The notes under the pieces are model-generated. The model did not search any database. It worked only from the letters and a program-made list of their open reading frames with translations, and had not been told where the DNA came from. A stretch of DNA of 64,000 bases, taken from the NCBI GenBank assembly GCA_016791045.1, contig JAEUNO010000031.1, positions 1 through 64,000 on the forward strand, read 5' to 3'. This DNA is from Methyloversatilis sp. (GTDB taxonomy: Bacteria; Pseudomonadota; Gammaproteobacteria; Burkholderiales; Rhodocyclaceae). Positions 1 through 64,000 of the stretch are shown in pieces; position 1 is the stretch's first letter, and each line of letters starts with the position of its first letter. Made by a program: the position numbers and the translations under genes.

Positions 1-1481
1 AGGCTGAGCACGTTCTGCGGCAGCGAGTTGGCTTGCGCCAGCATCGCCGTACCGGCCTGTTGCAGGATCTGCGCGCGGGTCAGATTGGCGGTTTCCATCG
101 CGAAGTCTGCATCCTGGATGCGGCTGCGGGCTGCGCTGACGTTTTCCGACGTGGTCTGCAGGTTGCTGATCGTGTTCTGCACGCGATTCTGGATGGCACC
201 CAGCGAGGCGCGTTGCGTGTTGATCGACTGCAGGGCGGCGTCGATGACGTCGATCGCGGCGTTGGCACCGGTTTGCGTACCGACGCTGATCGAAGCAACC
301 GACGACAGCGCGCTGGCGTTTGCCGTGGTGGCGGTGAAAAGACCACCGGCCGAGGCGCTCGTGACCGAGAAGGCATCCGACGACGAGAACTTCAGCGTGC
401 CGCCGACCGTCGAGGAGTCAGTCGCTGCGGTGGCGCCCGTCAGGACGACAGCTGCACCGGCCGTGGCGCTGGTGAAGGCATTGCGGCCCTGCAGGCTGAT
501 ATCGCCGGCACCGGCAAAGTCGGTGATCGAGATGTCCGCACCGCTTTCCGACTTCAGCGTGACGGCTCCGCCGCTGACCGTGGCGGTGATGCCGGTCGTC
601 GCAGCGTAGTTGTTGATCGCGGTCGAGAGCGAGCTCAGATCGGCGGTGTTGCCGATGGTGGCCGACACGGCGACGCCGGTCGAGTTCTCGCCGAACAGCG
701 TGAAGGTGTAGGTGCCGGTTGCCGTCAGGCCGCTCAGCGTGGCTTCGGTCGCAGCCGTTGCGCTCACGCCGGTGGTGGCGCTCTGTGCATTGACGGCCGA
801 GGCGACAGCCTTGGCGGTGTCGGCCAGATTCACGGCAACGGCTGCCGTGCCGAGCGAACCGGTCACGGTCAGATCTTCAGCGGCCACGACGGTGTTGGCG
901 ACACGGGCGCCTGCACCGGCGGCCAGGGCGGCTGCATTGTTCAGCGTGCCGTTGGCGCTCACGGTGTTGGCACCGATATTGGTGGCCTTGGTATTGTTCA
1001 GGCTGATGCCGATCGACTGGTTGGCGTTTGCGCCGACCTGGAAGTACTGACCGGAGAACGAACCGTCGAGCAGGTTCTTGCCGTTGAACTGCGTCGTCGA
1101 GGCGACGCGGTTGATTTCCTGTTGCAGCTGCGAAACTTCCTGCTGCAGGGCCTGACGGTCGCTGGCGCTGTTCGAGTCATTGGCGGCCTGAACCGACAAT
1201 TCACGCATGCGCTGCAGACCTTCGGTGATCGAACCCATCGCGCCTTCAGCCGTCTGCGTCAGCGAGATCGCATCGTTGGCGTTGCGGACAGCCTGATTCA
1301 GACCGCGCACCTGGGAGGTCATGCGTTCCGAAATGGCGAGACCCGCGGCATCGTCCTTCGCGCTGTTGATGCGCAGGCCCGAAGACAGGCGCTGCAGCGA
1401 AGTGGCGAGCGAGCTTTGCGACGAGTTCAGGTTGCGTTGTGCGGTGAGCGACGGCACGTTGGTGTTGATGATTTGCGGCAT
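1..1481 (-). CDS. fliC: Flagellin (3' end cut by window edge)
   Basis: This is the major filament subunit, exported by the flagellar type III system and polymerised outside the cell. The reading frame is open from ATG at 1481 to base 1, giving 493 codons. It starts [18 protein letters not shown] and its last readable residues are NVLSL, so only the final one to three residues and the stop are missing. The conserved helical D0/D1 regions are seen at residues 1-140 ([19 protein letters not shown]) and over roughly the last 90 residues. Between them lies an Ala/Thr/Gly/Ser-rich variable region of about 220 residues, which would be the surface-exposed D2/D3 part. AGGAG sits about 8 bases before the start. 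A sigma-28 promoter motif lies about 80 bases upstream. The gene probably stands alone. A paralogue may lie outside the window. Confidence 0.97.
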
Positions 1482-1563
1482 TTTATTTCTCCTGTCACGA
1501 AGTAGTGTGTAGTTACGGCGCTCCGGGCTGCATGGCCCGCTGTTGATGTCGCCGATGATTCAA

Positions 1564-1590
1564 GTAACGGAGTTGCCGCTGCAAACTTTA
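1564..1590 (-). promoter_or_regulatory. Sigma-28 (FliA) promoter of flagellin
   Basis: Read on the minus strand, TAAAGTTT (1590-1583) is followed by 11 bases and TCCGTTAC (1571-1564). The FliA consensus is TAAAGTTT-N11-GCCGATAA, so the -35 is perfect and the -10 matches 5 of 8. The leader to the ATG at 1481 would be about 75-80 bases. Flagellin is the classical FliA target, which supports the call. Confidence 0.8.
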
Positions 1591-1963
1591 GCGGGGCACC
1601 TTAATGAAAGCCTTTGTCGTCTTGGCTTTCAGGCAGCTGCCGATGTGAAATGGCTTGCCCGTGCGGCATGTACGGGCGTTCACGCTTACATCGGGTTGCC
1701 GCGGCATTCGCTTTTGCCTGCAAGGTCGGCCCGTTTTGTGCTCACGGCATCGTCCCGGACCTGCTCCGGACTGTTACGGAATGTCAGCGGAACGGGCTCT
1801 GGTTGGCGCTGACGGGCCGCTCGCTCGCCGATGTGAGCCCGACGAAGCGGATCGGGCTTCGCACACGGCAGCACGGCGCGCCGGCGCCTGAAGCCCGGCG
1901 CCGATCACGGCTGAATGTTGCGGAAACGGGGCAAACGACGGGTGCGGCGGCTGCCGGCCCGGA
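1591..1963. other. Intergenic region without a recognisable gene
   Basis: These 373 bases lie between the flagellin promoter and the end of the diguanylate cyclase gene. I see no credible coding frame: the short open frames have no recognisable content. There are GC-rich inverted repeats, for example AGCCCGA with TCGGGCT near 1830-1860, but no T-tract, so I do not call a terminator. Confidence 0.5.
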
Positions 1964-3724
1964 TCACGCGGCGATCGGCTGCCCGGGTGCGATGACCACG
2001 CGATTCTTGCCGGTGGCCTTGGCCTGATACATGGCCACGTCGGCGCGTTCGATCGCCGACGTTTGTGGTTCTTCATGGCCGACCACGGTGACACCGGCGC
2101 TGAAGGTGATCAGCAGCTTGTCGTTGTTGGCCAGGAAATAGCGTTTGGTGAGTTCGCGCTGCAGGCGTTGCAGCACGATGACCGAATCCTCGACCGAGGT
2201 CTCGGGCAACAATATGACGAACTCCTCGCCGCCGTAGCGCGACAGGGTGTCGTGCGGGCGCAGGCAGTCACGTACCGTGCCGACGAGATGCAGCAGTGCC
2301 TCGTCGCCGGTGTTGTGGCCATACGTGTCGTTCAGACGCTTGAAGTTGTCGATGTCCAGCACCGCGAGGCACAGCATCGAACCGCGCCGTGCGGCGCGCG
2401 ACACTTCCTTGGCGTACGACTCTTCCAGACCCTTGCGGTTGAGTGCGCCGGTCAGCGGGTCGTGCCGCATCTTCTCGCTGGTCTGTTCCAGTTCGACCTG
2501 CAGGCGCTGGATTTCGTTTTCGGCCGCACGTACGCGGTCGCGCATGTTGTCGACCTCGGCACGCGACTTCTCTGTCGTGGCGCGCATCGAATGCGTGGCG
2601 GCGATCACCTCTGCAATGACACCCTGCAGCGAGCCGATGTCGTCGGCGGCAGCGATCGTTTCCGCGTAGCCTTCCATTTTCTCGCCAAAGCCCGACGTGG
2701 CATCGGTGAAGCTGCCAAGTTGCTCGACGAAGCCGGCGAGCATCAGCTTGATCTGGTGCTTTGCGTCGTCGATGTTGCCGCGCAGCGAGCCCTGACGCTC
2801 GATCACCTCACGCAGCCGGCGTTCCACTTCGTCCAGTTCCCGCGCGCTGAGCGGGTGATCGCACAACGCGCGCAACGAATCGATCTGACCGCGCATCCAG
2901 CGGTCGTCCAGCACCAGTTCGCCGATGTTCTTCAGCAGCAGATCAAGCAGCGACAGCAGACCGGCGCGGATTTCAGCCTGATCGTCGACCACCCAGTTGA
3001 GGCGATAGACGAGGTTGCGCAGCTTCGAGGCCAGATCATCGACGCCGCTCATGTCGCGTACGTCGCGCAGCGCCTGGCCCAGCGCAAGGGCTTCTTCGCG
3101 CAGTTCGGGCGCCGAAATCAGCAGGCTGCCAACGACGCCTTCGAGCGTGCTGGCAAACAGGTCGCGCAGGGCGGCATCGCTGTTGTCCAGCGCGGGAACG
3201 ATCTTGAGGGTGTCCTGGCCATGAAGCTGGGCGGCGGGGGCATCGCTGCCATTGCTGGCTTCCCAGGTGTCGGCGAGCTTGCTCAGTCGTGCGTAGAGGG
3301 CGTCGAGTTCGCCGCTGGACGAATCCAGCACCTGCTGGATGGCCACCTGCTTCTGTGCATAGGTGATCGAGTCGTGATGGCGTTCGAACTGCTTGAACAG
3401 GTCCTTGAGCAGCGCCGTCCATTTGCGCTGAGGCGCCGCCTGCGCGCGCAGCAGTCCGACCAGGGATCCGCTGATCGCCGACCAGCTGCGGCTGACGACA
3501 GCGCTTTCGAGTCGCTCGACAAATTCGATCTGCGATTGATTGAGGCGGGGAAGGGTGCTGCAGACCAGCTTCAGTGCCCGTTCCGGGAACAGGTCGTCGG
3601 CCTTGGTGCCGGCAATTTCGTGATACAGCGACCGGTAATTCTCCGGCGTGGGCTGGAGCTGACGCATGGCGAGACGTCGCAAGGCTTCACGGGCGATTTC
3701 GAGCGGCTGCATGGCGTCAGACAT
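1964..3724 (-). CDS. Diguanylate cyclase (GGDEF), soluble
   Basis: Predicted to make cyclic di-GMP from two GTP. The C-terminal GGDEF domain covers about residues 420-582 and has an intact GGEEF active site (about 498-502). An RxxD motif (RPHD) lies five residues upstream, which is the family's inhibitory I-site, so product inhibition is expected. The first 400 residues are mostly helical, with a coiled-coil stretch at about 370-415 leading into the cyclase. No transmembrane segment or known sensor domain is visible, so the input signal is unknown. Start chosen at MSDAMQPLEIAR; a second in-frame Met follows four residues later. A weak sigma-28-like promoter lies just upstream, and flagellin and a two-component pair are neighbours. 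Motility control is an inference. Confidence 0.92.
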   Translation of the reverse strand: MSDAMQPLEIAREALRRLAMRQLQPTPENYRSLYHEIAGTKADDLFPERALKLVCSTLPRLNQSQIEFVERLESAVVSRSWSAISGSLVGLLRAQAAPQRKWTALLKDLFKQFERHHDSITYAQKQVAIQQVLDSSSGELDALYARLSKLADTWEASNGSDAPAAQLHGQDTLKIVPALDNSDAALRDLFASTLEGVVGSLLISAPELREEALALGQALRDVRDMSGVDDLASKLRNLVYRLNWVVDDQAEIRAGLLSLLDLLLKNIGELVLDDRWMRGQIDSLRALCDHPLSARELDEVERRLREVIERQGSLRGNIDDAKHQIKLMLAGFVEQLGSFTDATSGFGEKMEGYAETIAAADDIGSLQGVIAEVIAATHSMRATTEKSRAEVDNMRDRVRAAENEIQRLQVELEQTSEKMRHDPLTGALNRKGLEESYAKEVSRAARRGSMLCLAVLDIDNFKRLNDTYGHNTGDEALLHLVGTVRDCLRPHDTLSRYGGEEFVILLPETSVEDSVIVLQRLQRELTKRYFLANNDKLLITFSAGVTVVGHEEPQTSAIERADVAMYQAKATGKNRVVIAPGQPIAA

Positions 3725-3758
3725 TTCAGTGGCAATTCACAGTCCGTAACGAATGCTT

Positions 3759-3785
3759 ACAACGGCACGCGGACGACGGCCTTTA
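3759..3785 (-). promoter_or_regulatory. Possible sigma-28 promoter of the GGDEF gene
   Basis: On the minus strand TAAAGGCC (3785-3778) is followed by 11 bases and GCCGTTGT (3766-3759). The core TAAA-N15-GCCG matches the FliA consensus, but the outer bases do not (5 of 8 in each element). The leader to the start at 3724 would be about 28 bases. This is a weaker match than the motifs at 1564-1590 and 21280-21306. Confidence 0.4.
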
Positions 3786-3842
3786 GGGCGCAACTGCAAG
3801 TTATTCCACACTCCACAGCGACGTGCGGGCGGACGGCAGACC

Positions 3843-4481
3843 TCAGTCGGTGAGCCCGTGCTTGAGGCCGTAGTGGGTCAGTTCGGCGTTGTTCTTCATG
3901 CGCATCTTTTCCAGCAGCCGTGCCCGATAGACGCTGACCGTCTTGACACTGAGGCTCAGCTCCTCGCCGATCTGCGTCAGCGTCTTGCCGGAGGCAATCA
4001 TCACCAGCGTCTGGTACTCGCGGTCGGACAGTTTCTCGTGCGGCGGCCGCTCGTCGTCGTCGGTGATGGCATTGGCCAGTTCCATCGCCAGCGTGGGCGA
4101 GACGTACTTCTTGCCGCTGGCGACCTGGCGAATCGCGGTCACCAGCTGTTCGGGCGCGCTCTGCTTGGTCAGATAGCCGGAGGCACCGGCTTTCAGCGCG
4201 CGGATCGCGTACTGGTCCTCCGGGTGCATCGACAGCACCAGCACCGGCAGGCGCGGAAACTCCTTGCGCACCAGCTTCAGCGTGTCGATGCCGTTGCGGT
4301 CAGGCATCGAAACATCCATCAGCACGAGATCGAAGCTGCCGTCGCGCAGCTTGTGCATGGCTTCGACACCGTTTTCCGCCTCGCCGGTGACCAGCAGGTC
4401 AGGGCTGTCGGACAGGATCTGGCGCAGCCCGGAACGCACGATGGCGTGATCGTCTGCAATAAGTATACGGATGCTGCTCAT
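3843..4481 (-). CDS. NarL/FixJ-type response regulator
   Basis: Two-component transcription regulator of 212 residues. The receiver domain covers residues 3-120, with acidic pair D10/D11, phosphoacceptor D56 (LVLMDVSMP) and Lys106. A LuxR-type helix-turn-helix lies at about 148-210 (LSDREYQTLVMIASGKT ... VKTVSVYRARLLEKM). The start is ATG at 4481, because MSSIRILIADDH begins the receiver fold. A longer open frame upstream is only the shadow of the kinase gene. The ATG overlaps the kinase stop (ATGA), indicating translational coupling and a dedicated kinase-regulator pair. The target genes are unknown. Confidence 0.95.
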   Translation of the reverse strand: MSSIRILIADDHAIVRSGLRQILSDSPDLLVTGEAENGVEAMHKLRDGSFDLVLMDVSMPDRNGIDTLKLVRKEFPRLPVLVLSMHPEDQYAIRALKAGASGYLTKQSAPEQLVTAIRQVASGKKYVSPTLAMELANAITDDDERPPHEKLSDREYQTLVMIASGKTLTQIGEELSLSVKTVSVYRARLLEKMRMKNNAELTHYGLKHGLTD

Positions 4482-6112
4482 CGGGAGAACTCCAGTACGG
4501 TGCGGCGGCAGGCCGGCACCCTCAGCAGCAGGCGGGTACCGCCATGTTCGCGGCTGCTCGCTTCGAAACGCCCGTTCAGGTGCACCACGCGCTCGCGGAT
4601 GCCGCGCAACCCGAATGATTTGGGCTTGTTCAGGTCTTCCGGCGCCAGACCGCGCCCATCGTCGCCCACCTCGAGCACGATGTCGTCGTCCTCCTGGGTC
4701 AGGCGCACTTCCACGGTGTGCGCGCCGGCGTGCTTGGATACATTGGTCAGCGCCTCCTGGAACACCCGGAACAGCGCGATGGCGGTTTCCTCGTCCGGGT
4801 CGATGTCGTGATCGATGCACAGCAACTCGCACTTGAGGCCGGTACGGGCTGAGAAATCCTCCGCATGGCTCTCGACCGCCGGCGCCAGTCCGAATTCCTT
4901 CAGGATGCCCGGGCGCAGCTCGCGCGCGATGCGCCCGACCGTGGTGATCGCGTCATCCACCAGCTTGCCCATGCTGACCGAGCGCGCCTTGATCGCATCC
5001 TGATCGGCTGCAGTCTTGTTCGCCAGCAGCGACACTTCGAACTTCAGCGCCACCAGCAGGCCGCCCAGTTCGTCGTGGATGTCCCGCGCAATGCGTTCGC
5101 GTTCCTCTTCCTTGGCGATCTGCAGGTGCGATGACAGCTCGGCCAACTGGCCGCGCGACTGGCGCAATTCGCGTTCGGTCAGCTTGCTCTGCGTGATGTT
5201 GGAGACGATGCCTTCCCAGATCAGCACGCCGGACGCGAGCACGCGCGGCGACGAGCGCAGGTTCACCCACTTGATGTCCTCATCGGGCAGGCGGATGCGG
5301 CCGTCCCAATTCACCGTGGCATGGGTGTGCGCCGACAGATGCATCGCGCGGTCGAGTTCCGGCATGTCGTCCGGCAGGATCATGTCGAGAAAGCGGCGCG
5401 GCGCGGCCACCAGCTCACCGGCCTTGAAACCGAGCAGCGCCAGGCAGCCTTCGCTGACGAACAGGAAGCGCCAGCCGCCGTCCTCATGCCGCAGAAGCTG
5501 GAATACCATGCCGGGAATGTTGGCCGCCAGCGCACGAAAGCGCGCCTCGCTGTCGCGTACGGCGTCGAGCGCGCTGTGCCGCTCGGCCCGGTTGCGCGCC
5601 TCGCGCATTTCGCGTTCGACCGCCGGAATCAACCGGTCGAGCTTGCCCTTGCTGAGATAGTCATGCGCGCCGGCGCGCATCGCCGACACCGCAATATCCT
5701 CCTCGATGACACCCGAAACGATGATGAAGGGCAGGTCGAGTTCCAGTTTCTGCAGGATGGACAGCGCCGCCATCGCCGAAAAGCGCGGCATGTTGTGGTC
5801 GGACAGCACCAGATCCCAGGTGCGCGACGACAGCGCCTCGCGCAGCGAACGCTCGTCTTCCACCCGCTGCGACCACACCTGATAGCCCGCTGCCCGGAAG
5901 CGGTGCAGCAGCAGCAGCGCGTCGTCCTCTGAATCCTCGATCAGCAGCACATTCAGCGGACGAGCCGTCGTCGGCGCGGCATCGGTCCCGGTCAGGCGAT
6001 TTGCGGAAGGGCCCGGAACGGGCACGGGCGTGACGGTATCGGGCATCGGGCAGGGGGAGTCTCCTTCCGCGGCAAACGGTTGCACCGCGCTGACATGCGG
6101 AGACATGTTCAT
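4478..6112 (-). CDS. REC-PAS-histidine kinase (NarX/HisKA_3 type)
   Basis: Sensor kinase of 544 residues with no membrane segment. Order of domains: a low-complexity N-terminus (1-50), a receiver domain (52-168, phosphoacceptor D105 in LVLSDHNMP), a PAS fold (about 190-308), a HisKA_3 dimerisation domain with phosphorylated His346 (ARDIHDELGG), and an HATPase_c domain (N box near LTNVSKHAG, G box GDDGRGL). It phosphorylates the overlapping downstream NarL-type regulator. The N-terminal receiver implies that an upstream kinase also controls it. The start at 6112 lacks a clear Shine-Dalgarno; Met3 or Met23 are alternatives. The gene is divergent from tRNA-Thr. Confidence 0.93.
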   Translation of the reverse strand: MNMSPHVSAVQPFAAEGDSPCPMPDTVTPVPVPGPSANRLTGTDAAPTTARPLNVLLIEDSEDDALLLLHRFRAAGYQVWSQRVEDERSLREALSSRTWDLVLSDHNMPRFSAMAALSILQKLELDLPFIIVSGVIEEDIAVSAMRAGAHDYLSKGKLDRLIPAVEREMREARNRAERHSALDAVRDSEARFRALAANIPGMVFQLLRHEDGGWRFLFVSEGCLALLGFKAGELVAAPRRFLDMILPDDMPELDRAMHLSAHTHATVNWDGRIRLPDEDIKWVNLRSSPRVLASGVLIWEGIVSNITQSKLTERELRQSRGQLAELSSHLQIAKEEERERIARDIHDELGGLLVALKFEVSLLANKTAADQDAIKARSVSMGKLVDDAITTVGRIARELRPGILKEFGLAPAVESHAEDFSARTGLKCELLCIDHDIDPDEETAIALFRVFQEALTNVSKHAGAHTVEVRLTQEDDDIVLEVGDDGRGLAPEDLNKPKSFGLRGIRERVVHLNGRFEASSREHGGTRLLLRVPACRRTVLEFSR

Positions 6113-6184
6113 GATGATTCGAGTTTAATCCATGCCGGATGCCATGAGTCACCGATGCGCGCGCCATGCCCGGCGCACAGCAGA

Positions 6185-6190
6185 TATAAT
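6185..6190 (+). promoter_or_regulatory. -10 element of the tRNA-Thr promoter
   Basis: A perfect TATAAT lies 9 bases before the 5' end of the tRNA. No convincing -35 is visible at the standard spacing. Confidence 0.6.
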
Positions 6191-6199
6191 CCGCCCCGC

Positions 6200-6275
6200 G
6201 CCGCTTTAGCTCAGTTGGTAGAGCAACCGCCTTGTAAGCGGTAGGTCGTCAGTTCGATTCCGACAAGCGGCACCA
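6200..6275 (+). tRNA. tRNA-Thr (anticodon UGU)
   Basis: A 76-base cloverleaf with the CCA end encoded. The acceptor stem GCCGCTT pairs with AAGCGGC. The D arm contains AGCTCAGTTGGTAGAGC. The anticodon loop is CTTGTAA, so the anticodon is TGT, reading Thr ACA/ACN codons. The T arm contains GTTCGATTC. It is followed by a strong terminator and is probably a single-gene transcript. Confidence 0.95.
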
Positions 6276-6290
6276 ATGAATCCGGCCGTC

Positions 6291-6320
6291 AAAGCCAACT
6301 CCCGCGAGTTGGCTTTTTCT
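6291..6320 (+). terminator. Rho-independent terminator of tRNA-Thr
   Basis: An 11-bp perfect stem (AAAGCCAACTC with GAGTTGGCTTT) with a 4-base loop runs into a T-rich tract. It lies 16 bases after the tRNA CCA. Confidence 0.93.
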
Positions 6321-6373
6321 TTTCAGGGCGTTGTGCAGCGCGCGCGATCGCGGCGGCCTCTCTGCGGACCGGC

Positions 6374-6399
6374 AAAAAAAAGCCCGCACGGGGCGGGCT
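6374..6399 (-). terminator. Terminator of the lpxH cluster
   Basis: On the minus strand AGCCCGC, a 5-base loop and GCGGGCT are followed by seven further T residues. It lies about 150 bases beyond the stop of the last gene of the minus-strand cluster that begins at 11326. Nothing else is visible in 6400-6552. Confidence 0.88.
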
Positions 6400-6552
6400 G
6401 GCGGAAGGAGAGGGCCTGACTGCCCGGGAGCAGTCGCGACAACCTGACACTACGCGACGCGCGCGTGAGTGGCTGTTGCCAGTTGCAAGCAGGTGTTGCG
6501 GTGGCCCTGCATGGCCCGTCGGCCCGCCTTCCGTCCCGGAGATCAGCGCCGC

Positions 6553-6990
6553 TCAGCGCGGCTGTTCCGGCCCGCGCGCGATCAGCATGTCGGCGACGGT
6601 CCGGACCGACGGCCAGTCCTTCATTGCCTCGATGGCCTGGCCGAATCCGGCGGCGGCGGATTGCTGCAGCGATTTTTCGGCCATGTCGAGCAGGCTGGCC
6701 GAGTATTCCTTCATCGCCCGGTTCTGCAGGGTGACGAAGTTGTCGTACAGCGCGGCTGGCGCGTCTACGGCGGGCGTTGCGCCGGCATTCGCCGCCGGGG
6801 CCATGCCCTGCAGCAGCGAAAACACGAAACGGCCGAGCGCGCGCTGGGCGTCGGCAGCGTCGGGTTCGCCGAAGAACGCCGGGTCGATCCTGATGGCGGG
6901 CGCTGTCTCATCGGGGCCACGGCGGCATTCGATGCGGCCATCGGCGTCAAGGCGCAGCGTCAGTTCATCCTTGTTGTCGGGCAGGCTCAC
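6553..6990 (-). CDS. Unknown protein, 145 residues
   Basis: I do not recognise a family. The predicted protein is soluble and acidic. Its N-terminal third looks beta-rich (LTLRLDADGRIECRR), an Ala/Pro-rich link covers about 66-82, and the C-terminal 60 residues look helical (LYDNFVTLQNRAMKEYSASL). No signal peptide, membrane segment or metal motif is visible. It begins 12 bases after lpxH, is the last gene before the terminator, and so is very likely co-transcribed. Codon use matches its neighbours, which supports it as a real gene. The repeated small helical residues faintly recall phasin-type proteins, but not enough to call it. Confidence 0.7.
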   Translation of the reverse strand: MSLPDNKDELTLRLDADGRIECRRGPDETAPAIRIDPAFFGEPDAADAQRALGRFVFSLLQGMAPAANAGATPAVDAPAALYDNFVTLQNRAMKEYSASLLDMAEKSLQQSAAAGFGQAIEAMKDWPSVRTVADMLIARGPEQPR

Positions 6991-7002
6991 GCGGGACCTC
7001 CT

Positions 7003-7758
7003 TCAGGCATGGCGCGCGTCAGGCACGATGCGGCCGTCATCGGCCATCGTGAAGGCGCGCAGATCGTGGTCGTCGGCTTCCAGCCAGCAAGCGCGGTCGC
7101 GCCAGTCGGCGATCACCCAGCGGTCGCAGGCGACGGCATCCACCTCGAGCGTGTGATGGGCCGGCCGGTGCGTGTGGCCGTGGATCAGCAGCGTGCATTC
7201 ATGGTGGCGCAGCACGGCGGCGATGGCCTCACCGTTGGCATCCATCAGTTGTTCGGTCTTGCCGGCGACGGCCTGCTGGCTGCGCTGGCGCAGGTCTGCC
7301 GCGATCGCGTGGCGCTCGGCGAGCGGGCGGGCCAGAAAGGCGGCTTGCCAATCGGCATGGCGCACCATGCGGCGGAACTGCTGATACGGCAGGTCGTCGG
7401 TGCACAGCGTGTCGCCGTGCATCAGCAGCGCCTGCCGACTGGCGGTGTCGCACAGCAGCCAGTCGCCATGCAGCGTGGCACCTGTGGCCGCGGTGAATCC
7501 GGCACCGAGCAGGAAGTCGCGGTTGCCGGGCAGTACATGGATGTCGGTGCCGGCGTCGCTCAGCGCACGCAATGCGGCGATGATCGGGCGGTGTTCGGGC
7601 AGATCGGCGTCTTCGTCGCCGACCCACACCTCGAAGATGTCGCCCAGCAGGAACAGCCGCCGGGCGTCGCGTGCGCGGCCTTCGAGCAGGTGCAGGAAGG
7701 CCGCGTTGAGGTCTGGCGTGGCGGACGACAGGTGGAGATCGGAAGCAAACAGGTCCAT
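7003..7758 (-). CDS. lpxH: UDP-2,3-diacylglucosamine diphosphatase LpxH
   Basis: Hydrolyses UDP-2,3-diacylglucosamine to lipid X and UMP, the fourth step of lipid A synthesis, at the inner face of the cytoplasmic membrane. The 251 residues show the calcineurin-type metallophosphoesterase motifs: DLH (D7, H9), GD (D40 in LLGDIFEVWVGDED), GNRDF (N79), H114 (LMHGD) and GHTH (about 194-197). The length is usual for the family. It begins 20 bases after ppiB, within a minus-strand operon. The ppiB-lpxH order is common in betaproteobacteria. Confidence 0.96.
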   Translation of the reverse strand: MDLFASDLHLSSATPDLNAAFLHLLEGRARDARRLFLLGDIFEVWVGDEDADLPEHRPIIAALRALSDAGTDIHVLPGNRDFLLGAGFTAATGATLHGDWLLCDTASRQALLMHGDTLCTDDLPYQQFRRMVRHADWQAAFLARPLAERHAIAADLRQRSQQAVAGKTEQLMDANGEAIAAVLRHHECTLLIHGHTHRPAHHTLEVDAVACDRWVIADWRDRACWLEADDHDLRAFTMADDGRIVPDARHA

Positions 7759-7778
7759 GTGTCGTCGCGCCTGCGCGC

Positions 7779-8267
7779 TCAGGCCACTTCGGCGCGTTCG
7801 ATCAGCACATCCTCGACCGGCACGTCCTGGTGGAAGCCGGAACGACCGGTACGCACGGCCTTGATCTTTTCGACCACGTCCATGCCTTCGCTGACCCGGC
7901 CGAACACGCAGTAGCCCCAGCCGTCCTGTGCCTGATCCTTGTCGAGGAAGAGATTGTTGCCGACATTGATGAAGAACTGCGCGCTGGCCGAATGCGGGTC
8001 CGACGTGCGCGCCATGGCGACGGTGCCGACCGTGTTCGAAAGCCCGTTGGCCGACTCGTTCTTGATCGGCGCCTGGGTGTCCTTCTGCTTCATGCCAGGT
8101 TCGAAGCCGCCGCCCTGGATCATGAAGTTGCCGATCACGCGGTGGAAAATGGTGTTGTTGTAATGACCCGCCTCGACATAGGCGAGGAAGTTGGCGACCG
8201 TCTGCGGTGCCTTCTCAGCGTCGAGTTCGAGCGTGATGACGCCGTGGTTGGTGTGCAGCTTGACCAT
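7779..8267 (-). CDS. ppiB: Cytoplasmic peptidyl-prolyl isomerase B
   Basis: Cyclophilin of 162 residues that speeds cis-trans isomerisation of X-Pro bonds. It has no signal peptide, so it is cytoplasmic. The active-site signature [14 protein letters not shown] is at 41-54, with catalytic Arg43, and the later conserved segments [17 protein letters not shown] and GVFGRV-like ([14 protein letters not shown]) are present. It lies 85 bases after ppiA, a periplasmic paralogue, which suggests an old tandem duplication with one copy exported. Confidence 0.95.
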
Positions 8268-8352
8268 GTGAATCTCCGTAAGCGGGGCCGCGATGGGCGG
8301 CCGTGGGTGGGGGCGAGGGGGGACGCGAGTCGTGCCGACTGCGCGCCGGGAA

Positions 8353-8928
8353 TCAGGGCTGTGCGTCGATGACCCGGACCGACTGGATGACCACCGGCGT
8401 CAGCGGCACGTTCTGGTGCGGGCCGTTGTCGCCGGTACGGACGTTCGCGATGCCATTGACCACTTCCATGCCCTTGATCACCTTCGCGAAGGCGGCGTAG
8501 CCGAAGCCGTCGCGTGACGGATAGTCGAGCGTACGGTTGTCGACCAGGTTGATGAAGAACTGGGCAGTGGCCGAGTGCGGATCATTGGTGCGCGCCATCG
8601 ACAGATAGCCCGGCGCGTTGCGCACGCCCTTGCTCATGGCTTTCTCCGCTTCGTTGCGGATCGGCGCGCCGACCGTCTTCTGATTCATCTGGGCGTCAAA
8701 ACCGCCACCCTGGATCATGAAACCGTTGATCACGCGGTGAAAGATGAGGCCATCGTAGAAGCCGGATTTGGCGTACTGCAGGAAGTTGGCAACGGTGACG
8801 GGTGCGGCCTCCGGGAAGAGTTCGATCAGGATCGGACCCTGACTGGTCTTGAGTTCGACCTGCGGATTGGCGGCCACGGCGGCCAGCGGGATCAGGCTGG
8901 CGAGCAGCGCGAGCAGAAACTTCTTCAT
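8353..8928 (-). CDS. ppiA: Periplasmic peptidyl-prolyl isomerase A
   Basis: Exported cyclophilin of 191 residues. The signal peptide [20 protein letters not shown] has a probable cleavage near residue 20 (AVAA/NPQ). The mature domain has the cyclophilin signature [15 protein letters not shown] and [17 protein letters not shown]. It probably assists folding of exported proteins. It sits between the L,D-transpeptidase gene and ppiB on the same strand. Confidence 0.95.
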
Positions 8929-9017
8929 GAGGATGACTCCGGGTTGGGTGATCGGGGATGCATGCGGGCACGCAGACGGACAGGTCAGCCGGACAGACCG
9001 ATGACGGGCGGCCAGGT

Positions 9018-10247
9018 TCAGCCTTCGCCTTCGAACACGATGCGCCAGCGGCCGTTTTCCCGCTGCCAGTACTGCTGCTTGATCATGCGGTTCGACAGCG
9101 TGTCGCTGCGATAGTCCTGTTCGAAGGTGACGACGACCAGGTCTTCACGGCCGGGATTGCGGAAGGTACTCAATTTATCCACGCCGACCTTGATCCACTT
9201 CTTGCCGGCATTCACGGCACGCTTCTGGGCGGCGAAGGCTGCCAGATCCTTCGTGCCTGAGCTGAACCGGGCCGAATAATGCGACAGGAAGCGCTCGACG
9301 TCACGGCTTTCCCAATCGGTGCGCCACTGTTCATGCGCCTTGTTGAATTCGCTGCGTTCGGAATGCCAGTCGTCGAGCGTGAGCCATTCCACCGAGTCGC
9401 TGATGATGACCGGCACCGACGCGCCCTGCAGGTGGTTGTTCAGCGCGAGGAAATCGGAATTGGCCAGCACGACGCAGCCGTCGGACGCGCGCGGCGGGCG
9501 CGAGAAGGTGTCCGATGGCGTGCCATGGAGCCAGATGCCGTGGCCCTTGCGACCTTGCTTGCGGTCCCACGCGTTCGGGTAATTGATCGGCAGCGCGCCG
9601 GCACCATAGAAATCGGTCAGCCGTTCAGGCGGCAGGAAACCGGTGACCTGATAGACACCCAGCGGCGTCTTCTTGTCGCCCTCGCGCATCTTCTCGATGC
9701 CCAGACGGCCGTGCGACACGTAATAGTCGGCGACGAAGCGGGGCTGCCCGTCGATGTTCTCGTACAGATAGAGCCTCGAACGGCGTGTGTCGACCACCAC
9801 CGCATGGCGTTGCGACGCCTGCAATTGCAGCAGGTAGCGCGGCACGCGATCGACCGGCGGCTTGTCGCGATAGGCGCGGATGCGCGCGACAGCCTCGTCG
9901 CGCAGGTCGGCCAGCCGATCTTCCGGGGCGTTCGGCGCGTTGCCTATCGTGGTGAGCGCGCTCGACCGGGCCATCAGCAGGTCGCCACGAATCAGGTGAC
10001 CGAGCCGGAAGTTGGGCCAGATCTGCAGCAGCGCATCGACCTGTTCGAGCGCCAGCCCCAGCTTGTTGCGCTCGATCTGGCGGAACACCTGTTCGAGCAT
10101 GGGCTCCGGTCCGCTGTCGGAATAGCGCACGGCGTCACCGGACTGACCCGAGCCGATGGCAAGCGGGACGAGCAGCGACGACAGGCAGAGCGCGTTGCGC
10201 AGGACGCGCGCGATGGCGCGTCCGGAAAAGTGCCGCATCGCCGTCAT
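9018..10247 (-). CDS. L,D-transpeptidase with C-terminal NTF2-like domain
   Basis: Predicted exported enzyme acting on peptidoglycan stem peptides (cross-linking or protein anchoring). After an N-terminal hydrophobic segment (about 15-32) comes a helical region (48-140). The YkuD catalytic domain covers about 148-275, with the family motif H241 ... SDGC and catalytic Cys258; the residue before GC is Asp rather than the more usual Arg or His. A C-terminal NTF2/SnoaL-like domain (about 290-409) resembles the last 110 residues of the upstream gene product. The start ATG overlaps the stop of that gene (ATGA), so the two are translationally coupled. The partner protein may bind the same ligand or wall site. 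Confidence 0.9.
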   Translation of the reverse strand: MTAMRHFSGRAIARVLRNALCLSSLLVPLAIGSGQSGDAVRYSDSGPEPMLEQVFRQIERNKLGLALEQVDALLQIWPNFRLGHLIRGDLLMARSSALTTIGNAPNAPEDRLADLRDEAVARIRAYRDKPPVDRVPRYLLQLQASQRHAVVVDTRRSRLYLYENIDGQPRFVADYYVSHGRLGIEKMREGDKKTPLGVYQVTGFLPPERLTDFYGAGALPINYPNAWDRKQGRKGHGIWLHGTPSDTFSRPPRASDGCVVLANSDFLALNNHLQGASVPVIISDSVEWLTLDDWHSERSEFNKAHEQWRTDWESRDVERFLSHYSARFSSGTKDLAAFAAQKRAVNAGKKWIKVGVDKLSTFRNPGREDLVVVTFEQDYRSDTLSNRMIKQQYWQRENGRWRIVFEGEG

Positions 10248-11326
10248 CCGCCGACGCGCTCCCGCTGGATCAGCCAGCGGCCATCGCGGCTGACCAGCAC
10301 GAGCGTCTTGGTGGTGGAGCTTTTCAGGCCCACGGCCTTGTAGTTCTGGCGGAAGGTTGCCTTGACGCGATCGGCGCCGTCACGGGCGACCTGCACGTTC
10401 TCGACCCGTATCTCGATGGCACCCGGTTTGTCGATGCGCGCCCGGCGTTCGGCTTCCCACGCCTTGCGCGATTTCTTGCCCGGGACCTCGAAAGTGCTGT
10501 CGTACTGTGCGAGGTAGGTGCCCACGTCCTTGCGTGCCCAGGCTGCGGCCCAGTCCTCGACCATGCGTGTGATGTCTGCCACCGGCAGGCTTGCGCTGCC
10601 GGCTTCCGGCTCGACCGGTGTCGCGGCAACCGGCGCCGCCGCAACCGGGGCCGGCACGGCCGCCGGAGCGGCCGGTTTTGCCGCGTCTGGCGCCTTCGGC
10701 GGAACCGCCGCAACCGGCGGCGTGACCGCTGTGACAGTCGCCGGCGGTGTGGCTGCCAGCGTGCCGGCGGAGCTCGGTTTGCTGCTGCCGCGCGACGCAT
10801 TGCCGACCATTTCGCGGATCAGGTTCAGCTTGCTCTGCGCACCGACGTTCGAGGAATCGAGTTGCAGCGCCCGGTCATAGGCCTGCGTGGCCATCCGGGC
10901 GTAGATGTCGCCCAGATTCTCGTGCGCCACCGCGTAGCTCGGGTGGGTGCGTATGGCCATTTCGAGTGCCGTCTTGGCCTTGTCGAACTGCTTCTGCTGG
11001 GCGTAGAGCACGGCCAGGTTGTTGTAGGGCTCCGGCAATTCCGGGTAGTCCTCGGTCAGCTTCTGGAACACCGAAGTCGCCTCCGGAATGCGCCCCAGTT
11101 CGGTCAGGATCAGCCCCTTGAAGAAACGGCCCTGCGGATCGCGCGGCACTTTTGCGAGAAACAGGTCGATCTGTTCAAGCGCCTGCTGTGGTTGCTTCTG
11201 GCGCAGCAGCTTTTCGGCTTCCTGAACGCTGGTGGCGAAGGCCGGCTGGAGCGATACGCCAAGCATGACAAGGAGGGCTGCAAGACGCGGGACGAGCGGC
11301 AGACGAAAACGTGTCGAAGAGGCCAT
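10244..11326 (-). CDS. Exported TPR protein with NTF2-like domain
   Basis: 360 residues. A signal peptide ends near residue 31 (LQPAFA/TSVQ). TPR repeats cover about 33-170 (for example EPYNNLAVLYAQQKQFDKAKTALEMAIRTHP). An Ala/Pro-rich linker spans about 180-250, and an NTF2-like domain fills 252-360 (MVEDWAAAWARKDVGTYLAQY). The same domain, with the alignable motif W-x(4-5)-DVxxFLxxY, ends the downstream L,D-transpeptidase. It is the first gene of the minus-strand cluster, divergent from cysS by about 150 bases. The likely role is periplasmic scaffolding of the transpeptidase, which is inference. Confidence 0.85.
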   Translation of the reverse strand: MASSTRFRLPLVPRLAALLVMLGVSLQPAFATSVQEAEKLLRQKQPQQALEQIDLFLAKVPRDPQGRFFKGLILTELGRIPEATSVFQKLTEDYPELPEPYNNLAVLYAQQKQFDKAKTALEMAIRTHPSYAVAHENLGDIYARMATQAYDRALQLDSSNVGAQSKLNLIREMVGNASRGSSKPSSAGTLAATPPATVTAVTPPVAAVPPKAPDAAKPAAPAAVPAPVAAAPVAATPVEPEAGSASLPVADITRMVEDWAAAWARKDVGTYLAQYDSTFEVPGKKSRKAWEAERRARIDKPGAIEIRVENVQVARDGADRVKATFRQNYKAVGLKSSTTKTLVLVSRDGRWLIQRERVGG

Positions 11327-11477
11327 GTGTTAGACTTTTTGGCGTGAAACCGTCGTTTGACAGACCCGAATCTTATCAAGAAGGCGTGCCGACGTCCTGT
11401 TGTTGCGCCTGAATTCCGATCCGACCTGCCTGCCGGGCCGGCACGTACCGCAAGCACCCTCCGTTTGGCCCACACCA

Positions 11478-12857
11478 ATGCTCAAAATCTATAACACCAT
11501 AGGCCGCGAAAAGCAGGCATTCCTTCCGATCGACCCCGGTCGCGTGCGCATGTACGTGTGCGGCATGACGGTTTATGACTTCTGTCATCTGGGACATGCC
11601 CGGGTGATGGTGGTGTTCGACATGGTGGCCCGCTGGCTGCGCGCCTCGGACTATGCAGTGACCTATGTCCGCAACATCACGGACATCGACGACAAGATCA
11701 TCAAGCGGGCGGCCGAGAACGGCGAATCGATGCGCGCGCTGACCGACCGCTTCATCGCGGCGATGCACGAGGACGCCGATGCGCTCGGCGTGCTGCGTCC
11801 CGATCACGAGCCGCGTGCGACCGAGTTCGTGCCGCAGATGCAGTCGTTGATCGAGCGGCTGCAGCACAAGGGGCTGGCGTATCGCGCGGCAAGCGGCGAC
11901 GTGAATTACAGCGTGCGCAAGTTCGATGGGTACGGAAAGCTGTCCGGCAAGTCGCTGGACGAATTGCGCGCCGGCGAGCGCGTGGACGTCAGCGATGGCA
12001 AGCAGGATCCGCTCGACTTCGTGCTGTGGAAACACGCCAAGCCGGCGGAACCGGCCGACGCAAAATGGGCGTCGCCCTGGGGTGACGGCCGGCCGGGCTG
12101 GCACATCGAATGCTCGGCGATGAGTTCGCAGCTGCTGGGCGATCATTTCGACATTCATGGCGGCGGCGCCGATCTGCAGTTTCCGCACCACGAGAACGAG
12201 ATTGCCCAGAGCGAGGGGGCGCACGGGCACACCTTCGTCAATTACTGGATGCACAACGGTTTCGTGCGCGTCGACGACGAAAAGATGTCGAAGTCGCTGG
12301 GCAATTTCTTCACCATCCGCGAAGTGCTGAAGCAGTACGACCCGGAAGTGGTGCGCTTCTTCATCCTGCGCGCGCACTACCGCAGCCCGCTCAATTACTC
12401 CGACGCGCATCTCGACGACGCCCGCGGCGCACTGAGCCGCCTGTATACAACGCTGAAGAACGTGCCGCCGGCCGATGTCCGGCCGGACTGGAGCACACCG
12501 GCCGGGCAGCGCCTGCGGGCCGCGATGGATGACGATTTCAACACGCCGGAAGCGATGGCCGTGCTGTTCGAACTGTCGAACGACGCCAATCGCAGCGGCG
12601 ACCCGGCTGTTTCGGGCGAACTGCGCGCGCTGGCCGGCGTGCTCGGTCTGCTGGAACGATCTGCGGAAGAATTCCTCCAAGGACGTGCGCAGGCCGGCGG
12701 ACTGGACGATGCGCAGATCGATGCACTCATCGAACAGCGCATCGCGGCCAAGAAGGCGCGCGATTTCGCGACCGCCGACCGCGTACGCGATGAATTGAAG
12801 CAACAAGGCGTCATACTCGAGGATTCCGCGGCCGGTACCACCTGGCGGCGGGCTTAG
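11478..12857 (+). CDS. cysS: Cysteinyl-tRNA synthetase
   Basis: Charges tRNA-Cys with cysteine. The class I signatures are present: HLGH at 37-40 (HIGH motif) and KMSKS near 267-271. Zinc ligands are Cys28 ([10 protein letters not shown]), the Cys in HIECSAMSS, and the His/Glu of [12 protein letters not shown]. The length of 459 residues is typical. The start is ATG at 11478, which gives the family-standard MLKIYNTI. The frame stays open 26 codons further upstream, but that part is not conserved in kind. Confidence 0.97.
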
Positions 12858-12878
12858 CGGACTTTCACCGGGGGCAGG

Positions 12879-13607
12879 GTGCGCGCGATCACGATCAAGT
12901 CTGCCTGGCACGGCCACAGCGATTGCCAGAAATGCGGCGTGCGCCGCAGCGCACTGTTTGCCGATCTGGTCGAGTCCGATTTCGCGCTTCTGCACGACCA
13001 GATCGACGACTTCGATTACCCGTCCGGCGCAGTCATCTATCACGCCGGCGCGCACGGAGAATGGCTGTTCACGGTGCGCAGCGGTGCGGTCAAGCTGGTG
13101 CGTTACGGCGCCGACGGCACCCAGCGCATCCTGCGCATCCTGGGCCGAGGCGACGTGTTCGGCCTCGAGGCGCTGGTCAGCCCGGCCTACGACCACACCT
13201 CGATTGCGCTGTCACCGGTCGCCCTGTGCCGCATTCCGCGTGTGCTGGTCGAGCGGCTGAACCGGGATACGCCGCGTCTGCAGAAACCCCTGCTCGAACA
13301 CTGGCATGCCGCGCTGGCCGAGGCCGACGCATGGCTGGCCGAACTGACGGCAGGTCATGCCGACGTGAAAACCCGCGTTGCGCGCCTGCTGCTCCGGCTG
13401 GTCGATGACATCGAACCCGGCCGGGCGATCCGGCTGAGCCTCGAAGACATCGGCGCCATTCTGGGCGTGGCGCCGGAATCGGCGAGCCGCGCGCTCGGCA
13501 TCATGCGCCGCAGCAACCTGCTGTCCGATGCGCCCGACAGCCGTTACCACTGGCTGATCGATCGGGCCGGACTGAAAGCGCTCATCGCGCCGCCCGTCGA
13601 GTACTGA
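12879..13607 (+). CDS. Crp/Fnr-family transcription regulator
   Basis: 242 residues: a cyclic-nucleotide-type beta barrel (about 25-125), a dimerisation helix (about 130-160) and a Crp-type winged helix (165-235). The recognition helix carries PESASRAL, that is E-x-x-S-R, the residues with which E. coli FNR reads TTGAT half-sites. The N-terminus holds DCQKC (C16, C19), and Cys117 is in the barrel, but a fourth FNR-type cysteine is not seen (Ala25 stands where FNR C29 would align). Oxygen sensing through a 4Fe-4S cluster is therefore uncertain. The start is GTG at 12879, since no ATG is available. It lies 21 bases after cysS and is probably co-transcribed. Confidence 0.88.
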   Translation: MRAITIKSAWHGHSDCQKCGVRRSALFADLVESDFALLHDQIDDFDYPSGAVIYHAGAHGEWLFTVRSGAVKLVRYGADGTQRILRILGRGDVFGLEALVSPAYDHTSIALSPVALCRIPRVLVERLNRDTPRLQKPLLEHWHAALAEADAWLAELTAGHADVKTRVARLLLRLVDDIEPGRAIRLSLEDIGAILGVAPESASRALGIMRRSNLLSDAPDSRYHWLIDRAGLKALIAPPVEY

Positions 13608-13671
13608 TCCGCGCCACGGCGCTCTCCGCCCCGCGCCTGCAGGCGCGCAAAGAATCGCGCCATTCGTGATT

Positions 13672-13688
13672 CTTATAGCAGACATAAG
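13672..13688. promoter_or_regulatory. Inverted repeat upstream of pckG
   Basis: CTTAT, 7 bases, ATAAG. It is followed at once by a second symmetrical stretch (AGAT-N6-ATCT, 13687-13700) in a locally AT-rich segment about 180 bases before the PEP carboxykinase start. The shape is that of a dimeric regulator site, but the regulator is not identifiable from sequence. A perfect 16-bp palindrome also lies at 13632-13647. Confidence 0.4.
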
Positions 13689-13866
13689 ATGCGGTTATCT
13701 ATAAAGTGCGACCTCCGAAAGGAAGGCGCAGGCCACCCCGTCTGCGTCAGTACCTGTCCGATGCATGGGCCCACCCGGCCTGATGCGGGTTTCGTTCAAA
13801 CGGTTGAACCGGACGGTACGTGGCAGCTGCCGCGTCCCGCCCCGTGTGGTTTATGGAGAGCGTCGC

Positions 13867-15732
13867 ATGAAAGTCGTCTTGTCGCCCGAGCAGATCCGCT
13901 CCGGCGAAATACCCGTTCCGGCATGGGTCAAGAGCCGCAAGCTGGTTACATGGGTCGCCGAAGTGGCGGCGCTCACCCAACCCGACGCCATCTACTGGTG
14001 CGACGGTTCGGAAGAGGAATACGACCGTCTGTGTGCCGACATGGTCGCATCGGGCACGATGAAACGCCTCGATCCGGTCAAGCGGCCGAATTCCTATCTC
14101 GCACTGTCCGACCCGTCCGACGTCGCGCGCGTCGAAGACCGCACCTACATCTGCTCGGCGCGTGAGGAAGATGCCGGCCCGACCAACAACTGGATGGCGC
14201 CGGCGCAGATGCGCGAAACGCTGACCGGTCTGTTCCGCGGCTGCATGCGCGGGCGCACGATGTATGTCGTGCCGTTCTCGATGGGCCCGCTCGGTTCGCA
14301 CATTTCGCAGATCGGCATCGAACTGTCCGATTCGCCGTATGTGGCGGTCAACATGCGCATCATGACCCGCATGGGCAAGGCGGTGTACGACGTGCTGGGC
14401 AGCGACGGCGACTTCGTGCCCTGCGTGCACACGGTGGGCAAGCCGCTGGCGGCGGGCGAGAAGGATGTGCCGTGGCCGTGCAATGCCACCAAATACATCG
14501 TCCATTATCCCGAAACGCGGGAAATCTGGAGTTTCGGCTCGGGTTACGGCGGCAACGCACTGCTCGGCAAGAAGTGCTTTGCACTGCGCATCGCATCGAC
14601 CATGGGCCGCGACCAGGGCTGGCTGGCCGAACACATGCTCATCCTCGGCGTGGAAAACCCGCAGGGTGAAAAGCATTACGTCGCGGCGGCTTTTCCGTCT
14701 GCCTGCGGCAAGACCAATTTCGCGATGCTGATTCCGCCCAGGGGTTTCGAGGGCTGGAAAGTCACCACCATCGGCGACGACATCGCATGGATCAAGCCGG
14801 GCAAGGATGGTCGTCTGTACGCGATCAACCCGGAAGCCGGCTACTTCGGTGTGGCGCCGGGCACCAATCAGAACACCAACGCCAACTGCATGGCGTCGCT
14901 CGCATCCGACACCATCTTCACCAATGTCGCGCTGACCGATGACGGCGACGTGTGGTGGGAAGGCATGACCAAGGAGCCGCCGGCACACCTGATCGACTGG
15001 CAGGGCCGTGACTGGACGCCCGCCATTGCGAAGGAAACCGGCGCCAAGGCGGCGCATCCGAATGCGCGTTTCACCGTCGCGGCGACGCAGAACCCGGTCA
15101 TCGACCCGGCCTGGGACAATCCGGCCGGCGTGCCGATCTCGGCCTTCATCTTCGGTGGCCGCCGGTCGACCACGGTGCCGCTGGTGACCGAGGCACGCAA
15201 CTGGGTCGAGGGCGTCTACATGGCGGCCACGATGGGCTCGGAAACGACCGCTGCGGCGGCCGGCCAGCAGGGCGTGGTGCGGCGCGACCCGTTCGCGATG
15301 TTGCCGTTCTGCGGCTACAACATGAGCGACTATTTCAGTCACTGGCTCAAGCTCGGCCAGAGCATCGAAGCCAGCGGGCAGCGGCTGCCGCACATTTTCT
15401 GCGTGAACTGGTTCCGTACCGATGAGAACGGCAAGTTCGTGTGGCCGGGCTTCGGCGAGAACATGCGGGTGCTGAAATGGATGCTCGACCGCGTCGCGGG
15501 CCAGGCGAACGGCATCGAGCACCTGTTCGGCACCACGCCGCGCTATGACGATCTGAGCTGGACGGGTGTCGATTTCAGCCGCGAACTGTTCGAGCGCATC
15601 ACGTCGATCGACCATGCGGCCTGGCAACTCGAGATCGAGCTGCACAACGAGCTGTTCTCGCGCCTGCAGAATCGCCTGCCGCCGGCCCTGTCGGCGGTCA
15701 AGGAGCGGATCGAGAAGAAGCTGGTCGCCTGA
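13867..15732 (+). CDS. pckG: GTP-dependent phosphoenolpyruvate carboxykinase
   Basis: Interconverts oxaloacetate plus GTP with PEP, CO2 and GDP, the first committed step of gluconeogenesis. 621 residues. It carries the GTP-class P-loop with reactive cysteine SACGKTN (C280, K282), kinase-2 motif GDD (about 303-305), the guanine-binding segment [14 protein letters not shown], and [10 protein letters not shown] near the C-terminus. It is not the ATP-type enzyme of enterics. The start at 13867 is chosen for the GGAGAG 6 bases upstream and the fit of MKVVLSPEQ. The frame is open 34 codons further. It ends at a bidirectional terminator. Confidence 0.96.
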
Positions 15733-15748
15733 CCGACGCGCACCGCTG

Positions 15749-15783
15749 AATGAAAACGCCCGCATCATGCGGGCGTTTTCATT
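15749..15783. terminator. Bidirectional terminator between pckG and dnaJ
   Basis: A 15-bp perfect stem (ending GCCCGC/GCGGGC) with a 5-base loop is flanked by A-runs on one side and T-runs on the other. It can therefore end both the plus-strand pckG and the minus-strand dnaJ transcripts. Confidence 0.93.
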
Positions 15784-15813
15784 TCCGGCGTATCGAAAAG
15801 GCGGCGCCGGGGT

Positions 15814-16950
15814 TCAGCCGGCGAAGAAGTTCTTCATCTTGTCCATCCACGACTTGGCGCGCGGGCTGTGGCTCGCCTCGTCGCTCAGGTTGATGTCGTC
15901 GAACTCCTTCAGCAGTTCCTTCTGGCGTGCCGTCAGATTGACCGGCGTTTCGACCACCACGTGGCACATCAGGTCGCCCGGGGCGCTGCTGCGCACGCCC
16001 TTGATGCCCTTGCCGCGCAGGCGGAATACCTTGCCGGACTGGGTTTCCGACGGAATCTTGATCTTGGCTGCGCCCTCCAGCGTCGGAATCTCGATTTCGC
16101 CGCCCAGTGCCGCGGTGGCGAAGCCGATCGGCATTTCGCAGTGCAGGTCGTCGCCCTCGCGCTGGAACACGCTGTGCGGCTTGATGTGGATCTGCACGTA
16201 CAGGTCGCCGGCCGGGCCGCCGCCCTGACCATGCTCGCCTTCGCCGGCCAGCCGGATGCGGTCACCTTCGTCGATGCCGGACGGAATCTTCACCTGCAGC
16301 GTCTTGCTCGACTTCACGCGGCCGGCGCCATGGCAGGTGCCGCACGGGTCCTTCACCATCTTGCCGGTGCCATGGCATTTCGGGCAGGTCTGCTGGATCG
16401 AGAAGAAACCCTGCTGCATGCGCACCTGCCCCGCGCCGTTGCAGGTGGTGCAGGTGACCGGCTTGGTGCCCGGCTTCGCACCGGTGCCGTCGCAGGTGCC
16501 GCACTCGTCCATGGTCGGAATGCGGATGCGCGTGTCGGTGCCGCGGGCGGCTTCCTCGAGCGTGATTTCGAGGTTGTAGCGCAGGTCGGCGCCGCGATAG
16601 ACGCCGCTGCGTCCGCCGCCCGCCCGGCCGCGTCCGGCTGCATTGCCGAAGATTTCGCCGAAAATGTCGCCGAAGGCATCGCCGAAACCGGGTCCTGCGC
16701 CACCGCCGCCACCGCCCATATTGGGGTCGACGCCGGCGTGGCCGTACTGGTCATAGGCCGCGCGCTTCTGCCCGTCCGACAGGATTTCGTAAGCCTCCTT
16801 GGCTTCCTTGAACTTGTCTTCCGCTTCCTTGCTGTCCGGATTGCGGTCCGGGTGGTACTTCATCGCCAGCTTGCGGTAGGACTTCTTGATCTCGTCGTCG
16901 GATGCGTCCCGATTGACGCCGAGGATGTCGTAAAAATCGCGTTTTGCCAT
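15814..16950 (-). CDS. dnaJ: Chaperone DnaJ
   Basis: Hsp40 co-chaperone that binds unfolded clients and stimulates DnaK ATPase. 378 residues: a J domain (1-70) with the HPD motif (YHPDRNP), a Gly/Phe-rich linker (about 76-115), four zinc-binding CxxCxGxG repeats ([32 protein letters not shown], about 145-205) and the C-terminal substrate domains. All zinc ligands are present. It is the last gene of grpE-dnaK-dnaJ. Confidence 0.98.
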
Positions 16951-16974
16951 TCGTTATCACCACAGATACGCCAA

Positions 16975-17013
16975 GGCACAGAGGAGCAGGGTGCGACCCT
17001 GCGTCTCTGTGCC
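16975..17013. other. Stem-loop between dnaK and dnaJ
   Basis: GGCACAGAG pairs with CTCTGTGCC, and an inner CAGGGT pairs with ACCCTG around a 3-base loop. It lies within the 104-base gap between the two genes. There is no T-tract, so it is more likely an mRNA processing or stability element than a terminator. Confidence 0.55.
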
Positions 17014-17054
17014 CCGGCGGTCAGGTCGCCATCGGCAACCGGAAGACGCGCAGC

Positions 17055-18974
<1,920 letters not shown>

Positions 18975-19035
18975 GTTCGGGGTCCTCTATATATATAAGT
19001 GTGTGTGTCGGGAGCGAAACGACCGCTTGGCCTCA

Positions 19036-19064
19036 GATGTGGGCGCATTCGCCCACATTTCAAG
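19036..19064 (-). promoter_or_regulatory. Sigma-32 promoter of dnaK with internal palindrome
   Basis: On the minus strand CTTGAAA (19064-19058) is followed by 14 bases and CCCACATC (19043-19036). The consensus is CTTGAAA-N13..17-CCCCATnT, so the -35 is perfect. A perfect 9-bp palindrome with a 4-base centre (19037-19058) fills the spacer and the -10. It has no T-tract, so it is not a normal terminator for grpE, and it is not CIRCE. Confidence 0.72.
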
Positions 19065-19071
19065 GGGTCTT

Positions 19072-19605
19072 TCAGCTGGTTGCTCTGGAAACGATCACGA
19101 GGGCAGGGCGCAGCACGCGTTCATGCAGCAGATAACCTTTCTGCAGTACCTGAACCACGTGATTCGGCTCGCCCGGCGCCTCGATCTGGCTGATGGCCTG
19201 ATGGCGGTGCGGGTCGAACTTCTCGCCCAGCGGATCGGTTTCCTCGATGCCGGCGCCGCTGAAAGCCTGCTGCAGCTGCTTGAGCGTCAGTTCGACACCG
19301 GAGCGCAGCGTGGCCACGTCGGACGACTGGTCGGCGAGCGCCGCTTCCAGGCTGTCCTTGACCGGCACCATGGCGTTGGCGAATTTCTCGGCGCCGAACT
19401 TGCCCGCCTTCAGCACATCCTCGGCGGCGCGGCGACGCATGTTTTCGGTTTCGGCCTTGGCGCGCAGCAGGGCGTCCTGCAGTTCGGCCACCTTAAGTTC
19501 TGCAGCGGCAAGCGCCGGATCGGCGGTGGCTGCCTGGGTGTCGTCGGTCGCTGCGGCATCGGCGGGCAGCGCGTTCGGCAGGTCTTGCGGGGTCTGATCG
19601 GTCAT
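19072..19605 (-). CDS. grpE: Nucleotide exchange factor GrpE
   Basis: Releases ADP from DnaK. 177 residues with an acidic, disordered N-terminus (1-35), a long coiled-coil helix (about 36-90, [21 protein letters not shown]) and the C-terminal beta domain with the GrpE signature ([24 protein letters not shown]). First gene of the minus-strand heat-shock set, directly upstream of dnaK. Confidence 0.97.
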
Positions 19606-19638
19606 GCAGCAATTTCCTCTGGCTTTCGGACCCGATGC

Positions 19639-19667
19639 ACTTGGGGCCGTGGCCGGGCGATTTCAAG
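19639..19667 (-). promoter_or_regulatory. Sigma-32 promoter of grpE
   Basis: On the minus strand CTTGAAA (19667-19661) is followed by 14 bases and CCCCAAGT (19646-19639). The -35 is perfect and the CCCCA core of the -10 is kept. The leader to the ATG at 19605 is about 27 bases. No CIRCE element is present in this gap. Confidence 0.75.
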
Positions 19668-19822
19668 CCCTGCCGATCGGCATGGTTTCCGACCAGGCGC
19701 CTTCCGGCGGGAAATCGCGGACCGCGCACCGGTTCAGGCCGGCACCGGCAAGTGCTTTTGTTCGTTTACGGCCGATGCCCTATCATTGCGGCTGTTCATG
19801 ACGCCTCCATCGCACTTCAAGC

Positions 19823-21205
19823 ATGCTTGATCGCATCGGCAAATACAGGGTTATCCGGGAAATCGGCAAGGGTGCGACCGCCACCGTATACCTATGCAAG
19901 GCTGATGACATCGAAGAGCTGGTCGCCGTGAAGCTGGTCGATTTCGGCGACAAGAACCGCGATCAGGGCAAATGGTCGCGCCGCATGCGCAAGCTGTTCC
20001 TGACCGAGGCGGCGATCGCCGCCAAGCTCAACCACCCGAACATCATCCGCATCTTCGACGCCCAGGTGGAAGAGGGGCGCGCCTATCTGGTGATGGAGTA
20101 CATCGAGGGCGAAGCACTCGATCACTACTGCGAATTCAACAAGATGCTGCCGCTGCCACGCGCCGTCAGCATCGTGTTCAAGTGCTGCATGGCGCTCGAC
20201 TACGCGTTCAAGCAGGGGGTCGTGCACCGCGACATCAAGCCGGCCAACATCCTGATCGGCGCCAATGACCTCGTGAAGGTGACGGATTTCGGACTGGCGC
20301 TGAATGTCGCGAAGGAAAACGACAAGGATTCGACCTTCATCATGGGCGTGGGCTCGCCGGCCTACATGAGCCCGGAGCAGGTGAAGGGCTATCCGCTGAA
20401 CCAGAAAACCGATCTGTATTCGCTCGGCGTGGTGCTGTTCCACCTGCTGACCGGCCGGCTGCCGTTCCGCGCCAAGCATCCCGCCCAGCTCATCTACAAG
20501 ATCATCAATGCCGATCCGCCGTCCGCATCGCAGCTGAATCCGGAAGTACCGGAAGGCATGGACCGGGTGATCCGCAAGGCGCTCGAGAAGGATCTGTATT
20601 CGCGCTACAAGAACGGTGCCGAGTTCGCGAAGGATCTGTCGTCGGTGCGCTTCAAGCTGCTCGACGACAGCTATGTGCCGCCGGATACCACCCGGTTCAC
20701 CATCCTGCGCAAGATGGCCTTCTTCACCGAATTCGACGATGTCGAGGTATGGGAGGTGCTGCGCTTCTCGGGCTGGCGCCAGTTTGCCGAGAATGCGGTG
20801 ATGATGCGTGAAGGCGATACGGACAACCGCTTCGGCCTCATCGTGTCGGGACAGGCCCAGGTCAGCGTCGGCGGTCGTCTGCTGGCCGAACTGGGTATCG
20901 GCGACGTGGTCGGCGAGATGGGCTACCTCGATCCCAAGCATGTCAGCCGGTCGGCCACGGTGATCGCCACCACCCAGATCACCTTCCTCGAAATCAACCC
21001 GTCCGCCCTGACGCTCGCGTCCGAAGAGTGTCTCGAACACTTCCGCGCCCAGCTGATCAGCACCATTGTGCAGCGTCTGGTGCGTGCCAACGCGGCGCTC
21101 GCCGCCCAGGGCGAGGAAGTCATGCTGCCGACCGAATCCGGTTTCTGCGTGGCAGGCGTCGGGCTCGATCTCGAACTGGCGCCCGATCCGCCGCTTCGTC
21201 GCTGA
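19823..21205 (+). CDS. Ser/Thr protein kinase fused to cyclic-nucleotide-binding domain
   Basis: 460 residues. The Hanks-type kinase (about 8-280) has all key residues: glycine loop GKGATATV (16-23), Lys37, HRD Asp137 (VVHRDIKPAN), DFG Asp155, and SPAYMSPEQ in place of APE. A cNMP-binding domain follows at about 298-425. Its phosphate cassette GEMGYLDPKHVSRSATV keeps the Glu (365) and Arg (376) that bind the cyclic nucleotide phosphate, so ligand binding is plausible. No membrane segment is seen. The order kinase then cNMP domain is the reverse of eukaryotic PKG. The substrate is unknown. It is divergent from grpE, and an AP2-domain gene follows 150 bases on. Confidence 0.92.
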   Translation: MLDRIGKYRVIREIGKGATATVYLCKADDIEELVAVKLVDFGDKNRDQGKWSRRMRKLFLTEAAIAAKLNHPNIIRIFDAQVEEGRAYLVMEYIEGEALDHYCEFNKMLPLPRAVSIVFKCCMALDYAFKQGVVHRDIKPANILIGANDLVKVTDFGLALNVAKENDKDSTFIMGVGSPAYMSPEQVKGYPLNQKTDLYSLGVVLFHLLTGRLPFRAKHPAQLIYKIINADPPSASQLNPEVPEGMDRVIRKALEKDLYSRYKNGAEFAKDLSSVRFKLLDDSYVPPDTTRFTILRKMAFFTEFDDVEVWEVLRFSGWRQFAENAVMMREGDTDNRFGLIVSGQAQVSVGGRLLAELGIGDVVGEMGYLDPKHVSRSATVIATTQITFLEINPSALTLASEECLEHFRAQLISTIVQRLVRANAALAAQGEEVMLPTESGFCVAGVGLDLELAPDPPLRR

Positions 21206-21279
21206 AAGATGCGCCTTCGAGGTCCGGAACGACTGCACATCCCGTCTGTTTCATCGTGAAACGCAGCCGCTCAGGCCGC

Positions 21280-21306
21280 TAAAGTTTCGATCCTGCAGGC
21301 CGAAAC
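21280..21306 (+). promoter_or_regulatory. Sigma-28 (FliA) promoter of the AP2-domain gene
   Basis: TAAAGTTT (21280-21287), 11 bases, GCCGAAAC (21299-21306). Against TAAAGTTT-N11-GCCGATAA the -35 is perfect and the -10 matches 6 of 8, better than the flagellin promoter in this window. Transcription would start near 21313. That leaves a leader of about 45 bases to the TTG at 21358 and makes the ATG at 21316 too close to use. An inverted repeat (AGTTTCG/CGAAACT) overlaps the motif. Confidence 0.7.
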
Positions 21307-21357
21307 TCTCCTCACATGCACCCGGCCAACCCGGTGCTGATCGGAAGGAGACCGACC

Positions 21358-21891
21358 TTGAGCCGCAATTCAGTTTATGGCATCAGCCGCGTGGATAACG
21401 AAGCCAGCCGGACGCACGGCTGGCTGGTGACTATCCAGCGACGCGGCGTGATACACCGCAAGCACTTCAGCGATGGCGTGTTTGGCGGCAAGCAGAAGGC
21501 GTTCACTGCCGCCAAGCAGTTCCGCGACGACATCATTGCGAAGTTTCCGCCGTTTTCGCTGCGCGAGTATTCGAGCATCGTCAAGAAGAACAACCGCTCC
21601 GGTGTTGTCGGGGTGTGCCGCTACTGTGCGTCGGAAACGCGCGACATGCCGGAAGAGAAACAGCGCTGGTTCTGGGTGGCGTCATGGCCACTGCCGTCGG
21701 GCCGGCGCAAGCGGGTGAAGTTCTCGGTCAACAAGTACGGCGAGGAAGGCGCGTTCAAGATGGCACTGAAGGCGCGCAAGGATGCGCTGAAGAAGCTCGA
21801 CGGCCAGTTCGATCCCGGTGCATCGCGCCGCGGTCGCCCGCGCCGTGCCAAGAACGACGAAACACCGGTGGCCGAAGCACGCGCTGCGTGA
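21358..21891 (+). CDS. Tandem AP2-domain DNA-binding protein
   Basis: 177 residues from a TTG start, which is preceded by GGAAGGAG at ideal spacing; the upstream ATG (21316) has no ribosome-binding site. Two AP2-like modules are seen. The first is at about 4-60 (YGISRV ... GWLVTIQRRG ... KHFSD ... AFTAAKQFRDDI). The second is at about 79-147 (SGVVGVCRY ... FWVASW ... KFSVNKYGEEGAFKMALKARK). A basic AT-hook-like segment, RRGRPRR (157-163), precedes an acidic tail. Bacterial AP2 domains are usually attached to homing or mobile endonucleases; here no nuclease domain is present. The expected role is DNA binding. The upstream FliA-type promoter suggests co-expression with flagella. No symbol is known to me. 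Confidence 0.82.
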   Translation: MSRNSVYGISRVDNEASRTHGWLVTIQRRGVIHRKHFSDGVFGGKQKAFTAAKQFRDDIIAKFPPFSLREYSSIVKKNNRSGVVGVCRYCASETRDMPEEKQRWFWVASWPLPSGRRKRVKFSVNKYGEEGAFKMALKARKDALKKLDGQFDPGASRRGRPRRAKNDETPVAEARAA

Positions 21892-21907
21892 CATCCGGTC
21901 AGGGCAT

Positions 21908-21937
21908 GAAAAAGGCGACCTCCGGGTCGCCTTTTTC
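21908..21937. terminator. Bidirectional terminator between AP2 gene and hemH
   Basis: GGCGACC pairs with GGTCGCC around a 4-base loop, with an A-run before and a T-run after. It serves the plus-strand AP2 gene and the minus-strand hemH gene. Confidence 0.9.
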
Positions 21938-21963
21938 TTGGTCGCGAGCCAGCCGTCGCGCCG

Positions 21964-23061
21964 CTATTTCGGCGCCCCGAAGGCCTTCGCACGTTCGGCC
22001 TGCAGCACCTGCTGATCGGCCACCGGGCTCGCCTCGTCCCACCAGTGACCCAGCTCGCGTCGAACGATGCGGCCCAGGGCGTCGATCCAGTCGGCGCGCT
22101 CGTTCAGGCAGGCGATGTACTGGAAGGTCTTGCCGCCCTTGCCGATGAAGGCGTCGCGGTTTTCCACCGCGATCTCCTCCAGCGTTTCCAGGCAGTCGGC
22201 GACGAAACCCGGGCAGATCACATCGACGCTCTGCAGGCCTTCCGCGGCGAGCTTCTCAAGCGTGGGCTGGGTGTAGGGTTCGAGCCAGCGTGCCTTGCCG
22301 AAGCGCGACTGGAAGGTGACCAGATACTGATCCTTCGCCAGACCGAGCGCCTCGGCCAGCAGGCGGCCTGTCTTGTGGCACTCGCAATGGTAGGGGTCGC
22401 CCTGTTCCAGATGGAAGTGCGGCACGCCGTGGAAGGACATGACCAGCTTGTCCGCGCGGCCATTCTTCGCCCAGTGTTCGCGCACGCTGGCCGCGAGCGC
22501 GCCTATGTAGCCGGTGTCTGCCGCGAAGGCACGCAGATAGCGCAGTTCCGGCAGGTTGCGCCAGCGCAGCAGGGTCTGCGCCAGTTCGTCGATCATCGAG
22601 CCGGTCGTGCTCGACGCCGCCTGCGGGTACATCGGCAGCATCAGGATGCGCGTGCAGCCGTCCATCTTCATCTGCTGCAGCATGTCGCCGATGGCCGGAC
22701 TGCCGTAGCGCATGGCAAATCGCACATCGATGTCGGGCTGACCTTCGGCAATCATCCAGCCGCGCAGCAGTTTGGCCTGGCGTTCGGTATGCACGCGCAG
22801 CGGCGACCCTTCATCGGTCCACACCGAGGCGTACTTTTCGGCGGACTGTTTCGGCCGCACGTTCAGGATGATGACGTTCAGGATGAACCACCACACGGCC
22901 TTCGGAATCTCGACCACGCGGTCGTCCGACAGGAACTGCTTGAGGTAGCGCCGCAGCGACGGGGCGTCCGGCTTGTCCGGTGTGCCGAGGTTCACCAGCA
23001 ATACGCCGGTGCGCGCGGGCTGGCCATGGGTGTAGGACGGTTCGGCGTTGAATCGTGACAT
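21964..23061 (-). CDS. hemH: Ferrochelatase
   Basis: Inserts Fe(II) into protoporphyrin IX, the last step of haem synthesis. 365 residues from MSRFNAEPSYTHG (ATG at 23061). The frame is open 36 codons further but reads as low-complexity shadow sequence. Family motifs: TGVLLVNLGTPD at the N-terminus, the catalytic His in SFHGVPHFH, and the catalytic Glu region CPGFVADCLETLEEI. It lies 58 bases after hrcA on the same strand and ends at a terminator. Confidence 0.96.
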   Translation of the reverse strand: MSRFNAEPSYTHGQPARTGVLLVNLGTPDKPDAPSLRRYLKQFLSDDRVVEIPKAVWWFILNVIILNVRPKQSAEKYASVWTDEGSPLRVHTERQAKLLRGWMIAEGQPDIDVRFAMRYGSPAIGDMLQQMKMDGCTRILMLPMYPQAASSTTGSMIDELAQTLLRWRNLPELRYLRAFAADTGYIGALAASVREHWAKNGRADKLVMSFHGVPHFHLEQGDPYHCECHKTGRLLAEALGLAKDQYLVTFQSRFGKARWLEPYTQPTLEKLAAEGLQSVDVICPGFVADCLETLEEIAVENRDAFIGKGGKTFQYIACLNERADWIDALGRIVRRELGHWWDEASPVADQQVLQAERAKAFGAPK

Positions 23062-23119
23062 GGGCTCGTTGGAGTTGCGGTGCGCGCATCCATGGCGCGC
23101 CCGGTTCGGGTGGTTCGGG

Positions 23120-24139
23120 TCAGGTCTGGCTGAGCGCGCTCGAAAGCAGCTTGGCGGTGACGTCGACAATCGGAATGACGCGCTCGTACGCCATGCGGGT
23201 CGGGCCGATCACGCCGACGCTGCCGACGACCTGCCCCTGAATTTCGTAGGGCGCCGTGACCACGCTGCATTCATCCAGCGGTGCCAGGCCGGATTCGCCG
23301 CCGATGAACAGCTGCACGCCTTCTGCCTGCTGCGACAGATCGAGCAGGCTGGCCAGTTGGGTGCGCTGGTCGAACAGTGAAAAAAGCTCGCGCAGACGGG
23401 ACATGTTCGACGCCAGATCATCCACCGCCAGCAGATTGCGCTCGCCGGAAATGACGTACTGACCCTTGTCGCCGGAAAATGCCTCGTTGCCTGCCTGCAG
23501 CGCGGCCGCCATCAGCGACGTCAGATCGCCATGCAGCTTCTTCAGTTCCGCCTGCAGCCGGCCGCGGATTTCCTCGAAATCGAACCCGACGTAGTTCTGG
23601 TTCAGGAAATTGGCAGCGCTGACCAGTTCCGCCGGGGAGAAATTGCGCTCCGTCAGCAGGATGCGGTTCTGCACCTCGCCCTGATCGGTCACGATGATGA
23701 GCAGGATGCGCTTGTCGGACAGGCTGAGGAATTCGATCTGGCGGATGCGCACCATCTGGCGCCGCGGCGCCACCACGATGCCGGCGAAATGGGTCAGCTG
23801 CGACAGCAGTTGCGAGGCCTGACCGACCAGCACGCGCGGGTCCGCCGGGCGCAGTTCTCCCTTCAGTTCGCTGATCTGGCCCGGCTCCAGTGGCTGGACC
23901 GACAGCAGGCTGTCGACGAAGAACCGGTAGCCACGCGGCGTCGGAACGCGTCCGGCCGAGGTGTGCGGGCTGGTGATGAATCCCAGCTCCTCCAGATCCG
24001 ACATCACGTTGCGTATCGTGGCGGGCGACAGGTCCAGCCCCGAATACTTCGAGAGCGTGCGGGAACCGACCGGCTGACCGTCGGCGATGTAGCGTTCGAC
24101 CAGGGTTTTGAGCAGCAGTCTGGAGCGGTCTTCGAGCAT
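23120..24139 (-). CDS. hrcA: Heat-inducible repressor HrcA
   Basis: Repressor that binds CIRCE operators and depends on GroEL. 339 residues. The N-terminal winged helix (1-75) contains the family motif [30 protein letters not shown]. The central and C-terminal HrcA domain ends with [25 protein letters not shown]. It is followed by hemH. I find no CIRCE repeat (TTAGCACTC-N9-GAGTGCTAA) in the window, so its targets, probably groESL, lie elsewhere. Confidence 0.96.
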
Positions 24140-24200
24140 GACTTCGCGGTTTGGGTACGCTTCCGGCTTCAGATTCTAGAACAGCGCCACGGGTGCGACG

Positions 24201-24223
24201 GTGTCAGGGCCGGATATTGACAC
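24201..24223. promoter_or_regulatory. Inverted repeat between hrcA and nadK
   Basis: GTGTCA, 11 bases, TGACAC, in the divergent gap between the two genes. It has the form of a dimeric operator but matches no site I know. TTGACA within it (24217-24222) lacks a partner -10. Confidence 0.3.
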
Positions 24224-24283
24224 AGGCCGGCCCGCTCTCGTCGGCTTCACGGTCGATCGCAGGCTTTGTGGTTTAATTCGGCG

Positions 24284-25174
24284 ATGGATAAAACCCCACC
24301 GTCGTTCGGCTGCGTCGCCCTGATTGGCAAGTACCAGAGCGCGGAAGTGGGCGAATCGATGCGCACGCTCGCGCACTGGCTGCGCGACTCCGGTCGCGAG
24401 GTCCTGATCGAGCACGATTCGGCGGATGCCTTGTCCGGCAACGATTTTGAGACGGCCGTTTTCGACGAGATCGGCCGCCGCGCCGGACTGGCGGTGGTGA
24501 TCGGCGGCGATGGCTCGTTGATCAGTGCGGCCCGCAAGCTGGCGCCGCATGATGTGCCGCTGGTCGGCGTCAACCAGGGACGACTGGGTTTTCTGACCGA
24601 TGTCGCCCGTTCCAACATGCTGTCGGCGATGGACGCCCTGATGGCCGGGCAATTCACCCGCGAGCGACGCGCGCTGTTGCAGGCGGGCGTGCTGCGCGAC
24701 GGTGAATCGGTTTTTTCCGCGCTGGCGCTGAATGATGTCGTGCTGTCCAAGGGTGACCTGGGTCGCATGATCGAGTTCGAAGTCCGGGTGGACGACGAAT
24801 TCGTATATAGCCAGCGGTCCGACGGGCTGATCGTGTCCACGCCGACCGGCTCCACGGCGTATTCGCTGTCGGCCAACGGTCCCATCGTGCATCCGTCGCT
24901 CGGCAGCATGCTCATCGTTCCGTTGTGTCCGCATGCATTGTCGTCGCGCCCGATTGCGCTGAGCGACAGTTCGGTACTCGATGTCCGGCTGTTCCTGCGG
25001 CATGACGCGCGTGCCCATTTCGACGGCCAGGAACATGTGAATCTGCAGGGCGGCGACTGCCTGCGCATCGAGCGCTCGCCGTATTGCGTGACGCTGATGC
25101 ATCCGCCCGGCTACAGCTACTTCGCCATGCTGCGCGAAAAGCTCCGCTGGAGTGAAGCGCCGAAAGAGGCCTGA
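24284..25174 (+). CDS. nadK: NAD kinase
   Basis: Phosphorylates NAD to NADP. 296 residues from ATG 24284; an in-frame upstream GTG at 24266 is less likely. Motifs: GGDG (74-77 in VVIGGDGSLI), the NE/D segment LNDVVLSKG, and the Gly-rich STPTGSTAYSLSANGPI (about 182-198). Followed after 54 bases by recN, a common beta/gammaproteobacterial order. Confidence 0.96.
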   Translation: MDKTPPSFGCVALIGKYQSAEVGESMRTLAHWLRDSGREVLIEHDSADALSGNDFETAVFDEIGRRAGLAVVIGGDGSLISAARKLAPHDVPLVGVNQGRLGFLTDVARSNMLSAMDALMAGQFTRERRALLQAGVLRDGESVFSALALNDVVLSKGDLGRMIEFEVRVDDEFVYSQRSDGLIVSTPTGSTAYSLSANGPIVHPSLGSMLIVPLCPHALSSRPIALSDSSVLDVRLFLRHDARAHFDGQEHVNLQGGDCLRIERSPYCVTLMHPPGYSYFAMLREKLRWSEAPKEA

Positions 25175-25228
25175 GCCATTCCCGTTCCGCCCGATCTTCA
25201 CCATCGATCCGACTCCTGACCGCGCTGC

Positions 25229-26896
25229 ATGCTCGAACGCCTCTTCATCCGCGATTTCATCCTTGTTGACCAGCTCGAACTCGACTTTTCGGCCGGTTTC
25301 GGCGCCCTGACAGGCGAAACCGGCGCCGGCAAGTCGATCCTCGTGGATGCGCTCGGCCTGCTGCTCGGCGCGCGCGCCGACGCGTCGGTCGTTCGACTCG
25401 GCCGCGAGCGCGCGGAGCTGTCGGCCGAATTCATGCTGGCGCCGGACAGTCCGGCGCGCGACTGGCTGGCTGCGCAGGATTTCGAATGCGATGGCGACCG
25501 GGTCATCGTGCGACGGGTGATCGACAGCGGCAGCCGGTCGCGTGCATGGATAGGCGGTGTGCCGGCCGGCATCGCCCAGCTGCGCGAGCTGGGAGGGCTG
25601 CTGGTCGATATCCACGGCCAGCATGCGCACCAGGCCCTGATGCGCGAATCGGCGCAGCGTGAGCTGTTCGACCAGCACGCCGGCCTGCACGCCCAGGTCA
25701 CCGAGGTCACGAAGCTGTATCGCGAATGGCAGGCGCGCGAGCAGGGGCTGCTGCGCGCCGTGCAGGACAGTGACGCGGCCCTGCGCGAGCGTGAACGCCT
25801 GCAGTGGCGGGTCGAGGAACTCACCGCACTGGCGTTCGAACCCGCCGCGTGGGCGACGCTGCAACAGGAACACAGCCGGCTGGCGCATGTCACGCAACTG
25901 CTCGAAGGCAGCGCCGAGGCGCTCGCGTTGCTGGAGGACGGCGAGGTCGCGCTGGATGCGCAGCTCGCCCACATCGCTGCCGTGCTCGGCCGCCTGCAGG
26001 GGTTCGATGCGGCGCTGGGCGAATGCTGCAGCCTGATCGATTCGGCGTCGGCCCAGGTCGGCGAAGCCGCGCGCGCGCTGCGCGCCTACGCACATCGACT
26101 CGATGCGGATCCGGCTGCGCTGGCGCGTGCCGACGATCGCATTGCCGCAGTGCTCGGCGCCTCCCGCAAGTATCGCTGCGAGCCGGACGACCTGCCGGCG
26201 CTTCTGGCCGACAGCCAGTCGCAGCTCGACCAGCTGACCGCCGACGCGGATCCGGCACGCCTCGAGCAGGCGCGCGACGCAGCGCGCACGGCCTGTGTGC
26301 AGGCGGCGACACGGCTGTCGGCGGCGCGCAAGCCGGTGGCCGAGCGCCTGTCGGCCGAGGTGACCGCAGCCATGGCCGAACTGGCGATGCAGGGGGGGCG
26401 TTTCGAAGTTGCACTTCATCCGCTGGCCGAACCGTCAGCCACCGGACTGGAAGAGATCGAGTTCCGTGTGTCTGCCAATCCCGGACAACCCCTGGCACCG
26501 CTGGCGAAAGTCGCGTCGGGCGGCGAACTGTCGCGCATCGGACTGGCGATACAGGTGATCGCCAGCGCTCGCAGCGGAACGCCGACGCTGGTATTCGACG
26601 AAGTGGACGTGGGCATCGGCGGCCGGGTGGCCGAAGTGGTGGGGCGTCAGCTGGCGCGGCTGGGCAAGGCGCGCCAGGTGCTGTGCGTCACCCATCTGCC
26701 TCAGGTCGCCGCACGCGCCGACTGGCAGTGGTCCATCGCCAAGCGCAGCCTGGCGGGGCAGACGGTCAGCGCGGTGAACGCGCTCGATGACGCGGCAAGG
26801 ATCGAGGAAATCGCACGCATGCTGGGCGGCGAGGTCATCACCGACACCACGCGGGCACACGCGAAGGAAATGCTGGGCGAGCGCCCGGCGAACTGA
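25229..26896 (+). CDS. recN: DNA repair protein RecN
   Basis: SMC-like ATPase for double-strand break repair. 555 residues: Walker A GETGAGKS (29-36), long coiled-coil arms (about 160-350) rich in Ala/Arg/Glu, and the C-terminal signature and Walker B (KVASGGELSRIGLAIQV, TLVFDEVDVGIGG). I see no LexA box (CTGT-N8-ACAG) in the 54 bases before it. Its TGA stop directly abuts the stop of the convergent fur gene. Confidence 0.97.
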   Translation: MLERLFIRDFILVDQLELDFSAGFGALTGETGAGKSILVDALGLLLGARADASVVRLGRERAELSAEFMLAPDSPARDWLAAQDFECDGDRVIVRRVIDSGSRSRAWIGGVPAGIAQLRELGGLLVDIHGQHAHQALMRESAQRELFDQHAGLHAQVTEVTKLYREWQAREQGLLRAVQDSDAALRERERLQWRVEELTALAFEPAAWATLQQEHSRLAHVTQLLEGSAEALALLEDGEVALDAQLAHIAAVLGRLQGFDAALGECCSLIDSASAQVGEAARALRAYAHRLDADPAALARADDRIAAVLGASRKYRCEPDDLPALLADSQSQLDQLTADADPARLEQARDAARTACVQAATRLSAARKPVAERLSAEVTAAMAELAMQGGRFEVALHPLAEPSATGLEEIEFRVSANPGQPLAPLAKVASGGELSRIGLAIQVIASARSGTPTLVFDEVDVGIGGRVAEVVGRQLARLGKARQVLCVTHLPQVAARADWQWSIAKRSLAGQTVSAVNALDDAARIEEIARMLGGEVITDTTRAHAKEMLGERPAN

Positions 26897-27361
26897 TCAA
26901 CCCGGTTCGGATCGGCCGGGTTCGCGCTGCGGCTTCTTCTTGTTCGGGCAGGCTTCTGTCGTGCAATTGGCGAAAATCGTCAGTGCGTGGTCGTGCACCG
27001 CGAAGCCGTGATCCTTGGCGACCTTGATCTGGCGGCGCTCGATTTCCGCATCGTAGAACTCTTCCACCTTGCCGCACTGGATGCAGACGAGGTGGTCGTG
27101 GTGGTGCCCCTCGTTCAGCTCGAACATCGCCTTGCCGGATTCGAAGAAGTGGCGTTCCAGCAGACCGGCATGCTCGAACTGGGTCAGCACCCGGTAAACG
27201 GTGGCTAGACCAATGTCCATGTCTTCCTGCAGCAGCGCCTTGTAGACGTCTTCCGCGCTCATGTGACGCACATCCGCGCGCTGGAACAGCTCGAGGATCT
27301 TCAGTCGCGGCAGGGTGGCTTTCAGGCCGATGTTCTTCAGGTTGTGCGAGTTTGCGCTCAT
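26897..27361 (-). CDS. fur: Ferric uptake regulator Fur
   Basis: Iron-responsive repressor of 154 residues. The DNA-binding winged helix is at 10-83 ([30 protein letters not shown]). The metal sites are H86-H88/D89/H90 (HHHDH), C93-x2-C96, and a second pair C133/C138 ([12 protein letters not shown]). The start at 27361 is preferred to one eight codons upstream, because it fits the family N-terminus. It is divergent from bamE, an arrangement widespread in beta- and gammaproteobacteria. Confidence 0.96.
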
Positions 27362-27369
27362 GGGCAAGG

Positions 27370-27397
27370 CTGACGGCAATATCAAGGTCGCTATAAT
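27370..27397 (+). promoter_or_regulatory. Sigma-70 promoter of bamE
   Basis: CTGACG (27370-27375), 16 bases, TATAAT (27392-27397). The -10 is perfect and the -35 matches TTGACA at 4 of 6. The TATA stretch is nearly symmetrical (CTATAATATAG), so it may also serve fur on the other strand. Confidence 0.6.
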
Positions 27398-27476
27398 ATA
27401 GACTTTCGTCTCCCGTCCGGCGTCGTGCCGTGAGCGGGTCGACCTGCCCGAAGCCCTAACCGAGTCCCGTCCAGCG

Positions 27477-27923
27477 ATGTCCTTCGCCCCCGTGGTAGTT
27501 GTCCGCTACGCTCTTGCCGCTCTGATTCCGGTGCTCGCGGGATGCACCAATGTGCCGTCGGCGCTCGACGTGACCAATCGTCTGAACCCGTTCCGCATCG
27601 ATATCCGCCAGGGCAACCTGGTGACCCAGGAAATGGCTTTCCAGCTCAAGCCCGGCATGTCGCGCGATCAGGTGCGTTTCGTGCTCGGCTCACCGATGCT
27701 GGCCGACGTGTTCCATCCGGACCGCTGGGACTACCTGTATTACTTCAAGCCGGGCAACAAGCCGGAAGATACCCAGCAGCGCCGCCTGATCGTCTATTTC
27801 GAGAATGACAAGCTGGTCAGCCTCGGTGGCGACGTGGTGGGCGCTGAAGAGGCCGAGCTGAATCAGCCCGAGGCCCCGCGTACCCGTACGATAGATCTGG
27901 GCGAGGTCATCGCGCCGAAGTGA
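27477..27923 (+). CDS. bamE: Outer membrane assembly lipoprotein BamE
   Basis: Small lipoprotein of the BAM complex that inserts beta-barrel proteins into the outer membrane. 148 residues. The lipobox LAGC gives lipidated Cys23. The SmpA/OmlA domain covers about 40-115 ([32 protein letters not shown]). It has a Pro/Thr-rich C-terminal tail longer than the enteric form. It is divergent from fur and followed by dapB. Confidence 0.95.
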
Positions 27924-27968
27924 CCCGACGCGAGGTCATCGCGGCACATTCACGTTTGAAAGGATTCC

Positions 27969-28775
27969 ATGTCACCGATGCGCATAGCGATCGCCGGGGC
28001 GTCCGGCCGCATGGGCCGCATGCTGATCGAAGCCACGTCGCGCGATCAAGACGCCCGGCTGGTCGCTGCCCTTGACCGCCCTGATGCGCCCGCCATCGGC
28101 GAAGACGCGGCCGCCTTTCTGGGCAGCCCGGCCGGCGTGCCGATCAGCAGCGATGTCGATGCCGCGCTGGCCGGTGCCGACTTCCTGATCGATTTCACCC
28201 GTCCGGAAGCCACGCTGGCCCACCTTGAAGTCTGCCGGCGCCACAACGTGAAGATGATCATCGGCACGACCGGCTTCAGCGAAGCGCAGCGTGCCCGGCT
28301 GCTCGAGGCATCGCGCGAGATCGCCATCGTGTTCGCGCCGAACATGGCGGTTGGCGTGAATGCGGTGTTCCGGCTGCTCGATGTCGCCGCGCGCATCCTG
28401 AACAGCGGCTACGACGTCGAAGTGATCGAGGCGCATCACCGCATGAAAGTCGATGCGCCGTCCGGCACCGCGCTGCGCATGGGCGAAGTGGTGGCCGACG
28501 CGCTCGGTCGCTCGCTCGCCGACTGTGCGATCTACGGACGCGAAGGACACACCGGCGAGCGGCAGGACACGACCATCGGTTTTTCCACGATACGCGGCGG
28601 CGACATCGTCGGTGACCACACCGTGCTGTTCGCGGGGCTTGGCGAGCGCATCGAGATCACCCACAAGTCGGCCAGCCGCATGCCTTACGCGCTGGGCAGC
28701 CTGCGCGCCGCACGCTGGCTGGTCAGCCGCGAAAGCGGTCTGTACGACATGCAGGACGTGCTCGGTCTGCGCTGA
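27969..28775 (+). CDS. dapB: 4-hydroxy-tetrahydrodipicolinate reductase
   Basis: Reduces HTPA to tetrahydrodipicolinate with NAD(P)H in lysine and meso-diaminopimelate synthesis. 268 residues: a Rossmann GASGRMG (10-16), catalytic His156/His157 and Lys160 in [15 protein letters not shown], and the C-terminal substrate domain. AGGA stands 6 bases before ATG 27969; Met4 is a possible alternative start. It lies 45 bases after bamE and is probably co-transcribed. Confidence 0.96.
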
Positions 28776-28867
28776 GTGGCGGGCAGCGCGCGGGCCTGTG
28801 CGTCGGTTCTTCAGCCCGCCGTTGAACGGCCGTTAATTCGACAGGTCCCATACGCCCCCGGATTTCC

Positions 28868-31453
28868 ATGCATCCAGCGCTGTCCTCCCTTTTGCTGCAG
28901 CACCTCGGTCTGCCGTCGATCGATGAAGCCGACATTGCGCACTGGCTCGCGGGCAGGCCGTCAGCCGCCGCGCTGGCCGAGTCGCTGCAGCGCATTGACC
29001 AGTTGCTCGAGGCCGGCGACACAACCGATGCTTCGCGCCACCGCTGGCAATGGGTGCCGTCGAGTTCGCGCTTCGAGGTGTCGGCCGAGTTCAAGTCGGC
29101 GCTGGGTTACGGCCCGACCGATCTGCCGGATCTGCTTCCGGTGTGGCGCGACATCGTGCATGCGGACGAAGCGGCCGCCTTCGACCAGTGGCTCGAAGAC
29201 AGACTGGCCAGCATGGCGGACGACGCGTCGATGGACTGCCGTATCCGGCATGCCGATGGCCGGACGGTCTGGGTCAGGCTCGAGGCCGGTTCCACCGAGC
29301 GCGACGAGCGCGGACGCGTCATCCGCGTGTCGGGTCATCTCGGTCAGCTCGATGCGCGCCGCCAGGCCGAAATCGAACTGCTTCTGGCAAAGGAGAAGGC
29401 CGAGGCGGCCAGCCGTGCCAAGAGCGACTTCCTGGCCAACATGAGCCACGAAATCCGTACCCCGATGAATGGCATCATGGGCATGTCGGAACTGATGCTC
29501 GACACCTCGCTCGACAGCGAACAGCTCGAGTACGTGCGTGCCATCAAGACGTCAGCCGATGCGCTGCTGGTCATCATCAACGACATTCTCGACTTTTCGA
29601 AGATCGAAGCGGGCAAGCTCGCCATCGAGCAGGTCGAGCATTCGGTGGAGGAGGTGGTCGGCGAAGCGGCACGCGGCCTTGCCATCGCGGCGCAGCACAA
29701 GGGGCTGGAGCTGTACTGCCGTCTGTCGCCCGATCTGCCGGTGCGCATGCTCGGCGACCCGGGTCGATTGCGGCAGATTCTGGTGAATCTGATCGGCAAT
29801 GCCGTCAAGTTCACGGCGCGCGGTGAAATCGAGATCGGCTGCGAAACGACCGGTACGCCGGTCGGCAACGGCAGCGAGGTCGAACTGCATCTGTGGGTGC
29901 GCGACACCGGGATCGGCATCGACGCCGCAAAGCAGGCCGTCGTGTTCGAAGCGTTCGCGCAGGCCGACACCTCGACCACCCGGCGCTTCGGCGGTACCGG
30001 GCTCGGGCTGGCCATCTGCAACCGTCTCGTGTCCCTGATGGGCGGCCGTCTGTGGCTCGACAGCGTGCCGGGGCAGGGGTCGACCTTCCACTTCACGCTG
30101 CGCGGCGCGGTGATCGAGCAGGCCACGCTGCCGGCGCATTTCCGCCGCTTTGCCGGTCGCCATGTGCTGCTGATCGAAGATCACCTGCCGTCACGCGGTG
30201 TCGTGGCCGCCATGCTGGGCGACATGGGCGCCTCGGCGCTGGCGGTCAGCTCGGTCCAGGCGGCGCGCCAGGCGCTCAAGCAGGCGCACGAAGCGGGGCG
30301 CCCGTTCGACATCCTGCTGGTCGATCGCACCTTGCCGGATGCCGACGCCTTCGATTTCATCTCTGCCTTCTGCGAAGGTCCGAACCGGCTCAACCGCGTC
30401 GTGATGATGTTCAGCGGCTCCAATCAGGCGGCCGACAACGCGCATGCCCGCTCGCTGGGGGTGCGTGGCCGCCTGCATAAGCCGTTTTCGGCCAACGAGC
30501 TGGCCGGCGCGCTGGCCGAGGCGCTCGCCACCCAGCCGGACGACGCCGTACAGGAAATGGATGACTTCGCTTTTGCCATCGGAGACCTCGACATCGAGCG
30601 CTCGCTGGCGCACGAAGGCATCGGCAATGCGCGCAAGCGGCGCGTGCTGCTGGCCGAGGACAATCCGGTCAACCAGCTGGTGGCCGTGCGGACGCTGGAA
30701 CGCGCGGGATATGTCGTGACGGTCGCGTCCAACGGTCAGGAAGCGCTGGATCTGCTGGAGCGCGACCATTTCGAGGTCGTGCTGATGGACGTACAGATGC
30801 CGGTCATGGGCGGCATCGAGGCGACGCGCGCGATCCGTGCGCGCGAGCAGCGACGCTCCTGGGTGGTCGATACCGACAATGTCCAGCACATGCCCATCAT
30901 CGCGATGACTGCCAATGCGATGAAGGGTGACCGCGAGCTGTGCCTCGAAGAAGGCATGGACGACTACATCAGCAAGCCGGTCAAGGCGGACGAACTTCTG
31001 GCGACGCTGGAACGCGTGCTGTCACGCAGCGAGCCCGACGGCACGCCGGTCAGCACGGACGTCAATGGTGTGCCGATCGAAACGGAGCCGGCCGAACTGC
31101 CGGTGATCGACCTCGCGCACACGCTGGAGACGCTTGAAGGTGACCGCGCCATGGCCCTGCGGGTGATCGATGTGTTCCTCGGAGAACTGCCGGAGCTGCG
31201 CAGCGGCCTCAATGTCTGCATCCAGCTGAAGGACTGCGCCGGAACTGCGCGCATCTGCCACCGGCTGCGCGGTTCCCTGTCGGTATTCGGTGCCGCGCGG
31301 GCCGAAGCCGCCGTTTCGAAACTCGAGGACAGTGCCCGCGTGAGCGACCTTGCAGCACTGGCCGGTCAGCATGAGCGGGTGGATGTCCATATTGCCCGGC
31401 TGTCCGACGCGCTGCTCGACGCGCGCGACGCGGTGATGGCGCCCGTGGCCTGA
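28868..31453 (+). CDS. Hybrid histidine kinase (PAS-HK-REC-REC-HPt)
   Basis: 861 residues with no membrane segment. A PAS/PAC fold (about 65-165), a coiled coil, HisKA with His194 ([10 protein letters not shown]), HATPase_c (about 300-420; [24 protein letters not shown]), receiver 1 (431-545, Asp486 and a Lys in LHKPF), receiver 2 (591-715, Asp641 in LMDVQMP), and an HPt domain (about 755-850) with His798 in CHRLRGS. All phosphotransfer residues are present, so a full His-Asp-His relay is possible within one BarA-like chain. No response regulator gene is adjacent, so the output partner is orphan. Confidence 0.93.
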
Positions 31454-31680
31454 GGTTTCTTCCTACCCGATTCGTACGTCACGTTGCACAAGGGCAACCG
31501 GCAAGGCGCGCAGCGAGCGCGCCACATGGTCGCGTTGCACCGCCTGGCCTGACGGCCGCTCGGGCAGCGTCGGTGCGCCATGCCCTGCGGCGCGCTGGCT
31601 GCCCGCGTGACGTGCGAGTCAAATCTGGACAGACCCTGGCGCTCGGCGCCCGTGAAATTGCGCGGCGCACCAGCGGCAAG
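31454..31680. other. Upstream part of the carA intergenic region
   Basis: These 227 bases follow the hybrid kinase gene. They are GC-rich and hold no credible gene, tRNA or terminator. The rest of the 333-base gap contains the carA promoter and leader hairpins, listed separately. Confidence 0.5.
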
Positions 31681-31687
31681 GTATAAT
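31658..31687 (+). promoter_or_regulatory. Sigma-70 promoter of carAB
   Basis: TTGCGC (31658-31663), 18 bases, TATAAT (31682-31687). The -10 is perfect. Transcription would start near 31694, giving a leader of about 93 bases. Confidence 0.6.
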
Positions 31688-31696
31688 CATTAAATC

Positions 31697-31753
31697 AGCG
31701 GGAGCGCCCAAACCGGCGTCTCCCGCTTCGCATATGTGGCGCTTGCTTGCGCC
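31697..31753 (+). promoter_or_regulatory. Two hairpins in the carA mRNA leader
   Basis: AGCGGGAG pairs with CTCCCGCT (31697-31704 with 31720-31727), with a further inner CGCC/GGCG. It is followed by GGCGC with GCGCC (31738-31742 with 31749-31753). The first stem would begin at or next to the transcript 5' end. No T-tract follows, so it is a 5' stabiliser or control element rather than a plain terminator. Confidence 0.5.
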
Positions 31754-31786
31754 GCCGCCCCCCGAACAGATTTCAGGAGTTTTTAC

Positions 31787-32920
31787 GTGTCCGCCCATGC
31801 GCCCGCGCTGCTCGCACTCGCCGATGGATCTGTCTTTCACGGCAAAAGCATCGGAGCGGAAACGTTCACCACGGGCGAGGTGGTGTTCAACACCGCGATG
31901 ACCGGTTATCAGGAAATCCTGACCGACCCGAGCTACACCCGCCAGATCGTCACGCTGACCTATCCGCACATCGGCAACACCGGCATCAACCACGAAGACG
32001 TCGAAGCCGGCCGCGTATTTGCCGCCGGCCTGGTTATCCGTGATCTGCCGTTGCGTTCGTCCAACTTCCGCAGTCACCAGACACTGGACGCCTATCTGCG
32101 GGAGCAGGGCATTCCCGGCATCGCCAACATCGACACCCGCAAGCTGACCCGTGTGCTGCGCGAAAAGGGCGCACAGAGCGGCTGCCTGATGGCCGGCAGG
32201 GTCGATGCCGGCGAAGCGCTGGCCCAGGCGCGCGCCTTTGCCGGTCTGTCAGGCATGGATCTGGCCAAAGTCGTCAGCGCAACCGAACCTTACGATTGGA
32301 CCGAGGGCGAATGGCAGCTCGGCCAGGGCTTCGTCAAGCCGGCCGCCACACCGCGGCACGTCGTGGCCTACGATTTCGGCGTCAAGCGCAACATCCTGCG
32401 CATGCTCGCCAGCCGCGGCTGCCGTCTGACCGTCGTGCCGGCGCAGACGCCGGCCGACACCGTGCTGGCGATGAAACCGGATGGCGTGTTCCTGTCCAAC
32501 GGCCCGGGCGATCCGGAGCCCTGCGATTACGCGGTCGCGGCGATCCGGACCTTCCTCGATCGCAGGATCCCGACCTTCGGCATCTGCCTCGGCCATCAGC
32601 TGATGGGCCTCGCGGCAGGCGCGAAGACCCTGAAGATGAAGTTCGGCCACCACGGTGCCAACCATCCGGTGAAGGACACCGATTCCGGTCGCGTGCTGAT
32701 CACCAGCCAGAATCACGGTTTCGCGGTCGATCCGGCGACGCTTCCGGCCAATGTGCGCGTGACCCACGTGTCGCTGTTCGATGGCAGCCTGCAGGGCATG
32801 GCATGGACCGATCGTCCCGCCTTCTGCTTCCAGGGCCATCCGGAAGCCAGCCCGGGACCGCACGACGTCGCCTACCTGTTCGACCGATTCGTGAAAATGA
32901 TGGAACAAGGCGCCGCCTGA
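31787..32920 (+). CDS. carA: Carbamoyl-phosphate synthase, small subunit
   Basis: Glutaminase subunit that passes ammonia to CarB for arginine and pyrimidine synthesis. 377 residues from GTG 31787, which has AGGAG 8 bases upstream; an open frame continues 17 codons further upstream with no family match. The class I amidotransferase triad is present: Cys267 (GICLGHQ) and the His/Glu of [13 protein letters not shown]. carB follows after 79 bases. Confidence 0.97.
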
Positions 32921-32999
32921 CCGACGAAAGTGCGTGCCGCAGACCGCACTGCGCAACCGCGCCCTCTTGTACCTTGCAACATGTACCTTGTAGCTGACC

Positions 33000-36215
<3,216 letters not shown>

Positions 36216-36216
36216 C

Positions 36217-36690
36217 ATGAGCGTACCTCTTACCGTGGCCGGTGCCGAAAAGCTGAAGCTGGAACTGCATCGCCTGAAAACCGTCGATCGTCCGGGCGTG
36301 ATCGCGGCGATTGCCGAAGCGCGCTCGCATGGCGACCTTTCGGAGAACGCCGAGTACGACGCGGCGAAGGAGCGCCAGGGCTTCGTCGAGGGACGCATCC
36401 AGGAAATCGAAGGCAAACTGGCCAACGCTCTGGTCATCGATCCGAAGACGCTCGACGCGGAAGGTCGTGTGGTGTTTGGCGCAACCGTCGATCTGGAGGA
36501 TGTCGAAGCCGGCAAGCCGGTCAGCTACCAGATCGTCGGAGACGACGAGGCAGACCTGAAGGCAGGCATGATTTCGGTGAATTCGCCGATCGCCCGTGCG
36601 CTGATCGGCAAGTATGCGGGCGACACGGCCGAGGTGCAGGCACCGGGCGGTGTGCGCGAGTACGAAATCGTGGATGTGCGCTACGTCTGA
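36217..36690 (+). CDS. greA: Transcription elongation factor GreA
   Basis: Rescues backtracked RNA polymerase by stimulating transcript cleavage. 157 residues: an N-terminal coiled coil with the tip acidic residues ([17 protein letters not shown], about 38-54), and a C-terminal FKBP-like domain. The start at ATG 36217 lies one base after the carB stop, so the genes are coupled. The longer open frame overlaps carB and is not used. Confidence 0.96.
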
Positions 36691-36714
36691 AAAACCGCCG
36701 TCGCGGCCCGCTGC

Positions 36715-37170
36715 TTACCGGCCGCGCGCCTTGAACGTACTGGCGGGTTTGGCATTGCGTGCCACACCGCGTCGGCCGGCGACCGGCTTGGCGGGTTTGC
36801 TGCGCGTCGGCACCGGTTTGCCGGCCGATGGCTTGTCGCCGGCATTGGCGCGCGTCTTGCGCACCGGCGCCGCAGGCGGTGCCGCCACGACGTGCAGTTC
36901 AGGATTCGGGCGGTACAGCACGAGAATGTTTCCGATGCGCTGGATCGGCGCGGCGCCGAGCGCCTCGCAGGCCGCTGTCAGCCAGGCGTCACGTTGTTCG
37001 CGCTCGGCATCGAACACCCTGACCTTGATCAGTTCGTGCGAAGTCAACGCGAGCTCGATTTCCTTCAGCACGGCGTCCGTCAGCCCGTTCTGGGCAATCA
37101 TCACGACCGGTTTGAGCGGATGGGCGCTGGCGCGAAGGGCGCGGCGTTCGTCAGGCGAAAGGGTCAACAT
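36715..37170 (-). CDS. yhbY: YhbY-family RNA-binding protein
   Basis: CRM-domain protein that associates with pre-50S ribosomes in E. coli. Residues 1-97 form the core (LTLSPDERRALRASAHPLKPVVMIAQNGLTD, later QRIGNILVLYRP). Residues 100-151 are a low-complexity Ala/Pro/Lys/Arg tail, absent from the E. coli form and likely an RNA-binding extension. It is divergent from rlmE with only 34 bases between starts, the usual yhbY-rlmE-ftsH neighbourhood. Confidence 0.94.
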   Translation of the reverse strand: MLTLSPDERRALRASAHPLKPVVMIAQNGLTDAVLKEIELALTSHELIKVRVFDAEREQRDAWLTAACEALGAAPIQRIGNILVLYRPNPELHVVAAPPAAPVRKTRANAGDKPSAGKPVPTRSKPAKPVAGRRGVARNAKPASTFKARGR

Positions 37171-37204
37171 GTGCTTAATCCGTAAAGGCGCGCAAGTCTA
37201 AGTC

Positions 37205-37837
37205 ATGGCAAAGAACAAAACCAGCCGCCAGTGGGTGCACGACCACATCAACGACCCCTACGTCAAGCAGGCGCAGGCGCAGGGTTACCGCTCGCGCGCC
37301 GCATTCAAGTTGCTGCAGATCGACGAACGCGACCGCCTGCTCGGCCCCGGCAAGGTGGTGGTCGACCTGGGCAGCACGCCCGGCGGCTGGTCGCAGGTGG
37401 CCGCCAGGAAGGCGTTGCCGGGCGGTCGTGTCATCGCGCTCGACCTGCTGCCGATGGAGCCTGTGACCGGTGTACATTTCATTCAGGGCGACTTTCGCGA
37501 AGACGAAACGCTCGCCCAGCTGGTGTCGGCGCTGGACGGTCGGCCGGTCGGGCTTGTATTGTCGGACATGGCCCCCAATCTGACCGGAATCGCGTTGACC
37601 GACCAGGCGCGTTCGATTCACCTGCTTGAACTGGCGCTCGAGTTTTCACGCGAATACCTGAAGGGCGGCGGCGACATGCTGGTCAAGGTGTTCCAGGGCA
37701 CCGGCTTTGACGCGCTGCGGCGCAACATGGAACAGCTTTTCGACACCGTATCAGTGCGAAAACCCGACAGTTCGCGCGACCGCAGTGCAGAGGTGTATCT
37801 TCTGTGTCGCGGCAGGCGCGGCGAGCCGTCTGTCTGA
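37205..37837 (+). CDS. rlmE: 23S rRNA 2'-O-methyltransferase RlmE (FtsJ)
   Basis: Methylates U2552 (E. coli numbering) of 23S rRNA in the assembling 50S subunit. 210 residues. SAM-binding motif DLGSTPGGW (54-62); catalytic tetrad K35, D121, K161, E196, all present. It is followed by ftsH after about 100 bases, as in E. coli. Confidence 0.96.
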
Positions 37838-37940
37838 AAAGTACTGCCCCGGACCCGGAACATAAGGCGCCTCGTCTGGTCTGTCTGTTGCTGCATTGAT
37901 CCGGCCGGTTCCCCGGCCATCGAGATACTGAGGAACTGCC

Positions 37941-39827
37941 TTGAACAACATGTTCAAAAATCTAGCAATCTGGCTCGTGATCGGCATCGTGCTGATGACG
38001 GTTTTCAACCAGTTCAACCAGCGCCAGGCGGCACAGGGCACGGTCGAGTACTCCGAGTTCCTTGACGAGGTCAAGGCCGGGCGCATTGCGAAGGTTGAAA
38101 TCCAGGGCCGGACGCTGAATGCCGCGACCGTCGACGGCAAGCGCATCACCTCCTATGCGCCGCCACAGGACATCTGGCTGGTCAGCGATCTGCTGAAGAG
38201 CAACGTCAAGGTGGTCGCGAAGCCTGAAGAAGAGCAGAGCTTCCTGATGAGCATCTTCGTGTCGTGGTTCCCGATGCTGCTGCTGATCGGCGTCTGGATC
38301 TTCTTCATGCGCCAGATGCAGGGTGGCGGCCGTGGCGGTGCGTTCTCCTTCGGCAAGTCCAAGGCGCGCATGCTCGACGAGTCGACCAACAGCATCACCT
38401 TTGCCGATGTCGCGGGCTGCGACGAAGCGAAGGAGGAAGTCGCCGAACTGGTTGAATTCCTGCGCGATCCGTCGAAATTCCAGAAGCTGGGTGGCCGGAT
38501 TCCGAAGGGCGTGCTGATGGTCGGTTCGCCGGGTACCGGCAAGACGCTGCTCGCCAAGGCGATCGCCGGCGAGGCGAAGGTGCCGTTCTTCTCGATTTCC
38601 GGTTCGGATTTCGTCGAAATGTTCGTCGGCGTGGGCGCAGCGCGCGTCCGCGACATGTTCGAACAGGCGAAGAAGCAGGCGCCCTGCATCATCTTCATCG
38701 ACGAAATCGATGCGGTCGGTCGTCAGCGCGGCGCCGGCATGGGCGGTGGCAACGATGAACGCGAACAGACGCTGAACCAGCTGCTGGTCGAGATGGACGG
38801 CTTCGAAGGTCAGACCGGCATCATCGTGATCGCCGCGACCAACCGCCCGGACGTGCTCGATCCCGCACTGCTGCGCCCGGGCCGCTTCGACCGCCAAGTC
38901 GTGGTGCCGCTGCCGGATATCCGCGGTCGCGAACAGATCCTCGCGGTGCACATGCGCAAGGTGCCGCTGGCGCCTGACGTGAAGGCGGAAATCATCGCCC
39001 GCGGTACGCCCGGATTCTCCGGTGCCGATCTGGCCAATCTGGTCAATGAGGCGGCCCTGTTTGCTGCGCGCGGCAACAAGCGTGTGGTCGACATGGAAGA
39101 TTTCGAGCGCGCCAAGGACAAGATCATCATGGGCGCGGAGCGCCGCACCATGGTCATGGACGAGGAAGAAAAGCGGAACACCGCGTATCACGAGTCGGGT
39201 CACGCCGTGGTCGGCATGCTGTTGCCCAAGTGCGATCCGGTGCACAAGGTGACGATCATTCCGCGTGGCCGTGCGCTGGGCGTGACGATGTCGCTGCCGG
39301 AAAAGGATCGCTACAGCTACGACAAGGAATACTGTCTGCAGCTCATTTCGATGATGCTGGCAGGGCGCATCGCCGAGGAAATCTTCATGCACCAGATGAC
39401 CAACGGTGCGGCGAACGACTTCCAGCGTGCGACCGATCTGGCCCGCCGGATGGTGACGCAGTGGGGCATGTCGGACCTGATGGGCGCCATGGTCTACGGC
39501 GAGGAGGAGGGCGAGGTGTTCCTCGGGCGTTCGATGGCCACCCACCGCAACATGTCGGAAACGACCATGCAGCGGGTTGATGCGGAAATCCGCCGCATCA
39601 TCGATGACCGCTACGCCGAAGCCCGTCGCTTGCTTGAGGAGAACCGCGACAAGGTCGAGGCGATGACCCAGGCGTTGCTGGACTTCGAAACCATCGATGC
39701 CGACCAGATCGACGACGTGATGAACAGTCGGCCGGTTCGCCCGCCCAAGCCGACGTCGCGTCCGCCGAAGCCTTCGGCCGACAGCAACACGCCGGGTGCC
39801 GCCCCGAGCGCGGCTGCGCCAGCCTGA
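37941..39827 (+). CDS. ftsH: ATP-dependent zinc metalloprotease FtsH
   Basis: Membrane-anchored AAA protease that degrades misfolded membrane proteins and regulatory substrates. 628 residues: TM1 at about 8-24, a periplasmic loop, TM2 at about 103-120, a Gly-rich linker, and an AAA domain with Walker A GSPGTGKT (195-202) and Walker [12 protein letters not shown]. The zinc site HESGH is at 417-421. The tail is Pro/Ala-rich. The TTG start at 37941 has GAGGA upstream; ATG three codons later is the alternative. It ends at a hairpin terminator before folP. Confidence 0.97.
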
Positions 39828-39851
39828 TCAGGGCAGGATGCTGGAACCCCG

Positions 39852-39880
39852 ACCGGAGGCTGATGCCTCCGGTTTTCTTT
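39852..39880 (+). terminator. Terminator between ftsH and folP
   Basis: ACCGGAGGC pairs with GCCTCCGGT around a TGAT loop, followed by TTTCTTTT. It lies 24 bases after ftsH and only about 10 bases before the folP ATG, leaving no room for a normal downstream promoter. Confidence 0.85.
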
Positions 39881-39890
39881 TGTGAGCGCC

Positions 39891-40748
39891 ATGAACACAC
39901 CTTCCGCCGCCCCGGGCTTTCACTGCGGTGACTACCGCCTTCCGCTCGACCGCCCGTTGATCATGGGCATCATCAACGCCACACCGGATTCCTTCTCGGG
40001 CGACGGCGTGGCCTTCGACCTCGGGCGAGCGCTTGCGCAGGCCGAGCAGTTCATCGCCGATGGAGCGGACGTGCTCGACATCGGGGGCGAATCGACCCGT
40101 CCGGGGTCCGATCCCGTATCGCAGGATGAAGAATTGCGCCGTGTCGTTCCGGTCATCGAAGCGCTTGCCGGACTGGGCGTGCCGCTGTCGATCGACACCT
40201 GGAAGCCGGAGGTGATGCGGGCTGCACTGGCTGCGGGCGCGTCTCTCGTCAATGACATCAACGGCCTGCGCGCACCCGGAGCGCTGGAGGTCGTCGCAGC
40301 GACCGATGCCGGCGTGTGCATCATGCACATGCAAGGCACGCCACAAACCATGCAGGTTTCGCCCAGCTATGCCGATGTATGCCGTGAAGTGACTGATTTC
40401 CTTCTGCAAAGCGCCCGACAGGCGCAGGATGCAGGCGTTGATCGGTCACGGATCATGCTCGATCCGGGTTTCGGGTTCGGCAAGACCTCGGCGCACAACC
40501 TGGCCTTGCTCGAGGGGCTGACCGAACTTTCCCGTTGCGGTTACCCGTTGCTGGTCGGCCTGTCGCGCAAATCGGTGCTCGGGCGGCTGACCGGACGCCC
40601 GGTGACCGACCGGACTGCGGCAAGTGTCGCGGCGGCGCTGGCCTCGGTCGCGCGCGGCGCGTGGATGGTCCGCGTACATGATGTGGCGGCGACGCGCGAT
40701 GCGCTGGCCGTCTGGCAGGTCGCCGGGGTTTTCCCCGACCGCCCTTGA
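39891..40748 (+). CDS. folP: Dihydropteroate synthase
   Basis: Condenses p-aminobenzoate with hydroxymethyldihydropterin diphosphate in folate synthesis; the target of sulfonamides. Signatures: [29 protein letters not shown] and [15 protein letters not shown]. 285 residues from ATG 39891; GTG 39882 is an alternative start. It is followed after 13 bases by glmM, the standard ftsH-folP-glmM order. Confidence 0.96.
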
Positions 40749-40761
40749 GGAGACGAAGAAG

Positions 40762-42117
40762 ATGTCGAGACGTTATTTCGGTACCGATGGGGTGCGTGGC
40801 CGTGTCGGCCAGGCGCCGATTACCCCCGATTTCGTGATGCGGCTGGGCTATGCGGCCGGACGCGTGCTGGTGGCGACCGAACATCTGCCGGCGGGCGAAC
40901 ACCCGGCGGTGCTGATCGGCAAGGACACGCGGGTGTCGGGCTACATGCTCGAAGCCGCGCTGGAAGCCGGTTTTGCGGCAGCGGGTGTCGATACCGTGCT
41001 GGCCAAGGTGGTGCCGACGCCGGCCGTTGCCTATCTGACGCGCGCGCTGCGCCTGCAGGCAGGTGTCGTGATCAGTGCGTCGCACAACCCGTTCGAAGAT
41101 AACGGGATCAAGTTCTTCTCCGCACGCGGCACCAAGCTGCCGGACGAGGTGGAACTGCAGATCGAGTCACTGCTCGACGAGCCGATGGGCTGCATGGAGT
41201 CGTCGCGACTGGGCAAGGCCAGGCGCATCGAGGATGCACCGGGCCGTTACATCGAATTCTGCAAGAGCACCTTCCCGACCGAACTCGATCTGCGCGGGCT
41301 GAAGATCGCGCTCGACTGTGCGCATGGCGCTGCCTATTCGATCGCCCCCAAGGTTTTCCACGAACTGGGTGCCGAGGTCGTGTGCGTCGGCTGCAGTCCG
41401 AACGGCATGAACATCAATGACGGTGTGGGTGCGACGGTGCCGTCATCGCTGTCGGAGGCGGTACGCACCCATGGTGCGGACATCGGCATCGCACTCGACG
41501 GCGACGCCGACCGCCTGATGATGTGCGATGGATCCGGTCGCATCTACGACGGCGATGAGCTGTTGTACGTGATCGCCGGCCAGCGGCTGCGGGAAGGCCG
41601 GCTGAACGGCGTCGTCGGTACGCTGATGACCAATCTGGCGCTCGAACACGCACTGAACGAAATGGGCGTGGGTCTGGCGCGCGCCAAGGTCGGCGATCGC
41701 TATGTCCTGGAAACCCTGCACAGGCAGGGCTGGCGCCTGGGGGGCGAGAATTCGGGTCACATCATCGACCTCGACCGGCATACGACGGGTGACGGCATCG
41801 TCGCGGCACTGCAGGTGCTCGCGGCGCTGCGCTCGCAGGACATGGGTCTCGATCAGGCCTGTGCCGGCCTGAAGCTCTATCCGCAGAAGCTCGTCAATGT
41901 GAAGCTGCGCCCGGGATTCGACTGGTCCAAGGCGCCCATCATCGATCAGACGCGCATCGAGGTCGAAGGTGAGCTGGCCCAGCGCGGCCGGGTATTGCTG
42001 CGTCCGTCGGGCACCGAGCCCCTGTTGCGCGTCATGGTCGAAGGGCAGGATGCGGCGGAAGTCGGTCGGCTCGCGACGCGACTGGCCGAAGTCGTGAAGT
42101 CGGCGATGGCTGCCTGA
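40762..42117 (+). CDS. glmM: Phosphoglucosamine mutase
   Basis: Converts glucosamine-6-phosphate to glucosamine-1-phosphate for peptidoglycan and LPS. 451 residues from ATG 40762 ([13 protein letters not shown]); the frame upstream overlaps folP and is not used. The phosphorylated serine is Ser107 ([12 protein letters not shown]), the Mg site is DGDADR (246-251), and the C-terminal phosphate loop is [15 protein letters not shown]. It ends at a terminator. Confidence 0.97.
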
Positions 42118-42141
42118 CCGCACGGCAGTCTGCATCCGGCC

Positions 42142-42176
42142 ATGCCGCCTCCGCGCGAGCGGGGCGGCATTTTTCT
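42142..42176 (+). terminator. Terminator after glmM
   Basis: ATGCCGCC pairs with GGCGGCAT, and an inner CCGC pairs with GCGG around GCGA, with single mismatched bases between. A T-rich tract follows. Confidence 0.88.
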
Positions 42177-42190
42177 TTGTTGCACCGCTT

Positions 42191-42219
42191 TTGTGCATGA
42201 TGCCGTGCGCGTGTAGATT
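42191..42219 (+). promoter_or_regulatory. Possible promoter of metY
   Basis: TTGTGC (42191-42196), 17 bases, TAGATT (42214-42219). Each element is a partial match to sigma-70. It is placed between the glmM terminator and the metY start. Confidence 0.35.
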
Positions 42220-42249
42220 TCCGCCCTTCACCTCATGGAGGACAGGACC

Positions 42250-43521
42250 ATGCGTTTCGACACGCTCGCCATTCACGCCGGCTACTCGCCCGACCCGACC
42301 ACCAAGGCGGTCGCGGTGCCGATCTATCAGACCACCAGCTACGCCTTCGACGACACCCAGCACGGGGCTGACCTGTTCGACCTCAAGGTCAAGGGCAATA
42401 TCTACACCCGCATCATGAACCCGACCAGCGACGTGCTGGAACAGCGCGTCGCCGCGCTGGAAGGGGGCATCGCAGCGCTGGCGCTGGCGTCCGGCCAGGC
42501 GGCGATCACCTACGCGATCATGACCATCGCCGAGGCGGGCGACAACATCGTCGCCACGTCGGCGCTTTATGGCGGCACCTATAACCTGTTCGCACACACG
42601 CTGCCGCAGTACGGCATCGAGGTGCGTTTCGTCGATGCCGCCGATCCTGCCGCCGCGGCCGCGAAGATCGACGCGCGCACCAAGGCGGTTTTCTGCGAAT
42701 CGATCGGCAACCCGCTCGGCAACGTGGTCGACTTCGCCGCGTTCGCCAAGGTGGCGCACGAGGGCGGCGTGCCGCTGATCGTCGACAACACGGTGCCGTC
42801 GCCCTGGCTGACGCGGCCGATCGAGCACGGCGCCGACATCGTCGTGCATTCGCTGACCAAGTACATGGGCGGTCACGGCACCAGCATTGGCGGCATCATC
42901 ATCGATGGCGGCCGTTTTCCGTGGGCGGAGCACAAGGCGCGCTTCCGCCGGTTGAATGAGCCGGAAGTGAGCTACCACGGCGTGATCTACACCGAAGCGC
43001 TGGGGCCGGCCGCCTACATCGGCCGCGCGCGGACCGTTCCGCTGCGCAACATGGGCGCGGCGATTTCGCCGTTCAACAGCTTCCTGATCCTGCAGGGACT
43101 CGAAACGCTGGGGCTGCGAATGGACCGCCACTGCGAGAACGCGACAGCGGTCGCCCGATATCTGCAGTCGCATGCCAAGGTCGAGTGGGTCAATTACGCG
43201 GGGCTGCCGGAGCATTCGAGCCATGGCCTGATACAACGCTACTTCGGCGGCAAGGCGTCCGGGCTGCTCACCTTCGGCGTCAAGGGCGGGCGCGAGGCCG
43301 GTGCGCGCTTCCAGGATGCGCTGAAGCTGATCACCCGGCTGGTCAATATCGGCGATGCCAAGTCGCTGGCCTGCCATCCGGCCTCGACCACCCACCGCCA
43401 GCTGTCGCCGGACGAACTGAAGCGGGCGGGCGTGTCGGAAGACATGGTCAGACTGTCGATCGGCATCGAGCACATCGACGACATCGTGGACGATCTGGAA
43501 CAGGCGTTGCAGGCCGTTTGA
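42250..43521 (+). CDS. metY: O-acetylhomoserine sulfhydrylase
   Basis: PLP enzyme that makes homocysteine from O-acetylhomoserine and sulfide in methionine synthesis. 423 residues from ATG 42250, chosen because GGAGG lies 9 bases upstream; ATG 42235 is an alternative. The PLP lysine is Lys204 (HSLTKYMGGHG), and SGQAAITYAI and GGTYNLF fit the Cys/Met family. Cystathionine gamma-synthase is a related alternative, but the length and the GGIIIDGG region favour MetY. Confidence 0.92.
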   Translation: MRFDTLAIHAGYSPDPTTKAVAVPIYQTTSYAFDDTQHGADLFDLKVKGNIYTRIMNPTSDVLEQRVAALEGGIAALALASGQAAITYAIMTIAEAGDNIVATSALYGGTYNLFAHTLPQYGIEVRFVDAADPAAAAAKIDARTKAVFCESIGNPLGNVVDFAAFAKVAHEGGVPLIVDNTVPSPWLTRPIEHGADIVVHSLTKYMGGHGTSIGGIIIDGGRFPWAEHKARFRRLNEPEVSYHGVIYTEALGPAAYIGRARTVPLRNMGAAISPFNSFLILQGLETLGLRMDRHCENATAVARYLQSHAKVEWVNYAGLPEHSSHGLIQRYFGGKASGLLTFGVKGGREAGARFQDALKLITRLVNIGDAKSLACHPASTTHRQLSPDELKRAGVSEDMVRLSIGIEHIDDIVDDLEQALQAV

Positions 43522-43556
43522 CGACGCTCGGACGGGTGGTTCGATGAATTGTTACA

Positions 43557-43590
43557 CCTTCACATGGCTGTAACAAAGTCTTCATAGACT
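43557..43590 (+). promoter_or_regulatory. Pho box and -10 upstream of pstS
   Basis: Three half-sites at 11-base spacing: CCTTCAC (43557), CTGTAAC (43568), TCTTCAT (43579). They resemble the PhoB half-site CTGTCAT/C. TAGACT (43585-43590) would be the -10, ten bases after the second half-site, as in PhoB-activated promoters. The phosphate-transport context supports it. Confidence 0.65.
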
Positions 43591-43634
43591 GCGCAGGTCG
43601 CATCGAAAACGACGCCACCTTACGGAGACTACTG

Positions 43635-44633
43635 ATGAACGTACGCAAGATCGCCACCCTGACCGCCGCCCTTGGCGCCCTGTTTGCATCCGGCTCGGCT
43701 CTCGCTCAGGCGCTGATCAAGATTGACGGTTCCAGCACCGTATTTCCGGTGACCGAAGCAGTTGCCGAAGAATTCCAGAAGGCCAAGAAGGGCAAGGTTC
43801 AAGTCACGGTCGGCATTTCCGGCACCGGCGGCGGTTTCAAGAAGTTCTGCCGCGGCGAAACCGCGATCCAGAATGCGTCGCGCCCGATTCTCGAGAAGGA
43901 AATGGCGGATTGCAAGGCCGCCGGCATCAAGTATGTCGAACTGCCGGTCGCCTTCGACGCCCTGACCGTCGTGATGAACCCGAAGAATGCCTTCCTGAAG
44001 CAGGCGACGGTTGAAGAGCTGAAGAAGATGTGGGAACCGTCCGCCCAGGGCAAGATCACCAAGTGGAACCAGATCAACCCCGCCTGGCCGGATGCGCCGA
44101 TGAAGCTGTTCGGCGCGGGCGCCGACTCGGGTACCTTCGATTACTTCACCGAAGCCATCGTCGGCAAGTCCAAGTCCAGCCGCGGCGACTTCACCGCATC
44201 GGAAGACGACAATGTGCTGGTGCAGGGCGTGTCGCGCGATGTCAATGCGATCGGCTACTTCGGCTACGCCTACTACGCGGAAAACCAGGACAAGCTGAAG
44301 GCGGTTCCCATCGTCAATCCGAAGACCGGCAAGCCGGTTCTGCCGTCGCTCGAAGCCGTGATCGCCGGTGAGTACCAGCCGCTGTCGCGCCCGATCTTCA
44401 TCTACGTGAATGCGGCTGAAATCAGCCGTCCGGAGATCAAGGAATTCGTCGAGTTCTACCTCAACGAGAGCGAAGAGCTGGTGAAGGAAGTGAAGTACGT
44501 ACCGCTGACCAAGGCTGACTACAAGCACGCGCTGGACAACTTCACCAAGAAGCGCACCGGTACCGCCTTTGGCGGTGTGGCCGAAGTCGGTGTGACGGTT
44601 TCGGAGCTGCTCAAGCGCGATCCGAAGGAATAA
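43635..44633 (+). CDS. pstS: Phosphate-binding protein PstS
   Basis: Periplasmic phosphate receptor of the Pst ABC importer. 332 residues with a signal peptide (1-25, ASGSALAQ). The mature part starts IKIDGSSTVFPVTEAVAEEF and contains SGTGGGFKKFCRGETAIQNASRPI and GADSGTFDYFTEA, the phosphate-ligating loops. It belongs to the longer PstS subgroup of about 320-340 residues, not the E. coli subgroup. First gene of pstSCAB; a terminator-like hairpin separates it from pstC. Confidence 0.95.
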   Translation: MNVRKIATLTAALGALFASGSALAQALIKIDGSSTVFPVTEAVAEEFQKAKKGKVQVTVGISGTGGGFKKFCRGETAIQNASRPILEKEMADCKAAGIKYVELPVAFDALTVVMNPKNAFLKQATVEELKKMWEPSAQGKITKWNQINPAWPDAPMKLFGAGADSGTFDYFTEAIVGKSKSSRGDFTASEDDNVLVQGVSRDVNAIGYFGYAYYAENQDKLKAVPIVNPKTGKPVLPSLEAVIAGEYQPLSRPIFIYVNAAEISRPEIKEFVEFYLNESEELVKEVKYVPLTKADYKHALDNFTKKRTGTAFGGVAEVGVTVSELLKRDPKE

Positions 44634-44648
44634 AGCAGGCGCAGAAAC

Positions 44649-44675
44649 GCCCCGGGCGCAAGTCCGGGGCTTTTT
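44649..44675 (+). terminator. Hairpin between pstS and pstC
   Basis: GCCCCGG pairs with CCGGGGC around an 8-base loop, followed by TTTTT. It lies 16 bases after pstS. It probably works as a partial terminator, giving more PstS than membrane subunits. Confidence 0.82.
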
Positions 44676-44724
44676 GCTGTCCAGTCGCCGCAACTGCCTG
44701 CGGCCGATAGAATGAGCGCCCCAA

Positions 44725-45681
44725 ATGTCCGCCAACGCCCCGCCTATGCCAGTACCTCTGTCGAGTGCGCCCGATACGGTCAGCGACCGCCTGCGCAAGC
44801 GCGCATCCCGTCACGTCAAGGAAAGGCTGATCGAATTCATCCTGTTCGGCGCAGCGTCGATTTCCGTGATCACGACCATTGCCATCGTGTATGTGCTGGT
44901 CAGCGAGTCGATGATGCTGTTCGAACATGTGTCGCTGTGGGATTTCCTGACCGACACGCAATGGACGCCGCTGTTCGACGATGCACACTACGGCATCATG
45001 GTGCTGCTGTCCGGCACGCTCACCAGTTCCTTTGTCGCCCTGGCGGTCGCCCTGCCGCTGGGCACCATCATCGCGATCTACCTGTCCGAGTTCGCGTCGT
45101 TCAGGACGCGCGAAATTGCCAAGCCGTTTCTCGAGCTGCTTGGCGGCGTGCCGACCATCGTCTATGGCTACTTCGCGCTGACGGTGGTGACGCCGATCCT
45201 GCAGATGATCTATCCCGAACTGCCCGGCTTCAGCCTGCTGTCGGCCGGTCTGGTCATGGGCATCATGATCATTCCCTACGTCAGCTCACTTTCCGAGGAC
45301 GCGATGCGCGCGGTGCCGATGAGCCTGCGCGAGGGCTCATACGCAATGGGGGCGACCCGTCTGCAGACCGCACTGCGCACCGTGGTGCCGGCGGCAACGT
45401 CCGGCATCGCTTCGGCCTACATCCTCGGCATTTCGCGGGCGGTCGGCGAAACGATGATTCTTGCCGTCGCCGCCGGCATGCAGCCGAATCTCACACTGAA
45501 CCCGACCGAACCGGGCGCCACCATCACCTCCTACATCGTGCAGGTTGCGCTCGGCGACCTGCCGCACGGGTCGATCGGCTACCAGACGATCTTTGCCGCC
45601 GGCCTGATGCTGATGTTGCTGACCCTGTGCTTCAACCTGCTTGGCTACTACCTGCGCAAGCGCTTCCGTGAGGTGTACTGA
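44725..45681 (+). CDS. pstC: Phosphate ABC permease PstC
   Basis: Inner-membrane permease of 318 residues with six predicted transmembrane segments, beginning at about 35-60. The cytoplasmic EAA-type loop SLREGSYAMGATRLQTALRTVVPAA contacts PstB. The N-terminus before TM1 is basic. A GTG/ATG start for pstA follows directly on its stop. Confidence 0.95.
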   Translation: MSANAPPMPVPLSSAPDTVSDRLRKRASRHVKERLIEFILFGAASISVITTIAIVYVLVSESMMLFEHVSLWDFLTDTQWTPLFDDAHYGIMVLLSGTLTSSFVALAVALPLGTIIAIYLSEFASFRTREIAKPFLELLGGVPTIVYGYFALTVVTPILQMIYPELPGFSLLSAGLVMGIMIIPYVSSLSEDAMRAVPMSLREGSYAMGATRLQTALRTVVPAATSGIASAYILGISRAVGETMILAVAAGMQPNLTLNPTEPGATITSYIVQVALGDLPHGSIGYQTIFAAGLMLMLLTLCFNLLGYYLRKRFREVY

Positions 45682-45684
45682 GTG

Positions 45685-46608
45685 ATGAATCAACAGGATA
45701 TCCAGGCCATCCGGGCCATCATCACGCGCCACAAGCGCTGGGACATGCTGTTCGGCCTGCTCGGCCTGCTCGCGCTGATGATTGGCGTGCTCACCTTCAC
45801 CGCGCTGTTCGCGGACATGGCGATCAAGGGCGCGGAGCGCATCGACTACGATTTCATGACCAACTTCCCGTCGCGCCGCGCTGGCAGTGCCGGCATTCTG
45901 TCTGCCTGGGTCGGCACCATTCTGGTCATGCTCGTCACCGCAATGTCTGCCGTGCCGCTCGGCGTCGCCGCCGGCATCTATCTGGAAGAGTACGCACCCA
46001 AGAACTGGGTGACCGACATCATCGAAATCAACGTGACCAACCTCGCCGGCGTGCCGTCCATCGTCTATGGCCTGCTGGCCCTAGGCCTGTTCGTCTACAA
46101 GTTCGGTTTCGGCCAGAGCGTGCTGTCGGCCGGCCTCACACTGGGGCTGCTGATCCTGCCGGTGGTCATCGTGGCGACCCGGGAATCGATCCGTGCCATC
46201 CCCCAGATGGTGCGTGAAGGTTCGTATGCCTGCGGTGCGACGACCTGGCAGACGGTGAAGGATCACATCCTGCCGTATTCGAGCGCCGGCATCCTGACCG
46301 GCATCATCATCGGCATGGCGCGTGCAATCGGTGAAACAGCCCCCATCATCACGATCGGCGCATTGACCTTCATCGCGTTCCTGCCGCCGTCACCGATAGG
46401 CGAGGTTGCGCCCTTCATCAACTTCGACTGGCTGTTCGCGCCCTTCACGGTGATGCCGATCCAGATGTTCAACTGGACATCGCGTCCGGAAGCCGCCTTC
46501 CAGGCCAACGCAGCGGCGGCCGGGTTCGTGCTGGTGCTGATGACGCTGGCGATGAACGGTACTGCAATCTGGCTGCGCTACCGTCTGCGTCGCAACATCA
46601 AGTGGTAA
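45685..46608 (+). CDS. pstA: Phosphate ABC permease PstA
   Basis: Second Pst permease, 307 residues from ATG 45685; a GTG one codon earlier immediately follows the pstC stop and could also be used. Six membrane segments. The EAA-type loop is [22 protein letters not shown]. Forms the PstCA channel. Confidence 0.95.
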
Positions 46609-46643
46609 GTGGCTCCGCCCCCCTGCATTCAGAGAGATCCGAC

Positions 46644-47429
46644 ATGAATACCGTGACCGACGCGAACATCGCCACCAAGGCCGAGGTGCAGAACCTCGAT
46701 TTCCACTACGGCGCGTTTCATGCCCTGAAGGGCATCAACATGCCGGTACACGAGAAGAAGGTGACGGCACTGATCGGCCCGTCCGGTTGCGGAAAGTCTA
46801 CGCTGCTGCGCTGCTTCAACCGCATGCACGATCTGTATCCCGGTAACCGCTACGACGGCAAGATCCTGCTGCACCCGGACAACACCAATCTGCTTGACCC
46901 GGAAGTCGATCCGATCGAGGTGCGCATGCGCATCAGCATGGTGTTCCAGAAGCCGAATCCGTTTCCCAAGTCGATCTACGAGAATGTCGCCTACGGCCTG
47001 CGCGTGCGCGGCGAAAAGCGCCGTTCGGTGATCGACGAGCGGGTCGAGGAAGCGCTGCGCGGCGCGGCGCTGTGGGAAGAGGTCAAGAATCGCCTGAACG
47101 AGCTCGGCGCCAATCTGTCCGGCGGACAGCAGCAGCGGCTGTGCATCGCGCGCGCACTGGCGACCGACCCGGAAATCATCCTGTTCGACGAGCCCACGTC
47201 GGCGCTTGACCCGATCGCCACCGCAAGCATCGAGGAACTGGTGACCGAGCTGAAGGACAAGGTGACCATCCTCATCGTGACCCACAACATGCAGCAGGCG
47301 GCGCGCGTCAGCGACTACACCGCCTACATGTTCATGGGCGAACTGATGGAGTTCGGCCTGACCGACCAGATATTCATCAAGCCGCAACGCAAGGAAACCG
47401 AGGACTACATCACCGGTCGATTCGGCTGA
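46644..47429 (+). CDS. pstB: Phosphate ABC ATPase PstB
   Basis: ATPase of the Pst importer, 261 residues from ATG 46644. Walker [10 protein letters not shown] (45-53), signature [15 protein letters not shown], Walker [13 protein letters not shown], and switch His in [14 protein letters not shown]. The frame upstream overlaps pstA and is not used. No phoU, phoB or phoR follows; the operon ends at a terminator, and phoU must lie elsewhere. Confidence 0.97.
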
Positions 47430-47450
47430 CCTTCAGCCGTCCGACGTGCG

Positions 47451-47500
47451 AACCCCGGATTTTTGCGCGGCCATGCGCTAGAATCCGGGGTTTTGCTTTT
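47451..47500 (+). terminator. Terminator after pstB, before tpiA
   Basis: An 11-bp perfect stem (AACCCCGGATT with AATCCGGGGTT), with an inner GCGC/GCGC helix in its loop, is followed by TTGCTTTT. The stem ends about 29 bases before the tpiA ATG. Confidence 0.85.
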
Positions 47501-47520
47501 GGCAGGTGACTGTGGCGGCG

Positions 47521-48276
47521 ATGCGAAGACTGGTCGTAGGCAACTGGAAGATGCATGGCTCGAAGGCGGTCAACACCGAACTGCTCAAGGCCTTGCGCGA
47601 TGCACCGGCCCCGGGTTTCCCGGTGGCGGTCTGCGTGCCATTCCCCTATCTGCACCAGGCAGCTGACCTGCTTTCGGGGTCTTCAGTCCGCTGGGGTGCC
47701 CAGAACCTGAGCGAGCACGTGAAATACGGTGCCTACACGGGTGAAGTGTCGGGCGCGATGCTGGCGGATTTCGACTGTCGCTACGTGCTCGTGGGTCATT
47801 CCGAACGTCGCGCACTTTACGGCGAGAGCGATGCGCTGGTCGCGGTGAAGACAGAAGCCGCGCTGGCATCCGGTCTGGTTCCGGTTCTGTGCGTGGGCGA
47901 AACGCTGGACGAGCGCGAACGTGGCGTGACCGAATCGGTGGTCGAGCGGCAGCTGACGGCGGTGCATCAGCGCATCGGAAGCGAGGCCCTGGCGCGCTGC
48001 GTGATTGCCTACGAACCCGTATGGGCCATCGGTACCGGCGTGACCGCCACGCCGGCGCAGGCGCAGGCAGTACACGCCTTCATTCGTGCGCACCTTGGCA
48101 CGCTGTGCGGTGCAGCGGTCGCGGCGCACACATCGATTCTTTATGGCGGCAGTGTCAAGCCGCAAAACGCAGCCGAACTTTTCAGCCAGTCTGACATTGA
48201 CGGCGGTCTTATTGGCGGCGCGGCGCTGGTGGCGGGGGACTTCCTCGCCATCGTTGCAGCTGCTGCTGCATCCTGA
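47521..48276 (+). CDS. tpiA: Triosephosphate isomerase
   Basis: Interconverts dihydroxyacetone phosphate and glyceraldehyde-3-phosphate. 251 residues from ATG 47521; GTGs at 47506 and 47512 are possible starts. Catalytic residues Lys10 (GNWKMHG), His93 (VGHSERR) and Glu165 (AYEPVWAIGTG), and the phosphate loop YGGSVKPQN. Followed 9 bases later by secG, the standard tpiA-secG-nuo order. Confidence 0.97.
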   Translation: MRRLVVGNWKMHGSKAVNTELLKALRDAPAPGFPVAVCVPFPYLHQAADLLSGSSVRWGAQNLSEHVKYGAYTGEVSGAMLADFDCRYVLVGHSERRALYGESDALVAVKTEAALASGLVPVLCVGETLDERERGVTESVVERQLTAVHQRIGSEALARCVIAYEPVWAIGTGVTATPAQAQAVHAFIRAHLGTLCGAAVAAHTSILYGGSVKPQNAAELFSQSDIDGGLIGGAALVAGDFLAIVAAAAAS

Positions 48277-48285
48277 GGTGATTTG

Positions 48286-48651
48286 ATGGGCATCGTTTTT
48301 TCAGTCGTACTTTCGATCCACGTTCTGGTCGGCATTGCCGTGATCGTTCTTGTGCTGCTGCAGCATGGCAAGGGCGCCGACATGGGTGCCGCGTTCGGCG
48401 GTGGTGCATCGGGCAGCCTGTTCGGCTCGTCGGGTTCGGCCAACTTCCTCAGTCGTGCCACCGGCGCGCTGGCGGCCGTGTTCTTCTGCACCAGTCTCGC
48501 GCTGAGCTACATCGCGACCAATCAGCCGCGCTCCGGCGCCAGTTCGGTCATCGACGCCGCCAAGAGTGTGACGGTGCCTGCGGTGCCGGCTGCGCCTCAG
48601 GCCCCGGAGGCGCAGAATCCCGATTCGAAGGCCGCCGATATCCCCAAGTAG
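48286..48651 (+). CDS. secG: Preprotein translocase subunit SecG
   Basis: Small membrane subunit of SecYEG. 121 residues with two transmembrane segments (about 2-22 and 55-73), the conserved loop LLQHGKGADMGAAFGGGASGSLFGS between them, and an Ala/Pro-rich C-terminal tail. The start at ATG 48286 has GAGGTG upstream; a TTG one codon earlier is also open. Confidence 0.95.
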   Translation: MGIVFSVVLSIHVLVGIAVIVLVLLQHGKGADMGAAFGGGASGSLFGSSGSANFLSRATGALAAVFFCTSLALSYIATNQPRSGASSVIDAAKSVTVPAVPAAPQAPEAQNPDSKAADIPK

Positions 48652-48663
48652 GTCTCGGCTGCT

Positions 48664-48693
48664 GTGAAACGCGCTATACTCCGCGCGTTTCAC
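48664..48693. promoter_or_regulatory. Perfect palindrome between secG and nuoA
   Basis: GTGAAACGCGC and GCGCGTTTCAC (11 bp) surround an 8-base centre that begins with TATACT, a good -10 element (48675-48680). It lies about 105 bases before the nuo operon. It may be an operator over a promoter, or a hairpin ending secG, but no T-tract follows. No tRNA is present here. Confidence 0.5.
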
Positions 48694-48797
48694 GCTGCAG
48701 TGCAACGTGATGCAGGGTCCATCCGGCCCTGTGTCGATGCCGGCCCCGGACTACTCACCGTGTCGCCGGAACAGTTATTACGCATGAACAACCCGTC

Positions 48798-49154
48798 ATG
48801 TTGATCGAATATTTCCCGGTCCTGCTGTTCATCCTGATCGGTGTCGCCTTCGGTTTCGTGCCGATGCTCGCCGGCAAGCTCGTCGGACCCAGTCGTCCCG
48901 ACCCCGAAAAGCTATCCCCCTACGAATGTGGCTTCGAGGCGTTCGAAGATACGCGGATGAAGTTCGACGTCCGCTATTACCTCGTGGCCATCCTGTTCAT
49001 CCTGTTCGACCTTGAAATCGCCTTCCTCTTTCCGTGGGCCATCGTGCTCGAAGAGATCGGCATGTTCGGTTTCGTGGCGATGATGATCTTCCTCGGCATC
49101 CTCGTTGTGGGGTTTGTCTACGAATGGAAGAAGGGCGCACTAGACTGGGAATGA
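48798..49154 (+). CDS. nuoA: NADH dehydrogenase I subunit A
   Basis: Membrane subunit of complex I, 118 residues with three transmembrane segments and the conserved loop [32 protein letters not shown], containing the Cys that undergoes active/deactive exposure in mitochondrial ND3. First of fourteen nuo genes, all on the plus strand with short or overlapping junctions. Confidence 0.97.
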
Positions 49155-49204
49155 AGGCGCAGGCTGTTCCCCCGGTACTTGCAGTTTTTTCGACGGATTG
49201 AGCG

Positions 49205-49681
49205 ATGAGCATTGAAGGTGTACTGCAGGAAGGCTTCGTCACGACGCAGCTGGACAAGCTGATCAACTGGACGCGCACGGGCTCGCTGTGGCCGATGACC
49301 TTCGGCCTGGCCTGTTGTGCCGTCGAGATGATGCAGGCCGGTGCGTCGCGCTATGACCTTGATCGCTTCGGCATCGTGTTCCGTCCCAGCCCGCGCCAGT
49401 CCGATCTGATGATCGTTGCCGGCACGCTGTGCAACAAGATGGCGCCGGCCCTGCGTCGTGTGTACGACCAGATGCCCGAGCCGCGTTGGGTACTGTCGAT
49501 GGGATCGTGCGCCAACGGCGGCGGTTACTACCATTATTCCTACTCCGTGGTGCGCGGCTGTGATCGCATCGTGCCGGTGGATGTCTATGTGCCGGGCTGT
49601 CCTCCGACAGCCGAGGCGTTGATTTACGGTCTGGTGCAGCTGCAGAACAAGATTCGTCGCACCAGCACGATCGCGCGTTGA
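49205..49681 (+). CDS. nuoB: NADH dehydrogenase I subunit B
   Basis: Carries the terminal 4Fe-4S cluster N2 that reduces ubiquinone. 158 residues. The ligands are the adjacent pair Cys37/Cys38 (LACCAVE), Cys102 (GSCANGGG) and Cys132 (PGCPPTAE). Its stop overlaps a TTG at the head of nuoC. Confidence 0.98.
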
Positions 49682-49686
49682 ACATC

Positions 49687-50289
49687 ATGAGCTCTCGGCT
49701 TGAATCCCTGCGCGAGGCATTGCTCGCGCAGTTCGGCGAACGCCTCCGGACAACGACGTCCGCGCTTGGCGAACTCACACTGGAAGTCGGTTCCGCCGAC
49801 TATCACGACATGGCGCTCGCGTTGCGCGACCACGCGGACGTGCCGTTCGAACAGCTGATCGACCTGTGCGGCATCGACTACTCGACGCATGCGACACGCT
49901 CTTCGGGTGCGCGCTACGCGGTGGTGTGCCACCTGATGTCGGTTGCGTCCAACCTGCGCCTGCGCCTGCGCGTGCTGATCCAGGACGACGATTTTCCGGT
50001 CATCGCGTCTGTGAACGACGTCTGGCCCGCGGCCAACTGGTTCGAGCGTGAGGCGTTCGACCTGTTCGGCATCATGTTCACCGGCCATGGCGACCTGCGC
50101 CGCCTGCTGACCGACTACGGCTTCGTCGGCCATCCGTTCCGCAAGGATTTCCCGATTTCCGGTCACGTCGAAATGCGCTATGACCCGGACCAGAAGCGCG
50201 TCATCTATCAGCCGGTCAGCATCGCACCGCGCGAAGTCACGCCGCGCGTCGTGCGCGAAGAGAACTACGGGGACGTCGGTCATGGCTGA
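49687..50289 (+). CDS. nuoC: NADH dehydrogenase I subunit C
   Basis: Peripheral-arm subunit of 200 residues with the 30-kDa signature ([22 protein letters not shown], then [21 protein letters not shown]). It is separate from nuoD here, unlike the fused enteric nuoCD. The start is ATG 49687; a TTG at 49678 overlapping the nuoB stop is possible. Its end overlaps nuoD by 8 bases. Confidence 0.96.
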
Positions 50290-51535
50290 AATCCGCAACT
50301 ACACGATGAACTTCGGGCCGCAGCATCCGGCGGCCCACGGTGTGCTGCGTCTGGTGCTCGAACTCGACGGCGAAGTCGTCCAGCGCGCCGATCCGCATAT
50401 CGGCCTGTTGCATCGCGGCACCGAAAAGCTGGCCGAGACCCGCACCTGGATCCAGAGCGTGCCGTACATGGACCGGCTCGACTACGTGTCGATGATGTGC
50501 AACGAGCATGCCTACTGCATGGCGATCGAGAAGCTGCTGCAGCTCGAGGTGCCGGAACGTGCGCAGTACATCCGCGTCATGTTCGACGAAATCACGCGCA
50601 TCCTTAACCATCTGCTGTGGCTGGGCGCGCATGCGCTCGACGTCGGCGCGATGACGGTGTTCCTGTATGCCTTCCGCGAACGCGAAGACCTGATGGACGC
50701 CTACGAGGCCGTGTCCGGCGCGCGTCTGCATGCCGCCTACTATCGGCCGGGCGGCGTCTATCGCGATCTGCCCGATTCGATGCCGCAATACGAGCTGAAC
50801 AAGTTCAAGAATGCCGACGCCATCAAGCGGCTGAACGAGAATCGTAGCGGTTCGATGCTCGATTTCCTGCAGGATTTCACCGAGCGCTTCCCGCGCTACG
50901 TCGATGAGTACGAAACGCTGCTGACCGACAACCGCATCTGGAAGCAGCGCCTGGTCGACATCGGCATCGTGACGCCCGAGCGCGCCAAGGCGCTCGGCTT
51001 CACCGGCCCGATGCTGCGCGGTTCGGGCATCGCGTGGGATCTGCGCAAGAAGCAGCCGTATGAAGTGTACGACCGCATGGATTTCGACATCCCGATCGGC
51101 ACCAATGGCGACAGCTACGACCGCTATCTGGTGCGCATCGAGGAAATGCGCCAGTCCAATCGCATCATCCGCCAGTGCATCGACTGGCTGCGCGTCAATC
51201 CCGGCCCGGTCATCACCGACAACCACAAGGTGGCGCCGCCGTCGCGCGAAGCGATGAAGGGCAATATGGAAGAGCTGATCCACCACTTCAAGTTGTTCAC
51301 CGAAGGCATCCATGTGCCGGAAGGCGAGTGCTATGCGGCGGTGGAGCACCCGAAGGGCGAGTTCGGCATCTATGCGGTGTCCGACGGCGCGAACAAGCCC
51401 TACCGGCTGAAGATTCGCGCCCCCGGTTTTGCGCATCTGGCCGCGATGGATGAAATGTCGCGCGGCCACATGATTTCCGACGTGGTCGCCATCATCGGCA
51501 CGATGGACATCGTGTTCGGCGAGATTGACCGGTAA
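50282..51535 (+). CDS. nuoD: NADH dehydrogenase I subunit D
   Basis: 49-kDa subunit forming the quinone pocket with NuoB. 417 residues from [31 protein letters not shown], with the quinone-site His in HPAAHG and the Tyr and Asp region near [21 protein letters not shown]. The start at 50282 overlaps the nuoC end; the longer frame is nuoC shadow. Confidence 0.98.
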
Positions 51536-51553
51536 GAGATCGATGAGTGATCG

Positions 51554-52051
51554 ATGAGCATGGACAGAATGACTTTCACGCTGACTGAAGCGTCGTGCGC
51601 GGCGATCGACCGCGAAGTCGCGAAGTATCCCGAAGGCCAGGCCATTTCGGCCGTCATGGCCGGCCTGCGCATTGCGCAGGAACAGAACGGCTGGCTGTCG
51701 CCGGACGCGATCGAGGCGGTGGCGCAGCACCTGCGCATTCCGCCGATGGCGGCGATGGAGGTGGCGACCTTCTACAACATGTACGACGTGAAGCCGGTCG
51801 GCCGCTGGAAGGTCACCGTCTGCACCAATCTGCCCTGTGCGCTGTCGGGCGGCGAGCAGGCGGCCGAGTACGTGCAGGAAAAGCTCGGCATCGGTTTCAA
51901 CGAAACCACGCCCGACGGCCGTTTCACGCTGAAGGAAGGCGAGTGCATGGGCGTCTGCGGTGACGCCCCGGCCATCATCGTCAACAACACGCGTCTGTGC
52001 AGCTGGATGACCCGCGAACGCATCGACGCCCTGCTGGACGAACTCAAATGA
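51554..52051 (+). CDS. nuoE: NADH dehydrogenase I subunit E
   Basis: Holds the 2Fe-2S cluster N1a. 165 residues. The ligands are Cys90, Cys95, Cys131 and Cys135 (CTNLPC and CMGVC). The stop overlaps the nuoF start (ATGA), so the two are coupled. Confidence 0.97.
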
Positions 52052-53382
52052 ATGCCGCGACCGAACTGCCCGTGATCCTGCTTGCAGGGCTGGATGGCGA
52101 CCGGACCTGGGGTCTGGCCGACTACGTGAAGCGCGGCGGCTACGCCGCCCTGCGCAAGATCCTCGAAACCGGCATGACGCAGGAACAGGTCATTGCAGAG
52201 GTCAAGAAATCCGACCTGCGCGGCCGCGGCGGTGCAGGTTTCCCGACCGGCCTGAAGTGGAGCTTCATGCCGCGCCAGTTCCCGATGGACAAGTACGTCG
52301 TGTGCAATTCCGACGAAGGCGAACCGGGTACGTTCAAGGACCGCGACCTGCTGCGCTACAACCCGCACATGGTCATCGAGGGCATGATCATCGCCGGTTA
52401 CGCGATGGGTTGCAGCCGCGGCTACAACTACATCCACGGCGAAGTGTGGACGCTGTACACCCGCTTCGAGGAGGCGCTGGCCGAAGCGCGCGCCGCGGGT
52501 TTCCTCGGCAGGAACATCATGGGCAGGGGCTTCGATTTCGAGCTTTTCGCCCACCATGGCTGGGGCGCCTACATCTGCGGCGAAGAAACCGCATTACTCG
52601 AATCGATCGAAGGCAAGAAGGGCCAGCCGCGCTTCAAGCCGCCGTTCCCGGCCAGTCACGGCCTGTACGGCAAGCCGACGACGATCAACAACACGGAAAC
52701 CTTCGCGGCCATCCCGTGGATCATCGCCCATGGCGGCGAACAGTTCCTCGCGCTGGGCAAGCCGAACAACGGCGGCACCAAGATCTTCTCGGTGTCCGGC
52801 CACGTCAATCGTCCGGGCGTGTATGAAATTCCGCTCGGCACGCCGTTCGCCGCGCTGCTCGACATGTGCGGCGGCATGCGCGGCGGGCGCAAGCTCAAGG
52901 CGGTCATCCCGGGCGGCTCGTCGGCACCGGTGCTGCCGGCCGACGTCATGATGGACTGCACGATGGACTACGACGCCATCGCCAAGGCCGGTTCGATGCT
53001 GGGTTCAGGCGCGGTCATCGTGATCGACGAAAGCGCCTGCATGGTGAAGTCGCTCGAGCGCCTGTCCTATTTCTATCACGAGGAATCGTGCGGCCAATGC
53101 ACGCCGTGCCGTGAAGGTACCGGCTGGCTGTACCGCATGGTGCATCGCATCGAGCACGGTCAGGGCCGTCCGGACGACCTCGATGTACTCGACAACGTCG
53201 CCACCAACATCGCCGGCCGCACCATCTGTGCGCTGGGCGACGCGGCGGCGCTGCCGGTCAAGAGCTTCATCAAGCACTTCCGCTCCGAGTTCGAATATCA
53301 CATCGAACACAAGCGCTGCCTCGTCCCGGTCGACGTGCAGCGCGAAGGCAGCCGTATCTACGTGGACCACGCAGCATGCTAG
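52048..53382 (+). CDS. nuoF: NADH dehydrogenase I subunit F
   Basis: NADH- and FMN-binding subunit, 444 residues from ATG 52048. The nucleotide site is [13 protein letters not shown], followed by [14 protein letters not shown] contacts are in [12 protein letters not shown]. The 4Fe-4S cluster N3 motif is [12 protein letters not shown] plus a later Cys ([11 protein letters not shown] region). It overlaps nuoG by 7 bases. Confidence 0.98.
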
Positions 53383-55703
53383 AGATCGAAATCGACGGCC
53401 AGAAGCTGGAAGTGCCGGACGGCAGTACGGTGATGGACGCCGCCAACCGCCTGGGCGTGCACATCCCGCATTTCTGCTATCACAAGAAGCTGTCCATCGC
53501 CGCCAACTGCCGCATGTGTCTGGTGCAGGTCGAACGCGCGCCCAAGCCGCTGCCGGCGTGTGCCACGCCGGTCACCAATGGCATGAAGGTGCAGACGCAT
53601 TCGGATCAGGCCATCACCGCGCAGAAAGGCGTGATGGAGTTCCTGCTGATCAACCACCCGCTCGATTGCCCGATCTGCGATCAGGGCGGCGAGTGCCAGC
53701 TGCAGGATCTGGCGGTCGGCTACGGTGCCTCGGCATCGCGCTATCAGGAAGAAAAGCGCGTCGTGTTCAACAAGAACCTCGGCCCGCTCATTTCGACCGA
53801 CATGACGCGCTGCATCCACTGCACGCGCTGCGTCCGCTTCGGTCAGGAAATCGCCGGCGTCATGGAACTGGGCATGGCGAACCGCGGCGAGCATTCGGAA
53901 ATCATGGCCTTCGTCGGCCACACCGTCGACTCCGAGCTGTCCGGCAACATGATCGACCTGTGCCCGGTCGGTGCGCTGACCTCCAAGCCGTTCCGCTACT
54001 CCGCCCGCACCTGGGAACTGTCCCGTCGCAAGACCGTAAGTCCGCATGACAGCCTCGGCAGCAATCTGGTGGTGCAGGTCAAGCACGATCAGGTCATGCG
54101 CGTGCTGCCGCTGGAGAACGAAGAGGTCAACGAGTGCTGGATTTCCGATCGCGACCGCTTCTCGTATGAGGCGCTGAACAGCGATCAGCGTCTGACCAGG
54201 CCGATGATCAAGCAGGACGGGCAATGGCTTGAAGTCGACTGGCAGACCGCGCTCGAATACGTCGCCAACGGGCTGCGTCGCGTGGCGCGCGACCATGGCG
54301 CCGGCAAGATCGGCGTGCTGGCCGCGCCGTATTCGACCACCGAAGAACTGTATCTCGCGGGCCAGCTGGCACGCGGGCTGGGTGGCAACATCGATCACCG
54401 CCTGCGTCAGAGTGACTTTTCGCTCGACGGCAAGCTGTCCGGCGCACCGTGGCTGGGCATGAAGATCGCCGACGTGTCGAAGCTCGACGCAGCCCTGGTG
54501 GTCGGCAGCTTCCTGCGCAAGGATCACCCGCTGATCGCCCAGCGTCTGCGTCAGGCCGCACGCCACGGCACCAGGGTCAGCGCGCTGGGAGTCGACGGCA
54601 GCGACTGGCTGATGACATTGCACGAACGCATCACCGTTGCGCCGGCTGCGATGGCGGCCGAACTGGCCGCGCTCGTACGCGCCGCAGCGCAGATCCGCAG
54701 CGTTGCCGTACCCGCAGGCGTCGACGCCGGTCCGGTGACGGATGTCGGGCTGCGCATTGCGCAAAGCCTCATCGATGAAGGCGAGGGCGGTCGCGCGATC
54801 TTCCTCGGCTCGGTCGTGCAACAGGCGGGCAATGCCGCCGCGCTGCACGCGCTGGCGCAGACACTGGCAGACATTACCGGCGCACGTTTCGGTTATCTGG
54901 TCGAGGCGGCCAACAGCGTCGGCGCCCAGGTGGTGGGCGCGCAGTCGGGCCTGAATGCGCGCGACATGCTCGCGTCCGGCCCGCGCGCCGTGGTGCTGCT
55001 CAATGCCGAGCCGGAACTCGATTCCGCGAATCCGCCCGCGGCACTTGCCGCGCTGCAGGCAGCGGATACGGTGATCGTGATGTCGCCGTTCAGGACCGGT
55101 CTGGATTACGCCGACTGCCTGCTGCCGATTTCGCCCTTTACCGAAACCTCCGGCACCTATGTGAGCTGCGAAGGCCGCATCCAGAGCTTCCATGCCGTCG
55201 TGCGCCCCAAGGGTGACACGCGTCCGGCGTGGAAGGTGCTGCGTGTGCTCGGCAGCCTGCTCGAATTGCCGGGCTTCGATTTCGATACGTCCGAAGCCGT
55301 GCGTGACAAGGCGCTGTCCGGTGCAAGCGGCTGGCTGCCCGACGCGGCGCTGGGCAATGTGGCGACCGGCGTCAATCTGGCGAGCACCGCGTCGCCGGAC
55401 GGGCTGCAGCGCGTTGCCGACTTCCCGATCTACCGCAATGACGCCACGGTGCGTCGCGCGCCGGCGCTTGCTGCAGCGCGTGACTCGGCTGCGCCGGTTG
55501 CCCGCATGCACAGCGCGACGGCTGCGCAGTTCGGTCTGGCGGCCGGCAAGCGGGTCCGTCTGCGCGGAGCGGCGTCGTCCTGCGAACTGGATCTGGCACT
55601 CGATGACACGGTGCCTGCGGACTGCGTCCGCGTGGCGGCCGGCTGGCCGCAGACGGCGGCACTGGGCAGCCTGAACGGCACCCTGACCGCGGAGGCCGTG
55701 TAA
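53376..55703 (+). CDS. nuoG: NADH dehydrogenase I subunit G
   Basis: Large iron-sulfur subunit, 775 residues. The N-terminal ferredoxin domain has a 2Fe-2S site ([15 protein letters not shown]). The HxxxCxxC-type 4Fe-4S site follows ([18 protein letters not shown]), then [17 protein letters not shown] molybdopterin oxidoreductase-like domain without catalytic function fills the rest. The C-terminal 250 residues are Ala-rich and divergent, as is usual for this subunit. Confidence 0.97.
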
Positions 55704-56770
55704 TGGATGCGCTGCTGCAACCCGTGCAGGACCTGCTCGGCGCCGCCTGGCTGCCGGTATGGACAGTGGTCAAGATCTTCGCGATCATCCTGCCGCTGCT
55801 CGGCTGCGTCGCCTACCTGACGCTGGCCGAGCGCAAGATCATCGGCTGGATGCAGGTACGCAATGGCCCGAACCGCGTCACCTTCTTCGGCATCAAGTTT
55901 CTCGGCGGTCTGGCGCAGCCGATCGCCGACGGCCTGAAGCTGCTGTTCAAGGAAATCGTGCTGCCGTCGGCGTCGAGCAAGATGTTGTTCGTGCTGGCAC
56001 CGGTACTCGCCCTCGCGCCTTCGCTGGCCGCGTGGGCGGTGATTCCGTTCAGCGAAGGTCTGGTGCTGGCCGACATCAATGCCGGTCTGCTGTACATCAT
56101 GGCCATCACGTCGATGGGGGTGTACGGCGTCATCATCGCCGGCTGGGCGTCGAATTCGAAGTACGCCTTCCTCGGCAGCCTGCGTTCCGCCGCGCAGATC
56201 GTCAGCTACGAAATCGCGATGGGCTTCGCGCTGGTGACCGTGCTGATGGTGTCGCAGAGCCTGAACCTGTCCGACATCGTGCGCGGGCAGGGCGAGGGCA
56301 TGTTCGCCAACATGGGTGTCGGCGTGCTGTCGTGGAACTGGCTGCCGCTGCTGCCGATGTTCGTCGTGTATTTCATCGCCGGCGTGGCGGAAACGAATCG
56401 CTCACCATTCGACGTCGTCGAGGGCGAGTCGGAAATCGTCGCTGGTCACATGATCGAGTACTCGGGCATGGCGTTCGCGCTGTTCTTCCTGGCCGAGTAC
56501 GCGAACATGATCCTGATCGCCTGCCTCACGTCGATCATGTTCCTGGGCGGCTGGCTGTCGCCGGTGGGTTTCCTGCCGGACGGCATCTTCTGGCTTGCCG
56601 CCAAGACCTCGCTCTGCCTGTTCTTCTTCCTGTGGCTGCGCGCGACGTTTCCGCGCTATCGCTACGACCAGATCATGCGTCTGGGCTGGAAGGTGTTCAT
56701 TCCCGTCACCATCGTGTGGCTCGTGTTCATCGGCGGCTGGATGATGTCTCCACTGTCGATCTGGAAGTGA
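55703..56770 (+). CDS. nuoH: NADH dehydrogenase I subunit H
   Basis: Membrane subunit linking the quinone pocket to the proton channels. 355 residues and eight transmembrane segments, with signatures [17 protein letters not shown] and [20 protein letters not shown], the charged quinone-tunnel loop. The ATG overlaps the nuoG stop by one base. Confidence 0.97.
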
Positions 56771-56780
56771 AGGACGCGTC

Positions 56781-57269
56781 ATGGGATCGATGAAAGACAT
56801 GTTTGGCGGTCTGATGCTGACCGAACTGCTGAAAGGCATGGCGCTGACCGGCCGGCACCTGTTCGCACGCAAGATCACCATCCAGTTTCCGGAAGAGAAG
56901 ACGCCGCAGTCGCCGCGTTTCCGCGGTCTGCACGCGCTGCGCCGCTACCCGAACGGTGAAGAGCGCTGCATCGCGTGCAAGCTGTGCGAAGCGGTGTGCC
57001 CGGCAATGGCCATCACGATCGAATCCGATCAGCGCGACGACGGCACGCGTCGGACCACGCGTTACGACATCGATCTGACCAAATGCATCTTCTGCGGCTT
57101 CTGCGAAGAAGCCTGTCCGGTCGACGCCATCGTCGAAACCCGCGTGCTCGAGTACCACGGCGAGAAGCGTGGCGACCTGTACTACACCAAGCAGATGCTG
57201 CTCGCGGTCGGTGACCGCTACGAAGGCCAGATCGCCAGCGACAGGGAAGCGGATTCGAAATACCGCTGA
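56781..57269 (+). CDS. nuoI: NADH dehydrogenase I subunit I
   Basis: Ferredoxin-like subunit with two 4Fe-4S clusters, N6a and N6b. 162 residues. The ligands are Cys63/66/69/73 and Cys102/105/108/112 in two CxxCxxCxxxCP motifs. An amphipathic N-terminal helix attaches it to the membrane arm. Confidence 0.98.
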
Positions 57270-57333
57270 TGGGTGCCGGTCCGTGCGGTGCGCGGGCGGT
57301 GCTTCAGGGAACGGACAAGAACGACATATATAG

Positions 57334-57939
57334 ATGATGGATTTCCATACTGCAGTCTTCTACTTTCTCGCCACGATTCTGGTGCTGGCGTCGTTGCGCG
57401 TGATCACCGCGCGCAACCCGGTGCATGCGGCGCTCTACCTCGTGCTGGCGTTCTTCACGGCGGGTGGCGTGTGGATGCTGCTGCGCGCCGAGTTTCTCGC
57501 CATCGCGCTGGTGCTGGTCTATGTCGGGGCGGTGATGGTGCTGTTCCTGTTCGTCGTGATGATGCTGGACATCAACATCGAACGTCTGCGCGAAGGTTTC
57601 TGGGCGAATCTGGTGCCCGGCCTGATCGTGGCCGGCCTGATGCTCGCCGAAATGGTGGCCGTGCTCGGTGCGCGCTACTTCTCGGCGGCGGGTGCGCCGG
57701 CGCCGGAAGCCCCGGCGGCCGACTACAGCAACACCAAGGAACTGGGCCGCCTGATCTACACCGAGTACGTGTATCCGTTCGAGCTGGCGGCGGTCATCCT
57801 GCTGGTGGCCATCATTGCCGCCATTGCGCTGACGATGCGCAAGCGCAAGGACACCAAGTTCCAGGACCCGGCGAAGCAGATCGCGGTGCGTCGCGAAGAC
57901 CGCGTACGGCTGGTGTCGATGCCGGCCGAAAAAGACTGA
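57334..57939 (+). CDS. nuoJ: NADH dehydrogenase I subunit J
   Basis: Membrane subunit of 201 residues with five transmembrane segments; TM3 has the conserved [16 protein letters not shown]. The C-terminal tail is basic and longer than in E. coli. The next gene, nuoK, starts 18 bases later. Confidence 0.95.
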
Positions 57940-57956
57940 GACAAGAAGCGCACGAC

Positions 57957-58277
57957 ATGACATCACTGCTCTCCCTATCGCTGTCCCACTTCCTCGTGCT
58001 GGGCGCGCTGCTGTTCGCGATCAGCGTCGTCGGCATCTTCCTGAACCGGAAAAATCTCATCGTGCTGCTGATGGCGATCGAACTGATGCTGCTGGCGGTG
58101 AACATGAATTTCGTCGCTTTTTCGCATTATCTGGGCGACCCGTCCGGCCAGATCTTCGTTTTCTTCATCCTCACCGTAGCCGCCGCGGAATCCGCGATCG
58201 GGCTGGCCATCCTCGTGGTGCTGTTCCGCAACCTGAACACCATCCACGTCGATGATCTCGACAGCCTGAAAGGTTGA
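57957..58277 (+). CDS. nuoK: NADH dehydrogenase I subunit K
   Basis: Small membrane subunit, 106 residues and three transmembrane segments, with buried glutamates Glu42 ([11 protein letters not shown]) and Glu78 ([10 protein letters not shown]) of the central charged axis. The start is ATG 57957. The frame is open through nuoJ upstream, but that part is the shadow of nuoJ in another frame. Confidence 0.97.
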
Positions 58278-58282
58278 GCGAC

Positions 58283-60370
58283 ATGACCTCGATGCAAAAG
58301 CTCTATCTGCTCGTCCCGCTCGCACCGCTGATCGGCGCGATCATCGCCGGCCTGTTTTGCCGTGTCATCCCGCGCTGGGTCGCGCACAGCGTCACCATCC
58401 TCGGCGTAGCCGTGTCGCTGGTGGCGTCGTGGGTCATCTTCCAGGACGTGCAGGCCGGCAACAGTTTCAACGGTGCGCTCTACACCTGGGCGACCAGCGG
58501 CAGCCTGACGATGGAAATCGGTTTCCAGATCGACAAGCTCACCGTGATGATGATGCTGGTCGTCAATTTCGTGTCGCTGATGGTGCACCTCTACACCATC
58601 GGCTACATGGCGGAAGACCCCGGCTACAACCGTTTCTTCTCCTACATTTCGCTGTTCACCTTCTCGATGCTGATGCTCGTCATGAGCAACAACTTCGTGC
58701 AGCTGTTCTTCGGCTGGGAGGCGGTCGGTCTGGTGTCCTACCTGCTGATTGGTTTCTGGTTCAAGCGCCCGACCGCGATCTACGCCAACCTGAAGGCCTT
58801 CCTCGTGAACCGCGTCGGAGACTTCGGTTTCCTGCTGGGCATCGGTCTGATCGCTGCGTATGCCGGCACGCTCAATTACGCCGAAGTGTTCGCCAAGCGC
58901 GAGGAACTGGTCGCGATGACGGTGGCCGGCACGGACTGGCCGCTGCTGACCGCGGTCTGCATCTGCCTGTTCATCGGCGCGATGGGCAAGTCGGCGCAGG
59001 TTCCCCTGCATGTGTGGCTGCCGGATTCGATGGAAGGCCCGACGCCGATCTCGGCCCTGATCCACGCCGCGACGATGGTGACGGCCGGCATCTTCATGGT
59101 GACCCGCATGTCGCCGCTGTTCGAACTGTCCGAGACCGCACTGTCCTTCGTGCTGGTGATCGGCGCGACGACCGCGCTGTTCATGGGCTTCCTCGGCATC
59201 ATCCAGAACGACATCAAGCGTGTCGTCGCCTATTCGACGCTGTCTCAGCTCGGCTACATGACGGTGGCGCTGGGCGTGTCGGCCTACTCGGCGGCGGTGT
59301 TCCACCTGATGACGCACGCCTTCTTCAAGGCACTGCTGTTCCTCGGCGCCGGCTCGGTCATCATGGGCATGCACCACGACCAGGACATGCGCAACATGGG
59401 CGGCCTGTGGAAATACATGCCGATCACCTGGTTCACGTCGCTGCTCGGTTCGCTCGCGCTGATCGGAGTGCCCTTCCTGTCCGGCTTCTACTCGAAGGAT
59501 TCGATCATCGAGGCGGTGCATTTCTCGACCATCCCCGGCGCGGGCTACGCCTACTTCTGCGTCGTTGCCGGTGTGTTCGTGACCGCCTTCTATTCTTTCC
59601 GGATGTACTTCCGCGTGTTCCACGGCCCGGAAAACTTCGGCAAGGCGCACCACGACCATTACGATGCGCCGGCCCACGATGCGAAGGCGGCCCACGCGGC
59701 ACACGATGATCACGCCCATGCGGCACACGGTGACGATCACGCGGCGCACGACGACGACCATGCCGATGAACACCACGGTCTGGCACCGGGCGAGAAGCCG
59801 CACGAGTCCCCCTGGGTGGTCTGGCTGCCGCTGGTGCTGCTGGCGATCCCGTCGGTAGGCATCGGTTTCTGGACGGTGCAGCCCATGCTGTTCGGCGACT
59901 GGTTCTCCGGTGTCGTCGAAGTGCTGCCGCAGCACGACACACTGGCCGAACTCGGCCACCACTTCACCACCGCAACCGGCATGGCCCTGCATGGCGTGAC
60001 TGCGCTGCCGTTCTGGCTGGCGTTGGGTGGCGTGGTGCTGGCCTGGATCATGTACATCGCGATGCCGTCGCTGCCGGGCCGCGTCGCGCCGCTCTTCCGC
60101 CCGATCAACACGCTGCTCGAAAACAAGTACTACTTCGACAAATTCAACGAAGTGGTGTTTGCCGGCGGCGCACGTGCGCTCGGCCGCGGCCTGTGGTCCG
60201 CCGGTGATCGCGCAGTGATCGACGGCGTGCTGGTCAATGGTTCCGCTTCGGCCGTCGGCGCGTTTGCGCGCATGGCGCGCGGCATCCAGACCGGTTACAT
60301 CTACCGCTACGCTTTTGCAATGGTGATCGGCGTCTGCCTGTTGCTGCTGTGGAGGCTGGGCTTCAAGTGA
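58283..60370 (+). CDS. nuoL: NADH dehydrogenase I subunit L
   Basis: Distal proton-pumping antiporter-like subunit, 695 residues from ATG 58283; a TTG at 58274 overlapping the nuoK stop is possible. The membrane core has the Mrp-like Lys/Glu motifs (FFGWEAVGLVSYLLIGFW, DSMEGPTPISALIHAATMV). An unusual insert rich in His and Asp lies at about residues 455-506 (59646-59800), between late transmembrane segments. The C-terminal lateral amphipathic helix and last transmembrane segment follow. Confidence 0.97.
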   Translation: MTSMQKLYLLVPLAPLIGAIIAGLFCRVIPRWVAHSVTILGVAVSLVASWVIFQDVQAGNSFNGALYTWATSGSLTMEIGFQIDKLTVMMMLVVNFVSLMVHLYTIGYMAEDPGYNRFFSYISLFTFSMLMLVMSNNFVQLFFGWEAVGLVSYLLIGFWFKRPTAIYANLKAFLVNRVGDFGFLLGIGLIAAYAGTLNYAEVFAKREELVAMTVAGTDWPLLTAVCICLFIGAMGKSAQVPLHVWLPDSMEGPTPISALIHAATMVTAGIFMVTRMSPLFELSETALSFVLVIGATTALFMGFLGIIQNDIKRVVAYSTLSQLGYMTVALGVSAYSAAVFHLMTHAFFKALLFLGAGSVIMGMHHDQDMRNMGGLWKYMPITWFTSLLGSLALIGVPFLSGFYSKDSIIEAVHFSTIPGAGYAYFCVVAGVFVTAFYSFRMYFRVFHGPENFGKAHHDHYDAPAHDAKAAHAAHDDHAHAAHGDDHAAHDDDHADEHHGLAPGEKPHESPWVVWLPLVLLAIPSVGIGFWTVQPMLFGDWFSGVVEVLPQHDTLAELGHHFTTATGMALHGVTALPFWLALGGVVLAWIMYIAMPSLPGRVAPLFRPINTLLENKYYFDKFNEVVFAGGARALGRGLWSAGDRAVIDGVLVNGSASAVGAFARMARGIQTGYIYRYAFAMVIGVCLLLLWRLGFK

Positions 60371-60473
60371 TGGGGTGCGGGCGGCGCAGTTGCCGCCTGC
60401 TGCGTGCGATTCAAGGGAGTGCTTCTGCACAGCGGGCCAGACCGGTCGTTGAGCAAGCCAGACAAATAAAGAA

Positions 60474-61952
60474 ATGACCGATATTCCCCTTCTCAGTCTC
60501 GCCATCTGGTTGCCGATTGCCGGTGGCCTGCTGGTGCTGGCCAGCGGCGATGGCCGCAACGTCGCGTTCTCGAAGCTGATTGCGCTGGTGACCGCGATCT
60601 TCGGCTTCCTGATCACGATTCCGCTCTACACCGGGTTCGATCCGTCGAGTGCGTCGATGCAGTTCGTCGAACTGATGCCGTGGGTGCGCGACTACAACAT
60701 CAACTATCACCTCGGCGTCGATGGCATTTCGATGCCCTTCGTCATCCTGAACAGCTTCATCACGCTGCTGGTGATCATGGCGGGCTGGCAGGTGATCGAA
60801 ACCAAGGTGTCGCAGTACAACGCGGCCTTCCTGATCATGTCGGGTCTGCTGAACGGCATCTTCTCGTCGCTCGACGGCATCCTGTTCTATGTGTTCTTCG
60901 AATCGTCGCTGATTCCGCTCTATCTGGTGATCGGCATCTGGGGCGGCAAGAACCGCGTCTACGCCGCGTTCAAGTTCTTCCTCTACACGTTGCTCGGCTC
61001 GCTGCTGATGCTGATCGCGCTGCTCTACCTGTTCCACAAGAGCGGCAGTTTCGCCATCCTCGACTGGCACCGCGAGCCACTGGCGATGGCGGCGCAGTCG
61101 CTGATCTTCTGGGCCTTCTTCGCGAGCTTCGCGGTGAAGGTGCCGATGTGGCCGGTGCATACCTGGCTGCCGGACGCCCACGTCGAGGCACCGACCGGCG
61201 GTTCGGCGGTGCTGGCGGCGATCGGCCTGAAGCTCGGCGCCTACGGTTTCCTGCGCTTCTCGCTGCCCATCGTGCCGGACGCGGCGACCCATTTCGCGCC
61301 GATCGTCATCGGCCTGTCACTGATCGCGGTGATCTACATCGGCCTGGTCGCGCTGGCGCAGACCGACATGAAGAAGCTGGTGGCGTACTCGTCGATTTCG
61401 CACATGGGTTTCGTTACGCTGGGCTTCTTCATCTTCAATCCGCTCGGCATCGAAGGCGCGCTGGTGCAGATGATTTCCCACGGCTTCGTGTCGGCTGCGA
61501 TGTTCCTGTGCATCGGCGTGCTGTACGACCGCATGCACACCCGCAACATCGGTGACTACGGCGGCGTGGTGAACACCATGCCCAAGTTTGCGGCCTTCTT
61601 CCTGCTGTTCGCGATGGCCAACGCCGGCCTGCCGGCGACGTCCGGTTTCGTCGGCGAATTCATGGTCGTGCTCGGCGCACTGCAGTTCAACTTCTGGACC
61701 GGTTTTGCCGCCGCGACCACGTTGATCCTGGGCGCGGCCTACACGCTGTGGATGTACAAGCGCGTCATCTTCGGCGCGGTCGCCAACAGCCATGTTGCCG
61801 AACTGAAGGACATCAACGCCCGCGAAATGCTGATCCTCGGCGTTCTTGCCGCATGCACCCTGGCCATGGGCATCTGGCCGCAACCGGTGACTGAAATCAT
61901 GCACGCGACCGTGAACCAGCTGCTGGGACACGTTGCCGTTGGCAAGCTCTGA
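60474..61952 (+). CDS. nuoM: NADH dehydrogenase I subunit M
   Basis: Proton-pumping antiporter-like subunit, 492 residues and about fourteen transmembrane segments. The key Glu lies in FESSLIPLYLVIGIWGG and the Lys in KVPMWPVHTWLPDAHVEAPTGGSAVLA. The 103-base gap from nuoL holds a short GGCGGC/GCCGCC hairpin without a T-tract. Confidence 0.97.
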   Translation: MTDIPLLSLAIWLPIAGGLLVLASGDGRNVAFSKLIALVTAIFGFLITIPLYTGFDPSSASMQFVELMPWVRDYNINYHLGVDGISMPFVILNSFITLLVIMAGWQVIETKVSQYNAAFLIMSGLLNGIFSSLDGILFYVFFESSLIPLYLVIGIWGGKNRVYAAFKFFLYTLLGSLLMLIALLYLFHKSGSFAILDWHREPLAMAAQSLIFWAFFASFAVKVPMWPVHTWLPDAHVEAPTGGSAVLAAIGLKLGAYGFLRFSLPIVPDAATHFAPIVIGLSLIAVIYIGLVALAQTDMKKLVAYSSISHMGFVTLGFFIFNPLGIEGALVQMISHGFVSAAMFLCIGVLYDRMHTRNIGDYGGVVNTMPKFAAFFLLFAMANAGLPATSGFVGEFMVVLGALQFNFWTGFAAATTLILGAAYTLWMYKRVIFGAVANSHVAELKDINAREMLILGVLAACTLAMGIWPQPVTEIMHATVNQLLGHVAVGKL

Positions 61953-61964
61953 CGGACACACAGA

Positions 61965-63446
61965 ATGAACTTCCCACTGCCTGACCTCTATCCCGCATCG
62001 GCCGAAATCTTCGTGCTGGTGATGGCCTGCGTCGTGTTGCTCGCCGACCTGTTCAAGTCCGAGCGCCAGAACTGGCTGCCCTACATCCTCACGCTGAGCA
62101 CGCTGGTCGGCGCCTTCGTCATCCAGGTCGCGACAGCCGGCGCGGACACGACGCTGACCTTCAGCGGCATGTTCGTCGACGATCGACTGTCCGACGTGCT
62201 GAAGAGCTGCCTGTATCTGACGGTGTTCGCAGTCGTCATCTACAGCCGTGGCTACCTCGAAGTGCGCGGCATGGAACGCGGCGAGTACTACCTGCTCGTG
62301 CTGTTCGCCACGCTGGGCATGCAGGTGATGATTTCGGCCAATCACTTCCTGACGCTCTATCTCGGCCTCGAACTGCTGTCGCTCGCGCTGTATGCGCTGG
62401 TGGCGCTCGACCGCGACTCCGCGCGGTCGACCGAAGCGGCGATGAAGTATTTCGTGCTCGGCGCGCTGGCTTCGGGCCTGCTGCTGTACGGCATGTCGAT
62501 GGTGTATGGCGCGACCGGCACGCTCGAAATTTCGGCCATCGCGCGCAAGCTGTCCGACCCGACCACCAATATGGAAGTGCTCCGCTTCGGCCTCGTGTTC
62601 CTGGTCGCCGGCCTCGCGTTCAAGATCGGCGCCGTGCCGTTCCACATGTGGATTCCCGACGTCTATCACGGCGCGCCGACGCCGATCACGCTGCTGATCG
62701 GTTCGGCACCCAAGCTGGCCGGTTTCGCGATGGCGATCCGCCTGCTGGTCGACGGACTGCCGACGCTGGCCGATGAATGGCAGCAGATGCTGATGCTGCT
62801 GGCGGTGCTGTCGATCGCGCTCGGCAACATCGTCGCCATCGCGCAGACCAATCTGAAGCGCATGCTGGCCTATTCGACCATTTCGCACATGGGCTTCATG
62901 CTGCTCGGTCTGGTCAGCGGCGTCATCGAACTGCGCGCGTCCGGTGACATTCACCTGTCGTACGCCTTCGGCAGCGCGATGTTCTACACCATCGCCTATG
63001 TGCTGATGAGCGCCGCCGCCTTCGGCGTGCTGCTGCTGCTGACCCGTGCCGGGGTCGAAGCCGAGGAACTGGACGACCTGAAGGGACTGAACAAGCGCAG
63101 CCCGTGGTTCGCCGCGGTGATGATGATGGTCATGTTCTCGATGGCCGGCATCCCTTTCTTCATCGGCTTCTTCGCCAAGCTGGCCGTGCTGCAGGCGGTC
63201 GTCGCAGCGGGTTATCTGTACGTCGCCGTGTTCGCGGTGATGATGTCGCTGATCGGTGCCTATTTCTACCTGCGCGTCGTCAAGCTGATGTACTTCGATG
63301 CGCCGCAGGATGAAGCACCCATCGTGGCATCGACCGAAATGCGCGCGCTGCTGTCGGTCAATGCACTCGCGATCGCACTGATCGGCCTGATGCCGCAGTC
63401 CTTGCTGTCGCTGTGTGCCTCTGCCCTGGGGCAGACGCTGAAGTAA
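61965..63446 (+). CDS. nuoN: NADH dehydrogenase I subunit N
   Basis: Third antiporter-like subunit, 493 residues. Conserved Glu in [17 protein letters not shown] and Lys in [22 protein letters not shown]. Ends the nuo operon. The last base of its TAA is the A of the ATG of the following Nudix gene, so the two are coupled. Confidence 0.97.
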
Positions 63447-63994
63447 TGAAGGATCCCCTGATCGAAACCACGGTGGACAGTCGTCAGGTTTACGACGGCG
63501 TGCTGCTGAAGGTTTATCAGGATCAGGTGGCGCTGCCGGATGGCACGCAGGCGGTGCGCGAATACATCCGCCACCCCGGTGCGGTGGTGATCATCGCGGT
63601 GCTGCCGGACGGCAACATGCTGTTCGAACGCCAGTTCCGCTACGGCCCGCGGCGCACCTTCATCGAATTTCCCGCCGGCAAGATCGATCCGGGCGAGCCG
63701 CCTGAAAAGACGGCCGTGCGCGAACTGCGCGAGGAAACCGGTTACGAAGCCGACGAATGGACGCATCTGGGCACGATGCATCCGTGCATCGGCTACTCGG
63801 ACGAACGGATAGAAATTTTCCTCGCGCGTGGTCTGCGCCATGTCGGCGCCAATCTCGACGCAGGCGAGTTCCTCGAGGTACTTCCACTGTCGCTCGAAGC
63901 CGCGATGTCCGCCGTCTGGCGCGGCGAGCTGACGGATGCCAAGACGCTGTCGGCCCTGATCTGGGCACAGCGGGTGTTCCGGCAGGGGTTCTGA
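63446..63994 (+). CDS. Nudix hydrolase, ADP-ribose pyrophosphatase type
   Basis: 182 residues from ATG 63446. A complete Nudix box spans residues 78-100 (G-x5-E-x7-REL-x-EE-x-G-Y), with AVREYIRHPGAVVIIAVL before it as in ADP-ribose pyrophosphatases. Likely hydrolyses ADP-ribose or a related NAD breakdown product. Overlap with nuoN points to shared expression with complex I, which suits a role in clearing NAD(H) damage; that link is inference. Confidence 0.92.
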   Translation: MKDPLIETTVDSRQVYDGVLLKVYQDQVALPDGTQAVREYIRHPGAVVIIAVLPDGNMLFERQFRYGPRRTFIEFPAGKIDPGEPPEKTAVRELREETGYEADEWTHLGTMHPCIGYSDERIEIFLARGLRHVGANLDAGEFLEVLPLSLEAAMSAVWRGELTDAKTLSALIWAQRVFRQGF

Positions 63995-64000
63995 GTTCAG

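Follow-up and report, generated by a model that had tools for sequence, protein, structure and literature searches.

The window analyzed here is a stretch of 64,000 nucleotides from Methyloversatilis sp. (contig JAEUNO010000031.1 of assembly GCA_016791045.1). The subject of this study is a short gene within it that encodes a protein with two AP2 modules, lies behind a Ser/Thr kinase gene, and is preceded by a promoter motif of the FliA (sigma-28) type. The features to which the text refers are given by coordinates, strand, and description.

1564..1590, minus strand: flagellin promoter with an identical -35, the comparison site (3 mismatches to the FliA consensus)
19823..21205, plus strand: Ser/Thr kinase with a cyclic-nucleotide domain (Pfam), the upstream neighbor here and the usual neighbor in relatives
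21280..21287, plus strand: -35 box TAAAGTTT of the FliA (sigma-28) type (1.78 bits/base over 32 non-redundant loci)
21288..21298, plus strand: 11-base spacer, unconserved in the family (0.17 bits/base over 32 non-redundant loci)
21299..21306, plus strand: -10 box GCCGAAAC (1.62 bits/base over 32 non-redundant loci)
21313, plus strand: predicted transcript start, placed from the position of the -10 box
21343..21350, plus strand: Shine-Dalgarno sequence GGAAGGAG, identical in 12 of 13 genus genomes
21358..21891, plus strand: gene for the 177-residue tandem AP2 protein, TTG start, stop included, with an orthologue in 13 of 13 genus genomes
21382..21543, plus strand: AP2 module 1, residues 9-62, three strands and a helix (AlphaFold2, Foldseek)
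21613..21798, plus strand: AP2 module 2, residues 86-147 (AlphaFold2; Pfam, residues 120-155 of the form starting at ATG)
21909..21936, plus strand: terminator-like inverted repeat AAAAAGGCGACC-TCCG-GGTCGCCTTTTT, read from the sequence

The predicted transcript start lies 45 bases before the TTG codon at 21358, with the Shine-Dalgarno sequence between the two, as the preliminary description had proposed, and this TTG is kept in every one of the 13 genus genomes. An in-frame ATG at 21316 was considered as the start and set aside, being kept in only 2 of these genomes and lying 3 bases from the predicted transcript start. Consensus scans returned no sigma-70-type promoter in 21150-22000 and did not list the repeat at 21909-21936 as a terminator, and no Rfam family was found in 21000-22100. 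A leader hairpin between the -10 box and the Shine-Dalgarno sequence was rejected as a family feature (mean z of 0.12 for 69 folded leaders); such hairpins appear strong in Methyloversatilis and Zoogloea and not elsewhere. Between the kinase gene and the promoter, the window also carries a palindrome, GTTTCATCGTGAAAC (21249-21263), which in the same comparison was present in the close relatives L003 and L006 and absent in L010, L012, and L013.

The AP2 gene usually stands in the order dnaK, grpE, kinase, AP2, hemH, hrcA, nadK, recN, which is complete in 49 of 75 loci, some of the others ending at contig ends. Across the 49 loci with all eight genes (9 from the genus and 40 others), the AP2 protein is 96.8% identical to that of the window within the genus and 78.5% outside it, next to 95.7/84.0% for DnaK, 94.6/69.8% for HrcA, 82.0/65.3% for GrpE, and 82.7/55.5% for RecN; since the loci were found by AP2 similarity, this comparison favors AP2 somewhat, and by sequence identity the protein appears to be conserved nearly on par with DnaK. 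In seven loci none of the seven usual neighbors lies near the AP2 gene, and the motif is present in all seven. The Desulfobacillus clade has a thioredoxin gene, oriented divergently from AP2, between the kinase and AP2 genes, which makes it very likely that AP2 depends on a promoter of its own in this clade. Named hosts of the gene include Methyloversatilis universalis and Zoogloea ramigera, both of which we take to be culturable. As a separate observation, the flagellin gene (window 1-1481) and the AP2 gene are approximately 20 kb apart, likewise in G004 and G006; the distance is approximately 32 kb in G012 and 26 kb in G021, and the two genes are far apart in G083 and G131. Another observation concerns the Desulfobacillus-Sulfuritalea clade, where a second FliA-type motif lies directly behind trxC and faces away from AP2 (L129, L131, L132, L134-L137, L255, and L256, and also L133, where the spacer is 12 bases long). 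The gene it faces in some genomes encodes a 346-residue protein without a Pfam family at 1e-4, and because this gene is absent behind the motif in other genomes, a small RNA is possible.

The promoter motif reads TAAAGTTT-CGATCCTGCAG-GCCGAAAC in full (i.e., TAAAGTTT-N11-GCCGAAAC, 21280-21306 on the plus strand) and matches 14 of the 16 positions of the sigma-28 (FliA) consensus, TAAAGTTT-N11-GCCGATAA. Both the placement and the match count agree exactly with the preliminary description, and the -35 box that it had noted as common to the AP2 promoter and the window's flagellin promoter was found to be identical in the two. A scan of the window allowing at most 3 mismatches returned just these two sites (2 mismatches for AP2 and 3 for flagellin), compared with a mean of 0.03 sites in shuffled windows, none of which reached two sites in 100 trials. 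At the same tolerance the whole genome yielded 16 matches versus 11 for a reversed-pattern control, so the loose scan alone is mostly noise. A stricter FliA pattern, TNAAGTTT-N12-CCGWWA, was therefore used for genome scans and gave 6 matches versus 0 for the control in this genome, 16 versus 0 in three genus genomes, and 48 versus 1 in 13 further family genomes. Among 75 named loci, reverse-complement controls never exceeded 11/16, and only 4 of 1500 shuffles reached at least 12 matches. According to a study in E. coli, 30 of 52 FliA sites are intragenic and most of these are without a detected transcript (PMC4183435). On this account the motif by itself proves nothing, and the argument rests on conservation.

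Conservation of the motif before orthologous genes had been set beforehand as a point on which the proposal could fail, and the motif was found to be kept at each level of relatedness: in 13 of 13 genus genomes, in 28 of 34 orthologue-bearing family genomes (a site of at least 12 matches near the gene), and in 69 of 75 named loci. Within the genus, every genome has the AP2 gene and a motif with 13 or 14 matches, an 11-base spacer, and a position 77-79 bases upstream. The protein was matched in 40 of 150 genomes in the family sample, 34 of which (identity of at least 66%) were taken as orthologues and 6 (32-42%) left out; in an order-wide sample of 399 genomes there were 10 matches, and the only close relatives among them, G000 and G061, belong to the same family. 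The named loci overlap with the family genomes and include near relatives of one another. At least 12/16 positions match in 71 of them, and the count of 69 leaves out L075 and L076, in which the site lies at about -286, while L090, L119, L126, and L138 score 8-10/16. In the 69, the motif lies 64-128 bases upstream of the point where the protein match begins, with a spacer of 11 bases in 67 loci and 12 in two.

Across the motif-bearing loci the spacer has mostly diverged. Information content was calculated after 67 aligned loci had been reduced to 32 by removal of similar upstream regions, and the flanks of the motif carry 0.15 bits/base upstream and 0.28 downstream. On the gene tree, whose bootstrap is not settled and whose root is for drawing only, the longest inner branch has motif-bearing loci on either side, and three changes (2-3 in bootstraps) are needed for the six rows without the motif at the usual place. 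A further observation concerns the sequence ATCGCCGCC, which directly follows the -10 box in eight loci (L019, L020, and L022-L027, but not L021) and also occurs in named Uliginosibacterium and Niveibacterium loci. It resembles the GCC box of plants, and it could be an AP2 target or could simply reflect shared ancestry.

FliA scores over the cut-off in G000, and flagellin is present in 33 of the 34 AP2-bearing family genomes. Because 133 of the 150 family genomes have a fliA over the cut-off, this co-occurrence is weak evidence, and it was set aside as proof of FliA control. The exceptions are of several kinds. G039, G052, G061, and G066 have fliA, flagellin, and FlhA and lack the motif, and G035 and G095 retain a decayed trace at best where it usually sits. 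In G095, flagellin and FlhA are present and no fliA reaches the cut-off; the assembly consists of 1240 contigs, so the missing fliA may be an assembly gap. G130, the only flagella-less holder found (no fliA over the cut-off, flagellin, or FlhA), retains TAAAGTTT-N11-GCCGACAA, which may reflect recent flagellar loss. This genome also retains the trxC-side motif although the 346-residue gene (as in G083, G021, and L132) is gone, and the trxC-side motif likewise persists without that gene in L129, L131, L134, L135, and L136. To regard the G130 motif as a simple relic is only partly convincing.

The strict pattern also marks flagellar and chemotaxis genes of the same organisms. The six matches in this genome precede genes for flagellin, MotA, an MCP, a FimV-like protein, a protein resembling photoactive yellow protein (PYP), and the AP2 protein (flagellin and the PYP-like protein were identified by eye). 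Loci could be recovered for 30 of the 48 matches in the 13 further family genomes: 14 precede flagellin, MotA, FlgM, FlhD, or MCP genes (7 by Pfam and 7 by eye), 7 precede other signaling genes (Pfam), and the remaining 9 have a different gene or no clear one behind them. In the flagellated G066, no strict-pattern match was found in the whole genome. Thirty flagellin loci were fetched from the same genomes, 29 of them with a located start, and their upstream sites have the same -35 together with NCCG(T/A)(T/A)A; at least 12 positions match in 18 of the 29 and at least 11 in 22, counts that are without a shuffle control, while 7 have no site above 10, some of these regions being shortened by a contig end.

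The fimV-like gene is preceded by TAAAGTTT-N11-GCCGAAA(G/A) in 13 of 13 genus genomes (G000 contig C19:2594-2620; L043, L065, and L213), and FimV_N was found in the single copy scanned; FliA control of such a polar landmark protein would tie pole building to flagellar completion. The PYP lookalike, recognized by eye, has 130 residues, no Pfam match at 1e-4, and the upstream sequence TCAAGTTT-N11-GCCGATAC (G000 contig C2:300665-300691; L042 and L210), and it also occurs in G004. In two family genomes, flhD has FliA-type motifs approximately 220-240 bases upstream (L235 and L239, the latter by eye), which raises possible feedback from FliA to the master regulator.

Taken as a promoter assignment from sequence, the AP2 gene is a class-3 flagellar gene, and FliA very probably transcribes it in most of these species. 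The proposal that it belongs to the late flagellar (FliA) regulon is supported by sequence comparison: relatives keep the motif, and the same pattern marks flagellar and chemotaxis genes.

The product is a protein of 177 residues and 20 kDa with a pI of 10.6 and a charge of +21. Pfam AP2 (PF00847) scores 38.6 bits against a cut-off of 33.3 over two stretches (tested with the 191-residue ATG form), whereas the single best stretch in a six-frame scan scores 27.8 bits, below that cut-off. The AlphaFold2 model (mean pLDDT of 77.7, pTM of 0.54) contains two units of three strands and a helix, and the two-module AP2 architecture first read from the letters is confirmed by this model together with the Pfam score. 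Module 2 includes C87-x2-C90, which is invariant in 31 sequences. The top Foldseek ranks go to mitochondrial ribosome chains of Toxoplasma and to the SIP2 tandem in its DNA-bound form; the whole-chain rmsd of the fold matches exceeds 10 Å, probably because the modules are placed differently, and one module alone superposes at 1.8 Å over 58 columns. No plant ERF chain is among the Foldseek matches listed, which excludes nothing. No PDB sequence relative was found at E 1, nor was an HNH or other nuclease domain found at E 1 in Pfam, NCBIfam, or PHROGs. A phage origin was considered and rejected (best PHROGs E of 0.19, and no relative in viral contigs).

What the analysis shows is the motif and how well it is kept, a fold predicted to have two modules, and flagellin in almost every genome with the gene; FliA dependence in the cell, DNA binding, and a regulatory effect are inferences. 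With moderate confidence, we favor a model with two parts: transcription of the AP2 gene by FliA once the hook is complete, and a product whose two AP2 modules bind DNA and which tunes other genes while the cell is motile. The FlgM-FliA checkpoint at hook completion is established knowledge. With the hook-basal body complete and FliA released from FlgM, RNA polymerase carrying FliA would transcribe the AP2 gene from TAAAGTTT-N11-GCCGAAAC; the small, strongly basic two-module product would most likely recognize a two-part DNA site with its modules in tandem, and would then adjust other genes in motile cells. For the ligand considered separately, DNA is a likely choice. By the common view, the late flagellar genes yield proteins of structure, motor, and sensing as their end products; if the model is true, with a DNA-binding protein retained under this switch in many genera, flagellar completion would be reported to the chromosome at large. 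To our knowledge, no physiological role has been assigned to any bacterial AP2 protein outside mobile elements, so this would be the first, and we know of no tabulated E. coli FliA gene that encodes an AP2 protein. Within the titles and abstract openings covered by a partly incomplete literature search, no such role was mentioned, nor was any work joining an AP2 domain with FliA. FliA promoters and AP2 domains are each known on their own; none of the titles and abstract openings covered pairs the two in a bacterial gene that is both old and under strong conservation.

Two alternatives accept FliA transcription and differ as to what the protein does. It is conceivable, though unlikely, that in motile cells the protein works by binding RNA or by acting on transcripts or ribosomes, and not by regulation through DNA: the best two-module fold matches are the AP2-like chains of the Toxoplasma mitochondrial ribosome, and the protein is very basic and has the invariant C-x2-C. 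We consider it quite unlikely that the protein is instead a nucleoid component, present in large amounts and with weak sequence specificity, that compacts the DNA of motile cells. Its size, charge, and strong conservation would suit such a role, as would the RGRP tail of the window's protein, which recalls the AT-hook motif; however, the RGRP core is absent in translated orthologues outside the genus and altered in the genus member L008.

A third alternative, to which we assign a low probability, is that a FliA promoter is not the main function of the conserved boxes, which serve another sigma factor instead or act in part as an AP2 operator (GCCGAAA) for autoregulation. The first position of the -10 box is G in 69 of 69 AP2 rows versus 7 of 22 flagellin rows, and the fifth position is A in 67 of 69 versus 6 of 22, many of these rows being near relatives; this tighter -10 suggests that something besides FliA may read it. 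The retention of the boxes in flagella-less G130 and the identical GCCGAAA form before the fimV-like gene throughout the genus point the same way. Yet the -35 and the spacing match those of flagellar genes in the same genomes, and relatives also have the GCCGAAA form before genes for an MCP (L230) and an HDOD protein (L253). Moreover, E. coli tsr has this form (TAAAGTTT-N11-GCCGAAAA) and is FliA-dependent, falling from 630 to 9 in a fliA deletion (PMC4183435). A functionless chance match, with the AP2 gene read through from the upstream kinase gene, is very improbable: the intragenic E. coli sites cited above illustrate that motif matches are not always active, but here the boxes are conserved across the family while the spacer is not, and the divergent thioredoxin gene makes read-through unlikely in the Desulfobacillus clade.

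The favored model of a FliA-transcribed, DNA-binding tandem AP2 protein can be extended, tentatively, to a possible broader role. In Rhodocyclales, completion of the flagellum might switch on a factor dedicated to chromosome binding, with a fold otherwise known from transcription factors of plants and apicomplexans. The protein would then be an ancient output of the FlgM-FliA checkpoint, under strong selection, that resets genes outside the flagellar clusters, and it might also act at its own and the fimV promoters via GCCGAAA.

Several known systems resemble parts of this arrangement. The FliA class-3 promoters of E. coli (e.g., tsr and tar) have the same kind of boxes and spacer length, and the tsr -10 is also GCCGAAAA; the known products of class-3 genes, however, are components of the filament and motor and proteins of chemotaxis and c-di-GMP, unlike the product of the AP2 gene. 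SIP2 of Plasmodium falciparum (6sy0, ApiAP2 family) likewise has two consecutive AP2 modules, and its tandem aligned over both (Foldseek E of 5e-4, model residues 7-149), but it is a eukaryotic factor with 13-17% identity and modules placed otherwise (rmsd of more than 12 Å). The usual bacterial context of AP2 domains is that of phage AP2-HNH homing endonucleases. These have the AP2 module in common with the protein described here, and its fold matches include viral proteins, some of them so named; the AP2 gene differs in having no nuclease domain, no relative in viral contigs, and mostly one chromosomal place. The AP2/ERF transcription factors of plants belong to the same Pfam family (PF00847), in contrast to which the present protein is bacterial, carries two modules in 177 residues, and is encoded behind a FliA-type promoter.
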